Source of the DNA: Microcaldota archaeon
GTDB lineage: Archaea; Micrarchaeota; Micrarchaeia; Micrarchaeales; CABMGC01
Direction of reading: 5' to 3'
Length of the DNA: 48,039 bases
Assembly: GCA_028866835.1 (NCBI GenBank)
Contig: JAGWHJ010000009.1
Coordinates: forward strand, 1 to 48,039
Shown: piece after piece, positions 1-48,039 of the stretch
Numbering within the stretch: position 1 is the first letter of the stretch
How the letters are laid out: every line of letters starts with the position of its first letter
Program-made: the position numbers and the translations under genes
The notes under the pieces: model-generated
What the model saw: the letters and a program-made list of their open reading frames with translations, nothing else
What the model was told of the DNA's origin: nothing
Database searches by the model: none

Positions 1-22
1 AAAAATTGAGCTTTCACAGAGC

Positions 23-406
23 CTAACGGGCAGGCTGCATAAGGTTGACTCTGTTCCCTTCTGTATCAAAAAACGAGAGAAACAACCCCAAACCAGGCAT
101 ATCCATTATATCCCCAGAGATTCTTCCCCCTGCCTTGACTATCCTGTCCCTATATGCTTTAATGTCATTGACCTGTATGGTTACGGTAGTCGTCTGTGAT
201 ACGTCCCCGGTCTTCTGGTAGAAGCCACCGTTTATCGTGCCAGGCTTCTTCGGCACGCTATTCCCAGATTCTGTCGTATTGGCCGTGACAAAGTCGCCCA
301 TCTCCGGCCCAAGTTGTTTCGTTTCCCATCCGAATACCTGTGAATAAAAAGATATCATACGCTTTCGATCTTCGGCAGGCATCTCGAAGTGTACTACCGG
401 GTCCAT
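23..406 (-). CDS. VOC superfamily (glyoxalase/bleomycin-resistance-like) protein
   Basis: A 127-residue single-module protein of the vicinal-oxygen-chelate fold. The N-terminal HFEMPAEDRKRMISFYSQVF is the typical first beta strand and helix (residues 5-25), and the C-terminal FFDTEGNRVNLMQ is the closing strand of the second half. This fold binds a divalent metal and works on varied small substrates, so the reaction cannot be named. The start is the ATG at 406; a short AT-rich intergenic region follows upstream. A second, only distantly similar VOC gene lies at 1933. The two probably do not form one operon because the DAHP synthase gene lies between them. Family call is secure; substrate unknown. 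Confidence 0.85.
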   Translation of the reverse strand: MDPVVHFEMPAEDRKRMISFYSQVFGWETKQLGPEMGDFVTANTTESGNSVPKKPGTINGGFYQKTGDVSQTTTVTIQVNDIKAYRDRIVKAGGRISGDIMDMPGLGLFLSFFDTEGNRVNLMQPAR

Positions 407-548
407 TTCATCACTGTTATCTCTCAGCCAAACTTAATAAATCTAAGATAATTTCCTTTTACCACAACAAGCGCCATAGAAGAAACTCTGTCTTTATGTG
501 GCATTCGTCAAAATCCGCATTACAGATTTTGATTAACCTGTCAAAGCA

Positions 549-1820
549 CTAGCTCTCAGTGTACGGCCTATAGAGCACAACCCGCGCTGCAGATACTTCT
601 GTCACTCTGCCCATTTCAATTGTAAGGTAGGCGTCAAGAACCACTTGATTGGCAAAACCATGGGCAAGTTCCACCCTATTACCAAAGTCCACTGCATACG
701 ATCCCTTCGAGCCCCTGAACTCCAGCGCAGCTTCGTTGTACGGGCTTAGGCGTATCTTCGCGCCCGAAGGCAGTGTCATGTGAACTGCATCTATTGTATC
801 TGCCTTATCCCTTGATGTTTGCGGCACTATCTTTCCAATCGCCCAGTCCTCCTGCCTAAACCTGCCCATGTGTCCGGCCGGTATTCTTGCCGTCAGCAAG
901 CCGCCTTCGTGCTCCTTCTTGTAGGTCCCGAATTCCTCAGCATCCTTTCCAACGATTCTGGCAACCTCTGCAAGCTCGCTAGCCTTGAAGAATATGTCGA
1001 CGTGTGACGGTATCTCGGATATTGCAAAGGCCTCCCTTTCCCTGGCCAGTTCAAGGTACTCCGCGCGCACCTTCCGTGCGGAGCTCACAAGAGTGCCAAA
1101 CTGCTTTGGTGTTATCGCCTGCCTGCTGTCGGTAACCGACATCTGCGGATCTAGATGCACCTCCACTATTATTCCATCGACGCCCATTGCCACAGCGCCT
1201 AACGTAACGCTGTAAACCAGCTCCCTCCTCCCTGTTATGTGGCTCGGGTCAAAGATTATCGGATACCTTCCCATGCCGACAAGGTGCGCCAGCGCGGCCA
1301 TGTCCTGGCCGTTTCTTGCTATGTCTGTCTCGTTGTTCTTCCCTCTTACGCACAGCATAAGCCCTTCCTGATTGACCCTTGTTGCGGAACCGAGCCACTC
1401 AGCAATTGTGGTATTCATGCCGTTCTTCAAAAGCACCGCGACCCCCGCCTCGCCAAGACCATTAAGAAGCTCCTGGTTCTGTGCGTTCCTTGCGCCTACC
1501 TGAAATACTGCGATGTTATGGGCAAGGAAAATATCTATGGTCTCCTTCAGGGCCATGTGGGTCTCCTCAGGCCCGAGTATTTCCGTGACCACCTTAAGCC
1601 CAAATGCCTCCCCTGCCCTCTGCAGCAATTTCAACCCCATCCTCTTATGGCCTTCCCAGTCGCCGCCCTTTGTCCTGGGCTTCCATGCACCTCCCCTCAG
1701 GAATTCCCCTCCGGCTTCTGCAACAGCTTCTGCCACGGCCATTATCTGCCTCTCGCTTTCAACAGAGCAAGGGCCGCCCATCAGTACAAGCCCTTTGCCC
1801 TTGGGTCTTACAGTTGGCAT
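549..1820 (-). CDS. aroF: 3-deoxy-7-phosphoheptulonate (DAHP) synthase, class I-beta, with C-terminal extension
   Basis: Residues about 10-260 form a TIM-barrel DAHP synthase, which condenses phosphoenolpyruvate and erythrose-4-phosphate as the first step of the shikimate pathway. Visible signatures are GPCSVES (metal-binding Cys), GGAWKPRT, the DPSH metal histidine and EVHLDP followed by SVTDSRQAITP. The usual SPYSFQG after KPRT is replaced by KGGDWEG, a divergent substrate loop. The I-beta core ends near residue 262, yet the protein runs to 423. The extra 160 residues match no regulatory domain I know (neither ACT nor chorismate mutase can be seen). The ATG at 1820 sits about 40 bases from a TATA-like element. 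The core function is confident; the gene symbol is generic. Confidence 0.85.
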   Translation of the reverse strand: MPTVRPKGKGLVLMGGPCSVESERQIMAVAEAVAEAGGEFLRGGAWKPRTKGGDWEGHKRMGLKLLQRAGEAFGLKVVTEILGPEETHMALKETIDIFLAHNIAVFQVGARNAQNQELLNGLGEAGVAVLLKNGMNTTIAEWLGSATRVNQEGLMLCVRGKNNETDIARNGQDMAALAHLVGMGRYPIIFDPSHITGRRELVYSVTLGAVAMGVDGIIVEVHLDPQMSVTDSRQAITPKQFGTLVSSARKVRAEYLELAREREAFAISEIPSHVDIFFKASELAEVARIVGKDAEEFGTYKKEHEGGLLTARIPAGHMGRFRQEDWAIGKIVPQTSRDKADTIDAVHMTLPSGAKIRLSPYNEAALEFRGSKGSYAVDFGNRVELAHGFANQVVLDAYLTIEMGRVTEVSAARVVLYRPYTES

Positions 1821-1854
1821 TATCTCACTATGTAACCTTAGTCGATGGATAAGT

Positions 1855-1902
1855 CATCATATAAATATTTTTCCTAAGATGCCCACGTACCATCTTATAT
1901 AC
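1855..1902. promoter_or_regulatory. Divergent TATA promoters for the DAHP synthase and VOC genes
   Basis: The 112-base gap between two divergent genes holds two archaeal TATA-like elements. Atataaatattt near 1858-1869, read on the minus strand, lies about 40 bases before the DAHP synthase ATG. Tcttatatac at 1893-1902 lies about 30 bases before the VOC ATG at 1933. The spacing fits short leaders. No operator repeat was seen. Confidence 0.6.
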
Positions 1903-1932
1903 TTTCAGACCCCTGCTTTGTTGAGGGTAAAC

Positions 1933-2316
1933 ATGTCTCTGGAAAAAGCACCTATAACAGTGACTTTGCCTGCCGTTAACATCGCAAGGGCGAAGAACTT
2001 CTACAGCAGGAAGCTCGGCCTAAGGTCTGTTAAAAGCAAGGAGCCAAATTCGGCCACTTTCAAGACCAGCAATGGCACGAGCATATTCCTCTACAAGAGG
2101 AGTGCGACGAGGGCGGATCATACTGTAGCGTCTTTCTACGTGAAGAACATACTCTCCGAGGTGAACAAGCTCAAGGCCAATGGCGTAAAGTTCGAGAGCT
2201 ACAGGATGCCAAACTTGAAGACCGATAAGAACAACATAGCCACAGGGGGGCCTATCAAGGCGGCATGGTTCAAGGACACCGAAGGCAACATCCTCGGCCT
2301 TGTCAACAAGCGTTAG
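1933..2316 (+). CDS. VOC superfamily protein
   Basis: The ORF track opens this frame at 1513, inside the divergent DAHP synthase gene. The real start is the ATG at 1933, which follows a TATA box by about 30 bases and a gagggt ribosome-binding sequence. That gives 127 residues beginning MSLEKAPITVTLPAVN. The fold is a VOC module: ITVTLPAVNIARAKNFYSRK opens it and WFKDTEGNILGLV closes it. The substrate is unknown. The gene converges on, and overlaps by four bases, the tail-anchored protein gene on the other strand. Confidence 0.85.
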   Translation: MSLEKAPITVTLPAVNIARAKNFYSRKLGLRSVKSKEPNSATFKTSNGTSIFLYKRSATRADHTVASFYVKNILSEVNKLKANGVKFESYRMPNLKTDKNNIATGGPIKAAWFKDTEGNILGLVNKR

Positions 2317-2591
2317 ATCAGATACAGGATAAATAGTAAGACAAGAAGGGCAATGAATATCAGCAGCCCCCAAGCCACCAAGCGATTCAGTGCTATGGCC
2401 CATTTTGGCCTGTTTCTACCCCAAACTCCTGCCCTTCCTGCGTTGAATCTGGTCGCAAAGTTCAGATTGTTCTCGGCAACTTGCTCTGCTATAGACACTT
2501 CAGGCAGTTTCTGGAAGTTCTCGTCCTTGCTGTCTTTCTCGACAAGCCTGTCATAGTCCCTAAGCTTATCCACTTCGCTTTCTGATGCCAT
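2313..2591 (-). CDS. Small hypothetical protein with C-terminal membrane segment
   Basis: A 92-residue protein that I do not recognise. Residues 1-65 are polar and charged, with many Asp, Glu, Lys and Asn, and look soluble. Residues about 70-92 (LNRLVAWGLLIFIALLVLLF and the end) form one hydrophobic helix running to the C-terminus. The layout is that of a tail-anchored protein with its N-terminus in the cytoplasm. It starts with ATG at 2591 and overlaps the convergent VOC gene by four bases. The clean start, composition and topology suggest a real gene, but no function is assigned. Confidence 0.6.
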   Translation of the reverse strand: MASESEVDKLRDYDRLVEKDSKDENFQKLPEVSIAEQVAENNLNFATRFNAGRAGVWGRNRPKWAIALNRLVAWGLLIFIALLVLLFILYLI

Positions 2592-2626
2592 AAAATCAAT
2601 GCCTTACCGCAAAAATAAATATTACT

Positions 2627-3058
2627 TTGCTCATATATGGATGTTTGGGTCTTGCCATAGCCGATAACATAGATAAACTCGCATGGATCTATCTGAAGGA
2701 CAAGAAGATCCTGTGTACGCGGACAAAGGGAAAGGATGTATTCTACATGCCCGGAGGGAAACGCGAAGCTGGCGAGACAGACGCCCAGGCGCTTACAAGG
2801 GAGATCAAGGAGGAACTGAGCGTCGAGCTGATACCAAACACGCTCAAACTCGTCGGGAAATTCAAAGCCCAGGCGCACGGCAAGCCTGCAGGAGTAATGG
2901 TCCACATGGCCTGCTACACCGGAGAGTTCATCGGCGAACTGAAGCCAGCATCAGAGATCGAGGACGCATGCTGGCTATCCTACTCCGACAGGCCAAAGAT
3001 AGCCCTGACCGGCCAGCTAATCTTCGATTATCTCAAGGAGCAAGGCCTCCTAGCTTGA
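2627..3058 (+). CDS. Nudix hydrolase
   Basis: The Nudix box GGKREAGETDAQALTREIKE, continuing ELSV, is complete (G-x5-E-x7-REUxEExGU type, with Leu-Ser in place of the usual final Gly). The protein therefore hydrolyses a nucleoside diphosphate linked to another moiety; the substrate is unknown. The N-terminal DKLAWIYLKDKKILCTRTKG is the first strand pair seen in small Nudix proteins. The start is uncertain: no ATG is in frame, and TTG at 2627 and TTG at 2645 are both possible. Homologues would be expected to start close to the DKLAWIY segment, favouring the shorter form. A TATA-like aaataaatat lies just upstream at 2612-2622. Confidence 0.85.
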   Translation: MLIYGCLGLAIADNIDKLAWIYLKDKKILCTRTKGKDVFYMPGGKREAGETDAQALTREIKEELSVELIPNTLKLVGKFKAQAHGKPAGVMVHMACYTGEFIGELKPASEIEDACWLSYSDRPKIALTGQLIFDYLKEQGLLA

Positions 3059-3065
3059 GCCAAAC

Positions 3066-3075
3066 CTTATATAAT
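3066..3075 (+). promoter_or_regulatory. TATA box upstream of trpS
   Basis: Cttatataat is a strong archaeal TATA element 30-39 bases before the trpS ATG. A start of transcription about 25 bases downstream would leave a leader of only a few bases. It begins an apparent trpS-kae1-bud32 operon. Confidence 0.65.
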
Positions 3076-3104
3076 CTCAAGTAGAGTTCTGATACTGATA
3101 ATTT

Positions 3105-4226
3105 ATGCCGCAGGGTTCGGTGACTCCTTACGACGTTGAAGGCACTGTGGACTACGAAGCCACGATGCACAAGTTCGGTATCGAACCGATAAGCGAGGAG
3201 GCAAGGAAGCGCATAATCGACCATGCAGGAAGCCTGCACCCTCTCATCAGCCGCAACATCTATTTCGGGCAGCGCGACCTCAAATGGCTTCTTGATGAAT
3301 ACGACAAGGGCAACGAATTCTACATATATACTGGAATAGCGCCTTCCGGCTCGATGACCATAGCCCATCTAATCCCATTCATGATGGCAAAGTGGCTGCA
3401 GGAGAAGTATGACGTCGATGTGCTGATACAGATTCCCGACGAGGAGAAATACCTGATAAAGAAGGACCCAAAATTGACCCTTGAGAAAACGCACGAGCTT
3501 GCATACGACGACGCGCTCAACATAATGGCCCTAGGCTTCAACCAGAAGAAGACAAGGATCTTCCTAGATACCGAGTACGCCGGCACGCTGTACAGGCAGG
3601 CAGTGCGCGTGTCAAAGTACATCACCTTCTCGATAATAAAGGACGCGTTCGGTTTCTCCAACGAGGCCAACATCGGATCGATATTCTACACGAGCATGCA
3701 GGCGGTGCCAGCATTCCTAAAGTCCGTAGAAGCAAAGAAGAATGTCCCCTGCCTGATACCGCTAGGCCTCGACCAGGACGTGCACTTCCGCGTCGCAAGG
3801 AACGCTATAGAGAAGCTTGGATACTACAAGCCGGCGATAATACACTCCAAGTTCATGCCCTCGCTGAAGGGCGGTGCGAAGATGTCGTCAAGTGATCCTG
3901 ACAACACAATATATCTGGCGGACGATGAGGCGACAGTAAGTAAGAAGGTAAACAAGGCGATAACCGGGCAGCAATCGACAATAGAGCTGCAGAAGAAATA
4001 CGGCGGCGATCCAGAAAAATGCTCCGTCTGCCAGTACTACAAATTCATATTCGAGCCTGACGACAACAAGCTCATGAAGATATTCGAGGGGGAGAGAAAG
4101 GGAACGCTTCTAGCAGGCGAGCACAAGGCAGACCTTGCCAAGAAGATAAACGAATTCCTTGCCTCGCACAGGGCAAAGAAGGAGCACCTCCGCAGCAAGG
4201 TAGACGACTTCATGCTAAAGGACTGA
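3105..4226 (+). CDS. trpS: Tryptophanyl-tRNA synthetase (archaeal/eukaryotic type)
   Basis: A class I aminoacyl-tRNA synthetase of 373 residues, the usual archaeal TrpRS length. It charges tRNA-Trp. Residues about 75-95 (YIYTGIAPSGSMTIAHLIPF) hold the HIGH-like motif as TIAH, and GGAKMSSSDPDNTIYL carries the KMSSS loop. The Rossmann fold lies between these motifs; the C-terminal third is the helical anticodon-binding region. Six bases separate it from kae1, so the two are likely co-transcribed. ATG at 3105 follows a strong TATA box and gives a complete N-terminus. Confidence 0.96.
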   Translation: MPQGSVTPYDVEGTVDYEATMHKFGIEPISEEARKRIIDHAGSLHPLISRNIYFGQRDLKWLLDEYDKGNEFYIYTGIAPSGSMTIAHLIPFMMAKWLQEKYDVDVLIQIPDEEKYLIKKDPKLTLEKTHELAYDDALNIMALGFNQKKTRIFLDTEYAGTLYRQAVRVSKYITFSIIKDAFGFSNEANIGSIFYTSMQAVPAFLKSVEAKKNVPCLIPLGLDQDVHFRVARNAIEKLGYYKPAIIHSKFMPSLKGGAKMSSSDPDNTIYLADDEATVSKKVNKAITGQQSTIELQKKYGGDPEKCSVCQYYKFIFEPDDNKLMKIFEGERKGTLLAGEHKADLAKKINEFLASHRAKKEHLRSKVDDFMLKD

Positions 4227-4232
4227 TTTTCC

Positions 4233-5198
4233 ATGCGCATCATAGGCATTGAGAGCAGCGCCCACACGCTAGGCATCGGCATCGTCAGCTCCGGGAAGGT
4301 ACTTGCGAACAAGAAACTCATGTATGACGTGGGCACCACGGGAATGATACCCAACAAGGTTGCCGAGTTCCACATAGGAAACATCAGCACCGTGATAAAA
4401 GCTGCAGTGGAGGGCGCAGGAATACGTATAACCGACATAGATGGCGTCGGGTACACGCGAGGCCCTGGCCTTGGCCCATGCCTAAGCGTGGGGCAGCTTG
4501 CCGCGAAGACGATTGCCGCAACCATTGGCGTGCCAATAGCCCCAGTGAACCACGGAATAGGCCACATAGAGATTGCAAAGGCATTCTCTCACACGAAAGA
4601 CCCTCTTGTAATATACGTTAGCGGAGGCAACTCACAGATACTCAAGCGCCATGGTAGGCGCTATCGAGTGCTCGGAGAGACATTCGACATAGGCATAGGC
4701 AACATGTTCGATTCCTTCGCAAGGAAACTGAAGCTCAGCCCGGCATGGGGCTCCACAGTGGAGAAGAAGGCGAAGGGCGGCAGGTACATGGCGATGCCAT
4801 TCACTGTGAAGGGCATGGATTTCTCTTTTACGGGGCTTCAGACCCACGCGGCAAAGCTCGCGGGCAAGGCAAGCGAAAATGATGTCTGCTTCTCGCTGAG
4901 GGAGACGGCATTCGCAATGGTCTGCGAGGCGGCTGAGAGGGCAATCCTGCTTACGAACAGCAGGGAGCTGATAGTGTGCGGCGGAGTTGCACAGAGCGCA
5001 CGGTTGCAGGAAATGCTGCACGATGTTGCAAGGGAGCACAGAGTTAGATTTGGATTTGCCCCAAACGAATACAACGCAGACAACGGCGCAATGATAGCCT
5101 ACGTTGCGGAGAGGATGCTGCAGAACGGCGCAGACACTCCTCTCAACGAATGCGACATAGAGCAGCGGTACCGGCTCGAGAATGTCGTAGTATATTGA
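4233..5198 (+). CDS. kae1: tRNA N6-threonylcarbamoyladenosine synthase subunit Kae1 (KEOPS)
   Basis: An ASKHA-fold ATPase of 321 residues, the catalytic subunit of KEOPS. It transfers the threonylcarbamoyl group from TC-AMP to A37 of ANN-decoding tRNAs. MRIIGIESSAHTLGIGI is the phosphate-1 motif, NHGIGHIE holds the HxxxH iron ligands, YVSGGNSQ is the phosphate-2 loop, and VVCGGVAQSARL-type sequence (here IVCGGVAQSARL) is the adenosine motif. The stop codon overlaps the bud32 start as TGATG. Many archaea fuse the two proteins; here they are separate but coupled. Sua5, which makes TC-AMP, is also in this window. Confidence 0.96.
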   Translation: MRIIGIESSAHTLGIGIVSSGKVLANKKLMYDVGTTGMIPNKVAEFHIGNISTVIKAAVEGAGIRITDIDGVGYTRGPGLGPCLSVGQLAAKTIAATIGVPIAPVNHGIGHIEIAKAFSHTKDPLVIYVSGGNSQILKRHGRRYRVLGETFDIGIGNMFDSFARKLKLSPAWGSTVEKKAKGGRYMAMPFTVKGMDFSFTGLQTHAAKLAGKASENDVCFSLRETAFAMVCEAAERAILLTNSRELIVCGGVAQSARLQEMLHDVAREHRVRFGFAPNEYNADNGAMIAYVAERMLQNGADTPLNECDIEQRYRLENVVVY

Positions 5199-5794
5199 TG
5201 ATCAACATGAAACCCATCCATAAAGGGGCAGAAGCGGACATCTTTCTCGAAAAGGCATTTGGCAGAACCCTCGCGGTGAAGGCGCGCAACCCCAAAAGGT
5301 ATCGCGTCGAATCGCTTGACAGGTCATTAAGGAAGACACGGACAAAGCGCGAGGCAAAGGCAATGTACCTTGCTAGCAGGGCCGGCATAAACGTCCCGGC
5401 CCTATATGCAATTGGCAGGTTCAGCATGTGCATGGAATGGATAGAAGGCAAGCTGATGAAGGACTCAAGGCAAAAGCAAAGTGTCTATGTCGACCTTGGC
5501 GAACAGCTTGGGCTGCTTCACAAGGCAGGGATAGCGCATGGGGATTTCACCACTGCCAATGTCCTGATAAAAGAAGGCAAGCCGTACCTGATCGATTTCG
5601 GCCTCTCCGAAATAACGACCAGCATCGAGGAGAAAGCGATCGATCTTATTCTCATGAAACGCTCGATATCCAAAAGAGACTTCTCTGCAATGACCGGCTC
5701 CTACGTCAAGGCCTATCCTGATGCTCGCAAGGTGCTGGATAGGCTCAGCGAGATAGAGGAGCGCGGCAGGTACAAGACAAGAACGCTCGGATGA
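5198..5794 (+). CDS. bud32: KEOPS kinase/ATPase Bud32
   Basis: The ORF track extends to 5150 inside kae1. I choose the ATG at 5198 because it overlaps the kae1 stop (TGATG) and gives MINMKPIHKGAEADIFLEKA, the expected Bud32 N-terminus, for 198 residues. It is a minimal RIO-like kinase: KARNPKRYR carries the ATP-binding Lys region, HGDFTTANVLI is the catalytic loop and LIDFGLSE the DFG segment. Within KEOPS it works as an ATPase that supports Kae1. The basic C-terminal tail RGRYKTRTLG is typical. It ends directly against the convergent ahcY gene. Confidence 0.95.
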   Translation: MINMKPIHKGAEADIFLEKAFGRTLAVKARNPKRYRVESLDRSLRKTRTKREAKAMYLASRAGINVPALYAIGRFSMCMEWIEGKLMKDSRQKQSVYVDLGEQLGLLHKAGIAHGDFTTANVLIKEGKPYLIDFGLSEITTSIEEKAIDLILMKRSISKRDFSAMTGSYVKAYPDARKVLDRLSEIEERGRYKTRTLG

Positions 5795-7033
5795 TCAAAG
5801 CTCCCAGGATTCAAGGTAGCTCTTCTGCGCCTTCGTAAGCCTGTCTATGCTTACGCCCATCGTGTCAAGCTTTGTCCTTGCGATGTCTTCGTCTATGCTG
5901 TCCGGTATCTTGTAGACATGCTTCTTGAGAGTGCCTTTCTTATCGTTAAGATAAAGCGCCGACAGCGCCTGGTTGCAGAAGCTCAGGTCCATGACCTCGC
6001 TGGGGTGCCCCTCAGCGGCACCGAGGTTCACTATCCTGCCCTCCGCGAGAAGGAATATCTTCCTGCCGTTGGGCAGCGTGTACTCGTCCATGTGCTCCCT
6101 TATGCGGCGCACTTTCTTCGCGATCTTCTTAAGCCCGTGAACATCTATCTCAACGTCAAAATGGCCGGTGTTCGACACTATGGTCCCATCCTTCATCTTC
6201 AGCATGTGCTTCGTTGTTATTATGTCCCTGTCGCCAGTTGCGGTGACGAAGATGTCACCGAATTTTGCAGCGTCCTCCATCTTCATGACCTCAAAGCCGT
6301 CCATCCTTGCCTCGAGCGCCCTGAACGGGTTGACCTCCGTGACGATGACTCTGGCGCCAAGGCCGTGCAGCCTCATCACAACGCCTCTTCCGACCCAGCC
6401 GTATCCAGCTACCACCGCGGTCTTGCCTGGTATGAAAATGTTCGTTGCGCGTATTATGCCATCCAATGTGCTCTGGCCTGTACCGTACCTGTTGTCGAAC
6501 AGGTATTTCGTGTAAGCGTTGTTTACTGCTATCACGGGGTACATCAGGAGCTTCTTGTTCTCAAGCGCCATGACCCTGAATATGCCAGTCGTCGTCTCCT
6601 CCGTTCCCCCTATGAGCTTGAGGTTAGGGTACCTCTTGTGTATCTCCGCGTGAAGATCGCCGCCGTCATCGATGATTATCTGCGGCTTCGTATCAAGCAC
6701 CCTCTTTATGTTTGCAGCGTACTCCTTAAGGGTCTCGCCCCTCCACGCGAAGATGTTTATGCCTTCGCTGGCAAGCGCCGCTGCTATGTCATCCTGCGTC
6801 GAGAGCGGATTTGCCGCCGCTATAGCAACGTTAGCGCCCCATGCCCTGAGCGTCCTTACAAGCACGCCGGTCTCCTTTGTTATGTGGAGGCACATTGCAA
6901 TCCTTATCCCGGAAAGCTTCTTTGCCTTGCTGTACTTGGCGCGCATCCTCACAAGAGCCGGCATATGCCGCTCCGCCCACTCAAGCTGCTTCCTACCCTG
7001 CTCAGCAAGTTTAATGTCGTTTATCTTGTACAT
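5795..7033 (-). CDS. ahcY: Adenosylhomocysteinase (SAH hydrolase)
   Basis: An NAD-dependent enzyme of 412 residues that splits S-adenosylhomocysteine to adenosine and homocysteine, keeping methyltransferases free of product inhibition. [20 protein letters not shown] and [18 protein letters not shown] form the substrate and catalytic region; [19 protein letters not shown] is the NAD-binding Rossmann loop; [11 protein letters not shown] completes the active site. The length matches archaeal enzymes, which lack the insert of the eukaryotic form. ATG at 7033 is preferred. The eL41 gene lies 40 bases upstream on the same strand, so the two may share a transcript. Confidence 0.96.
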
Positions 7034-7073
7034 GAATCCACCCTGCGGAATCGATGAGGCTTGGGCTTAGCCC

Positions 7074-7148
7074 TTAGAGCTCTCCAACTCTCCTCTTCTG
7101 CGCCCTCTTTATTCTTCTGCGCCTCTTCTTTATCCACTTCCAGCGCAT
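7074..7148 (-). CDS. rpl41e: Ribosomal protein eL41 (L41e), 24 residues
   Basis: This gene is too short for the ORF track. The minus strand from the ATG at 7148 reads [20 protein letters not shown] then VGEL and TAA. The pattern MR-x-KW-x-KKR-x-RR-x-KR is that of eL41, the smallest ribosomal protein, a single basic helix at the subunit interface. The open frame continues upstream as [10 protein letters not shown], which resembles the longer form I recall from Thermococcales, but there is no in-frame ATG, GTG or TTG there, only ATA, CTG and ATT. Either the ATG at 7148 or a non-standard leaderless start is used. A TATA-like ttataattg element lies at 7205-7213. Confidence 0.75.
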
Positions 7149-7255
7149 TCTTCCCTTCTTCTTCCATTTCCTTGGTATGCTGCCCAGATAAACACCAATA
7201 ATGTTTTATAATTGTGCTATCTATCATTCTAAATGAATTTAAAACTAGTGGTAAA

Positions 7256-7999
7256 GTGGTCAACAAAGCAATCATTGCGTATGTAGCCCTTGCGGCGGTG
7301 CTCGTGGTGCTCGTTTTCGTCTTCCTGAAGCCAAGCTCAGGGTATATTGCAGTATCTTCAACAACGGCACCGATCTCTACGGTCTCAAACATTACTGTTA
7401 ATTCAACTACGATGTCCACATCATCGATACCAGTGTACAACTATAGCGGATGCATACAGTCTGGCGCATTCTCTCCTGTGTCAAACGGAAACTTCGGCAC
7501 GGGGAATCTCATGAGCTGGAACGCCACGCCGAACGGATTCGTTGTCTACAACAAAACTTCGCTAAACGCAAACAGGTCCTACTACGCAGCGCCATGGAAC
7601 GGAACAAACGCCACCTATTTCGCCTCCACGTACAACATCGGAACCGCTGTGAGGAGCGGCAATCTCACGTCCAGCACGTTCCAGATCGTGCAGCCGTATC
7701 TGCGCCTGCAGATAATAAGCCCCCAAGACGCACAGCTGTACGTTGAGATAATCAACAACACTTCTGTCAAGAAGATATTCTACATCAACAGCTATTCGAT
7801 AGCAAACAGTTCTAATGCGGGAAGCTATTTCCAGAACGCTAGCATAGATGTCATACCGATACTGTGCCAGCATGTAAGGCTAAGGTTTGTTGCCGGTGCC
7901 GTAGGCAACATACACAACGTAAGAAACTACATGGCAATCACAAACATCCGCCAGGCGAAGGTACCGCAGCTACCAGGGCTCATATTAAACTGGACTTAA
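7256..7999 (+). CDS. Membrane-anchored surface protein with Ser/Thr-rich linker (unknown)
   Basis: I do not recognise the ectodomain. The track starts at GTG 7214; I prefer GTG 7256, which puts one hydrophobic segment at the N-terminus (VNKAIIAYVALAAVLVVLVF). A Ser/Thr-rich stretch with several N-x-S/T sites follows at about residues 30-65, then a roughly 180-residue beta-rich domain with many Asn glycosylation sequons. The domain reads like a carbohydrate-binding or jelly-roll module (GTGNLMSWN...), but this is only an impression. It probably faces outward. Nineteen bases separate it from cysS. No better start was seen; an ATG at 7233 is out of frame. Confidence 0.6.
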   Translation: MVNKAIIAYVALAAVLVVLVFVFLKPSSGYIAVSSTTAPISTVSNITVNSTTMSTSSIPVYNYSGCIQSGAFSPVSNGNFGTGNLMSWNATPNGFVVYNKTSLNANRSYYAAPWNGTNATYFASTYNIGTAVRSGNLTSSTFQIVQPYLRLQIISPQDAQLYVEIINNTSVKKIFYINSYSIANSSNAGSYFQNASIDVIPILCQHVRLRFVAGAVGNIHNVRNYMAITNIRQAKVPQLPGLILNWT

Positions 8000-8018
8000 T
8001 ACAGAACAAAATGGTCTT

Positions 8019-9458
8019 ATGAGCTCCCAACTACGAGTTTACAATACGCTCACCAGGTCTGAGGAGGATTTCCTACCGCTGAAGGACAAGAAGGTAAACA
8101 TGTTCGTGTGCGGACAGACGGTCTACGACGATGCGCATCTGGGCCATGCAAAGAACTACATAAACTTCGATGTGATAGCCAGGTGGCTCAGGCACATGGG
8201 CTATGATCTAACTTACGTACAGAACATAACTGACATAGACGACAAGATAATCGCGAGGGCCCACGAGCGAAATGTTGATCCATTCGTGCTTGCACGCGAA
8301 TACGAGAAGCGGTTCCTGGACGACATGGGTGCGATAGGCGTTACAGCAAGCATCAACGCCTATCCCCGATCGCACGATTACATAGAGGATATGAAGGACC
8401 AGATACAGCTCCTGCTCGAGAAAGGCTATGCCTACGTGCTTGATGGAGACATCTATTTCGATGTCGCGAAATTCCCCGACTACACCAGGCTTTCTGGCAT
8501 GAAGCTCGAGGAGCTGGAGAAGCACAGGATAGAGACTATGCCTGGCAAGCGTCATACCTATGACTTCGCCCTATGGAAAGGCTCGAAGCCCGGCGAGCCT
8601 AGCTGGAAGATAACCGTCAAAGACAAAGGCAACGAGCAGACGCTTGACGGCAGGCCTGGCTGGCACATAGAGGATACGGCCATAGCAAAGCACTTATTCG
8701 GACCGCAATACGATCTACACGGAGGCGCCCTCGAACTGATCTTCCCGCACCATACGAACGAGATAGCACAGGCCGAGGCTGCATTCGGCAGGAAGCCGTT
8801 CGTCAAGTACTGGCTGCACAGCGGCATAATGCGTACAAAGGGGGAGAAGATGAGCAAGAGTCTGCGCAACTTCATAAGCATACGCCAATTCCTCGGCACT
8901 TACGATGCCGAGGTCCTGAGGCTTCTCGTATGCTCCACGCACTACACAAAGGACATAGAGTACACCGAAGAGCTTGCGAAGAATGCGCAGAAGAGGCTCA
9001 GATATCTATATTCGTCGTTCAGCATACTCCTGAACGCTAAGGAAGGCAGCGAGGGCCAGGCAGATGACAAAGCCGCGATGAAGATCAACGAGAAGCTCAC
9101 CGCGGATTTTTCTGCGGCGATGAACGACAACTTCAACACCCCCCTTGCGCTAACCCACCTTTCAAACGCCATAGAAGGCATGCGCAATCTTGTGGAGCAG
9201 AAGGGATCCATCGGCAAGGGAATGAAGGAGCATTCCGCCGGCCACATAACGGAGTTCGCCGCCCTCCTCGGAATACTGCAGGAAAAACGCTTCAAGGTTC
9301 CGCTTAGCACCGAGGCCCTATCGCTGCTCAAGGAACGCGACAAGCTGAGGCAGTCAGGCAAGTACGATGAAGCTGACAAGATCAGGGCCAAATTGAAGAA
9401 GGAGCACGGCATCATCCTGGAGGACAGCCAGTACGGAACGCTCTGGTACAGGGAATAG
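8019..9458 (+). CDS. cysS: Cysteinyl-tRNA synthetase
   Basis: A class I synthetase of 479 residues, normal for CysRS. CGQTVYDDAHLGHAKNYI carries the zinc Cys and HIGH motif, GWHIEDTAIAKHLFGPQYDL and GGALELIFPHHTNE give the remaining zinc ligands, and GEKMSKSLRNFISI is the KMSKS loop. The alpha-helical anticodon-binding domain fills the last 150 residues. It charges tRNA-Cys directly, so this archaeon need not rely on the SepRS/SepCysS route. The ATG at 8019 has no strong promoter of its own and may be read from the upstream gene. Confidence 0.96.
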   Translation: MSSQLRVYNTLTRSEEDFLPLKDKKVNMFVCGQTVYDDAHLGHAKNYINFDVIARWLRHMGYDLTYVQNITDIDDKIIARAHERNVDPFVLAREYEKRFLDDMGAIGVTASINAYPRSHDYIEDMKDQIQLLLEKGYAYVLDGDIYFDVAKFPDYTRLSGMKLEELEKHRIETMPGKRHTYDFALWKGSKPGEPSWKITVKDKGNEQTLDGRPGWHIEDTAIAKHLFGPQYDLHGGALELIFPHHTNEIAQAEAAFGRKPFVKYWLHSGIMRTKGEKMSKSLRNFISIRQFLGTYDAEVLRLLVCSTHYTKDIEYTEELAKNAQKRLRYLYSSFSILLNAKEGSEGQADDKAAMKINEKLTADFSAAMNDNFNTPLALTHLSNAIEGMRNLVEQKGSIGKGMKEHSAGHITEFAALLGILQEKRFKVPLSTEALSLLKERDKLRQSGKYDEADKIRAKLKKEHGIILEDSQYGTLWYRE

Positions 9459-9472
9459 TAGCAAATTGGTCG

Positions 9473-10093
9473 TCAGGAGTCCCTCCTCAAGTCCAATATC
9501 GCACCGACGAATTCCTCCTCCCATGGGCCCGTGACGGCCCTAATTTTCTCTGCCTCATTCTCGACAAAGTGCAAGGCGCTGCCATTATAATGGGCATCCA
9601 GCATCCTAAAAATAGCGTTAATGTCCTTATCCTTGTATCTCGATTTAAAGGCAAGCCAAGCCGTAAATATCAAAGCTGCTTTATCCAACACCCTAACCCA
9701 ACTGCCATCCTCGCCTATCATCACCGAGTTTGCAAAAAATATCTCTGCAGGAAGCCCTCGCCGTCCGAAGATGTGCGACTCGCACGGGTTCAGATGCACG
9801 TTTACTGGCAAAATGCTGCCCCGGGGCATATACACTAAATGAAAGTCGTGGTTCGGCTTCATAAGCCATGGATCAGCATTAAAACCCTCCGCAGATTCGG
9901 CTATTTTAAGCTCTATCTCATAGCGCCTCCCCATGACCGCTATGTCTATGTCGCTAGGTTCTTTACCGAAGCTAGTCCAAAAAGCCACCGCTGCGCCGCC
10001 GTATATCACTACCTTGTCTTCCCCCATCGCCCTGGCTAACTTGGCGTATATCTCTGGCGCCGCCTGCTCCACTCTGCCCTTGACTTTCGGCAT
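9473..10093 (-). CDS. Nucleotidyltransferase-superfamily protein
   Basis: A 206-residue protein with the polymerase-beta-like nucleotidyltransferase signature near residues 28-55: VVIYGGAAVAFWTSF followed by PSDIDIAVMG, where GG and the D-x-D pair are the nucleotide and metal sites. The rest (helical C-terminus with KAALIFTAWLAFKSRYKDKD) resembles the AbiEii/MNT group, where the Lys-rich helix and a DxxD-like segment follow the core. Members act as antitoxin/toxin nucleotidyltransferases or housekeeping enzymes. No partner HEPN or AbiEi gene is adjacent. The substrate is unknown. It converges on cysS. Confidence 0.65.
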   Translation of the reverse strand: MPKVKGRVEQAAPEIYAKLARAMGEDKVVIYGGAAVAFWTSFGKEPSDIDIAVMGRRYEIELKIAESAEGFNADPWLMKPNHDFHLVYMPRGSILPVNVHLNPCESHIFGRRGLPAEIFFANSVMIGEDGSWVRVLDKAALIFTAWLAFKSRYKDKDINAIFRMLDAHYNGSALHFVENEAEKIRAVTGPWEEEFVGAILDLRRDS

Positions 10094-10146
10094 AGCCTTT
10101 TCTGCCAGTTTTTCATATTTAAATTGCTTACGCCTGCAAAATTAGC

Positions 10147-10611
10147 CTACTCCGCTGCCCTTGGGATCCCATGCACTTCCTGCGCTGCGCCATCTCCTCC
10201 TTCGTTAGACTGCCTTCCTCCCCTCTTCTTCTGCTTCTGCACCCTCGCGCTTGCGAAAAGTACCGGTATGTTGTCCTCCTTTGTGGCGTCGACCCATGCC
10301 TTTATGTAGAGTGGGATGTTCTTGAAGGGCTTAGAATACCTGTCTGTGAAGCTGTACGCTCCGCTCTCATGCTTCAGAAGCCCTACAGTAACGCCGAAAT
10401 CCAGATACCGCTTCCATGTGGCGACCGGCAGTTCTTCACCGCAGTCCTTTAGCCTGAGCTGACCTTTCTTCTTCACTTCGCAGAGCGCGATTGCGAAACG
10501 GTAAGCCTTGGTCTCATTCTCAAAATAGATCTTCGCTATGTCCTTGACGTTAGGCTCCTTGAGCTTCTCCCTCAGAGGCGCATCCTCATACTCCCAATAT
10601 TTTATTACCAT
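10147..10611 (-). CDS. Hypothetical protein, possible winged-helix fold
   Basis: A 154-residue protein that I do not recognise. Residues 15-105 alternate helices and short strands (KDIAKIYFENETKAYRFAIA, then VATWKRYLDFGVTVGLLKHE and a beta turn SGAYSFTDRYSKPF), consistent with a winged-helix DNA-binding or adaptor domain. The last 30 residues are low complexity, with KQKKRGG and GGDGAA, and are probably disordered. Its ATG at 10611 lies 18 bases after the DRG GTPase gene on the same strand, so it may be the third gene of an SRP54-DRG-hypothetical transcript. Confidence 0.55.
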   Translation of the reverse strand: MVIKYWEYEDAPLREKLKEPNVKDIAKIYFENETKAYRFAIALCEVKKKGQLRLKDCGEELPVATWKRYLDFGVTVGLLKHESGAYSFTDRYSKPFKNIPLYIKAWVDATKEDNIPVLFASARVQKQKKRGGRQSNEGGDGAAQEVHGIPRAAE

Positions 10612-10629
10612 GGTAGGACAAGATAATCT

Positions 10630-11748
10630 TTACTCCTTATCATATATTAAAGTAACTATGTCCTTGTCGGCAAGCCTGTGCTCTATTCCAACGCGCTGGT
10701 TGCTGAACTTCGCGCTCCTTCCCGTAACATGCGCAAATTTCACGTTCTTCGCGGTCTTCGAGTTTATCTTCCTTGCGACGTCCATCACCGTTCCGTTGCC
10801 GTTGAGCACCATCGGTTTCTGCATGTCCGCCTCGCCGTCACGGGGCTTCAGGTATATCCTAAGGAGATCGAGTTTGGTGAACACCTCTTCCTTCAGCGCA
10901 TCGATGTTTGTGCCTGCGGCTGCGCTTATCTTCACTACCGGTATCTGGGTCCTGGCCTCTACGTCCCTCGCCGATCTTTCCGCAGCAGCGTTGCTGACCG
11001 TATCTATCTTGTTAAGCGCCGTAAGCCCCTTTATGTAAACGCAATTCCCTGCAACTATCTCGATTATGTCCTCTACTGTCGCATCCTGGTGGAAGATTAT
11101 GGTGCCGTTGTATATACCAAAGCCGTTCATGCATTCGATTATCGATTCCTTGTCAGGCACCTTGTGCAATCCTTTCTCGATAAGTATGCCTCCGGTAACC
11201 GCCTTCTCTATCCTTATCTTAGGCACCCTTTTGTTTACCCTCACGTTCAGTGCATAGAGCTCGTCAAGGAGCTTGTACAGGTTGTCTATGGCATTCACGT
11301 CGACTACGAACAGGATCAGATCTGACACCCTTATCACGCTGACTATCTCCCTTCCGCCACCCTTGCCAACATGAGCCCCTTGTATGAGCCCTGGAAGGTC
11401 CAGGAACTGGATGTTAGCGCCATTATACTCAAGCATGCCCGGTATCACTTCAACAGTGGTGAATGCGTAATCCGCCACCTTGGTGTCGACGCCCGTGAGC
11501 AGCCTGAGCAAAGATGACTTTCCGGCGTTCGGGAAACCAACAAGGGCCACTGTAGCGTTGCCAGATTTCTTTACCGAGAAGCCGAAGCCGCCGCCCTTCT
11601 TCCTGCTCTCCTCTATGGCCTTCCTTATGCCCGCCATCTTCGCCCTTAATAGGCCAAGATGCTTGTTCGTCGCCTTGTTGTACTTAGTCTTGGAATACTC
11701 CTCCTGAAGCTCCTCGAGCTTCTTTACCCTGCTGTCTTCTTTCGCCAT
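10630..11748 (-). CDS. drg: DRG-family GTP-binding protein (Obg superfamily)
   Basis: A 372-residue translation-associated GTPase of the archaeal/eukaryotic DRG type. An N-terminal basic helical region (residues 1-60) is followed by the G domain: GFPNAGKSSLL (G1), the TTVE switch (G2), DLPGLIQGAHVGKGGG (G3) and NKID (G4). The G domain carries the helix-turn insert typical of DRG. The last 65 residues form a TGS domain (VMDVARKINSKTAKNVKFAH). DRG proteins bind ribosomes and are thought to relieve stalling. The gene lies eight bases downstream of srp54. Confidence 0.93.
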   Translation of the reverse strand: MAKEDSRVKKLEELQEEYSKTKYNKATNKHLGLLRAKMAGIRKAIEESRKKGGGFGFSVKKSGNATVALVGFPNAGKSSLLRLLTGVDTKVADYAFTTVEVIPGMLEYNGANIQFLDLPGLIQGAHVGKGGGREIVSVIRVSDLILFVVDVNAIDNLYKLLDELYALNVRVNKRVPKIRIEKAVTGGILIEKGLHKVPDKESIIECMNGFGIYNGTIIFHQDATVEDIIEIVAGNCVYIKGLTALNKIDTVSNAAAERSARDVEARTQIPVVKISAAAGTNIDALKEEVFTKLDLLRIYLKPRDGEADMQKPMVLNGNGTVMDVARKINSKTAKNVKFAHVTGRSAKFSNQRVGIEHRLADKDIVTLIYDKE

Positions 11749-11756
11749 CTAACCAG

Positions 11757-13052
11757 TCACATGAATTTCGAGAGGCTCCTCTTGAGGTTCCTATCGTTCT
11801 TGAACATGCCGACCATCTTCTTCATCCTGTTGAAGTCGCTTATGAGGTTCCTGACATCCTTCTCGCTTGTGCCGCTGCCCTTCGCTATCCTTGCAATCCT
11901 CCCCTGTCCCTTGACCAGGTTCTCGTCCTTCCTCTCCTCCTTTGTCATGGATGCGATTATCGCCTCGTACTTCTTCAGCTTCGCCTCGCTGTTCTCCACA
12001 AGGTCCTTCGGCACATCCGCAGCGCCGAGCATTCCCAGCACATTCTTCATCGGCCCCATCTTGGACATCGCCTTGAGTTGCTTGTAGAAGGTGTCGAAGT
12101 TGAGCTCCTCCATCTCCATCTCTTCGGGATTCATTCCAGAGCTCTTCACAGCCTCGTTGACCTTTAGTATGAGGCTCTCTAGGTCAGGTATCCCGAGCAG
12201 CCTTCCCACGTACTTCTTAGAATCGTAGAGTTCAAGCGCCGTGAGCTTTTCGCCTGTGCCTATGAAGCATATCCTCACGCTCGCAGCGCTCACCGCGCTG
12301 AGGGCTCCTCCTCCCTTCCCGGAGCCGTCAAGCTTAGTCACTATAACTCCTGTCAGCCCTATGGCCTTGCTCAGTTCCGCCGCCTGCCTCCCCGCGACCT
12401 GGCCAATGTCTGCATTTATGACAAGGAGCTTCTCATCCGGCTTGAAGGCATCGTTTATCCTGCGCAGTTCGTCAAGCATCTCCTTGTCAAGGGCGTTCCT
12501 GCCGCTAGAATCGCAGATCACGACCTTCCTCGACCTGAGCCCCTCAATGCCCTTCTTGACTATCTTCCCGACGTCCCTCTCACCTTTTATCCCGAAAAAA
12601 GCCGAATTTGCCTGTTTTGCAAGCGTCTCGAGCTGCTCGTAGGCTGCCGGACGCGACACGTCGCAGCAGATGAGACCTGCGGCAAGCCCCCTGTCCTGGT
12701 AGAACTTCGCAAGCTTTCCTGCAGTGGTTGTCTTTCCAGAACCGAATATGCCGACAAGGAGTATGCGCTTCGGCTTGATCTCTGGCTCATAGCTCGCACC
12801 CATCAGCTTGACAAGTTCCTCATAGACCATGTTGGTTATGTAGTCCTTCGGCGTAACTCCCGCAGGCATCTTCTCGCGGAGTGCCGCCTCCTCTATCCTC
12901 TTAGTAAGAGCAAAGACCAGCTTTATCTCAACATCAGACGAGATGAGCGCCTTCTGGAGCTCCTTGTTGAACTCCTTTATGGTCTTCGAATCTATTATCG
13001 TTGCCCCTGTCAGCCTTGCTATGGCCTTCCTGAGGCCCTCTCCTAGGTCCAT
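11757..13052 (-). CDS. srp54: Signal recognition particle GTPase SRP54
   Basis: A 431-residue SRP54: N-terminal four-helix bundle (residues 1-90), G domain and a Met-rich C-terminal M domain that binds signal peptides and 7S RNA. GIFGSGKTTTAGKLAKFYQ is the P-loop, CDVSRPAAYEQL the second motif, and TKLDGSGKGGGALSA the G4/G5 region. The usual DTAGR of the G3 motif reads DSSGR (CDSSGRNALDKE), a substitution worth noting although the Arg is kept. It delivers nascent membrane and secreted proteins to the translocon; several such clients lie in this window. Translation starts at the ATG at 13052. Confidence 0.96.
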   Translation of the reverse strand: MDLGEGLRKAIARLTGATIIDSKTIKEFNKELQKALISSDVEIKLVFALTKRIEEAALREKMPAGVTPKDYITNMVYEELVKLMGASYEPEIKPKRILLVGIFGSGKTTTAGKLAKFYQDRGLAAGLICCDVSRPAAYEQLETLAKQANSAFFGIKGERDVGKIVKKGIEGLRSRKVVICDSSGRNALDKEMLDELRRINDAFKPDEKLLVINADIGQVAGRQAAELSKAIGLTGVIVTKLDGSGKGGGALSAVSAASVRICFIGTGEKLTALELYDSKKYVGRLLGIPDLESLILKVNEAVKSSGMNPEEMEMEELNFDTFYKQLKAMSKMGPMKNVLGMLGAADVPKDLVENSEAKLKKYEAIIASMTKEERKDENLVKGQGRIARIAKGSGTSEKDVRNLISDFNRMKKMVGMFKNDRNLKRSLSKFM

Positions 13053-13122
13053 AAAAACACTGAATACAAAACAATTCTCATTTAAGAATTATGATGATAA
13101 GATAATCTATTATGCAATTAAG

Positions 13123-13132
13123 CATTATAAAG
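13123..13132 (+). promoter_or_regulatory. TATA box for the FkbM methyltransferase gene
   Basis: Cattataaag lies about 25-34 bases before the ATG at 13157, the position expected for an archaeal TATA box with a leaderless or nearly leaderless transcript. The remaining part of the 104-base divergent gap is AT-rich and holds the srp54 promoter; a single element for it could not be picked out. Confidence 0.55.
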
Positions 13133-13156
13133 CTTGAACCAGGTATAGTTTAGGTC

Positions 13157-14125
13157 ATGTTAATGGGCAACAACATAACAGGCATAGACAACGTCCTTTC
13201 GAGGTTCAGCAAGATAGAGAATCTACGCTCCCTTGCCACAGTGAACAAGAACTGGCACGAGACCGTGATGTTCCGCTTCGGTGTCAAGAAGGAGATGGAC
13301 TTCGCGCTCAGGTCCGGCAAGTCCTACCATCTGAGGAACATGGGCGAGCTCCTGAGGCTCTGGGATAGCCCTGACGTGCAGTTCGAGTTCTTCAGGCAGA
13401 TGGGCATAAACGCATGGGTGAAGGGAGACAGCGTAAGCTTCAACTTCAAGGGCAAGAGGGTCAGGCTCTACGCCGACAAATCCCAGCTCGGGCACGCGCT
13501 CACGCTGATACGAGAGCTCTTCTTCTACGAGTACGAGCACTACAAGTTCCTTGACATAAAAGGCAAGACCGTCGTGGACATAGGGGCGAACATAGGCGAC
13601 AGCCCCATTTACTTCTGCCTTAACGGCGCGAAGCAGGTGTACGCATACGAGCCCTTCCCGCACTCCTACGCGATAGCGAAGAAGAACATACGCGCAAACG
13701 GGCTTGGGGGCAGGATAGAACTCGTGAACGAGGGGCTCGGCGGCAAGCGCCAGACGATGAAGGTTTCCAGCGGCTTCAAGAGCACGCCAAGCTCAAGGCT
13801 TACAAATGAGCGCAGGGGCACTGCTGTCAAGGTCATCACGCTAAAGGACGTCGTGGACAGGCACAAAATAGGCCGGAATGCACTTCTGAAAATGGATTGT
13901 GAAGGAGCGGAGTACGACATAATACTTAACGCGCCGATCGAGACGCTCAGGAAGTTCGACCAGATACTTGTACAGTACCATTACGGCTATGTCGATATAA
14001 AGAAGCGCCTCATAGAGGCAGGTTTCAGGGTAATCAATTCCGTGCCAATGCACTACAACGGCTTCGGCACGGGCAAATCGACGACCGCTTACACCGGATT
14101 TCTTTACGGCAAGCTCCGGGCGTAG
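13157..14125 (+). CDS. FkbM-family SAM-dependent methyltransferase
   Basis: A 322-residue protein. The C-terminal two thirds hold a class I methyltransferase domain of the FkbM type: VVDIGANIGDSPIYFCLNGA is motif I, VYAYEPFPHSYAIAKKNI motif II, and LLKMDCEGAEYDII the motif that typifies FkbM. These enzymes O-methylate sugars or polyketides, and many sit in glycan loci. The first 120 residues look like an additional helical domain. The gene opens the surface-glycan island, which suggests a sugar methyltransferase. The ATG at 13157 is followed closely by a second ATG at 13163. Confidence 0.88.
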   Translation: MLMGNNITGIDNVLSRFSKIENLRSLATVNKNWHETVMFRFGVKKEMDFALRSGKSYHLRNMGELLRLWDSPDVQFEFFRQMGINAWVKGDSVSFNFKGKRVRLYADKSQLGHALTLIRELFFYEYEHYKFLDIKGKTVVDIGANIGDSPIYFCLNGAKQVYAYEPFPHSYAIAKKNIRANGLGGRIELVNEGLGGKRQTMKVSSGFKSTPSSRLTNERRGTAVKVITLKDVVDRHKIGRNALLKMDCEGAEYDIILNAPIETLRKFDQILVQYHYGYVDIKKRLIEAGFRVINSVPMHYNGFGTGKSTTAYTGFLYGKLRA

Positions 14126-14170
14126 GGAAGCGAGAGTTAATAAACAAATTAGTACGTATAGGATAAACGC

Positions 14171-14262
14171 GGGCTCGTAGCTCAGCCTGGTCAGAGCGGC
14201 GGTCTTATAATATTTCTATAGAAGAGAGCCGTAGGTCAGGAGTTCAAATCTCCTCGGGCCCA
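14171..14262 (+). tRNA. tRNA-Ile with UAU anticodon, intron-containing
   Basis: The whole cloverleaf can be drawn. Acceptor GGGCTCG pairs with CGGGCCC, the D-stem is GCTC/GAGC, T-stem AGGAG/CTCCT encloses TTCAAAT, and the variable loop is AGGTC. The anticodon stem GCGGT/GCCGT holds two G-U pairs and encloses the loop CTTATAA once a 17-base insert is removed. That places TAT at positions 34-36 and A at 37. The acceptor, D-arm and CU-xAU-AA loop match archaeal tRNA-Ile. The discriminator is A and CCA is not encoded. Mature length is 75 bases. A37 is suited to the t6A modification made by Kae1/Bud32 and Sua5, all encoded nearby. Confidence 0.88.
14210..14226 (+). other. 17-base archaeal tRNA intron (position 37/38)
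   Basis: The insert atatttctatagaagag lies after anticodon position 37. A bulge-helix-bulge can be drawn: central helix CTT (14204-14206) with AAG (14222-14224), 5' bulge TAA across the 5' splice site, 3' bulge AGA across the 3' splice site, and an inner TAT/ATA helix with loop TTCT. The fourth central pair is an A-G mismatch, so the motif is slightly relaxed. The splicing endonuclease is expected to cut both bulges. Confidence 0.75.
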
Positions 14263-14344
14263 TCCCGTCTTTATATTACTTTGTATGGATATACTGATAC
14301 ATTTAAATATCATCAAATAGCCACCAATACTGGGTGGGATTTGC

Positions 14345-15088
14345 GTGGCAATTGCAACACGGGTTGAAGTCCCTAACAGGCAACTTATAGTTCCTATAAG
14401 CCATAGGCTTGGGTATCTGAATGCAAGGGAAGCAGTAAGGCGCAAAGGCGGCCTACCGCCGCATTTTATACATGATGACGTATTGGTCGCAACAGATGGC
14501 TGGAAAAGGCTACAGAGAGATGGTTATTACCCGGCTTGGTGCAGGGAGCTTATCGTATATCCTGAAGCACATGATGTATTCAGGCTAGGGCATGATGTCG
14601 TTGACGGAAAGCAAGACGCTGAAGGGAGGATCTGGGTCTTGCCTGCAGAGTGCATCCCCCCAGCGGCATTCAACAGGAGCGGGATGGCACTGTTTGTAAA
14701 TCCTCAGAGGATCATAGTTAATAACGGCGAGGTGATTGTGATACCGCGTGTAGTGACCTTGGCACACCCTTTCATTTACGACACCCACAGACCTGGCAGG
14801 GTCGACGAATGGACGAGGATGCCAAAATTCGCACACGACCATACATTGAAGCGGCTGAGAAGGCGCTCTGCAGAGGCAGTAAGGTGGCTGAAGAGGGACG
14901 GCGAAGAGGCCGGAGTGAGGCCTTTAATCCGGCATGCATCAAGGACCAGGGTCATACGATTCACCGTGCACGTAACTTCTAACAGGGACGCTGAGCTTGG
15001 TGTAGGATTTGTTAGGAGGAAATATGTACATGGGAATGGCAATAGGGCAGCCTCTGCAGGACAAGACTTCCTAGAGCCAGCTGCATAG
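14345..15088 (+). CDS. Hypothetical protein, 247 residues
   Basis: I do not recognise this protein. GTG at 14345 is preceded by a good ribosome-binding sequence (gggtggga) and by a TATA-like atttaaatat near 14301-14310, which supports expression. It has no hydrophobic segment and is probably cytoplasmic. Residues 20-150 are rich in aromatic, His and Pro residues (YYPAWCRELIVYPEAHDVF; IWVLPAECIPPAAFN); residues 165-205 are very basic and helical (LKRLRRRSAEAVRWLKRDGE). It might bind nucleic acid through that segment, but that is speculative. It lies just downstream of the tRNA and may have arrived there by integration, although no att repeat was seen. Confidence 0.55.
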   Translation: MAIATRVEVPNRQLIVPISHRLGYLNAREAVRRKGGLPPHFIHDDVLVATDGWKRLQRDGYYPAWCRELIVYPEAHDVFRLGHDVVDGKQDAEGRIWVLPAECIPPAAFNRSGMALFVNPQRIIVNNGEVIVIPRVVTLAHPFIYDTHRPGRVDEWTRMPKFAHDHTLKRLRRRSAEAVRWLKRDGEEAGVRPLIRHASRTRVIRFTVHVTSNRDAELGVGFVRRKYVHGNGNRAASAGQDFLEPAA

Positions 15089-15094
15089 ACGCTT

Positions 15095-15619
15095 CTAATG
15101 GTCGTTTACTTGTATGGTCAACGGCCCAAGGAAATCCTCGTTAGGGGCGACCATGTTGATCTGTATGTCTGCTGTAGAATAAGGCGGGAGCTTCAACGGC
15201 AGCGATGGTGTGGTTGAGGTTATGGTAAACCCAGGGGTTTCAATCTTTACGCTACTGATTGTAAGGTCGCATCCTGCGCTCTGTGGCTGCAGCAAGTAAT
15301 TGAACTCCTCGCCACCGGCAAGCACGTTAGAGGCGTATGCCACCTGCGTGCGCGATTGGTAATTGCAGCTGCCTGGGCCCGTATACACGTACTCGAGGTT
15401 TATCGCATAGTAATTGACTATTGCCGTAGTCGTGCTCGCCGTCGTTGCAACGCTTGTGGTGCCCGTCGAATTGGTAGGGCCAGGGTTCTGTGTCGTCACC
15501 GTCGTAATCCTCTGGGTCGTGGTCGAATGGTTGCCGCCTAGCCCAAAAAAGGTGAAGGCTATGAAAAGCGCAACTATCCCTATGATTACAGCTGCGACCA
15601 GCAGAAAAGTGCTTACCAT
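15095..15619 (-). CDS. Membrane-anchored Thr-rich surface protein (unknown)
   Basis: A 174-residue protein with an N-terminal hydrophobic segment (VSTFLLVAAVIIGIVALFIA), a 40-residue Thr/Ser/Asn linker (residues 31-66) and a compact ectodomain of about 105 residues with two Cys (GSCNYQ and GCDLTI) that could form a disulfide. The ectodomain reads as a small beta sandwich (LPPYSTADIQINM). The design matches the protein at 7256, but the sequences are not clearly related. It sits on the same strand as the flippase operon, 87 bases downstream, and could be part of the cell-surface layer. Confidence 0.6.
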   Translation of the reverse strand: MVSTFLLVAAVIIGIVALFIAFTFFGLGGNHSTTTQRITTVTTQNPGPTNSTGTTSVATTASTTTAIVNYYAINLEYVYTGPGSCNYQSRTQVAYASNVLAGGEEFNYLLQPQSAGCDLTISSVKIETPGFTITSTTPSLPLKLPPYSTADIQINMVAPNEDFLGPLTIQVNDH

Positions 15620-15706
15620 AATATCATTAGCAGTGCCTATTATCTAGTAGCAAAAAGAATAGATATTTTCTGGTATTTAAAGTTATTCCGAAACTGGCTT
15701 ATCGTT

Positions 15707-17275
15707 TCATTTTGCCAGCATCCTTGTATAAGCCACGAAGTACCACGCCGCGTACCTCACAACCGGTATCTTCTTTGTTACGTTCTCCACAAGCTCAAGG
15801 TCAGATCTTTGAACGGCTCCTATTGCAGCTACAAGCAGCGGGTAGATAATCAGAAGCTCAAGCAACGAAATAATTATTAAAAGAATGAAATTCGTAATAA
15901 ATGGCAGTATAAAGATAAGAATCAGTAAAATATTCACTACATTCACGAAGATTATCCTCGCAAGCTTATTTATCTCAAGCCTGACCTTGAAGACCTGCCT
16001 TATCTTCGCAAAGAATATCGCGTCATAGATGAGCGGAGCCACTATGAAGATATCTATGATTATGCCAAGTCCATACTGGTAATTGAGAACGAACGGCAGG
16101 AGGCCTATGACTATTATGTCTACCAGCACGTTGTACTTGAGCACCTCTATCACCTTGCCTGAGCCTACGAGGACATCGGTGGCGAAAAGGCCAAAGATCC
16201 AGATTATCGCGCCAAGAGAGATTATGGCAATGTAAAGCGGCGCGAGGGTGTACACGCCGCTGAAGAGTATGTACGAGATGGGCTTCGCCATCACTGCGAG
16301 GAAGGCTATCGCCGGGACGACGAAAAGGAACGCGAAATATATCGAGTAATTATACACGCTGCCTATCTTCTCCTGCGTGTTCTTGCCGGCAAAGGCAACT
16401 GTGAATGCGGATAGGAGCGAGAATGCAATCGCATCTGTAAGGATGCTGCCCAAAAGCGTGTTTATCTTTATCGCAATGCCAAAGTTCCCTACAATCGCCG
16501 CTGTTGTGTATGCGCCCAGCGCTATCACGGACAGGTCAGGGAGTATGCCGACAAGGAGGTTCGATAGCGCAACCGGTATTGAGAAGGCAAGGAGCTTGCG
16601 ACTCTCCTTAATCGAGAGCTCCAGGGCTATCCTTATCCTGCCCTTTTGCAGCAGGTATACGCCTTCAAGACCTCCACCAAGATATCCGAGTATCAAGCCC
16701 AATATCGGCGCACTCGGGCCGAAACCAAACGCAACGAGCGCAAGCGTGACCACAATCTGCACCACCGACTGGACCAGGTTCACCTTCAGCACCTGGCCTC
16801 CTTTCCCAAGGCCCACAAGCACCCCCATCGCCGCACCGACAAACATGGCCGTGAAGAGGGTGAAGGCGGCAAGCTGCAGGACGCCGGTTATCGCCACATC
16901 GTTCAGTATGTAGTATGCAATGGGAGCCGCCATGAGGAATGTTATGGCAGAGAGGACGATCCCGATCACCAGGGCGAGCGTGATGCCATTCGAGATCACG
17001 TTCCTCAATGCGACTGCGTCCTTCTTGTATTTGTACTCCGAGACGAATTTGTTGAGTGCCGTAGATATGCCGAAGTTCCCCATCGACCCGAATATACCTG
17101 CAACGGCTATCGCAAGCGTGTATATGCCGTATGACGATGGGCCCAGCGCCCTGGTCAGGAAGATGAGCAGAAGCCCGCTGAGGAAGAGCGAGGTCAGCTT
17201 GCCGCCGAGCACAAAGCTTAGTATGCTTGCTGTCTTAGAACCGATATTCACAAAGGTGTCTTCGCCGAACTCCAT
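15707..17275 (-). CDS. Wzx-like oligosaccharide flippase
   Basis: A 522-residue polytopic membrane protein of the polysaccharide-transporter (MOP/PST) superfamily with about 14 hydrophobic segments. The N-terminal FVLGGKLTSLFLSGLLLIFL followed by TRALGPSSYGIYTLA is the family signature. It should flip a lipid-linked oligosaccharide across the cytoplasmic membrane for N-glycan or surface polysaccharide assembly. It lies downstream of a GT4 glycosyltransferase, a ColD-like sugar enzyme and an SDR on one strand with gaps of 6-40 bases. That arrangement strongly suggests export of the sugar built by the cassette. Start ATG at 17275. Confidence 0.9.
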   Translation of the reverse strand: MEFGEDTFVNIGSKTASILSFVLGGKLTSLFLSGLLLIFLTRALGPSSYGIYTLAIAVAGIFGSMGNFGISTALNKFVSEYKYKKDAVALRNVISNGITLALVIGIVLSAITFLMAAPIAYYILNDVAITGVLQLAAFTLFTAMFVGAAMGVLVGLGKGGQVLKVNLVQSVVQIVVTLALVAFGFGPSAPILGLILGYLGGGLEGVYLLQKGRIRIALELSIKESRKLLAFSIPVALSNLLVGILPDLSVIALGAYTTAAIVGNFGIAIKINTLLGSILTDAIAFSLLSAFTVAFAGKNTQEKIGSVYNYSIYFAFLFVVPAIAFLAVMAKPISYILFSGVYTLAPLYIAIISLGAIIWIFGLFATDVLVGSGKVIEVLKYNVLVDIIVIGLLPFVLNYQYGLGIIIDIFIVAPLIYDAIFFAKIRQVFKVRLEINKLARIIFVNVVNILLILIFILPFITNFILLIIISLLELLIIYPLLVAAIGAVQRSDLELVENVTKKIPVVRYAAWYFVAYTRMLAK

Positions 17276-17303
17276 ATGAAATCAGATTGCCCGAGCAAAG
17301 ATA

Positions 17304-18359
17304 TTAATTGGCGCCTACCCTCTCGTAAGCCTTGATGGTCTGCTCGGCCGTCCTCCTCCAGGTGAACTGCCTTGCGTAAGCCATGGACTCGTCACGTTTA
17401 TGCCTGTCATATCCATTGTCCTTCAGGTCCTTTATTATCTCCGCCATCTCGTCCTCGTCATCAGCCTCGAAGCAGTACCTCCTCACCTCTTCAGGTATCT
17501 GGCCCTTTCGCTGAACTATGACGGGCACTCCGCGCGCCTGCGCTTCAAGTATCTCCATCTCGAAACCAGTGTAAAGTATCGGATGCAGGTACACATCGAA
17601 TGAATCGTAGATGTTCACGAGCTGCTCCTTCGGCGCGAAGCCCTTGAAGACCACGCGCTTGTCGTTTGCTGCCATGGTAGCCAGCTCGTTGTAGTTGCCG
17701 CCGGGCCTGCCCCATACCTCGAACCTCATGTCGGTATCCTTGAGCCTCATGAAGGCGCCCAGCGAAAAAGCCACGTTCTTCCTGTATCCGAAGGAGCCGA
17801 GCCTTCCGACAACAAACGTGTCCCCTCTGCTGTGCTCTAGGAACGGCACGTCTATGAACTCCTGGTCTATGCCTATGTTGATTAGGAAGATCCTGTCCTT
17901 GCTGTAGCCAAGCTTCACAGCCTCATTTAGTATCAACGTCGAGTCTGCTATCATGTAGTCTGATCCGAGCATCTGCCGTCTGCACATCTCGTACAGCTTC
18001 TCGCCTATGAAAGGCGGATTTCCTTCTGGCGTCGAGCGCAGAGGGTTGTCATCGTTCAATAGGAAGAATTCGTGGGATGTTGTGATGGTCTTCGCCCTTC
18101 CCCTGCGCACCGGATTGAGGAGTATCGGCGCAGGCATGTGCACTATGTCATACTTTGAGAGGTCGTTGAGCATGGAGAGCATGGTGAATGAATACTGCCT
18201 CGCCCGCAGGCCGCTCCCCCAGCCGAGCTCGACCTTGTCTATCTGATTGGCCGAGCCTACGGAGAGCATGTTCTGCCATATGTTGTATATGTACTTCTGC
18301 ACGCCCTGCCCCAGGTCCTTGTTGAAGTTGCCCTTCATGCTCAGAAGCGCTATGCGCAT
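17304..18359 (-). CDS. Glycosyltransferase family 4 protein
   Basis: A 351-residue GT-B glycosyltransferase. The N-terminal Rossmann half (MRIALLSMKGNFNKDLGQGV; VHMPAPILL) and the C-terminal half (VVGRLGSFGYRKNVAFSLGA; VDVYLHPILYTGFEMEILEA-type segment, here FDVYLHPILYTGFEMEILEA) match GT4, with the EX7E-like stretch near residue 275. It should add a sugar from an activated donor to the growing surface glycan. It lies between the ColD-like gene and the flippase in the minus-strand operon. Donor and acceptor are unknown. Confidence 0.9.
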   Translation of the reverse strand: MRIALLSMKGNFNKDLGQGVQKYIYNIWQNMLSVGSANQIDKVELGWGSGLRARQYSFTMLSMLNDLSKYDIVHMPAPILLNPVRRGRAKTITTSHEFFLLNDDNPLRSTPEGNPPFIGEKLYEMCRRQMLGSDYMIADSTLILNEAVKLGYSKDRIFLINIGIDQEFIDVPFLEHSRGDTFVVGRLGSFGYRKNVAFSLGAFMRLKDTDMRFEVWGRPGGNYNELATMAANDKRVVFKGFAPKEQLVNIYDSFDVYLHPILYTGFEMEILEAQARGVPVIVQRKGQIPEEVRRYCFEADDEDEMAEIIKDLKDNGYDRHKRDESMAYARQFTWRRTAEQTIKAYERVGAN

Positions 18360-18398
18360 TGTTTCACGTAATGAAAGAAATCGAGAAAAAATAATAAG

Positions 18399-19583
18399 CT
18401 AACTCCTGAAGAACTCGTGGAACTTTCCCACTATGTACTCTATGTCGTCGTCCGTAATGTACTGGTGGCAGCCTATGTAAAAGCCCGATTCATCAAGGCG
18501 CTTCGCAACAGGGTACTTGCCCTCTATGTTACCAAACCTCTTTATGTATACTGGCTGGTTGAGCAGGGGCAGCAAGTCCCTTGTCTCGATGCCGTTCTGC
18601 TCGAGGAAGTTGACAAGATCCTCCTTCTTGCCCGTCTTGCTCACTATTCCGAAGAGCATGTACACATTGTCCCTGTCAGGCGGGGTGTACTGGAACTGCA
18701 GGTACTCCTTGAGATCAGAGAGGCCCTTCAGGTACCTTGCGGCGATCTCCTTCCTACGCGCCACGATATGGTCCTTCCTCTTAAGCTGCGATAGTCCCAG
18801 AGCGGCCTCGAGCTCCGTGACCCTGAAGCTGTGGCCAAGCGTGACGAACCTGAACCGCTTGCCTATCACCTCCTTCAGCTTGTTGACGTCGTTTGTTGAG
18901 TCGTCATCTATGCTTATGTATATCGAATCGCGACCATGGTTCATTATGCTCCTGAGCATGACCGCAAGTTCCTTGTCAGATGTGGTGTTAATGCCTCCCA
19001 CGCCTGTTACTATGTAATGCGCTATGTAGGTCGAGAAGCAGCCTATGTCGCCGAAGGAGCCGACTGTCCGGCCCTTGTACTTGGCGAACATGGTCTCCGC
19101 AGAATCCTCTATTATGCGGAGATCGTGCTTCTTCGCTATGGCCATTATCGGGTCCATGTCTGCAGGAAGGCCAAGGAGGTGCACCGGTATTATCGCCCTT
19201 GTCCTTGGAGTTATGGCCTTCTCTATCTTCTTCGGATCGATATTGAACGTCGTCTCCTCGACATCCACGAAGACGGGCCTCATGTTGTTGTGTATGACTA
19301 TGTTCGATGTCGCTATGAAGGTCACTGCCGGCACTATAACCTCATCGCCATCGGCCCATCCATACCTCTCCTTCAAAGCGGCAAGCGCTATCTGCAGCGA
19401 GCTTGTGCCGCTGTTTGTAAAGATGCCGAACTTTGAATCGTGGAGGTGCGCAAACTCATGCTCGAATTCCTTCGACACCGGCCCGTACGATAGCCTGTTG
19501 CTGTCAAGGACCTTGTTCACCATCGCCTTGTCTTCCTTTGTCAGCTTGAGGTCGCCGACCCCTATGTACCTATCTTCCTTCAT
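18399..19583 (-). CDS. DegT/DnrJ/EryC1/StrS-family PLP enzyme, ColD-like (sugar 3-dehydratase type)
   Basis: A fold-type I PLP protein of 394 residues acting on nucleotide-linked keto sugars. The start of the family pattern is clear (NSGTSSLQIALAAL, VTFIATSNIV, IPVHLLGLPADMDPI, EDSAETMFAKYKG, GDIGCFSTYIAHYI). In aminotransferases the segment after GDIGCFS holds the Schiff-base Lys; here it reads STYIAHYIVTGVGG with His in that place. The same Lys-to-His change marks ColD and the RfbH/DdhC 3-dehydratases, which remove the C3 hydroxyl of 4-keto-6-deoxy sugars. The length fits ColD (about 390) rather than RfbH (about 437), whose iron-sulfur Cys set is not seen. A plain aminotransferase role is therefore unlikely. 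Confidence 0.82.
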   Translation of the reverse strand: MKEDRYIGVGDLKLTKEDKAMVNKVLDSNRLSYGPVSKEFEHEFAHLHDSKFGIFTNSGTSSLQIALAALKERYGWADGDEVIVPAVTFIATSNIVIHNNMRPVFVDVEETTFNIDPKKIEKAITPRTRAIIPVHLLGLPADMDPIMAIAKKHDLRIIEDSAETMFAKYKGRTVGSFGDIGCFSTYIAHYIVTGVGGINTTSDKELAVMLRSIMNHGRDSIYISIDDDSTNDVNKLKEVIGKRFRFVTLGHSFRVTELEAALGLSQLKRKDHIVARRKEIAARYLKGLSDLKEYLQFQYTPPDRDNVYMLFGIVSKTGKKEDLVNFLEQNGIETRDLLPLLNQPVYIKRFGNIEGKYPVAKRLDESGFYIGCHQYITDDDIEYIVGKFHEFFRS

Positions 19584-19589
19584 CGAAGA

Positions 19590-20546
19590 TCACATGGAGG
19601 ATGCCTTCGCATTCTTCCTGTAGTAATCAATGGTCCTCTTGAGGCCCTCCTCAAGGTTGACCTTTGGCTCCCAGCCGAGTAGCCTCTTCGCCTTCGAGTT
19701 GTCCCCTATGAGAACCATTGCATCCAATGGCCTTTTCGGCGTGGCATTCCATACTATCTCGCCCTTGAAGTTCGTGAGCTTCGCTATCATTTCAGCAGTC
19801 TCTTTAGTGGTGTATCCCTTGCCCGTACAGAGCTGTATGCTCTCACCGATAGCCTTCTTGTTGCCGAGCGCCTTTAGATAACCTTCAACGTGGTCGTCAA
19901 CGTAGAGCCAGTCGCGGATAGCGTCAGGCGCGCCCAGGAAGACCTTGTCCTGCTTGAGCATCTGGGAGATTGCGCGCTCCATGAAGAAGTGCGTGTTGTT
20001 CTTCCTTCCGTACGTGTTGTATGGCCTCAGTATGGTGTACGGGAACCTGTAAGCCAGCTGCATGTACCTCAGGTACAGGTCCGAGGCAACTTTCGACACC
20101 GCGTAAGGGCTGTTGGGGCTGAGCTGCGAATCCTCGCTGAGTTTCTTGCTCGTATCCTTCAACGTAACGCCGTACTCCTCGCTTGTACCTGCCATTATGA
20201 ACTGCTTGAAATGCGGCACGTCCCTGTAGCATGATTCAGCAAGGTTCACCGTGCCGAGGTAGTTCGCCTCGCCCACTTCAATGTAATGATCGTACGAGAA
20301 TGCCACTGCGCTGACGGCCGCAAGGTGAATTAGGTAATCGGGCTGCGAATCCCTTATTATCTTGCGCACTGCGGGGTAGTCCGTCAGGTTGGCATAGCTT
20401 ATGATGCAGTCATTGCCCTTGTCAAGCTTGTACCTTCCCGTGACGTACCTCTCTATTATCTCCACTTCGTATCCCTGCTTAAGCAACTTCGGCACAAGCT
20501 CGCTGCCTATGAATCCAGATGCACCTGTGAGTAGTACTTTTTCCAT
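19590..20546 (-). CDS. Extended SDR nucleotide-sugar dehydratase/epimerase
   Basis: A 318-residue extended short-chain dehydrogenase. LLTGASGFIGSELVPKL is the NAD(P)-binding glycine motif, MAGTSEEYG carries the catalytic Ser/Thr, and SPYAVSKVASDLYL the YxxxK pair; RDWLYVDDHVEGYLKAL is the nucleotide-sugar binding helix. It resembles GDP-mannose 4,6-dehydratase and UDP-glucose epimerase relatives, so the exact reaction is open: epimerase, dehydratase or ketoreductase. Six bases separate it from the ColD-like gene, so both probably act on one sugar. It starts at the ATG at 20546, divergent from the cytidylyltransferase operon. Confidence 0.88.
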   Translation of the reverse strand: MEKVLLTGASGFIGSELVPKLLKQGYEVEIIERYVTGRYKLDKGNDCIISYANLTDYPAVRKIIRDSQPDYLIHLAAVSAVAFSYDHYIEVGEANYLGTVNLAESCYRDVPHFKQFIMAGTSEEYGVTLKDTSKKLSEDSQLSPNSPYAVSKVASDLYLRYMQLAYRFPYTILRPYNTYGRKNNTHFFMERAISQMLKQDKVFLGAPDAIRDWLYVDDHVEGYLKALGNKKAIGESIQLCTGKGYTTKETAEMIAKLTNFKGEIVWNATPKRPLDAMVLIGDNSKAKRLLGWEPKVNLEEGLKRTIDYYRKNAKASSM

Positions 20547-20576
20547 AGAAATCGCTTTTTAATATACATTCACAAG

Positions 20577-20585
20577 TATTTAAAG
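20577..20585 (+). promoter_or_regulatory. TATA box for the CDP-sugar operon
   Basis: Tatttaaag lies in the 58-base divergent gap, about 20-28 bases before ATG 20605 and 41-49 before ATG 20626. A leaderless transcript would favour the upstream ATG. The gap must also serve the divergent SDR gene, so the two halves of the cassette may be co-regulated. Confidence 0.55.
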
Positions 20586-20604
20586 CATTTCCTGACGTAT
20601 ATTA

Positions 20605-21399
20605 ATGCATGCCACGACTGATTATATGAAGGTAGTAATACTTGCGGGAGGCTATGGGACGCGTCTCAGCGAAGAGACGGCCAATATACCAAAGCCGCTT
20701 GTTGAGATAGCGGGCAAGCCATTGATATGGTACATACTCAAGGCATACGCGTCGCAGGGGTTCAACGATTTCATAATCGCATGCGGCTACAAGGGCGACA
20801 AGCTCAAGAACTACTTCATGAGCCTTGCACACTCGTCAAATGATTTCACCATCGACGTTTCGAAGAACAGGACCGAGGTGCTGAACAGCAAGGTCCCTGA
20901 CTGGAAGGTCACGCTCATAGACACCGGCCTCAACACGATGACCGGAGGCAGGATAAAGCGCCTCAAGAAGTACATAGACGGCGACACCTTCATGCTCACT
21001 TACGGCGACGGCGTATCGGACGTGGACCTAAAGGCGCTGCTCAGGTTCCACAAGGCCCATGGCAGGAAGGCGACCCTCACTGCGGTGAGGATGCCAAGGT
21101 TCGGCATACTCAACATAGAAGGCAAGGGCAAGGTCACGTCCTTTCAGGAAAAGCGCCTGGACCAGAGCCCCTTCATCAACGGCGGCTTCATGGTCCTCTC
21201 AAAGAGCGTGATCGACTACATAGATGACGATAAGACCTCATTCGAGACCTACCCCCTCCAGAAGCTCGCAGAGGAGGGCGAACTGTACGCCTTCAAGCAT
21301 GAGGGTTTCTGGAAGGCGGTCGACAACATCAGGGACAAGCAGGAGCTTGAGAAGATCATGGAGAGCGACGATCCAAGGGTCAAGCTATGGAAAGATTGA
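20605..21399 (+). CDS. rfbF: Glucose-1-phosphate cytidylyltransferase
   Basis: A nucleotidyltransferase of 264 residues making CDP-glucose from CTP and glucose-1-phosphate. VILAGGYGTRLSEET is the nucleotide-binding loop, PKPLVEIAGKPLIWYILKAY the sugar-phosphate loop, MTGGRIKRLKKYI, YGDGVSDVD (metal Asp) and FQEKRLDQSPFINGGF follow, all in the order of RfbF/DdhA/AscA. The ending (LWKD) matches as well. This family is specific for CTP, so the cassette uses CDP sugars. The start may be ATG 20605 or ATG 20626 (MKVVILAGG), seven codons later; homologues begin like the shorter form. It overlaps the next gene by 13 bases. Confidence 0.94.
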   Translation: MHATTDYMKVVILAGGYGTRLSEETANIPKPLVEIAGKPLIWYILKAYASQGFNDFIIACGYKGDKLKNYFMSLAHSSNDFTIDVSKNRTEVLNSKVPDWKVTLIDTGLNTMTGGRIKRLKKYIDGDTFMLTYGDGVSDVDLKALLRFHKAHGRKATLTAVRMPRFGILNIEGKGKVTSFQEKRLDQSPFINGGFMVLSKSVIDYIDDDKTSFETYPLQKLAEEGELYAFKHEGFWKAVDNIRDKQELEKIMESDDPRVKLWKD

Positions 21400-22331
21400 G
21401 GATAGCAATAACTGGGGCATCCGGGTTTGTAGGCGCTAATCTCGTAAGGCATTTCTCCAAGGACAATGAGGTCTTTGCCTTGAGCAGGAACGTCTCCAAC
21501 TGGAGACTGCCCCCTAACATCAATGCGCTGAAAATCGACATAAGCGACCGCAGCAGCGTGGGCAAAGCGATAGCAGAGGCGCGCCCCGACGTGGTGCTGC
21601 ACTGCGCGGTTTATGGAGGGTACCACTTCGAGGACGACCCCCAAAAAACTATATCAACGAACATATTGGGAGCGCTTAATGTCATAGACGCCTGCAAGGA
21701 GCGATCCACTGTAATTATCAATACCGGCAGCAGCTCGGAGTACGGCATCAAGAGCGCGCCGATGAAGGAAACCGACAGCACAGAGCCTAACACCAATTAC
21801 GCGATGTCAAAGGCGCTAATCACCAACCTGCTGCATTCCGGCTACACGCGCGCGATAACACTAAGGCTCTTCTCGGTTTACGGCTATTACGAGGAGAAGC
21901 ACAGGCTGATACCCCACCTTCTGTACTCCGCAATAAAAGGCGAGACCGCGACGCTTTCAAGCAAGAATAACGTTAGGGACTTTGTGTTCATAGATGACGT
22001 TGCACACGCCTACGAGCTGGCGGTAAAAAAATTCGAGAAACTTGACAACGGAACCGTCTTCAATGTGGGCTCGGGGCGACAGACAAAGATAGCGGAGGTA
22101 GTAAAAAACCTTGATGTTAAAGTAAAATGGGCCTCTGGAACAAGGCAGAAGGAGCCTCCTCGCGTCTGGAGGGCGGACATCTCCAAAATAAAGAAGGAAC
22201 TCGGCTGGGAGCCCCAGAATTCGCTGAGGCAGGGCCTAGAAAAGACAGAGACGTGGATGAGAAGGAACATAATCTACTACGAAAATGATGAAAATGACAA
22301 GCTTGCAAGAACTAAAGGCAATAGGAACTGA
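21387..22331 (+). CDS. SDR-family NAD-dependent epimerase/reductase (RfbJ-like)
   Basis: An extended SDR of 314 residues. IAITGASGFVGANLVRHFSK is the cofactor loop, INTGSSSEYGIKSAPMKE carries the catalytic Ser, and NTNYAMSKALI the YxxxK pair; RDFVFIDDVAHAYELAV and ELGWEPQNSLRQGLEKT are the usual C-terminal landmarks. The brevity and neighbours suggest a CDP-sugar 4-ketoreductase or epimerase comparable to abequose/paratose synthases, but that is inferred. It overlaps the cytidylyltransferase gene by 13 bases and the transketolase N-subunit gene by about 40, so translation is probably coupled. Confidence 0.85.
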   Translation: MERLRIAITGASGFVGANLVRHFSKDNEVFALSRNVSNWRLPPNINALKIDISDRSSVGKAIAEARPDVVLHCAVYGGYHFEDDPQKTISTNILGALNVIDACKERSTVIINTGSSSEYGIKSAPMKETDSTEPNTNYAMSKALITNLLHSGYTRAITLRLFSVYGYYEEKHRLIPHLLYSAIKGETATLSSKNNVRDFVFIDDVAHAYELAVKKFEKLDNGTVFNVGSGRQTKIAEVVKNLDVKVKWASGTRQKEPPRVWRADISKIKKELGWEPQNSLRQGLEKTETWMRRNIIYYENDENDKLARTKGNRN

Positions 22332-23061
22332 GCTCAGGAAGGAACTTGTAGTGAAGCACTCAGAGGCAAAGATGGCACACATAGGCTCGGACCTTTCCTG
22401 CCTCGACATAATGATAACATTGTACTTCAGGGTCCTTGGCAAGGATGACCACTTCATCCTGAGCAAGGGGCACGCCGCGCTGGCCCTGTATGCCGTCCTT
22501 CACAAGAAGGGCATCATCACCGACCAGGTATACGGCACACTGGGAAAGAACGGATCAATGCTTGGCGAGCACCCGATCTACGGGATAAAAGGAATAGAGG
22601 CCGCGACAGGCTCATTGGGTCATGGCCTGTCAATAGGCGCCGGCATAGCGCTTGCAAAGAAGCTTGATGGAAGCAAGGGCACGGTGTATGTACTGCTGAG
22701 CGATGGCGAGTGCCAGGAGGGAAGCACGCTGGAGGCGATGAACTTCGCTGGCCTGCACAAGCTCGGCAACCTTGTCGCGATTGTGGACAGCAACAAGTTC
22801 CAGGCATACGATAGGACGCTAATACCCGACAGCCAGGTCCAGAAGGAATTCGATACCGCAGGCTGGACCACAAAGAGGATACCCGGCCATGATTTCATAG
22901 AGCTCGAATCCAATCTCAGGAAAACGTCTGCCGCGCCTACGCTCTACATCGCAGACACCGTGCTGGGCAAGGGCGTCTCCGACATGGAGGACAAGCTGGA
23001 ATGGCATTACAAGTCGCCTACAAAGGAACAGGTTGACGAGTTCGTCAAGAAAATAAAATAG
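22285..23061 (+). CDS. Transketolase-like protein, N-terminal (ThDP pyrimidine-site partner) subunit
   Basis: A 258-residue homologue of the N-terminal transketolase domain. AKMAHIGSDLSCLDIM and LSKGHAALALYAVL carry the conserved His, TGSLGHGLSIGAGIALA the cofactor-site His, and LSDGECQEGSTLEAMNFAGL followed by VAIVDSNKFQ is the Mg-diphosphate motif. It needs the C-terminal subunit encoded next. Archaea often split transketolase this way for pentose metabolism; here the pair is embedded in a CDP-sugar operon, which argues for transfer of a two-carbon ketol unit onto a nucleotide keto sugar. The start could be ATG 22285 or ATG 22294; both overlap the upstream SDR. Confidence 0.92.
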   Translation: MMKMTSLQELKAIGTELRKELVVKHSEAKMAHIGSDLSCLDIMITLYFRVLGKDDHFILSKGHAALALYAVLHKKGIITDQVYGTLGKNGSMLGEHPIYGIKGIEAATGSLGHGLSIGAGIALAKKLDGSKGTVYVLLSDGECQEGSTLEAMNFAGLHKLGNLVAIVDSNKFQAYDRTLIPDSQVQKEFDTAGWTTKRIPGHDFIELESNLRKTSAAPTLYIADTVLGKGVSDMEDKLEWHYKSPTKEQVDEFVKKIK

Positions 23062-23068
23062 TGTTTGA

Positions 23069-23992
23069 ATGAGGAATACTTTCTCCAGGGAGCTGCTCAA
23101 GATAATAGCCGAGGAGCAGGGCAGGAACGAATCAAGGACGTGGCTGATGTCGGGCGATCTCGGTTTTTCTGCCTTCGAAGCCATACGGGAGACCGGAAGG
23201 TTCATCAACGCAGGCATATCCGAACAGAACATGATCGGCGTTGCGTCCGGAATGGCGAAGGAAGGCAAGAACGTCTTCGTGTACTCTATAATCCCGTTCC
23301 TGTTGTACCGCACATTCGAGCAGATAAGGAATGACGTGTGCTATCCGAACCTGCCGGTAAGGCTTGTCGGCACAGGCGCGGGCCTTTCGTATTCGGACGC
23401 CGGGGCGACTCACCATCCACTGGAGGATCTGAAGGTCGCGGATTCGCTGCCCAGCATGACGGTACTCAGCCCATCCGACCCCAAGGAGGTCGAGGCATTC
23501 ATGAGACTGCTCAAGGGCGTCAAGGGCCCAATTTACCTAAGGCTCGCAAGGAACGGCGATCCCGTCCTGCATGACAGGCACGGTTCGATGGCGATAGGAA
23601 AGGCGCTCAGGCTCGTGAAGGGCAGTAAGGTACTTATAGTCTCTACAGGCATAGTAACAAAGACTGCACTCGAAGTCGCAGGTATGCTTAATAGCGAGGA
23701 TGACGGCATCGCGGAGGTCATCGAGATCCACACCTTCAAGCCATTCGACAGCGAGGCTGTAAGGAGCGCTGCAAAGGGGAAGGATATCGTTGCCACAATA
23801 GAGGACAATACCGGCGCGCTCGAAAATAAAGTCGCCGTTTCAATAGCCGGGCTTCAGGAGCAGAAATTCATCTCGTTCAAGCTGCCTGACCAGTTCACGC
23901 ACATCTCCGGCACCAAGGAGTACTTGTTCGAGGCGTACGGCATGGGGCCTCGAGACGTTTTCAATAGGATAAAGGGATTGTTGGATGAATAA
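23069..23992 (+). CDS. Transketolase-like protein, C-terminal subunit
   Basis: A 307-residue protein with the transketolase Pyr and C-terminal domains. FINAGISEQNMIGVASGMAK holds the catalytic Glu (ISEQ) that activates thiamine diphosphate; GATHHPLEDLKVADSL and IYLRLARNGDPV are the segments that in transketolase bind donor phosphate. VLIVSTGIVTKTALEVAGML begins the C-terminal domain. The active-site set looks intact, so a working ThDP enzyme is expected. Seven bases separate it from the N-subunit gene and it overlaps the CDP-glucose dehydratase gene by eight bases, so all three should be made together. Confidence 0.92.
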   Translation: MRNTFSRELLKIIAEEQGRNESRTWLMSGDLGFSAFEAIRETGRFINAGISEQNMIGVASGMAKEGKNVFVYSIIPFLLYRTFEQIRNDVCYPNLPVRLVGTGAGLSYSDAGATHHPLEDLKVADSLPSMTVLSPSDPKEVEAFMRLLKGVKGPIYLRLARNGDPVLHDRHGSMAIGKALRLVKGSKVLIVSTGIVTKTALEVAGMLNSEDDGIAEVIEIHTFKPFDSEAVRSAAKGKDIVATIEDNTGALENKVAVSIAGLQEQKFISFKLPDQFTHISGTKEYLFEAYGMGPRDVFNRIKGLLDE

Positions 23993-25031
23993 TTTCTTCA
24001 GGAACAAAACCGTCTTGGTAACCGGGCACACTGGCTTTGTTGGGTCGTGGCTGGCGTTATGGCTCAAGGAATCTAAAGCAGATGTCGTGGGACTATCGCT
24101 GAATCCTCCGTCAAACCCGTACCACTACAAGATACTGGGCCTCAGCAGAGACATAACCGATATAAAAGGCGACATAAGAAAGAGCGCAACTGTAAACCGT
24201 GTGCTCAGGGAGCGCAAGCCAGACATAGTCATGCATCTTGCTGCGCAGCCGATACTGCTTGATTCGTATGGAAATCCCGCTGAAACCTACCTGACAAACG
24301 TGATTGGTACTCTCAATGTGCTTGAGGCAAGCCGCAAAGCTGGCAGCGTAAGGGCATTTTTGAACGTCACAACAGACAAGGTGTATGAAAACATAGGCAC
24401 AAAATCTAGGTACAAGGAAACGGACAAACTTGGCGGCTCGGATCCATACAGTTCAAGCAAGGCATGCTCGGAAATCCTCACACAGAGCTACCGGGACAGC
24501 TTCATGTCGGGCGCCGGCATTGCCACTGCAAGGGCAGGTAACATACTCGGCGGAGGCGACTGGGGCGCGCACAGGCTTGTGCCTGGCCTCGTCTGGTCCC
24601 ATATCAGTGGCAAGCCACTGCTGATAAGGCATCCTGACGCAATAAGGCCATGGTCTCACGTACTTGATATCCTCAATGGATATCTCACGCTGACAGAGAA
24701 GCTCTACAAAAACCCTAAGAGGTACTCCGGCCCATGGAACTTTGCGTCAGCTGACGTCAAGCTGGTAAAGGATCTGATCTTGGAGTTCTCAAAATATTGG
24801 CGCATAAAGTACAGGCTCGGGGCTGGAAAGGGCCTCCACGAGGAAAAGCTGCTTCTTCTCGACTCGACAAAGGCAAAAGAGGGACTTGGCTGGAAACCTA
24901 TCAATTCATTTTCACGGACCGTAAGGGACACCGCATCGTGGTATGACCACTTCTACGGTAAAAACGGCGGCACGGGCCCTGATTATTCCATAATGCAGTT
25001 GCGTCATTTCGAAAGAAGATTGCATGGATAA
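23985..25031 (+). CDS. rfbG: CDP-glucose 4,6-dehydratase
   Basis: A 348-residue extended SDR that converts CDP-glucose to CDP-4-keto-6-deoxyglucose. VLVTGHTGFVGSWLALWLKE is the NAD loop; NVTTDKVYEN is the hallmark of the RfbG/DdhB group, carrying the catalytic Thr-Asp-Lys; DPYSSSKACSEI holds the YxxxK pair; RPWSHVLDILNGYLTL follows. It is the enzyme expected to act after the cytidylyltransferase at 20605. Overlaps of eight bases on both sides (transketolase C-subunit before, glycosyltransferase after) mark it as part of one coupled operon. Confidence 0.93.
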   Translation: MNNFFRNKTVLVTGHTGFVGSWLALWLKESKADVVGLSLNPPSNPYHYKILGLSRDITDIKGDIRKSATVNRVLRERKPDIVMHLAAQPILLDSYGNPAETYLTNVIGTLNVLEASRKAGSVRAFLNVTTDKVYENIGTKSRYKETDKLGGSDPYSSSKACSEILTQSYRDSFMSGAGIATARAGNILGGGDWGAHRLVPGLVWSHISGKPLLIRHPDAIRPWSHVLDILNGYLTLTEKLYKNPKRYSGPWNFASADVKLVKDLILEFSKYWRIKYRLGAGKGLHEEKLLLLDSTKAKEGLGWKPINSFSRTVRDTASWYDHFYGKNGGTGPDYSIMQLRHFERRLHG

Positions 25032-25998
25032 GCTCGGCATCTATATACCAACTTACAACAGGAAGAGGGATCTCGAGCTTTGCATGCGTAGCTTCATACC
25101 ACAGCTCAAGCGCTACGGCTTCCCAATCTATGTCTCTGACAACAACTCCACTGACGGAACCGAAAAAGTCGTCAACAAGCTGAAGAGGAGCTACAGCAAG
25201 ATCTTCTACAAGAAAAACGACACGGGCCTTGGGCCGACATACGCCTCGAACCTTGTCAGCGTAATAAACATGGGAAAGACCGAGTTCGCGTGGCTCTTCG
25301 GTGACGACGATGTGATAAAGGCCGGTGCGATAGATAGGATAGTAACGAACCTTCCGGGGCACGACTATCTGCAGATAAACACGGAAATATGGAACCGCGA
25401 TTTCTCGAAGAAATTCCAGGGAAGAAAGATCCAGGCAAAGAGGAACATTGACTACGCCCCCGGTGATCATGACGATGTCCTTGCAAACGCATCTTACGGT
25501 TATGCGGGTTTCATGGGCGAAATAATAACGCGTACATCATATCTTAAAAACGGATTAAAGAAATTGAAGGGACCAGATCTTGCAGCAAGGGAGTTTCTCC
25601 ACACAACCCTTTTCTTCAATTCCATCATAGGCAGGGAGGGGAGGCTTATCGCGGAGCCTCTGGTGAAATACCGCACTACGCTGAGATTTGGCGGCAAGGA
25701 GATGTACACCTGGCTTGTAAGCTTCCCAAAGACGCTTGAAGAGCTAGGAAACTCCTATTCCGAAGAGACCCTGCGTTCCGTAGGAAGCCTTCCAGTGTAC
25801 AGCCTTATAGGCATAACTGCAATTAACAGGCTTCAAAACCCGGGCAATGCAAGGGCTTACATGAAGTATGTAAGGGAAGACAGAATGCTTGATTCAAGCA
25901 CCAAGGCCATACTGCTTACGATACTCACCGTGCCAAAGCCAATCGTCAGAGCCGTTATATATCCAACCGTAAAGATCAATGCATTTGAGATACTGTGA
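25024..25998 (+). CDS. Glycosyltransferase family 2 protein (abequosyltransferase-like)
   Basis: A GT-A glycosyltransferase of 324 residues. LGIYIPTYNRKRDLELCMRS is the GT2 opening, VSDNNSTDGTEKVVNKL binds the nucleotide, and FAWLFGDDDVIKAGAIDRIV holds the DxD-type metal site. The GDDD form is common among transferases of dideoxyhexoses such as abequose, which fits its place as the last gene of the CDP-sugar operon. It probably moves the finished sugar onto the glycan or lipid carrier. It overlaps the CDP-glucose dehydratase gene by eight bases. The acceptor is unknown. Confidence 0.88.
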   Translation: MDKLGIYIPTYNRKRDLELCMRSFIPQLKRYGFPIYVSDNNSTDGTEKVVNKLKRSYSKIFYKKNDTGLGPTYASNLVSVINMGKTEFAWLFGDDDVIKAGAIDRIVTNLPGHDYLQINTEIWNRDFSKKFQGRKIQAKRNIDYAPGDHDDVLANASYGYAGFMGEIITRTSYLKNGLKKLKGPDLAAREFLHTTLFFNSIIGREGRLIAEPLVKYRTTLRFGGKEMYTWLVSFPKTLEELGNSYSEETLRSVGSLPVYSLIGITAINRLQNPGNARAYMKYVREDRMLDSSTKAILLTILTVPKPIVRAVIYPTVKINAFEIL

Positions 25999-26028
25999 GA
26001 TCGGTTGCCCAATTATTCCACAATAGAT

Positions 26029-27072
26029 TCAATCCTTGATGCGGGCATATCTTTCCCTTAGAAGTCTGAATGTCAGTTCCACACCCTGCTTCTTCCCAGC
26101 ATACTTCCTGTCCATCATCCTGATCGTCTCTTCATTTTCAAGGTCGAGGAATCCTGTGACACCCTCCTTGTTTATCATCTTTGCAATCTCAAACTCCTCA
26201 TTACCAGAATCAGCCGCCCTCCACCCCTTCATCTGCTTTATGTAGCCTAAAGTCTCAGGCAGGGCCTCGAACACCCCTGACGGCCTCCCCTCCTTGATCT
26301 TATAGGTAAGGTTCCGGATGTACCGCAGCATAAAGTAGTCGAAGTTGCTGACTTCCTTTTCCTTCCCCCTAAATGTTACTGCCTCATAGAAGTTGAGCAG
26401 CGAATGCACCGCCCTTCCAGAAGGGGATCCCGAAGAATCCCTGTTATCCCCCATCCTGAGTTTTGAGAGATAGTCGACAACCTTGGCGTTATAGGATGCG
26501 TATGAGAACCTCTCATACCTGTCCATCATGTTGTACATGTTGAGCTGATGATGCATGAGCTCTACTACATGCTCTAGATAGATTCCGTTGTCTTCGATTC
26601 TGCGCAGCCTGCCGTGGACCTCCGGCTGCTCATGTATGATCCCCTTGAACCTCACCATGCCCTTCCTGAATATCCTTATCTGCCATGTAAAGAAGCCGGT
26701 CCGCTTCCCGCTCCTTACCTCCTCATATCTCTTCAATGCAAAAGCAGAGCATCGCGCATCCCGTATCAACCGCCCTATATTTTCCATAAGCTGCTTGGAC
26801 AGGCGCTCGTCCACATCAAGCCTTAGTATCCATCCGTGCTTGCATTTGCCTATTCCGTACATGAACAGCGGGTCAGGATACCCCAGCGCGGGGGCATGGA
26901 ATATCGATAACTTCGAAAGCCCGGCAGCGGCGCTCCTCAACGCCTTCCTGTTCTTGGCGTCGCTAGAATCTACAAGCACCACCTGATCCGCTATTTTGTA
27001 TATGCTCTTTATCAGATCTACGGCCTGCGGAATGTCGTTCCTTGAGAATATCAGCACAGAAAGTTTCTGCAT
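26029..27072 (-). CDS. Glycosyltransferase family 2 protein
   Basis: A 347-residue GT2 enzyme. KLSVLIFSRNDIPQAVDLIK is the N-terminal strand-helix unit, VVLVDSSDAKNRKAL the nucleotide-binding region, and HGWILRLDVDERLSKQLMEN contains the DxDE metal motif seen in WaaE/SunS-like transferases. IRIFRKGMVRFKGIIHEQPE matches the acceptor segment of that group. Its last 120 residues are helical. It converges on the CDP-sugar operon and likely belongs to the glycan island, but it has its own promoter next to the citrate synthase gene. Confidence 0.85.
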   Translation of the reverse strand: MQKLSVLIFSRNDIPQAVDLIKSIYKIADQVVLVDSSDAKNRKALRSAAAGLSKLSIFHAPALGYPDPLFMYGIGKCKHGWILRLDVDERLSKQLMENIGRLIRDARCSAFALKRYEEVRSGKRTGFFTWQIRIFRKGMVRFKGIIHEQPEVHGRLRRIEDNGIYLEHVVELMHHQLNMYNMMDRYERFSYASYNAKVVDYLSKLRMGDNRDSSGSPSGRAVHSLLNFYEAVTFRGKEKEVSNFDYFMLRYIRNLTYKIKEGRPSGVFEALPETLGYIKQMKGWRAADSGNEEFEIAKMINKEGVTGFLDLENEETIRMMDRKYAGKKQGVELTFRLLRERYARIKD

Positions 27073-27147
27073 GTTACCGATAGGAATTATATTATCTTGC
27101 TTGTTATAAATCTATCAGTGGGAACCGAAAAAAGAGGGCATTTATCC

Positions 27148-28296
27148 GTGGATGAACCAACAATAAACCTTGGACTGGAGGGTATTTATTTCACCAAGTC
27201 AGAAGTGTGCAAGTTGGACGGGATCAACGGCAGACTGTACTACCGCGGATATCCCATAGAAACTCTTTCCAAGAACTCAAACTTCGAGGAGGTATGCTAC
27301 CTGCTGCTTTACGGCAAGCTTCCGAATGAGGAGGAATTCAATATCTTCGCATCTGCGCTGAAATCCGAATCGGAGTTGCCGGAGCAGGTCATAAGCATAA
27401 TAAAAGACATGTCAAACAAGGCGCATCCAATGGACACACTCCGGACCGCTGTCTCTGCGCTCTCAGCTTATGATAATGATGTCCCTGACAGCTCTATCGA
27501 CGCAAACATGAGGAAGAGCGTGAGGCTTATAGCAAAGACCTGCAGCATAGTGGCGACCATTGGCCGTTTCAGGAACGGCGAATCGTACATACGCTCCAAA
27601 CCAAACCTCTCGTTTGCAGGCAATTTTCTTTACATGCTTAACGGCAGCCGTCAATCTCAGCAGAACGAGAAGATCCTTGACATAATGCTAATGCTTCATG
27701 CAGAGCACAGCTCAAACGCGTCAACCTTCTCGACATTGGTCGCCGGAGCCACACTCTCCGACATACACGCAGCAGTGACTTCAGGGATAGCCACGCTTAA
27801 GGGACCGCTTCATGGAGGGGCCGATGAGGCTGCGCTTGCGATGATGCGTGCAATAGGCAGACCGGACAATACCGAGGAGTACATAGAATCTGCGCTCGAA
27901 GGCAAGAAACGCATAATGGGTTTCGGCCACCGCGTCTACAAAACCTATGATCCGAGGGCACGGATCATAAAGGTTTACCTGGAATCGATGCAGGACAGCT
28001 CCTCAGAAGAGGTAAGGAACCTCACATCGATAGCCTTGCGTGCAGAGAAGCTTATGGTCGACAAACTGGGGAAGACCAAGGGCATATGGCCGAACGTGGA
28101 TTTCTTCTCCGGCCCGGTGTATACGGCGCTTGGAATACCCGGATATCTATTTACGCCCCTGTTCGCGGTCAGCAGGATGCCAGGATGGTGCGCTCATATG
28201 ATAGAGTACTGGAAGAGCAACCGCCTGATACGGCCGCTCGAATACTACTCCGGTCCTATCGACTTGGAATATATCCCTATGGAAAACCGGAGCTGA
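27148..28296 (+). CDS. gltA: Citrate synthase
   Basis: Condenses acetyl-CoA and oxaloacetate to citrate. NGRLYYRGYPIETLS is the N-terminal landmark, LHAEHSSNASTFS, LKGPLHGGADEAALAMM and MGFGHRVYKTYDPRA hold the catalytic His residues, and VDFFSGPVYTALGIP the catalytic Asp. The ORF track begins at TTG 27097, but a TATA-like ttataaat at 27104-27111 would lie inside it. GTG 27148, about nine bases after agagggc, gives 382 residues starting MDEPTINLGLEG, the expected length. It converges on the malate:quinone oxidoreductase gene, pairing two TCA-cycle steps. Confidence 0.95.
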   Translation: MDEPTINLGLEGIYFTKSEVCKLDGINGRLYYRGYPIETLSKNSNFEEVCYLLLYGKLPNEEEFNIFASALKSESELPEQVISIIKDMSNKAHPMDTLRTAVSALSAYDNDVPDSSIDANMRKSVRLIAKTCSIVATIGRFRNGESYIRSKPNLSFAGNFLYMLNGSRQSQQNEKILDIMLMLHAEHSSNASTFSTLVAGATLSDIHAAVTSGIATLKGPLHGGADEAALAMMRAIGRPDNTEEYIESALEGKKRIMGFGHRVYKTYDPRARIIKVYLESMQDSSSEEVRNLTSIALRAEKLMVDKLGKTKGIWPNVDFFSGPVYTALGIPGYLFTPLFAVSRMPGWCAHMIEYWKSNRLIRPLEYYSGPIDLEYIPMENRS

Positions 28297-28302
28297 TCCT
28301 GC

Positions 28303-29637
28303 TCAAAGCCCATGGCCTATCCTCTTATCGAAAAGTTCTGAATTGAACTCCCTTCCAAGATATTCGGCGATGTACATCGAATCTTCCATGGAGCTGGCAA
28401 TGCAGGAACTGGCCCCTGGCGATGGAGTTATGTTAAAGATTATCCCATCGCCCTTTATCTTTCCCGCGCCAAGCACCAGAGATTTTTTGTTCTCGTCTAT
28501 TATCTGTGGCCTTATGCCGCCGATGTCACGGCCCATCTTGAGGTCGCCCAGCTTGAGGGAAGGCACTATATAAGAAACCTCCTTCTTCAGGAACTCGCGC
28601 TTTCCTACCAAAGGCATGTCATAAAGCACGTTTCGCGCTATGATTCTACGTATGTCCTTGTTGGCGAATATGTTCATGAGGCTTTGGAGTGTCGCCAAGT
28701 CCAAATCGAACGTCCTTACATAGTCAAGGAAGGTTCCGCCATGGCCCTTCTCAAGCCCGAAAGGCAACGTCACTGTAGGACCAAAACGCGTTATTCCCTT
28801 ATTCGCTATGTCTGGATCCCCATGGACTGCGGCGAAAGGTATGCCGCCTATCTGTACCCTGTAAACCTTGCCCCTAAGGACATTCTTCGAATAATAGAAG
28901 TTCCCGCCTATGGAGAGAATTGAGAGGTTTTCGTTGTAGCCAAGGGATTTTGCAAAGTAGAGGCTGTACGTCCCAGCGGCGCACGCCACGAAATCAGCAG
29001 TGAACATTCCCCTGCTTGTATATATCTCATAATGGTCACCTACCTCCTTGATCTGATTGACCTTGGTGTCCAGTGTTATCTCTATCTTTGCCCTCCTGTT
29101 CTCCTTCGCTTTCTTCGCAAATGATCTTGTGAGCCTCCCGAAGTCCACCATGCGGCCATTGTCAGATAGCAGCGCAGCTATCTTCTGCTCGGGATCCCTT
29201 CCCTTGGCCACGTTTGGCTCAAGCCTGGCTATCTGCTCCTTCTTTATGTATTTCAAATTCGGAAACAGCTCCTTTATCCTCGAATAATAGATGCGGTCGA
29301 GTATCTCAAGCTCAAAGTCATCGACGCCGAGAACCATCTTCTGACATCTGGCGACAAGGCCCCTCCGTTCGTGCTCCGGCAAGGCGTCGATGTATCTTAC
29401 GAGCATCTGTGCTGCGCGTTTTGTGCGTGTAGCTTCTGCAATGGAGTAATTGGTCTCTATGTCCCCGAAATGGAGGGTCTGTGCATTGTTCGTGTTTTTT
29501 GAATTAAGCGGGGCGAGCTCCCCGTATTTCTCAATCAGAAGTACGCTCTTTATGTTAGTATAGCTGCTCAGCATGTAAAGTAAGGAAGCGCCCGTTATGC
29601 CCCCTCCTACAATTATAACATCGTAACTCTTACCCAT
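28303..29637 (-). CDS. mqo: Malate:quinone oxidoreductase (Mqo-like FAD enzyme)
   Basis: An FAD-dependent membrane-associated dehydrogenase of 444 residues that oxidises malate to oxaloacetate and passes electrons to quinone. DVIIVGGGITGASLLYMLSS is the FAD loop; NNAQTLHFGDIETNYSIAEA and ITRFGPTVTLPFGLEKG are typical Mqo segments; GGIRPQIIDENKKSLVLGAG closes the FAD site. L-2-hydroxyglutarate oxidase is related, but the NNAQTLHFGDIETNY pattern favours Mqo. It provides oxaloacetate for the convergent citrate synthase and suggests a respiratory chain. Start ATG at 29637. Confidence 0.88.
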   Translation of the reverse strand: MGKSYDVIIVGGGITGASLLYMLSSYTNIKSVLLIEKYGELAPLNSKNTNNAQTLHFGDIETNYSIAEATRTKRAAQMLVRYIDALPEHERRGLVARCQKMVLGVDDFELEILDRIYYSRIKELFPNLKYIKKEQIARLEPNVAKGRDPEQKIAALLSDNGRMVDFGRLTRSFAKKAKENRRAKIEITLDTKVNQIKEVGDHYEIYTSRGMFTADFVACAAGTYSLYFAKSLGYNENLSILSIGGNFYYSKNVLRGKVYRVQIGGIPFAAVHGDPDIANKGITRFGPTVTLPFGLEKGHGGTFLDYVRTFDLDLATLQSLMNIFANKDIRRIIARNVLYDMPLVGKREFLKKEVSYIVPSLKLGDLKMGRDIGGIRPQIIDENKKSLVLGAGKIKGDGIIFNITPSPGASSCIASSMEDSMYIAEYLGREFNSELFDKRIGHGL

Positions 29638-29658
29638 CGCTAGTATCGTGGCACTATA

Positions 29659-29670
29659 ACAATTTATATG
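29659..29670. promoter_or_regulatory. Shared AT element for divergent mqo and Rieske promoters
   Basis: Acaatttatatg reads as a TATA-like box on both strands (atttatat / atataaat). It lies about 28 bases before the mqo ATG and 40 bases before the Rieske ATG at 29705. One element may drive both genes, or two TATA boxes overlap here. Confidence 0.45.
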
Positions 29671-29704
29671 TTAGTTTAATGTTAATAAAAAGAAGGCAGT
29701 GCAA

Positions 29705-30022
29705 ATGGCGTACTACAAACTTGACCTGAAGAAGGGCGATCTCGTAGAGAATGAGGCAAAGCCCGGTTCCGCAAACGGCAAGAAATTTGCAGTCATAATG
29801 AAAGGCGGTCAGATCTACGTACTTGATGGCACGTGCACGCATGAGGGAGGCCCCCTCTTCGACGGCCATATCGACGGAAATGAACTGATATGTCCATGGC
29901 ACAGCGGCGCCTACTTTTTAGAATCCGGCAAGGCCGACGAGAATACCCCCTGGGTTACCGATGTAAAGCGCTACAACTGCAGGGTGGACGAGCTTACCGG
30001 GGACCTTGAGATAGAGATGTAG
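29705..30022 (+). CDS. Rieske-type [2Fe-2S] ferredoxin
   Basis: A 105-residue soluble Rieske domain. The two cluster motifs are plain: GTCTHEGGPLFDG (C-x-H) and CPWHSGAYF (C-x2-H). It has no membrane anchor or oxygenase domain, so it is an electron carrier of the small dioxygenase-ferredoxin or NirD type rather than a bc1 Rieske protein. The track start GTG 29699 is two codons before ATG 29705; the ATG follows gaaggcag and is preferred. It is one base away from the RNase P subunit gene, so the two are probably co-transcribed; no functional link is obvious. Confidence 0.9.
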   Translation: MAYYKLDLKKGDLVENEAKPGSANGKKFAVIMKGGQIYVLDGTCTHEGGPLFDGHIDGNELICPWHSGAYFLESGKADENTPWVTDVKRYNCRVDELTGDLEIEM

Positions 30023-30023
30023 C

Positions 30024-30353
30024 ATGCAGAAGCACGAAAAGATCATAGACAGCATCGCCTCGGGCAGGATCGAGCTCCTGTTCAGCATGGCCAAGGCGCG
30101 CACGCTCCAGGGCGGAAAGAGCGCAGCGCTAGGCAGGAGGTACATAAAGATAGCGCGCGGAATAAGCAACCACTACAAGCTGAAACTTCCCAAGAGGATA
30201 AAGAATTCCATATGCAAGAAATGCAACAACGTGTTAATCCCCGGCCTTAACTGCAGCGTGAGGACTTCCGCAGCAAGCAGGGCGGTAATATACAAATGCG
30301 AGTGCGGCTCCGTAAACCGGATACTGCTTCTGAAGAAAAAGAACCCTACTTGA
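30024..30353 (+). CDS. rnp4: Ribonuclease P protein component 4 (Rpp21/Rpr2)
   Basis: A 109-residue basic zinc protein, a subunit of archaeal RNase P that matures the 5' ends of tRNAs. The N-terminal helices (IDSIASGRIELLFSMAKART and LGRRYIKIARGISNHYKLKL) match the Rpp29-binding region, and the zinc ribbon is ICKKCNNVLIPGLNC followed by YKCECGSVNR, four Cys. ATG 30024 follows the Rieske stop by one base. The 3' end overlaps the convergent DJ-1-like gene by eight bases. Confidence 0.92.
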   Translation: MQKHEKIIDSIASGRIELLFSMAKARTLQGGKSAALGRRYIKIARGISNHYKLKLPKRIKNSICKKCNNVLIPGLNCSVRTSAASRAVIYKCECGSVNRILLLKKKNPT

Positions 30354-30867
30354 CACCTAGCTTCTCGAGCAGCAGTCCCACAAAGTCGTCGACAAGCTCA
30401 CTGTTGTTGAGCGTCATTATGCCCTTGTCTGATTCTATCGCATTCTCGGATTTTATGCCCCTGTAAAGGGCGACAAGCCTGTTTGTCTCCTCGTCCTTCG
30501 GCGCAGCGACCTTGACATTCTGTATTATGTTGGCCCTCGCTATTATCTTCACCGAGTTCCCTATCGCGCATACGGGCTTTTTGCGGTCGCTGAACCTCTT
30601 GACGGTGTCCAGCAGCGGCCTGAAATCGTAGAGCTTGTAAGAATCTACGCCATTGCCGTCTATGAATATTATCGCATCAAAGTCGTCAGGATTCAGCCTT
30701 CCTGTGTTTATGTCCGGCTTGTACACTGCACCATGTTGGCCCACGCAGTCCTTGTTCGAGTAGCTTGTTATAACTGGGGTCACGTCCCACCTTTCGAGCA
30801 TGGCCTTCGAGCTGGAAACAGATTCGTCCTTGAAGTCATTGGGAGGGATCAGTATCGCTACCTTCAT
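30346..30867 (-). CDS. DJ-1/PfpI-superfamily protein lacking the canonical nucleophile
   Basis: A class I glutamine-amidotransferase-like (DJ-1/PfpI) protein of 173 residues from the ATG at 30867 (the track's GTG at 30879 is four codons upstream). MKVAILIPPNDFKDESVSSS, FDAIIFIDGNGVDSYKLYD and KPVCAIGNSVKIIARANII follow the family order. In PfpI and DJ-1 the elbow reads A-I/A-C-H/A-G; here the aligned residues are A-I-G-N-S, with the only Cys three positions earlier. The usual proteolytic, glyoxalase or deglycase chemistry is therefore doubtful, and it may be a binding or sensing protein. Function unknown. Confidence 0.75.
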   Translation of the reverse strand: MKVAILIPPNDFKDESVSSSKAMLERWDVTPVITSYSNKDCVGQHGAVYKPDINTGRLNPDDFDAIIFIDGNGVDSYKLYDFRPLLDTVKRFSDRKKPVCAIGNSVKIIARANIIQNVKVAAPKDEETNRLVALYRGIKSENAIESDKGIMTLNNSELVDDFVGLLLEKLGVK

Positions 30868-30913
30868 GTTCCATATCACTCCGCAAAAAGATATAATACC
30901 ATATCCACGCAGC

Positions 30914-32902
30914 TCAACGTTTTTTCTGCGACGCCAATCTCCTCCTTGAAAGCTCGTAGATAACCAGGGACACGATTATCGCAATGGAGAATACCGCAAG
31001 GTCTGTTGCAGAAACGAACGTGACGCGTATGTCCGACGACGAAGCGCTGGTCGATATGTATTCCGTCAGCCCTAGGTACTTCATCTGCCCAAAGATCCTT
31101 GCGTAAGGTACGTTGTCTATAACTACCGTCCCGTTGCTGCCCGAGGAAAGGCTATCCACGGTCCCGTTGGAGAACTCCAGGTACCCGCTGGCATTCACCG
31201 GCCCTCCGAACACATCGACGGTGTGTATGACTACCCTGTACAGCGGCAGCTCTATGCTTATGTTCGAATGCGAATAGGCGCTCAGGACGCTGTAGAAGTC
31301 CAGCTTCTGGCCCCTGTAGTTGGCTCCATCGACGATGTAAGTATTCCCGCTGAAGAAGAAGGCGTTGCTTCCAACGCTCTGGTTGTTTATGTCAAACGAA
31401 CTCGCGTTTACGGATTGTCCGTATGCGTTTGTGGCCTTAAGGCTTACTTGATACTGTTTGCCGTATATCGCACCGATGTTTATCGGCCTCTGGACGTTGA
31501 TGGCCACGGAAGTGTCCCTGCTGCCGTTGCTCCAGGAATAGAAGGCGAGCCTTGTGCCATTTCCCATGTTGTAGTAGGGCGTAAGGACGGTCAAGGTGAT
31601 ATTTGCTCCTACAGGATACCATCCAGTGCCACTCACGTTTCCATACTGCGAGGTCCCATTGATGAAATATTCCTTTGTCCAGATGGCGCTAAGATTTACC
31701 GGCGAAGTAATATTGAACGATCCGGAAGCGCCATTGTTTCCGTTGCTCCATCCGGAGAGCACGAATCTTGAAGTGGAATTTACCGGAACTATGTTCGCAC
31801 TGACGCTGTAGTTGACTGTTGCATTACTATCGTACCATCCGCCGCCATCGGCAACTCCATATGCCGAGGAGACATTCGCAAGATATTGCGTATGCCAGTT
31901 TGCCGTCTCGGTGATGTTGCCGACTATCGAGATGGTAAGCTGCGAGGCGGTACCTGTGTACGAATCAGGGCCCTTTCCGGACCAGTTGTCGAATATTTCC
32001 CTTATGCCGCTACCGACGTTCACCTGCTGTGGCTCGGATAGAAGGACCGAACGATATGGCTGATAGACCAGGCTGCTGTTTCCGTTTCCATAAGCCGATA
32101 CTATCCTCAGCAGGTAGCCAAAATCCCAAAGGAGCTGGTTATTGGATGGCTGCTGAAGCGACGATCCTACCTCAAAGTAATTAACCCTGTTATTCAGCTC
32201 CTGTACTCCGTATTGGTCCGGCAGGTCCGTTCTGCTGCCGACACCATAGCCTATATATGAATACCCCTTGCCCAACGGCACGAAATTGCCATTCATGTAT
32301 TTCGTGAGGTTCGAGAAGACCACGTCATTCACTGTAAACTGGTTTGTATTTGTCCCTGCCACCTCGCCGAATGCTACAGGATCGTTCACCCCGGAGTTAC
32401 CTGTGCCAAGGTCGACTTGCGCCATCAGGTTTCCGTTGAAGATGATGTTCCATATGTTGCCCTGCGAATAAAAGCCATAGTTGTTGATGGCACCGTCGGC
32501 GCCAGCGGAACCTGGCTTGCCCAACCTCCCAAGGAAGCCGGAGTTATAGTTGCTTGCGAAGTACTCGTAAAACCACACCGGTTCCCCGGCCCGTATGTAC
32601 TCGTAGCTGGAACAAGCGGAAACCGTGCAGTTTGTTGGATACATGCCGGATTGGTTTTCGATGACGTATCCCGTCTGCAAGAAAGCGCCGTTCTGAAGGG
32701 TCTCGCCAACCCAAAAAGCCAGCGATCCGTCCTTGACCGAACTGTCGTATATTGTCTGGATGTCAACGCCTGCGCCATTGTTGTAATAGGTATCGGATCC
32801 TCCCCTAGCCCCGAACTGGAACCAGTACTGCGACTCTACCGGCCCGATGACCGAGCTGAGTACAACTAGCGAAAGTATCAGACTGACCTTAAATCTTTTC
32901 AT
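30914..32902 (-). CDS. Large secreted/anchored surface protein with WY-type beta repeats
   Basis: The track begins at 33043, but the ATG at 32902 gives a clear signal peptide (MKRFKVSLILSLVVLSSVIG, ending PVESQ) and 662 residues. A C-terminal membrane segment (FSIAIIVSLVIYELSRRR, with a basic tail) anchors it. The N-terminal 330 residues are Asn/Gly/aromatic-rich and resemble archaeal thermopsin-like or G1-type surface domains, though I cannot fix the fold. Two repeats near residues 375-480 contain GWYDSNATVNYSV and GWYPVGANITLTV, as in InlB-B-like repeats. There are many N-glycosylation sequons. It overlaps dtdA by 14 bases. It is probably a substrate for the surface glycan made by the island. 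Confidence 0.75.
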   Translation of the reverse strand: MKRFKVSLILSLVVLSSVIGPVESQYWFQFGARGGSDTYYNNGAGVDIQTIYDSSVKDGSLAFWVGETLQNGAFLQTGYVIENQSGMYPTNCTVSACSSYEYIRAGEPVWFYEYFASNYNSGFLGRLGKPGSAGADGAINNYGFYSQGNIWNIIFNGNLMAQVDLGTGNSGVNDPVAFGEVAGTNTNQFTVNDVVFSNLTKYMNGNFVPLGKGYSYIGYGVGSRTDLPDQYGVQELNNRVNYFEVGSSLQQPSNNQLLWDFGYLLRIVSAYGNGNSSLVYQPYRSVLLSEPQQVNVGSGIREIFDNWSGKGPDSYTGTASQLTISIVGNITETANWHTQYLANVSSAYGVADGGGWYDSNATVNYSVSANIVPVNSTSRFVLSGWSNGNNGASGSFNITSPVNLSAIWTKEYFINGTSQYGNVSGTGWYPVGANITLTVLTPYYNMGNGTRLAFYSWSNGSRDTSVAINVQRPINIGAIYGKQYQVSLKATNAYGQSVNASSFDINNQSVGSNAFFFSGNTYIVDGANYRGQKLDFYSVLSAYSHSNISIELPLYRVVIHTVDVFGGPVNASGYLEFSNGTVDSLSSGSNGTVVIDNVPYARIFGQMKYLGLTEYISTSASSSDIRVTFVSATDLAVFSIAIIVSLVIYELSRRRLASQKKR

Positions 32903-33659
32903 ACTCCAGTCCAATTTCGTCCAGACGCCCTGTAATAAGTTCTCTAGAATACGAATTAATACCTTTCCGGTCAATGACCGCCAGGTCAGGTTTTGGGTTG
33001 CTCCTCTCGCAGGCCTGTTCAAGCATCTCCGGTGCTGCCGCATACCGTGGCATTATGTGGGAGAAGGCATAGCCTCTCTCGAGCGCCAAGGCCCTGAACT
33101 TGGAAGGATAATGGTTCCCTCCTATGCCAATCGCGACCCTCCCGGCGTCATAGCTACCATCGATTAACGAGACTGCGGAGCTGTAGCACGCCTCCGCGAG
33201 GGCCTCCGCCATCCTCACGTCCCCAAGTGCCTGCTCACCGCCTCCGAACTCCGCGAAAAATGCAGGAGTGGCGATCAGCGGGCCATGATGCGTGGCCTCG
33301 TAAGTTACCTCCACGCCGGCCTTCTGCAATGAGAGGTCTTTCAGCGCAGCAAGCATGTGCACAGGCGACGCAACAGACAATTCCCTGGGCTTCCCTCCAA
33401 GCTCTGCCTTGTCGCCCCAGTTTCCCATCGAGTGTACCGTAAAGGCGCTCGTTCCGGAGGCACTACGGTGCTGGCTCAGGAAATATGCCACCGAAGCGCC
33501 CAAGCGGTCTATGCCTGCCGCATCAACCAGCCTTTCATGCGATTCGTGTAGCAGGATGCCTCCCTTCAAGCGGCCTTCCTCCATGCCGCGCTCCCTAATC
33601 AGGTACTCGGCGGCATTTTTCGAAACCTGGTCCTTCCTTGAGAAGACGAAGCATATCAT
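32889..33659 (-). CDS. dtdA: D-aminoacyl-tRNA deacylase, archaeal type (DTD2/GEK1)
   Basis: A 256-residue metal-dependent hydrolase that removes D-amino acids from mischarged tRNAs. YEATHHGPLIATPAFFAEFG holds the catalytic His pair, and VAIGIGGNHYPSKFRALALE and SHIMPRYA are the other conserved segments of the DtdA family. Its length matches archaeal homologues. Translation starts at ATG 33659. It overlaps the downstream surface-protein gene by 14 bases on the same strand, an odd pairing of a housekeeping quality-control enzyme with a surface protein. Its promoter lies in the divergent region with pcn. Confidence 0.94.
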   Translation of the reverse strand: MICFVFSRKDQVSKNAAEYLIRERGMEEGRLKGGILLHESHERLVDAAGIDRLGASVAYFLSQHRSASGTSAFTVHSMGNWGDKAELGGKPRELSVASPVHMLAALKDLSLQKAGVEVTYEATHHGPLIATPAFFAEFGGGEQALGDVRMAEALAEACYSSAVSLIDGSYDAGRVAIGIGGNHYPSKFRALALERGYAFSHIMPRYAAAPEMLEQACERSNPKPDLAVIDRKGINSYSRELITGRLDEIGLEYEKI

Positions 33660-33710
33660 GAGCCAAGACCTGCCAGATAATAAGCAGTTATATATTATTA
33701 TCTATACATA

Positions 33711-33720
33711 ATTTTTATAT
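33711..33720 (+). promoter_or_regulatory. TATA box for pcn
   Basis: Atttttatat lies 24-33 bases before the PCNA ATG at 33744, the expected archaeal spacing for a short or absent leader. The 84-base divergent region also contains tatatattatta near 33689-33701, read the other way as a likely dtdA promoter. Confidence 0.55.
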
Positions 33721-33743
33721 CTGTTTATTACCGAGTTGTTAAT

Positions 33744-34487
33744 ATGTTCGAGCTCAAAATAGACAACGCAAAGTACTGGAGGGACTGTGTAGAGTCGATA
33801 GTCAGCCTGATAGACGAAGGCTCGTTCAGCATCACGAAGGAGGGCATAAGCCTGAAGGCGATGGATCCCTCAAGCATAAGCATGGTCTCATTCTTCATAC
33901 CTAGCAAGGCATTCTCCAAGTACAATGTTGACAAGAGCACTACCGTCGGAGTGAACCTGGAGAACCTCTCCAAGATACTCTCGAGGACGAGGGACGACGA
34001 AGCGCTGGTGATGAAGGACGCTGACAACAAGCTCTCGCTCGAGTTCGTCGGCCCCAGCAGCAGGAGAAGGTACAAGCTCCAGATGCTTGACGTGAAGAAG
34101 AGCGTCGAGAAGGAGCCCACGATAGTGTTCGACGTCCGCGTCGAGATACTCGGCGAGCCGCTAAAGGACATAATAAAGGACGCAAGCCAGATATCGTCCT
34201 ATATAGCATTCAAGGCCTCGAAGGACCAGTTCGGGATAAGCGCAAGGGGCGATTCCGGCGAGCTTGAGGAGCTCCATGACAAGGAGAACACCGCAATAAG
34301 GAAGCTTGAGGCGACCAAAGGCGCAGATTCCGTTTTCAACCTCGAGTTCCTTGAGAACATGGTGAGGTCGTGCCCTATGGGAAGCCCTATAAACATAGAG
34401 CTAAAGTCCAACGAGCCCCTCAAGGTCAGGTACAACATAGGCGAAGCCGAGGTAACCTATTTCCTCGCCCCGTACATGGAGGAATAG
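33744..34487 (+). CDS. pcn: DNA polymerase sliding clamp (PCNA)
   Basis: A 247-residue PCNA, the ring-shaped processivity factor for replicative DNA polymerase. MFELKIDNAKYWRDCVESIV and EGISLKAMDPSSISMVSFFI (with the DPSS loop) open the first half; the interdomain connector LQMLDVKKSVEKEP follows, and the C-terminal YNIGEAEVTYFLAPYMEE carries the tail that contacts client PIP motifs. A single clamp gene is typical of Euryarchaeota and DPANN, making a homotrimer. It converges with HMG-CoA reductase with no gap. Confidence 0.96.
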   Translation: MFELKIDNAKYWRDCVESIVSLIDEGSFSITKEGISLKAMDPSSISMVSFFIPSKAFSKYNVDKSTTVGVNLENLSKILSRTRDDEALVMKDADNKLSLEFVGPSSRRRYKLQMLDVKKSVEKEPTIVFDVRVEILGEPLKDIIKDASQISSYIAFKASKDQFGISARGDSGELEELHDKENTAIRKLEATKGADSVFNLEFLENMVRSCPMGSPINIELKSNEPLKVRYNIGEAEVTYFLAPYMEE

Positions 34488-35732
34488 CTACTTCTTTGCG
34501 CGGCCAAGCTTGCTGTGCGCCCTGCCCAGCTCACGTGACGACAAAGCACATATCAGGTTCAGCTCGCCGGCCAGCACTGCCGCCGCTATTATCTCCGCGA
34601 ACGACAGGGAGTTCCTGCCGCTTGGGTTTCCAGGCCCCTGCACGCCAAGCATCGAAAGCGCCTCCTTCTGCGTCGGAAGCCCCGTGCCCCCTCCGACAGT
34701 ACCAACTTCGAGCGACGGCAATGTGATGGATACGTACAGTTCCTTTCCGCGCACCTCCGTCCACGTGTAGCCGCTGCTGCTCTCCACCACCTGAGCAAGG
34801 TCCTGGCCTGTGGCAGCGAATATCGCCGCTATCACGTTCGCAAAGTGGCCGTTGTACTTCAGGCTGCCTGCCCTTGCGCTGCCGAGGAGGTTCTTCCTTA
34901 TGTTCGTATCATTCGCCTGCTCGGCATCAATTCCAAATACCTCGCTCAAAACCTTCTCCGGTATCTTCGCATCGGCTATGATGCTCTTGCCCCTCCCGTA
35001 AAGATTATTCACAAGTGATTCCTTCTTGTCCGAGCACATATTACCGCTGACGGCTACGAACCTTGCTTTCTCGAATGATTCCTCTATGTAAGCACAGGCT
35101 GCTTCGCTGGCAATCGTTACCATGTTCATGCCCATCGCATCGCCAGTATGGTAGGACAGCCTTAGCCATACGTTATTGCCCAGGACAAACGGCCTTATGG
35201 ACCTCATCTCGCCATGCTTTGTGGTCGCATTTGCAGCCTCCTTTATCTGTGCTTCATGCTCCTTGAGCCAGTGCAGGAATTCCTTTACGTCCTTGACTGA
35301 CTCAAGCCTAAACACCGGTGCTCTTGCCATCGCATCCTCAATCACACGGACCTGCACCCCGCCGCTGAGCGTGAGCGCCTTTGCGCCCCTGTTGATGCTT
35401 GCTATGAGGGCTCCTTCGGTTGTTGCGAAAGGCACGTAGAAACTGCCGTTCGCATAGTCGCCGCATACCTTTATCGGCCCGGCAATGCCCATTGGTATTA
35501 CCGCACCTCCTATAACATTCTCTGCATTCCTGTTCTTTATCGCATCGTAATCAAGCTGCACTGCGCCTATCGCCTCAAGCTTCTTTCCAGTGAGCTCCTC
35601 AACTATCTCGCGTCTGGCGTCAACGGCCTCCTTGCCAGGGAGGCTCTCATCTATCTTGTGAAGTCCTAATTTCCCTTCTACGATCTTCTGCCTGTCCTCT
35701 TTCGAAAGTGAGCCTGTAGGTTTTTCTGCCAT
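34488..35732 (-). CDS. hmgA: HMG-CoA reductase (class I)
   Basis: NADPH-dependent enzyme that turns HMG-CoA into mevalonate for archaeal isoprenoid lipids. [19 protein letters not shown], the [14 protein letters not shown] segment (catalytic Glu), DAMGMNMV (cofactor loop) and [19 protein letters not shown] are class I signatures, with the catalytic His in the [15 protein letters not shown] tail. The track starts at 35756, but a TATA-like catatattaagc (35754-35766, minus strand) lies there. ATG 35732 gives 414 residues and a short leader. HMG-CoA synthase and thiolase, which act before it, lie 3.4-6 kb away in a separate plus-strand operon. Confidence 0.95.
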
Positions 35733-35801
35733 AGTCCATACATTGACAGCCCCCATATATTAAGCATAAGGATGACCTTCGATAATGTCACAACCAAAGC
35801 C

Positions 35802-35810
35802 TTTTATAAT
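35802..35810 (+). promoter_or_regulatory. TATA box for the pilin-like gene
   Basis: Ttttataat lies 30-38 bases before the ATG at 35840. The stretch ttttataatctacttgag resembles the trpS promoter (ttatataatctcaagtag), so the core elements are close variants of one another. Confidence 0.6.
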
Positions 35811-35839
35811 CTACTTGAGCCAACTCTTCGTTTGATGAA

Positions 35840-36334
35840 ATGGCAGCGATAGAGGGTTCAAAGAAAGCGCAGAGCGCAATGGAATACCTGATGACCTACG
35901 GCTGGGCGATACTGATAATATCCCTTGCGATAGTCATAGTCTTCGAGCTCATAAACGTAAACTCCCTTCCTGTGCAGCAGTGCATCATGCCTGCTGGCTT
36001 CAGCTGTATAAACTACTTCATGCTCCAGAACGGCCTCCTGAGCATCAACATACTCCAGACAACGCAATACCCTATAAACATAACTGCAATAGGTTGCACG
36101 ACTGTGGCCGGTGTCAGCAACATGCAGGCTACGAACATTGCTAAGCCTGCACTAGGAGTTGCTGTGCCGATAAGCTCCAACTATTCAATGAATGTACAGT
36201 GCTTCGCAAATGGCACCGTAGCAACAGGCAATCCTGGCTCCATATTCAGCGGATGGGTCGCCATAAACTACACCCAGGCTTACACTAACATACCGCAGAC
36301 GGTATTCGGGAAACTGACGACAAAGTACACCTGA
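35840..36334 (+). CDS. Archaeal type IV pilin-like protein (class III signal peptide)
   Basis: A 164-residue secreted filament subunit candidate. The N-terminus KKAQSAMEYLMTYGWAILII is the class III signal sequence (Q-S-A-M-E-Y), cleaved by EppA/FlaK-type prepilin peptidase before the Gln, followed by a 22-residue hydrophobic helix that packs in the filament core. The ectodomain has four Cys (QQCIMPAGFSCIN, AIGCTT, VQCFANG) that could make disulfides, and several N-x-S/T sequons. No assembly ATPase or platform gene is adjacent, so those must be elsewhere. It is monocistronic, with its own TATA box. Confidence 0.85.
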   Translation: MAAIEGSKKAQSAMEYLMTYGWAILIISLAIVIVFELINVNSLPVQQCIMPAGFSCINYFMLQNGLLSINILQTTQYPINITAIGCTTVAGVSNMQATNIAKPALGVAVPISSNYSMNVQCFANGTVATGNPGSIFSGWVAINYTQAYTNIPQTVFGKLTTKYT

Positions 36335-36370
36335 GCTGCGCCAACGACACCAGCCAAGCAGTACCCATTA

Positions 36371-36381
36371 ATATTATAAAC
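36371..36381 (+). promoter_or_regulatory. TATA box for the OFOR/mevalonate operon
   Basis: Atattataaac lies 26-36 bases before a short upstream ORF at 36407 and about 80 bases before the main ATG at 36458. A start of transcription about 25 bases downstream would fall at or just before the ATG of the short ORF. Confidence 0.55.
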
Positions 36382-36406
36382 ATTAAATGGCATCTCTTTC
36401 CGCTCA

Positions 36407-36457
36407 ATGAATGCTAGGGCTACCAGAAAAGGAAGGACATCAAAATATAGTGCTTAA
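36407..36457 (+). CDS. Possible 16-codon upstream ORF, in frame with and abutting the OFOR alpha gene
   Basis: ATG at 36407 opens MNARATRKGRTSKYSA and stops with TAA at 36455-36457, directly before the ATG of the oxidoreductase subunit, in the same frame. A TATA box at 36371-36381 puts the probable transcript start at this ATG, so the peptide would be leaderless. It could couple translation to the next gene, or it may be chance. No known function; treat it as tentative. Confidence 0.3.
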   Translation: MNARATRKGRTSKYSA

Positions 36458-38197
36458 ATGTCAAGTGTAACGATAAGAATCGCAGCTGCGAATGGCGACG
36501 GGGTAGAGTCAAGCGGGGCCCTGCTGATAAAAGTCGCCACTAGGAACGGGTTCCAGGTCTTCGGATACCGTGGTTACCAGTCAATAATAAGGGGAGGGCA
36601 TGTCTGGTATCAGATAAGGCTCAGCGACGGCAAGCTCCACAGCCATGGCGATGGGATAGACATCCTGATCGCGCTGAACCAGGATGCAATCAAGAATCAA
36701 AAGAGCCACTTAAACGACAATGCAGTGGTGATCTATGACCCTTCAAAGACCAACGTCACGGAGCTTGACAGCAATAGGTACAGGTTGACGCCAATACCTC
36801 TTCTTGACATAGCCGTGAAGCAGAGCGGCGATCCCATAATGAGGAACGTTGCAGCCATAGGTGCCGCGCTGGGCTTCATAGGCATAGACATCAAGGTTTT
36901 CGATGACGTTATAAGGAAGATGTTCGGCAGGAAAGGGGACAAGGTCGTGAACGACAACATAAATGTCGCAACGGCAGGCTACAACTCGCCTGGCGTAACA
37001 AAGGCATTTGACATAAAGGGCGACGGCAAGCAAAGGTATTCGATGGATGGCAATTCGGCGTTTGCCTTCGGGGCGTACACCAGCGGATGCAAGTTCTACG
37101 CTGCCTATCCCATGACACCTGCAAGCGGCATACTCCAGTGGTTTGCGCAGCACCAGGACAAGGGAGTTCTGTTCAAGCAGACAGAAGACGAAATAGCAGC
37201 AATAAATATGGCCATAGGCGCCGCAAGCGCCGGAGTGAGGGCAATGTGCGGCACGAGCGGCGGCGGGTTTTCGCTCATGGTCGAGGGACTCGGCCTTGCA
37301 GGAATGCTCGAGGTCCCATTGGTTGTGGCAGAATCGCAGAGGACCGGGCCCAGCACCGGTCTGCCAACGAAGACCGAGCAGGCTGACCTGCTTTTTGTAA
37401 TGCACTCTTCGCAGGGCGAATTCCCCCGGATAGTTATGGCTCCTAGGAGCGTGGAGGAGTGCTTCTATGTCGGAAAAGAGGCATTGAATCTCGCGGAGCG
37501 CTACCAGTGTCCCGTGGTGGTCATGCTGGACCTGTTCCTCTCCGAGCACGTGGAGAGCGTGGACGGATTTGATTTCGATTCGATAGGAATAGACAGGGGC
37601 AAAGTTGCAGCCCCAAACCCTAACGGAGGGCGTTTCAAAAGGTATGAACTGTCAGCCGATGGCATCTCGCCAAGGTCGTTCCCCGGCATGCCTGGACTGG
37701 AGTTCGTCTCGCCTAGCGACGAGCACAACGAGTATGGCGACCTTGTGAGCGACGCGCTCTCCGGGATAGACGAGCACGTCGAGATGCGAAGAAAGATGCA
37801 TTCAAAGAGGATGTCAAAGATAGACACGATGCTGATGAACGAAAAATGCTTCTTCCCAGAAGTATCGAACGAGGGCGCCGACCACTTCCTCATGACATTT
37901 GGGTCTACGGCCCAGCCTGCTACCGAGGCCATAGGGATGCTCAACGAAGCGGGCCTCAATGTGGGTCTTATAACGTTCAAATACCTGATGCCTTTGGACC
38001 AGGAGAAGACAAAACAAATCCTTTCAGGTAAGAAGATAATCGATGTTGAATGCAATTACACTGCGCAGCTTGCGTATGTCGTAAAGGCGAACACGGGCAT
38101 GGACATAACTGACAGGATACTCAAATATGATGGCGAAGCCATAACCCCCGGAGAGATAGCAATGCAGGCTGCGGATATAATAAAGAAACAAAAGTGA
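36458..38197 (+). CDS. 2-oxoacid:ferredoxin oxidoreductase, fused gamma-alpha subunit
   Basis: Oxidatively decarboxylates 2-oxoacids (pyruvate, 2-oxoglutarate) to acyl-CoA, reducing ferredoxin. Of 579 residues, the first 190 form the gamma domain (VTIRIAAANGDGVESSGALL; GYQSIIRGGHVWYQIRLSD) and the remainder the alpha domain. The YPITP-type motif appears as YPMTPASG (residues about 215), a CoA-binding and catalytic signature. The fusion is the two-subunit layout known from Sulfolobus and relatives. The partner beta gene follows after six bases. No delta ferredoxin subunit is present nearby. Substrate range cannot be read from sequence. Confidence 0.92.
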   Translation: MSSVTIRIAAANGDGVESSGALLIKVATRNGFQVFGYRGYQSIIRGGHVWYQIRLSDGKLHSHGDGIDILIALNQDAIKNQKSHLNDNAVVIYDPSKTNVTELDSNRYRLTPIPLLDIAVKQSGDPIMRNVAAIGAALGFIGIDIKVFDDVIRKMFGRKGDKVVNDNINVATAGYNSPGVTKAFDIKGDGKQRYSMDGNSAFAFGAYTSGCKFYAAYPMTPASGILQWFAQHQDKGVLFKQTEDEIAAINMAIGAASAGVRAMCGTSGGGFSLMVEGLGLAGMLEVPLVVAESQRTGPSTGLPTKTEQADLLFVMHSSQGEFPRIVMAPRSVEECFYVGKEALNLAERYQCPVVVMLDLFLSEHVESVDGFDFDSIGIDRGKVAAPNPNGGRFKRYELSADGISPRSFPGMPGLEFVSPSDEHNEYGDLVSDALSGIDEHVEMRRKMHSKRMSKIDTMLMNEKCFFPEVSNEGADHFLMTFGSTAQPATEAIGMLNEAGLNVGLITFKYLMPLDQEKTKQILSGKKIIDVECNYTAQLAYVVKANTGMDITDRILKYDGEAITPGEIAMQAADIIKKQK

Positions 38198-38203
38198 TTT
38201 TCC

Positions 38204-39091
38204 ATGGTAACAGAGATAAAACAGGTAAAGCAGGTCCTGACTTCTGGAATAAAGCCCATATGGTGCGCCGGATGTGGAGATTTCGGAGTGCAGGCTGCGC
38301 TGGTAAAGGCCCTTACCGATCTTGGCATAGACAGGAGCAATGTCGTGCTTGTCTCAGGAATAGGGTGCAGCTCCGCGATGCCCCATCCCTTCAGCACTTA
38401 CGGCGTGCACAGCCTTCACGGAAGGCTCCTCCCTGTCGCAAGCGGCTTGAAGCTCGCTAATGACGACCTGACTGTGATAGGCACCGGCGGCGATGGCGAT
38501 GGCTACGGCATAGGCGTAGGGCATCTGATACACACTGCAAGGAGGAACATCGACATGACCTACATCGTGATGAACAACGAGATATACGGTCTCACGACTG
38601 GCCAGGCCTCTCCGACAAGCTTCATCGGGGCAAAGACAAAGTCGACGCCTTTCGGAGACATAGAGAACCCGCTCAATCCGATAGCCTTGGCCCTGAGCGC
38701 AGGTGCAACGTATGTCGCAAGGGCGTTCTCCGGAGATCCTATGCACATGGCGGAGATGATAAAGAACGGCATACAGCACAAGGGATTTGCCATAATAGAC
38801 GTGTTCAGCCCCTGCGTCACCTTCAACAACGTCAACACTTACGATTGGTACAGGCCGAGGGTTTACAAGCTCGAGCAGGCCGGGCATGACAGCAGCGACA
38901 TCTCAAAGGCCATGGAGAAGGCTCTTGAAACAGATAAGACAAAGTGGGAGAAGATACCGATAGGCCTTTTCTACAAGACGCAGAAGCCGGTGTACAGCGA
39001 GATGGACATCACGCTCAAGAACGGGCCGCTGATAAAGCAGCCGGATCCGGACAAGACAAAGATAAACAGCATACTAGAAGAATACCTCTGA
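38204..39091 (+). CDS. 2-oxoacid:ferredoxin oxidoreductase, beta subunit
   Basis: The 295-residue thiamine diphosphate and [4Fe-4S] subunit. IWCAGCGDFGVQAALVKALT holds two cluster Cys, GIGCSSAMPH a third, and DVFSPCVTFNNVNTYDWYR the fourth; GTGGDGDGYGIGVGHLIHTA followed by NNEIYGLTTGQASPTS is the ThDP-Mg motif. It follows the gamma-alpha gene by six bases, and the next gene is HMG-CoA synthase five bases further on. That order suggests that the acetyl-CoA produced goes directly to the mevalonate route. Confidence 0.94.
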   Translation: MVTEIKQVKQVLTSGIKPIWCAGCGDFGVQAALVKALTDLGIDRSNVVLVSGIGCSSAMPHPFSTYGVHSLHGRLLPVASGLKLANDDLTVIGTGGDGDGYGIGVGHLIHTARRNIDMTYIVMNNEIYGLTTGQASPTSFIGAKTKSTPFGDIENPLNPIALALSAGATYVARAFSGDPMHMAEMIKNGIQHKGFAIIDVFSPCVTFNNVNTYDWYRPRVYKLEQAGHDSSDISKAMEKALETDKTKWEKIPIGLFYKTQKPVYSEMDITLKNGPLIKQPDPDKTKINSILEEYL

Positions 39092-39096
39092 TTTAA

Positions 39097-40146
39097 ATGG
39101 CAGGAATAGTTGGATACGGCGCGCATCTTCCCATATACCGGATAAAGGTAGAGGAGATAGCGAAGGTTTGGAATGATGATGCATCAGCGATAAAGAACGG
39201 GCTTAACATAAGCGAGAAGACCGTTCCGGGCAGGGACGAGGATGCAGCTACCATAGCCGTGGAGGCCGCCAGGCGCGCGGTGAAGCATGCAGGCATACCT
39301 GCAACCCAGATAGGCGCCGTTTACGTTGGCTCGGAATCGCATCCTTACGCGGTAAAGCCCACCGCAACCATCGTCATGGAGGCGATAGGCACCGGCAACA
39401 ATGTTATGTGCGCAGACCTCGAGTTTGCGTGCAAGGCAGGAACAGCGGGCATACAGATGGCCATAGGACTTGTAGACAGCAACATGATAAAATACGGGAT
39501 GAGCATTGGCAGCGACACTTCCCAGGGAAGGCCGGGAGACGCACTGGAGTACACAGCAAGCGCAGGCGGTGCGGCATTCATAGTCGGGAAGGAGAAGAAC
39601 GAGATAATCGCAAACATCCTCAAGACCATAAGCTATACCTCCGACACGCCCGACTTCTGGAGGAGGGAGGGGGCGAGCTTCCCCACACACAGCGGCAGGT
39701 TCACCGGCGAGCCAGGATACTTCAGGCACGTTATAAATGCCAGCAAGCTCCTATTCGAGGAGACTGGCATGAAGCCAAGCGATTTCAAGTACGCGGTGTT
39801 TCATCAGCCAAATGGCAAATTCCCTACTAATGCAGCCAAACAGCTCGGCTTCAGCGAGAACCAGATAAAGCCGGGACTTTTGACGCCAATCATAGGCAAC
39901 ACCTACTCGGGCTCGTCAATGCTCGGCCTTGCCGCAACGCTTGACGTGGCAAAGGCGGGAGACATGATACTTGTCACAAGCTTCGGTTCAGGCGCCGGCA
40001 GCGATTCCTTTGCAATAGAAGTCACCGAGAACACAGACGGCAAGAGGAAACGAATTGTGCCAGTGAGTGCGCTTATAGAAAAAGACAGGAAGTATATAGA
40101 TTATTCCACGTACCTCAAGAATCGTGGATCTATCATGAAAACGTGA
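39097..40146 (+). CDS. Hydroxymethylglutaryl-CoA synthase (archaeal)
   Basis: A 349-residue thiolase-fold enzyme that condenses acetyl-CoA with acetoacetyl-CoA to HMG-Co[16 protein letters not shown] opens it; [20 protein letters not shown] holds the acyl-binding catalytic Cys; [20 protein letters not shown] the catalytic His; and [20 protein letters not shown] the C-terminal glycine loop. In archaea this enzyme forms one complex with thiolase and the DUF35 protein, passing acetoacetyl-CoA between them. All three are encoded in order here. Its stop overlaps the thiolase start (TGATG). Confidence 0.95.
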
Positions 40147-41315
40147 TGTATGTGCGCGAAGTTGCTGTTATAGGTGTGGGGCTCTCCAGGTTCGGGGAGA
40201 GATGGGACGCAGGCCTCAAGGAGCTCATGGCTGAGGCTGGACTCCACGCTATAGAGGACGCAAAGATAACCAGCGATGACGTCGAAATGATATATGGCGG
40301 CACGATGGCCTCTGGCAGCTTCACGGGCCAGGAGCATGTCGCGGCTCTCATGTCCGACCAGCTGGGCTTCAAGAACGTGCCCGCTGTGAGGATCGAGAAC
40401 GCCTGCGCAAGCGGCGGCAGCGCACTGAGGCTCGGCTACATAGCCGTTGCAAGCGGGATACACGATATAGTGGTTGTAGGGGGCGTTGAGAAGATGACCG
40501 ATGTCACTTCATCGGAGGCTACCAGCGCGCTCGGAGGCGCCGGAGATCAGGAATGGGAGCTCTTCCAGGGCATAACCTTTCCCGGCCTTTACGCTATGAT
40601 GGCGAGGAGGCACATGCACGATTACGGCACAACGGAGGAACAGCTTGCAAGCGTCGCTGTCAAGAACCACGACAACGCATTCAAGAACAAGTACGCCCAG
40701 TTCCACAAGAAACTGACAATAGACGAGGTCATAAACTCAAAGATGGTTGCGGATCCGCTGAAGCTGCTTGATTGCTCCCCAATCTCGGATGGGGCAGCTG
40801 CACTTGTGCTTGCGCCGCTGGAGACTGCAAGGAAGTACAACGATACGCCGATAAAGATACTCGCAAGCGAGCAGGCCAGCGATACGCTGAGGCTCGCTGA
40901 AAGGGATTCGCTTACAGGAATAAAAGCGACTTCTATTGCTGCACAGAAGGCATACAAGCACGCTAAGGTCTCTGCAAATGACATAGACCTTGCGGAGGTC
41001 CACGACTGCTTCACTATAGCCGAGATAATGGCGATGGAGGACCTCGGCTTCTACAAGAAGGGCGAAGCCGGGAAGGCTGTTGCCGACGGGGAGACCACTC
41101 TCCAGAGCAAGCTCGCTATAAACACTAGCGGCGGTCTTAAGGGCTGCGGCCACCCCGTGGGCGCCACAGGTGTAAAGCAGGCGGTTGAAGTCGTCTGGCA
41201 ACTGCGAGGCCAGGCAGAGGGTAGGCAGGTAAAGGATGCCGAGATAGGCCTGACCCATAACGTGGGAGGCAGCGGCGCCACTGCTGTTGTGCACATATTC
41301 GGGAGATCCAACTGA
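40146..41315 (+). CDS. Acetoacetyl-CoA thiolase (SCP-x type)
   Basis: A 389-residue thiolase (acetyl-CoA C-acetyltransferase) that makes acetoacetyl-CoA. I choose ATG 40146, overlapping the HMG-CoA synthase stop, over the GTG one codon earlier. RIENACASGGSALRLGYIAV carries the nucleophilic Cys; EVHDCFTIAEIMAMEDLG the HDCF segment; GGLKGCGHPVGATGVKQ the second His/Cys pair. The SCP-x subfamily is usual for the archaeal thiolase/HMGS complex. The DUF35 gene begins eight bases downstream. Confidence 0.95.
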   Translation: MYVREVAVIGVGLSRFGERWDAGLKELMAEAGLHAIEDAKITSDDVEMIYGGTMASGSFTGQEHVAALMSDQLGFKNVPAVRIENACASGGSALRLGYIAVASGIHDIVVVGGVEKMTDVTSSEATSALGGAGDQEWELFQGITFPGLYAMMARRHMHDYGTTEEQLASVAVKNHDNAFKNKYAQFHKKLTIDEVINSKMVADPLKLLDCSPISDGAAALVLAPLETARKYNDTPIKILASEQASDTLRLAERDSLTGIKATSIAAQKAYKHAKVSANDIDLAEVHDCFTIAEIMAMEDLGFYKKGEAGKAVADGETTLQSKLAINTSGGLKGCGHPVGATGVKQAVEVVWQLRGQAEGRQVKDAEIGLTHNVGGSGATAVVHIFGRSN

Positions 41316-41322
41316 TGATTTT

Positions 41323-41718
41323 ATGGAAAAACCATCTGCATCTTTGTGGAGGAAGATAAAGGCAAGGTATAACCTCATAGGCAATGAGTGCAAGAACTGC
41401 GGGACCAGGTACTTCCCCCCACGGATAGTATGCAGGAAATGCGGCAGAAAGTCAAAGATGAGCGATTTCAAGTTCAATGGGGACGGAGAGATAGTGTCCT
41501 TCACGAAGATAAGCGTACCACCGGACACCTTCAAGGACGAGGCTCCATACTTCGTTGGCGTGGTGAAACTTGCTGAAGGGCCGCAGGTAGAGGGCCACAT
41601 AATCGACAATGGGGGCAAGATAGCCATAGGCACCAAAGTGAGGGCCGCATTCAGGAAGATGTACGTGGACGGTGACGAAGGTCTAATCTACTACCATTAT
41701 AAATTCGAGCCAGTGTAA
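41323..41718 (+). CDS. DUF35 zinc-ribbon/OB-fold protein of the thiolase-HMGS complex
   Basis: A 131-residue protein. The track start at 41287 lies inside the thiolase gene; ATG 41323 gives MEKPSASLWRKIKARYNLIG, the typical DUF35 opening helix. The zinc ribbon is CKNCGTRYFPPRIVCRKCG (two CxxC), followed by an OB-fold (VSFTKISVPPDTFKDEAPYF). In archaeal and related complexes this protein bridges thiolase and HMG-CoA synthase and lines the shared CoA channel, so it is structural, not catalytic. It ends seven bases before the convergent Nudix gene. Confidence 0.92.
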   Translation: MEKPSASLWRKIKARYNLIGNECKNCGTRYFPPRIVCRKCGRKSKMSDFKFNGDGEIVSFTKISVPPDTFKDEAPYFVGVVKLAEGPQVEGHIIDNGGKIAIGTKVRAAFRKMYVDGDEGLIYYHYKFEPV

Positions 41719-41725
41719 CGGACAA

Positions 41726-42199
41726 TTACCCGTTCCTAAGCTTTATTATGCAGCGCTTTACCTTTTTGTTGCCCTTCCCGTAATAGAAATGGGCGTCGAA
41801 CTTCCTTCCGTCAAGCATCATCGGCATCCATACCTTGTCGTCATCCCACATCTTTTCGTACGGCAGACCGTTTGTCTTGAACCACATCACCTTGCCTTCT
41901 TCGGTGGACCTAAGCTTACCGCTGAACTTCCTCGTTGAGAAAAGATAGCCTAGGACAGCAAGTTTTTTCGACCCGCCCATATGGAAACGGAGCCTGCCGT
42001 GGAAGAACGGGTCTCTCATCTCCAGTCCCGTCTCCTCAAAGACCTCCCTTATTGCGCATTGCTTGGGCGTTTCGCCAGGATCTAGCTTCCCTCCAGGGCC
42101 ATTCCACTTGCCCTTGCTTATGCCCCTGGTTGCCAGCTTCAGCACGAGTCTGTCGCCGCTGATTATGTGGCACAATGTGGCTCTAAGCACCAAGTCCAT
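41726..42199 (-). CDS. Nudix hydrolase (MutT/MTH1-like)
   Basis: A 157-residue Nudix protein with GGKLDPGETPKQCAIREVFE continuing ETGLE, a full Nudix box. The preceding KLATRGISKGKWNGPGGK and the WFKTNGLPYEKMWDDDKVWM segment closely resemble MTH1/MutT-type 8-oxo-dGTP diphosphatases, where W-x-D-D contacts the base. A nucleotide-pool sanitising role is likely but not proven. Its start overlaps the end of sua5 by 17 bases, so it is the last gene of a channel-sua5-Nudix operon. Confidence 0.9.
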   Translation of the reverse strand: MDLVLRATLCHIISGDRLVLKLATRGISKGKWNGPGGKLDPGETPKQCAIREVFEETGLEMRDPFFHGRLRFHMGGSKKLAVLGYLFSTRKFSGKLRSTEEGKVMWFKTNGLPYEKMWDDDKVWMPMMLDGRKFDAHFYYGKGNKKVKRCIIKLRNG

Positions 42200-43238
42200 C
42201 CAACCTCAACAACATTCTCAATCCTTTTGCATCTGAAAAGTATTTATTCGAGCACGCCTTCCTTATCCTGTTCATTATCGCGAGCCCGACGCCCTCTTCC
42301 TCAAAGCCCTCTATTATCGCAAAATCAAGCCCCTTTGAATCCAAAGCAATCAATGCGCTGAATAGATTGTGTGCTATCTCTTCCTTTCTGCTTGCCTTTC
42401 CAAGCCTTATGACGCTTTCTGCACATCCATTCATGATTTTGCAAGATCCATCGGATCCTATGAAAGCAAATCTCTGCTTTATGCCGTTTGTTATTTCATG
42501 CAGCTTATCGATTTTTCCGGTGAATAGGAAGAGCGGTGTGTCCGGTGAATAATGCCTGTATTTCATCCCAGGGCTTATTGCAGTAGGAGCCGTTCTCGTG
42601 CCTCTGGCTATCACAGTTATCTTGGGTCTTCTGCCAAATGCCGACGTTATCTTCTCAGCAGAGAATGCGCCAGGCCTCAACAGGGCAAATGTGCGCAGGT
42701 CTAATATGGTGGATTCTATGCCGTTCTTTGCCGGCCCTGCGTCAAGTACGATATCTACTTTGCCATCAAAATACTTCATTGCGTGCGCTGCAGTTGTAGA
42801 GGAAGGTTTTTTTGATATGTTTGCGCTCGGCGCCGCTATCGGAGTGCCGCTCGCTTTTATCAGTGCTAGGGCCACTTTATTGTCAGGCATCCTTATGGCG
42901 AGCTCCTTTCTGCCGCGAAGATCTCTTGCCTTGACCACAAAAGAGATTGGGCCGGGCCACAGTTTTCTTACTATCTTCCGATATCTCTCCGGGAATACGC
43001 CAAGCCTTGATGCCATCTCCATGTCAGAAACGTGTATCATCAATGGATTGTCGGAGGGCCTGCCCTTTACCTTGTATATCTTTTTGACCGCCTTCTCATT
43101 CAGCGCATCCGCGCCTATGCCATAGACCGTCTCTGTGGGAAATACGACCAGGCCTCCCCTCTTTATGACTTCTGCCGCAATGAGTATCCTTTTCCTTTCT
43201 GGCCTGCCTGGATTTATCTTTAGCAGTTTAGTGCGCAT
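42183..43238 (-). CDS. sua5: Threonylcarbamoyl-AMP synthase Sua5
   Basis: Makes threonylcarbamoyl-AMP from threonine, bicarbonate and ATP, the substrate used by Kae1/KEOPS for t6A37. VVFPTETVYGIGADALNEKA, IYKVKGRPSDNPLMIHVSD and GTPIAAPSANISKKPSSTTA are YrdC-domain signatures; STILDLRTFALLRPGAFS ends that domain. Residues about 240-351 are the extra Rossmann-like Sua5 C-terminal domain, joined by a linker with PGMKYRHYSP. The track's TTG 43253 is replaced by ATG 43238 (MRTKLLKINPG), leaving 351 residues. It follows the K+ channel gene by 15 bases. Confidence 0.95.
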   Translation of the reverse strand: MRTKLLKINPGRPERKRILIAAEVIKRGGLVVFPTETVYGIGADALNEKAVKKIYKVKGRPSDNPLMIHVSDMEMASRLGVFPERYRKIVRKLWPGPISFVVKARDLRGRKELAIRMPDNKVALALIKASGTPIAAPSANISKKPSSTTAAHAMKYFDGKVDIVLDAGPAKNGIESTILDLRTFALLRPGAFSAEKITSAFGRRPKITVIARGTRTAPTAISPGMKYRHYSPDTPLFLFTGKIDKLHEITNGIKQRFAFIGSDGSCKIMNGCAESVIRLGKASRKEEIAHNLFSALIALDSKGLDFAIIEGFEEEGVGLAIMNRIRKACSNKYFSDAKGLRMLLRLDGLGA

Positions 43239-43253
43239 TCGATACCACGGCAA

Positions 43254-44009
43254 TCATCCGAATAGGTTCTCGGCTACGGCATTTGCTGCTATCTCTGCCG
43301 GGTTCACTATTATTGCCTTGCCCTTCGATATATGCTGCATGTGTTTGGCGGCTTCCATTGTGGGGGAAACTACTATTATCTTTGCCTTTGGCGCCATCTC
43401 CATGGCCACTATAAGGGCGTACACCGTTTTGGAATTGTCACGGAGGTCTATGACTATAGCGCGTGCCTTCTCCACCCCGAAATTCCGCATCTCTTTCTCC
43501 GATGTGTAATCACCAGCAAAAGCACGCAGCCCATCGCTCCTCAAGTCGTCGACGTAATCCTTCACCGAACTGATTATAAGGTATCGCTGATTTTCCTCTT
43601 TTAACTTGCGCGCAAGATATTGGTTGGTAATGTTTGTACCTATCAATACGGTGTGCTTGTTCAAAACTCCCTTCTCGAGTAAAGGCACCCTTGTTCTCAA
43701 ATTTTCCACTCTTCTACTCACGAACTCACCAGATAATGTAACAACAGCACCAAGGAAGACGCCTATCCCGATAACTATCAGCGAAATTGCAAACAGCCTG
43801 GCCTCAGTAGTTACAGGGTAGATGTCTCCGTATCCTACAGTTGAAATCGTTGCAACAGTGAAATACAATGCCTCTGTGGGGTTAACTATCGGCTCATTGA
43901 ATCCGCCATGGCTGCCTAGTATATACGTGCCAGTAACTCCATACGAAAGTACTAGTACCAAAGCAGTAAAATAAGCTAAGGTTTCGGTCTTGAGGCTCAT
44001 TTTATTCAA
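43254..44009 (-). CDS. Potassium channel with RCK (TrkA-N) domain
   Basis: A 251-residue two-TM ion channel. TM1 is about residues 10-32, the pore helix and filter are TVATISTVGYGDIYPV (canonical TVGYGD), and TM2 is LFAISLIVIGIGVFLGAVVT. A cytoplasmic RCK domain begins at VLIGTNITNQYLARKLKEEN; its nucleotide-binding loop (GTNITN) is degenerate compared with GxGxxG. Such tetrameric channels conduct K+ and gate by ligand binding to RCK. It starts an operon with sua5. Its ATG at 44009 (or 44000, MSLKTETLAYF) follows an AT-rich upstream region. Confidence 0.92.
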   Translation of the reverse strand: MNKMSLKTETLAYFTALVLVLSYGVTGTYILGSHGGFNEPIVNPTEALYFTVATISTVGYGDIYPVTTEARLFAISLIVIGIGVFLGAVVTLSGEFVSRRVENLRTRVPLLEKGVLNKHTVLIGTNITNQYLARKLKEENQRYLIISSVKDYVDDLRSDGLRAFAGDYTSEKEMRNFGVEKARAIVIDLRDNSKTVYALIVAMEMAPKAKIIVVSPTMEAAKHMQHISKGKAIIVNPAEIAANAVAENLFG

Positions 44010-44049
44010 GTGCTATATCGACTTAAAACTATATAAAGAATTGCAATCC

Positions 44050-44964
44050 TCAGCGCCTTTTGCGGCGGACCTTCTCCCTAAACCTCATGACTGGGGACCA
44101 GAACGAAGCCGTGTATTTAGTAAATTTGTTCAAGCGCTCGGTTACAGGGCGTTCAGAAAGGTCCCCTAAAAAACCGTTTATCCTATCAATCTCCGCGGCG
44201 GTGAGCTTTATCTCCGATGCTCCTGCGTTCTCCCGCATATGCTCTACATTTGCCGCCTTTGGTATCGTAACCACGTCAGCCTTCGATATCACCCACGCAA
44301 GCGCGACTTGCGCCGCGCTCTTCCTGCGTTTTTTCCCTATCTCCAGTAGCACCTGCAGGAGACCATTGTTTCTAGGCTCGAAAAGAAGGCCTCGCGCCAA
44401 CGGGCTGTACGCAATGACTGTCATCTTGTTCTTCCTGCAGTAGCCGAGGACCTCATCCTCTATGTCCCTGACAAGCAGGCTGTACTCCAGCTGGTTTGAG
44501 ACTATTTCATGCGTCTTGAGCGCTGCCATCGCGTCCTCCATCTCTTCCACAGAGAAATTGCTGATCCCGATGTGCCTTATCTTCCCCTCTTCTACAAGCT
44601 CCTCCATGGCTTTCATCGTCTCTGCTATAGGTATCCTGCTGTTGGGCCAGTGAAGCTGGTATAAGTCAATGCGCTTGACGCCAAGCTCCTTCAAGCTCCT
44701 TCCGCATGCATTTTTCACGTCCTTGTAATGGAAATGGTCCGGAGAGACCTTCGTTGCAATGAATATGCCCTTCTCGCCGTGTACAGCCTCGCCCACCATG
44801 TCTTCAGTTCCGTACATCTCGGCAGTATCCACAAACTTCATTCCGAGCCCGAATCCCTCCTTTATCGCAGGCACAACATCGGCGTTTGCCGTCCTCAGCT
44901 TCCATGTGCCTATGCCTATTGCCGGTATCTTCTCCCCAGTGCTGCCAAGCTCTTTGTATTGCAT
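44050..44964 (-). CDS. Aldo/keto reductase
   Basis: A TIM-barrel NADP-dependent reductase of 304 residues. The AKR tetrad is visible: FVDTAEMYG (Asp, Tyr), IFIATKVS (Lys) and LYQLHWPN (His). IRHIGISNFSVEEMEDAM, QLEYSLL and VIAYSPLARGLL are family landmarks, and the C-terminal VVTIPKAANVEHMRENAGAS binds the cofactor. Substrate is unknown; members reduce aldehydes and sugars. It is divergently transcribed from an alpha/beta hydrolase; the 60-base gap has TATA-like ctatattaag usable in both directions. Confidence 0.92.
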   Translation of the reverse strand: MQYKELGSTGEKIPAIGIGTWKLRTANADVVPAIKEGFGLGMKFVDTAEMYGTEDMVGEAVHGEKGIFIATKVSPDHFHYKDVKNACGRSLKELGVKRIDLYQLHWPNSRIPIAETMKAMEELVEEGKIRHIGISNFSVEEMEDAMAALKTHEIVSNQLEYSLLVRDIEDEVLGYCRKNKMTVIAYSPLARGLLFEPRNNGLLQVLLEIGKKRRKSAAQVALAWVISKADVVTIPKAANVEHMRENAGASEIKLTAAEIDRINGFLGDLSERPVTERLNKFTKYTASFWSPVMRFREKVRRKRR

Positions 44965-44984
44965 GATTGAATTGCCAAATTAAT

Positions 44985-44994
44985 CTATATTAAG
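44985..44994. promoter_or_regulatory. TATA-like element between divergent aldo/keto reductase and hydrolase genes
   Basis: Ctatattaag lies 31-40 bases before the hydrolase ATG at 45025. Its complement, cttaatatag, lies about 21-30 bases before the aldo/keto reductase ATG at 44964. One AT core may serve both directions. The hydrolase start also has gagagga a few bases upstream. Confidence 0.45.
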
Positions 44995-45024
44995 TCATCC
45001 CGCACCCCTTACTTAAGAGAGGAC

Positions 45025-45756
45025 ATGGATTACGAAAAGGACTTTTCAGATGGCTATTTCACGCACAGCGTTGGGAAGCTGCATTTCAGGCACCATGCCG
45101 GCAATGGCAAGGCGATAGTATTTGTCCATGGCTTGGGGGGAAATGCAAGGACCTGGAGGAAACTCTGCACACATCTCGATGGCAATCTGGATCTCTATCT
45201 GATAGACCTCTTAGGCCATGGCAAATCCGATGCTCCGGATGTTGATTATACTGTGAAACTGAACACGGAGATAGTAAACGGGATGATAAAAAGCTGGGGC
45301 CTGTCAAGATGCCTGATATTCGGGCACTCCTATGGCGGATGGATTGCTGCAAGATGCGCGATGTCAAACCGTGCCGTAAAGGCACTGGTGCTTGAGGATT
45401 CCGCTGGACTAGAGGAGTTTGCGTCTGACCGGAGCGACGCAAACCCGGAGTACAGGGAAGAACAGATTCGGCGCGCCATAGAGATAAACCCCCGCCCCCA
45501 TGTGCTCAAGAGCATGGTCCACTCGGACAATGCCGCGTATTTCCTAAATGAGGCAAACCTGGCCGAACTCGCCGTACCATCAATGATAATCTGGGGCAGC
45601 AAGGACGAGATAGTTGACATAAGATACGCGAAGGTCTTCAAGCGCTACATCAGGGATAGCAGGCTTGAGGTTCTCCATGGATCCGGCCATGTGCCGCATT
45701 ACACCGATCCGGAAAAGGTGGCAGAGCTCCTCGGCGATTTCATGAGATCCTTATGA
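45025..45756 (+). CDS. Alpha/beta hydrolase
   Basis: A 243-residue alpha/beta-hydrolase-fold protein. IVFVHGLGGNARTWRKLC is the oxyanion-hole strand, IFGHSYGGWIAARCAM the nucleophile elbow (Ser), IIWGSKDEIVDIRYA the Asp and LHGSGHVPHYTDPEKV the His. The triad is complete, so it is an active esterase, lipase or peptidase-like enzyme; the substrate is unknown. ATG 45025 follows a clear ribosome-binding sequence. It ends next to the stop of the convergent methyltransferase gene, with no gap. Confidence 0.9.
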   Translation: MDYEKDFSDGYFTHSVGKLHFRHHAGNGKAIVFVHGLGGNARTWRKLCTHLDGNLDLYLIDLLGHGKSDAPDVDYTVKLNTEIVNGMIKSWGLSRCLIFGHSYGGWIAARCAMSNRAVKALVLEDSAGLEEFASDRSDANPEYREEQIRRAIEINPRPHVLKSMVHSDNAAYFLNEANLAELAVPSMIIWGSKDEIVDIRYAKVFKRYIRDSRLEVLHGSGHVPHYTDPEKVAELLGDFMRSL

Positions 45757-46431
45757 TCATGGCATCATCGCGTTTATGCATATGAATCCATATGTGCCTG
45801 TGTTCTCATAATGCCTAGTGCCTATGAGCTCCTGCTTCTCCACCTGCCTTACGGCATTATAGTTGCTCAGCATGTAGTACTCAGTGTTCTTTATCTGGAA
45901 GGTGCTTAGCAGCACGTCAAGAGCCTTGTCGTCATAAACCCGCTCATAAGGCCTCCCGTCCTTTGTTATCAGGTCAGAAATCCCGTACTTTGAGGCAAAA
46001 AGCAGCTGGCCGCCAGGATTTATTATCTCCTTCACCTTTGTCATGGCCTTGACATCCGCCTGTTTGTCCAGCGGCTCATCCCTCTTGTAGTACTGCAGCC
46101 CGAAATGCTCCACGGCATTCATGACTATTATCACATCAAACCTATCCTTTCCGAAATCATGCGCGCCGAAATCGTCCTTTATTAACTTGAGGTTGTTGTG
46201 TGAAAAGCCGTAGTCGAGGTAATCAATGCCATAAACGTTGTACTTGAGCGCTGCCAGCTGGAGCGCCAGCAGGCTTTCCGAGCACCCTATCTCGAGCACC
46301 TTTGCGGGAGGCTGCCGTATGTATCTGAAGACGAACGGTATCTGCAGCAGCTTTTCATCCATCCTGCCTTCCGCGAAGCCGAGGCTAGGCTTGCCGTTGC
46401 CATTCTTGGTCAAGGAATCCAATAGACCCAT
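45757..46431 (-). CDS. Class I SAM-dependent methyltransferase
   Basis: A methyltransferase-fold protein. VLEIGCSESLLALQLAALKY is motif I, VYGIDYLDYGFSHNNLKLI motif II and DVIIVMNAVEHFGLQYY motif III. The C-terminal part (KVKEIINPGGQLLFASKYGI) is the usual final strand set. The track starts at TTG 46473; the minus-strand TATA-like tttataact near 46463-46471 implies that transcription begins about 46440, so ATG 46431 (MGLLDSLTKNG) is chosen, for 224 residues. The substrate is unknown. Several methyltransferases with this DY-type sequence act on sugars, but nothing here fixes that. Confidence 0.85.
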   Translation of the reverse strand: MGLLDSLTKNGNGKPSLGFAEGRMDEKLLQIPFVFRYIRQPPAKVLEIGCSESLLALQLAALKYNVYGIDYLDYGFSHNNLKLIKDDFGAHDFGKDRFDVIIVMNAVEHFGLQYYKRDEPLDKQADVKAMTKVKEIINPGGQLLFASKYGISDLITKDGRPYERVYDDKALDVLLSTFQIKNTEYYMLSNYNAVRQVEKQELIGTRHYENTGTYGFICINAMMP

Positions 46432-46510
46432 AGGATCACTTAAGCCGTATTGATATAACCAAGTTATAAACAAATAGAATTATAAAAACTGCTTTATGCG
46501 GCCTGAACAC

Positions 46511-47230
46511 TTATTTTCCTGCCCTTCTGTGCGGCCCGTAAAGCCCAAGCTTGCTCGAAGATGCAATAAAGCCGCCGTTTTCGGCAATTTTTACCGTCTC
46601 AAAGGCATCTGCTCTGTTGATCGGCCTTCCATCATCGGTCTCTGCGCGGCTCAGCCACAAGTATTCGTACACGTCCAAAATGGGCATGTCGTAAGCCATG
46701 TGTATGTAGGCAACAACATCGAGCATGTTCAGGTAATCCATTTTAACCCCTCGGGCCGCCAGCGTTATCGGCACCGCCTCAGCATCGCAGCCTCCGCGCA
46801 GCGGCGCAATAAAACTCCCTCCCCTCGCCGCGTATTCAAAGAGGGCATTGTTATTATCAAGTTCTATCTCACTTGCAATGCGTACCGGCTGCAACTCGAT
46901 GGCCCTAAGTAAAGCCCTGCCACGCCCTGCCCTGGTGTGATCCACGAAAATACCCCTTACCATTATCGGAAGATTTGTTGCCTTGCCGTCAGCAGTTAGA
47001 ATGGCTGTTATATCATACCTGGGCAGGAGCCCGGATGCCCTTGCGATAAAGCCCCTGCAAATGCCTGCAGATTCCGACACCACCAGAAGATTAAGGCCCG
47101 CATGCAGGATGGATGCTATGTAATCCTCCATCTTGCCGCCTATCCCCCAGTCTTGCAACGGTGCCACAGATGCAGTTCTGCCTGTTTCAACGTCAAATCT
47201 GCTCCTGATTGCACCAAGAACGCCTTCCAT
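46511..47230 (-). CDS. Hypothetical protein, possible phosphoribosyltransferase-like fold
   Basis: A 239-residue protein that I do not confidently recognise. Residues 45-75 (GLNLLVVSESAGICRGFIAR) and about 90-115 (VRGIFVDHTRAGRGRALLRA) are spaced like the first strand-loop and the PRPP loop of type I phosphoribosyltransferases, where VVDDvxtTGxTL would be expected; VDHTRAGRGRAL would be a degenerate version. The C-terminal half (FIAPLRGGCDAEAVPITLAA; PILDVYEYLWLSRAETDDGR) shows no known motif. The fold suggestion is weak. Start ATG at 47230; it lies close to, but is not clearly co-transcribed with, the methyltransferase gene. Confidence 0.55.
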   Translation of the reverse strand: MEGVLGAIRSRFDVETGRTASVAPLQDWGIGGKMEDYIASILHAGLNLLVVSESAGICRGFIARASGLLPRYDITAILTADGKATNLPIMVRGIFVDHTRAGRGRALLRAIELQPVRIASEIELDNNNALFEYAARGGSFIAPLRGGCDAEAVPITLAARGVKMDYLNMLDVVAYIHMAYDMPILDVYEYLWLSRAETDDGRPINRADAFETVKIAENGGFIASSSKLGLYGPHRRAGK

Positions 47231-47400
47231 AATAGTAAATTATGTATACTAAAATATATAAACATATACTTATATACAATAATTGGCAAGCTTTTTATAT
47301 ATTAACTGCATATTACTATATGTAAAAGAATTTATCAGCATAAAACCTAGTATATGATTATAAAAGCTAATTGACAAGTGTAATCATGGGGGTACAAAAC

Positions 47401-47736
47401 ATGCCTAGAAAGGAAAAAGACAACGACGAAATATGGCTAATCAGGAAGATACTCAGCAAGCCGAACTATGCGGTTCTAAAGCTACTTATGGTAAAGTCGC
47501 CAAGGACAACAAGGGAACTATACACGATATTGGGCAAGCGCTTCACAAGGAAGACGCTGATAATAACGCTCAGGAACCTATCAATGAGCATGAACGTCCT
47601 TCAGCCAACGCACATAAGGACTGAGAGGGGCTACGATCTCGGATACAACATAAACCCCAAACTCAAGGAGGTCGTGAAGTCGGTAGAGAAGTTTGAAAGG
47701 ACGGTGGAGAATGTTACCGACATCAAGTCGCTCTGA
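47401..47736 (+). CDS. Small winged-helix transcription regulator
   Basis: A DNA-binding protein of 111 residues from ATG 47401, which follows gggggt by seven bases; the track's TTG 47371 and ATG 47386 are alternatives. The pattern ILSKPNYAVLKLLMVKSPRT, TRELYTILGKRFTRKTLIIT and LRNLSMSMNVLQPTHIRTER shows three helices and a wing, with many basic residues in the recognition helix. YNINPKLKEVVKSVEKFERT could be a dimerising helix. The 170-base AT-rich gap before it would be a suitable promoter or autoregulatory site. The target is unknown; the unknown gene at 46511 is divergent. Confidence 0.75.
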   Translation: MPRKEKDNDEIWLIRKILSKPNYAVLKLLMVKSPRTTRELYTILGKRFTRKTLIITLRNLSMSMNVLQPTHIRTERGYDLGYNINPKLKEVVKSVEKFERTVENVTDIKSL

Positions 47737-47793
47737 AAGCCCAGGAGCAGAATCCGGTTTATTTATACCCAGCCGTGCAAGGCCACTGCCATG

Positions 47794-47805
47794 AATATAA
47801 ATATG
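47794..47805 (+). promoter_or_regulatory. TATA box for the right-edge oxidoreductase gene
   Basis: Tgaatataaata near 47793-47805 lies about 32-43 bases before the ATG at 47837, the archaeal TATA position. The leader would be about 10 bases. Confidence 0.5.
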
Positions 47806-47836
47806 CATGTGCATTCACTTCTTTTAGGCGCAATGC

Positions 47837-48039
47837 ATGATACTGAACAAGCCATACCAGATCAGTAGTATAAAGAAGACCACTAAGGACGTCACCTCGT
47901 TCACGTTCAAGGCGCAGGATGGCACAAGCATCGATTTCACGCCTGGGATGTTCGCGATGCTCACTCACGTGGATCCTGCCACTGGTGCGAAGATAGCAAG
48001 GGCTTTTTCTATAGCAAACGCGCCGCCATCAGACTGCCT
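47837..48039 (+). CDS. FAD/NAD-binding oxidoreductase (ferredoxin-reductase-type), 3' end cut by window edge
   Basis: Not listed in the ORF track because it runs off the right edge. ATG 47837 opens MILNKPYQISSIKKTTKDVT and continues SFTFKAQDGTSIDFTPGMFA, then ends with ARAFSIANAPPSD. That is the N-terminal FAD-binding beta barrel of the ferredoxin-NADP reductase superfamily, where R-x-[FY]-S-I-A is the flavin-binding motif. Only 67 codons are visible. Possible identities are an NAD(P)H:ferredoxin reductase, sulfhydrogenase gamma-type subunit or phenol hydroxylase reductase-like protein. The NAD domain lies outside the window. Confidence 0.8.
   Translation, partial: MILNKPYQISSIKKTTKDVTSFTFKAQDGTSIDFTPGMFAMLTHVDPATGAKIARAFSIANAPPSDC

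Follow-up and report, generated by a model that had tools for sequence, protein, structure and literature searches.

An intron-bearing tRNA-Ile3(UAU) gene as the probable direct reader of AUA codons in Micrarchaeota without TiaS

Introduction

In the textbook view, archaea read the isoleucine codon AUA with an agmatidine-modified tRNA-Ile2, and a UAU anticodon is a curiosity of two species. The window analysed here, a stretch of 48,039 nucleotides of archaeal DNA, holds an intron-bearing tRNA gene with a UAU anticodon. This raises the question by which route the source organism reads AUA, and if this route is an isolated case or the rule among its relatives. An older survey found tRNA-Ile(UAU) in two of 167 archaeal genomes (PMC6000648), and the same two species, Nanoarchaeum equitans and Korarchaeum cryptofilum, are named in a further study (PMC8450103). 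In keeping with these older surveys, a preliminary description of the window had given the UAU anticodon as known from a few lineages only.

Results

The sole tRNA gene of the window lies at positions 14171-14262 of the forward strand, and ARAGORN and Rfam give it identical ends. With 57.4 bits against a gathering score of 29 (E-value of 6.8e-10 in the window), it belongs to the tRNA family RF00005, in agreement with ARAGORN. This program, run with no intron taken into account, returned the label tRNA-??? and an 8-base loop (tata); the exon/intron structure was worked out by hand and by script. The cloverleaf is complete, as the preliminary description had claimed: the acceptor stem is GGGCUCG/CGGGCCC (7/7 paired), the D stem GCUC/GAGC, the anticodon stem GCGGU/GCCGU (5/5, two of them G-U pairs) and the T stem AGGAG/CUCCU, and the discriminator is A73. 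The 5' exon (14171-14209, tRNA positions 1-37), for which sequence, ARAGORN, Rfam and script agree, ends with the anticodon UAU (14206-14208) and with A37 (14209), the presumed t6A site, behind which the 5' splice site follows. A 17-nt intron, AUAUUUCUAUAGAAGAG, occupies 14210-14226 according to script and predicted fold, and the 3' exon with positions 38-73 extends over 14227-14262 (sequence, ARAGORN and Rfam). Once the intron is taken out, the loop reads C32-U33-U34-A35-U36-A37-A38, and this reading frame, hence the genuine UAU anticodon, is confirmed by intronless orthologues. The TATA-like sequence TTAATAAA (14137-14144, forward strand), noticed by direct reading 27-34 nt upstream of the gene, is possibly its archaeal TATA box.

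Among 90 parsable Micrarchaeota loci, the 37/38 site is likewise interrupted by an intron in 84; the six intronless ones (L091, classed as such by inspection, L094, L098, L101, L111 and L116) all fall into f1/f2, the window's own family or order. These six read CU-UAU-AA directly, for instance GCGGT CTTATA A GCCGT in L098. The intron boundary in the window, placed just 3' of A37 in the preliminary description as well, is thus supported by the shared site in the 84 loci and by the retention of CU-UAU-AA in the other six. The same six relatives rule out a strict functional requirement for the intron. As for the splicing motif, C32-G15, U33-A14 and U34-A13 pair in the core of the window copy (3/4, with an A35.G12 mismatch), and the inner helix U2A3U4/A9U10A11 is fully paired (3/3); the description of the bulge-helix-bulge (BHB) as slightly relaxed is therefore apt. 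A core of 4/4 pairs (3-nt bulge, 4-bp helix, 3-nt bulge) is present in 66 of the 90 orthologues. The predicted fold of the window precursor with cloverleaf and BHB-like helix has -29.6 kcal/mol, compared with -30.2 kcal/mol for the minimum free energy (MFE) structure. Introns in the anticodon loop are found in eight of the 45 tRNAs of the near-complete relative G043, with L230 counted by eye. Many Ile(UAU) genes outside f1/f2, among them L038-L049 and L129-L131, appear to be multiply disrupted tRNA genes, with additional long insertions in T-arm or variable region.

The mature 75-mer is identical to the tRNA-Ile(GAU) of the same genome at 61 of 75 positions, as against 55 for tRNA-Lys(UUU) and 57 for tRNA-Arg(UCU), so that tRNA-Ile(GAU) is its nearest relative among the own-genome tRNAs compared. 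Together with A73 and A37, this kinship points to isoleucine identity. A codon count over 47 ORFs of the window bears out the earlier impression that AUA is frequent: it accounts for 738 of 1081 Ile codons (68%; 51 per thousand), where about 30% would be expected from four-fold sites, at which A makes up only 21%. AUA is consequently the preferred Ile codon in these ORFs. The window also encodes, as had been proposed, Kae1 of t6A synthesis (4233-5198, forward strand; TIGR03722, 379.8 bits), the KEOPS kinase Bud32 (5150-5794, forward strand; TIGR03724, 181.2 bits) and an L-threonylcarbamoyladenylate synthase of the Sua5/TsaC type (42183-43253, reverse strand; TIGR00057, 198.1 bits), each above its profile cut-off. 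These genes support t6A at A37 of the window tRNA, yet in a non-specific manner; t6A is a general modification, and their presence therefore says nothing special about this tRNA.

If the UAU tRNA reads AUA, the agmatidine system should be dispensable, and no trace of it was found in the source genome, a fragmented assembly of 1.09 Mb in 40 contigs (88% complete) of which the window represents contig C3. Neither TiaS domain (PF08489, PF22641) has a match there, while four archaeal controls were positive for both. Among the 31 tRNAs found in this 88% complete genome are tRNA-Ile(GAU) and a single CAU tRNA of the elongator type, L021, which has an intron; none of the 31 is a tRNA-Ile2(CAU). L021 looks like the elongator tRNA-Met counterpart of L223 from G043. 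That near-complete genome, with 45 tRNA hits, has one Ile(GAU), one Ile(UAU) and two CAU tRNAs; the latter are the initiator and the elongator tRNA-Met, and there is no third. Both absences that the preliminary description had called for were thus observed, and the window tRNA takes the place of tRNA-Ile2(CAU) and TiaS as far as its incomplete genome allows one to see.

This situation is not confined to the source organism. With a strict pattern spanning D-arm to anticodon, a UAU tRNA was recovered from 219 of 301 genomes of the phylum and from 75 of its 96 high-quality ones; a reversed-pattern control gave none among the matches listed. A looser pattern added 17 genomes with a match in which CTTATA is kept. 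About 65 genomes yielded no UAU tRNA by either pattern, 24 of them having been searched by the strict pattern only. G015, a 100% complete genome from the class of the source organism, and its genus g61 have neither a UAU tRNA (both patterns in the case of G015) nor TiaS; in genomes of this type, a split or multi-intron tRNA may be expected to read AUA. TiaS is absent from all 301 phylum genomes, whereas 49 of 94 genomes sampled from other archaea have it. In 80 of these 94 (45 TiaS-negative, 35 TiaS-positive) we searched for UAU tRNAs as well and found ten true ones, all in TiaS-negative genomes and none in the 35 TiaS-positive ones; pattern matches in G304 and G327 lie within unrelated sequence and are not tRNAs. 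The phylum name rests on named records with a related intron motif: Candidatus Micrarchaeota account for most of these, Iainarchaeum, Woesearchaeota and Altiarchaeota for some, and bacteria for none. Hence, the view that UAU is limited to a few lineages is not borne out: tRNA-Ile3(UAU) is probably the standard AUA reader across Micrarchaeota, in place of the agmatidine system, and it occurs in further archaeal phyla. The window copy is an ordinary member of this group for its clade.

Outside f1/f2, the intron begins with 17 nucleotides of the approximate consensus YGRC-N-CGYUCURRY-AYA. In most of these relatives, i6-i14 are complementary to the 3' strand of the D-arm (19-26) and i2-i4 to positions 30-32; modelled as an alternative hairpin, the former pairing would open the D-arm and loop out U34-A37. 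Internal intron helices, constraints on the BHB and common descent could instead account for this pairing as a by-product. In favour of such an origin, GRC at i2-i4 can alternatively pair inside the BHB, and RNAalifold predicts no hairpin on the mixed 64-sequence alignment, probably because this set, which includes other phyla, contains non-conforming sequences; pair counting on the named structure was used in its place. Across these 64 distinct sequences, 85.2% of cells are paired as against 82.3 +/- 0.4% after shuffling, and double changes number 23 versus 8.2 +/- 2.3. However, sliding the partner columns by one to three reduces pairing from 85% to 35-50%, and compensatory pairs occur in several families at 20:i13 (U-A/G, G-C/U, C-G) and 20a:i12 (U-A/G, C-G). 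A pattern with these columns unconstrained retrieved 53 distinct loci, a set overlapping with the 64 sequences; here 149 of 159 cells pair, whereas the maximum of 10,000 shuffles is 142. Complementarity to the own D-arm has a median p of 0.013 in the non-f1/f2 introns and is at chance (median p of about 0.35) in f1/f2 introns and in 16 other tRNA introns; the hairpin is part of the predicted MFE precursor in 21 of 28 non-f1/f2 but in 0 of 22 f1/f2 sequences. Taken as a whole, these data, whose controls are not corrected for phylogeny, make a by-product unlikely. The window copy itself, with 5/9 of the i6-i14 pairs, is at chance and lacks the hairpin present in most f3-f28 relatives. Exceptions exist in f3, f7, f9, f10, f15, f26 and f27; several of them have, by post hoc observation, a GCUCURR stretch near the intron 3' end as a potential partner of the same D-arm strand.

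A second alternative accepts the hairpin and assigns it to an RNA-guided or Cbf5-type pseudouridine synthase acting on U34/U36 instead of to a passive shield. The arrangement of hairpin, A-C/U-A and UUAUAU loop, with i15-i17 being AYA in most sequences, would fit such an enzyme, and yeast Pus1 requires the intron for pseudouridine formation at positions 34 and 36 of the same tRNA (PMC4090602, PMC11912914). This explanation is nevertheless quite improbable, as ACA is retained in some introns devoid of the hairpin (L131, L179) and no guide pocket is visible. An H/ACA guide (no pocket) and a box C/D guide (no C/D boxes) were likewise considered for the Ile(UAU) intron and rejected, surviving only as weak rivals. 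Among UAU tRNAs of other phyla, the one from G360 is intronless and those from G314 and f43 lack the D-arm pairing. In f43 (L179-L182), the intron keeps YGRC and ACA, and a possible partner of its CUCCCGC stretch is the 3' anticodon stem (GCGGGAG) in place of the D-arm.

The distribution of the hairpin can be set beside that of Elp3, an enzyme that modifies U34. A match above cut-off (TIGR01211) is present in 125 of the 301 phylum genomes, with all strong matches in f3-f28, and nearly all families other than f1/f2 possess the enzyme. In contrast, none of the 164 f1/f2 genomes, the source genome included, has anything beyond a weak radical-SAM-like match. Among the large clades of the phylum, the window's order stands alone in lacking Elp3 and in having intronless copies; it is here that the hairpin is degenerate and that some copies have lost their intron. 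Conversely, the 5' hairpin is missing from several lineages that bear Elp3 (parts of f3, f9, f10, f15, f26 and f27).

Discussion

Our data answer the question posed by the locus in favour of an intron-bearing tRNA-Ile3(UAU) that reads AUA directly as part of a phylum-wide route without tRNA-Ile2(CAU) and TiaS, and we put the probability of this reading at about 0.92. That the gene is instead a decayed or non-functional copy, with AUA read by an undetected tRNA-Ile2(CAU) and a divergent modifying enzyme, is very improbable: in an assembly of 88% completeness a missing Ile2(CAU) is no proof by itself, and the BHB core has its one A.G mismatch, but the cloverleaf is intact with 57.4 bits, orthologues with an identical anticodon and 37/38 site exist in most of the phylum, TiaS is found in 0/301 genomes, and G043 has no third CAU tRNA.

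From its sequence we infer the following course of events for the tRNA-Ile3(UAU) of the window. Positions 14171-14262 would be transcribed, together with the 17-nt intron, as pre-tRNA-Ile3(UAU), from which the archaeal splicing endonuclease would remove the intron at the relaxed BHB 3' of A37. The spliced tRNA would then acquire t6A37, be charged by IleRS, and read AUA, the commonest Ile codon here, through U34. As AUA would be read directly in this manner, neither tRNA-Ile2(CAU) nor TiaS should be needed, and the UAU route would have taken over from the agmatidine route, or come before it, in the whole of Micrarchaeota. Secondary to this and less certain, the intron of Elp3-bearing relatives may fold with the D-arm and thereby delay or change U34 modification of the precursor; in the Elp3-less order of the window, the hairpin would have decayed and the intron become dispensable.

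With the tRNA-Ile3(UAU) of N. equitans and K. cryptofilum, the Micrarchaeota share the anticodon and the loss of tRNA-Ile2(CAU); the K. cryptofilum gene likewise bears an intron and resembles its own tRNA-Ile(GAU) (PMC6000648, PMC8450103). The difference lies in a phylum-wide rule, with TiaS absent from 301 genomes, as opposed to an isolated gain. Compared with the archaeal tRNA-Ile2(CAU)/agmatidine system, which also serves AUA, the anticodon differs and TiaS is absent, so that the window tRNA is not a member of it. A whole phylum, plus members of others, that uses UAU without TiaS bears on the discrimination between AUA and AUG and on the question which of the two systems is the older one. 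It is this distribution, its complementarity with TiaS, and the correlation of the intron element with Elp3 that make the finding worth following up.

A UAU mutant of haloarchaeal tRNA-Ile reportedly reads AUG. This mutant gains cnm5U34 (Mandal, 2014, as cited in PMC7668247). The tRNA-Ile(UAU) of Schizosaccharomyces pombe and Saccharomyces cerevisiae, whose pseudouridines at 34 and 36 depend on Pus1 and the intron, gains ncm5U34 when either is missing, and its S. pombe precursor adopts a noncanonical fold (PMC11912914, PMC4090602). Our archaeal tRNAs resemble this eukaryotic case in the anticodon, the 37/38 intron, a predicted unusual folding of the precursor around the anticodon, and a structured intron retained where Elp3 exists. 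They are unlike it in their BHB splicing and in the conserved D-arm:intron pairing predicted here, and also in that the lineage of the window has a degenerate intron and no Elp3. This suggests that the archaeal tRNA-Ile(UAU) intron may control U34 modification as in yeasts, the link to Elp3 being that of one clade. A fuller model for Micrarchaeota and other DPANN archaea would have the intron:D-arm switch hold the anticodon in a loop, keep Elp3 from placing a 5-substituent on U34 or let another enzyme act first, and so keep AUA and AUG distinct, with decay of the switch upon Elp3 loss in the window's order. We advance it tentatively and with the odds somewhat against it, since the correlation of Elp3 and hairpin amounts to one clade-level event. 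The benefit of the intron need not be AUG discrimination, as AUG misreading by the intronless tRNA-Ile(UAU) was ruled out in S. cerevisiae (PMC11912914). If the model is true, the precursor switch would be the archaeal counterpart of the relation between intron, Pus1 and Elongator in yeast; the intron element, lost in an Elp3-less lineage, would provide, as has been argued for yeasts, a concrete link between a tRNA intron and U34 modification in archaea.

That an archaeal intron serves the modification of its own tRNA has a precedent in haloarchaeal tRNA-Trp, whose intron carries a box C/D guide (PMC4090602). The role inferred here is similar, but the Ile(UAU) introns show no C/D boxes, their element being a hairpin with the D-arm. 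In the elongator tRNA-Met of G043 (L223, contig C17), a 67-nt intron holds UUAUGAGUG followed by CUGA, and C34 would be the pairing partner of the fifth nucleotide 5' of CUGA. As read from these motifs, this intron may act in box C/D fashion as a guide for Cm34 in the tRNA that carries it, a modification that would then help to keep AUG and AUA apart. L021 of the source genome (contig C15, 17015-17140) has a similar, less clean stretch. The source genome also contains a tRNA-like locus of 118 nt (L029; contig C30, 61888-62005, reverse strand) with U73, an ambiguous anticodon and 40.7 bits, which may be interrupted by an intron at an unusual position. Within the window, glycosyltransferase, sugar-nucleotide and transketolase-like ORFs follow each other in a run at 17304-25998, by eye a surface-glycan cluster.
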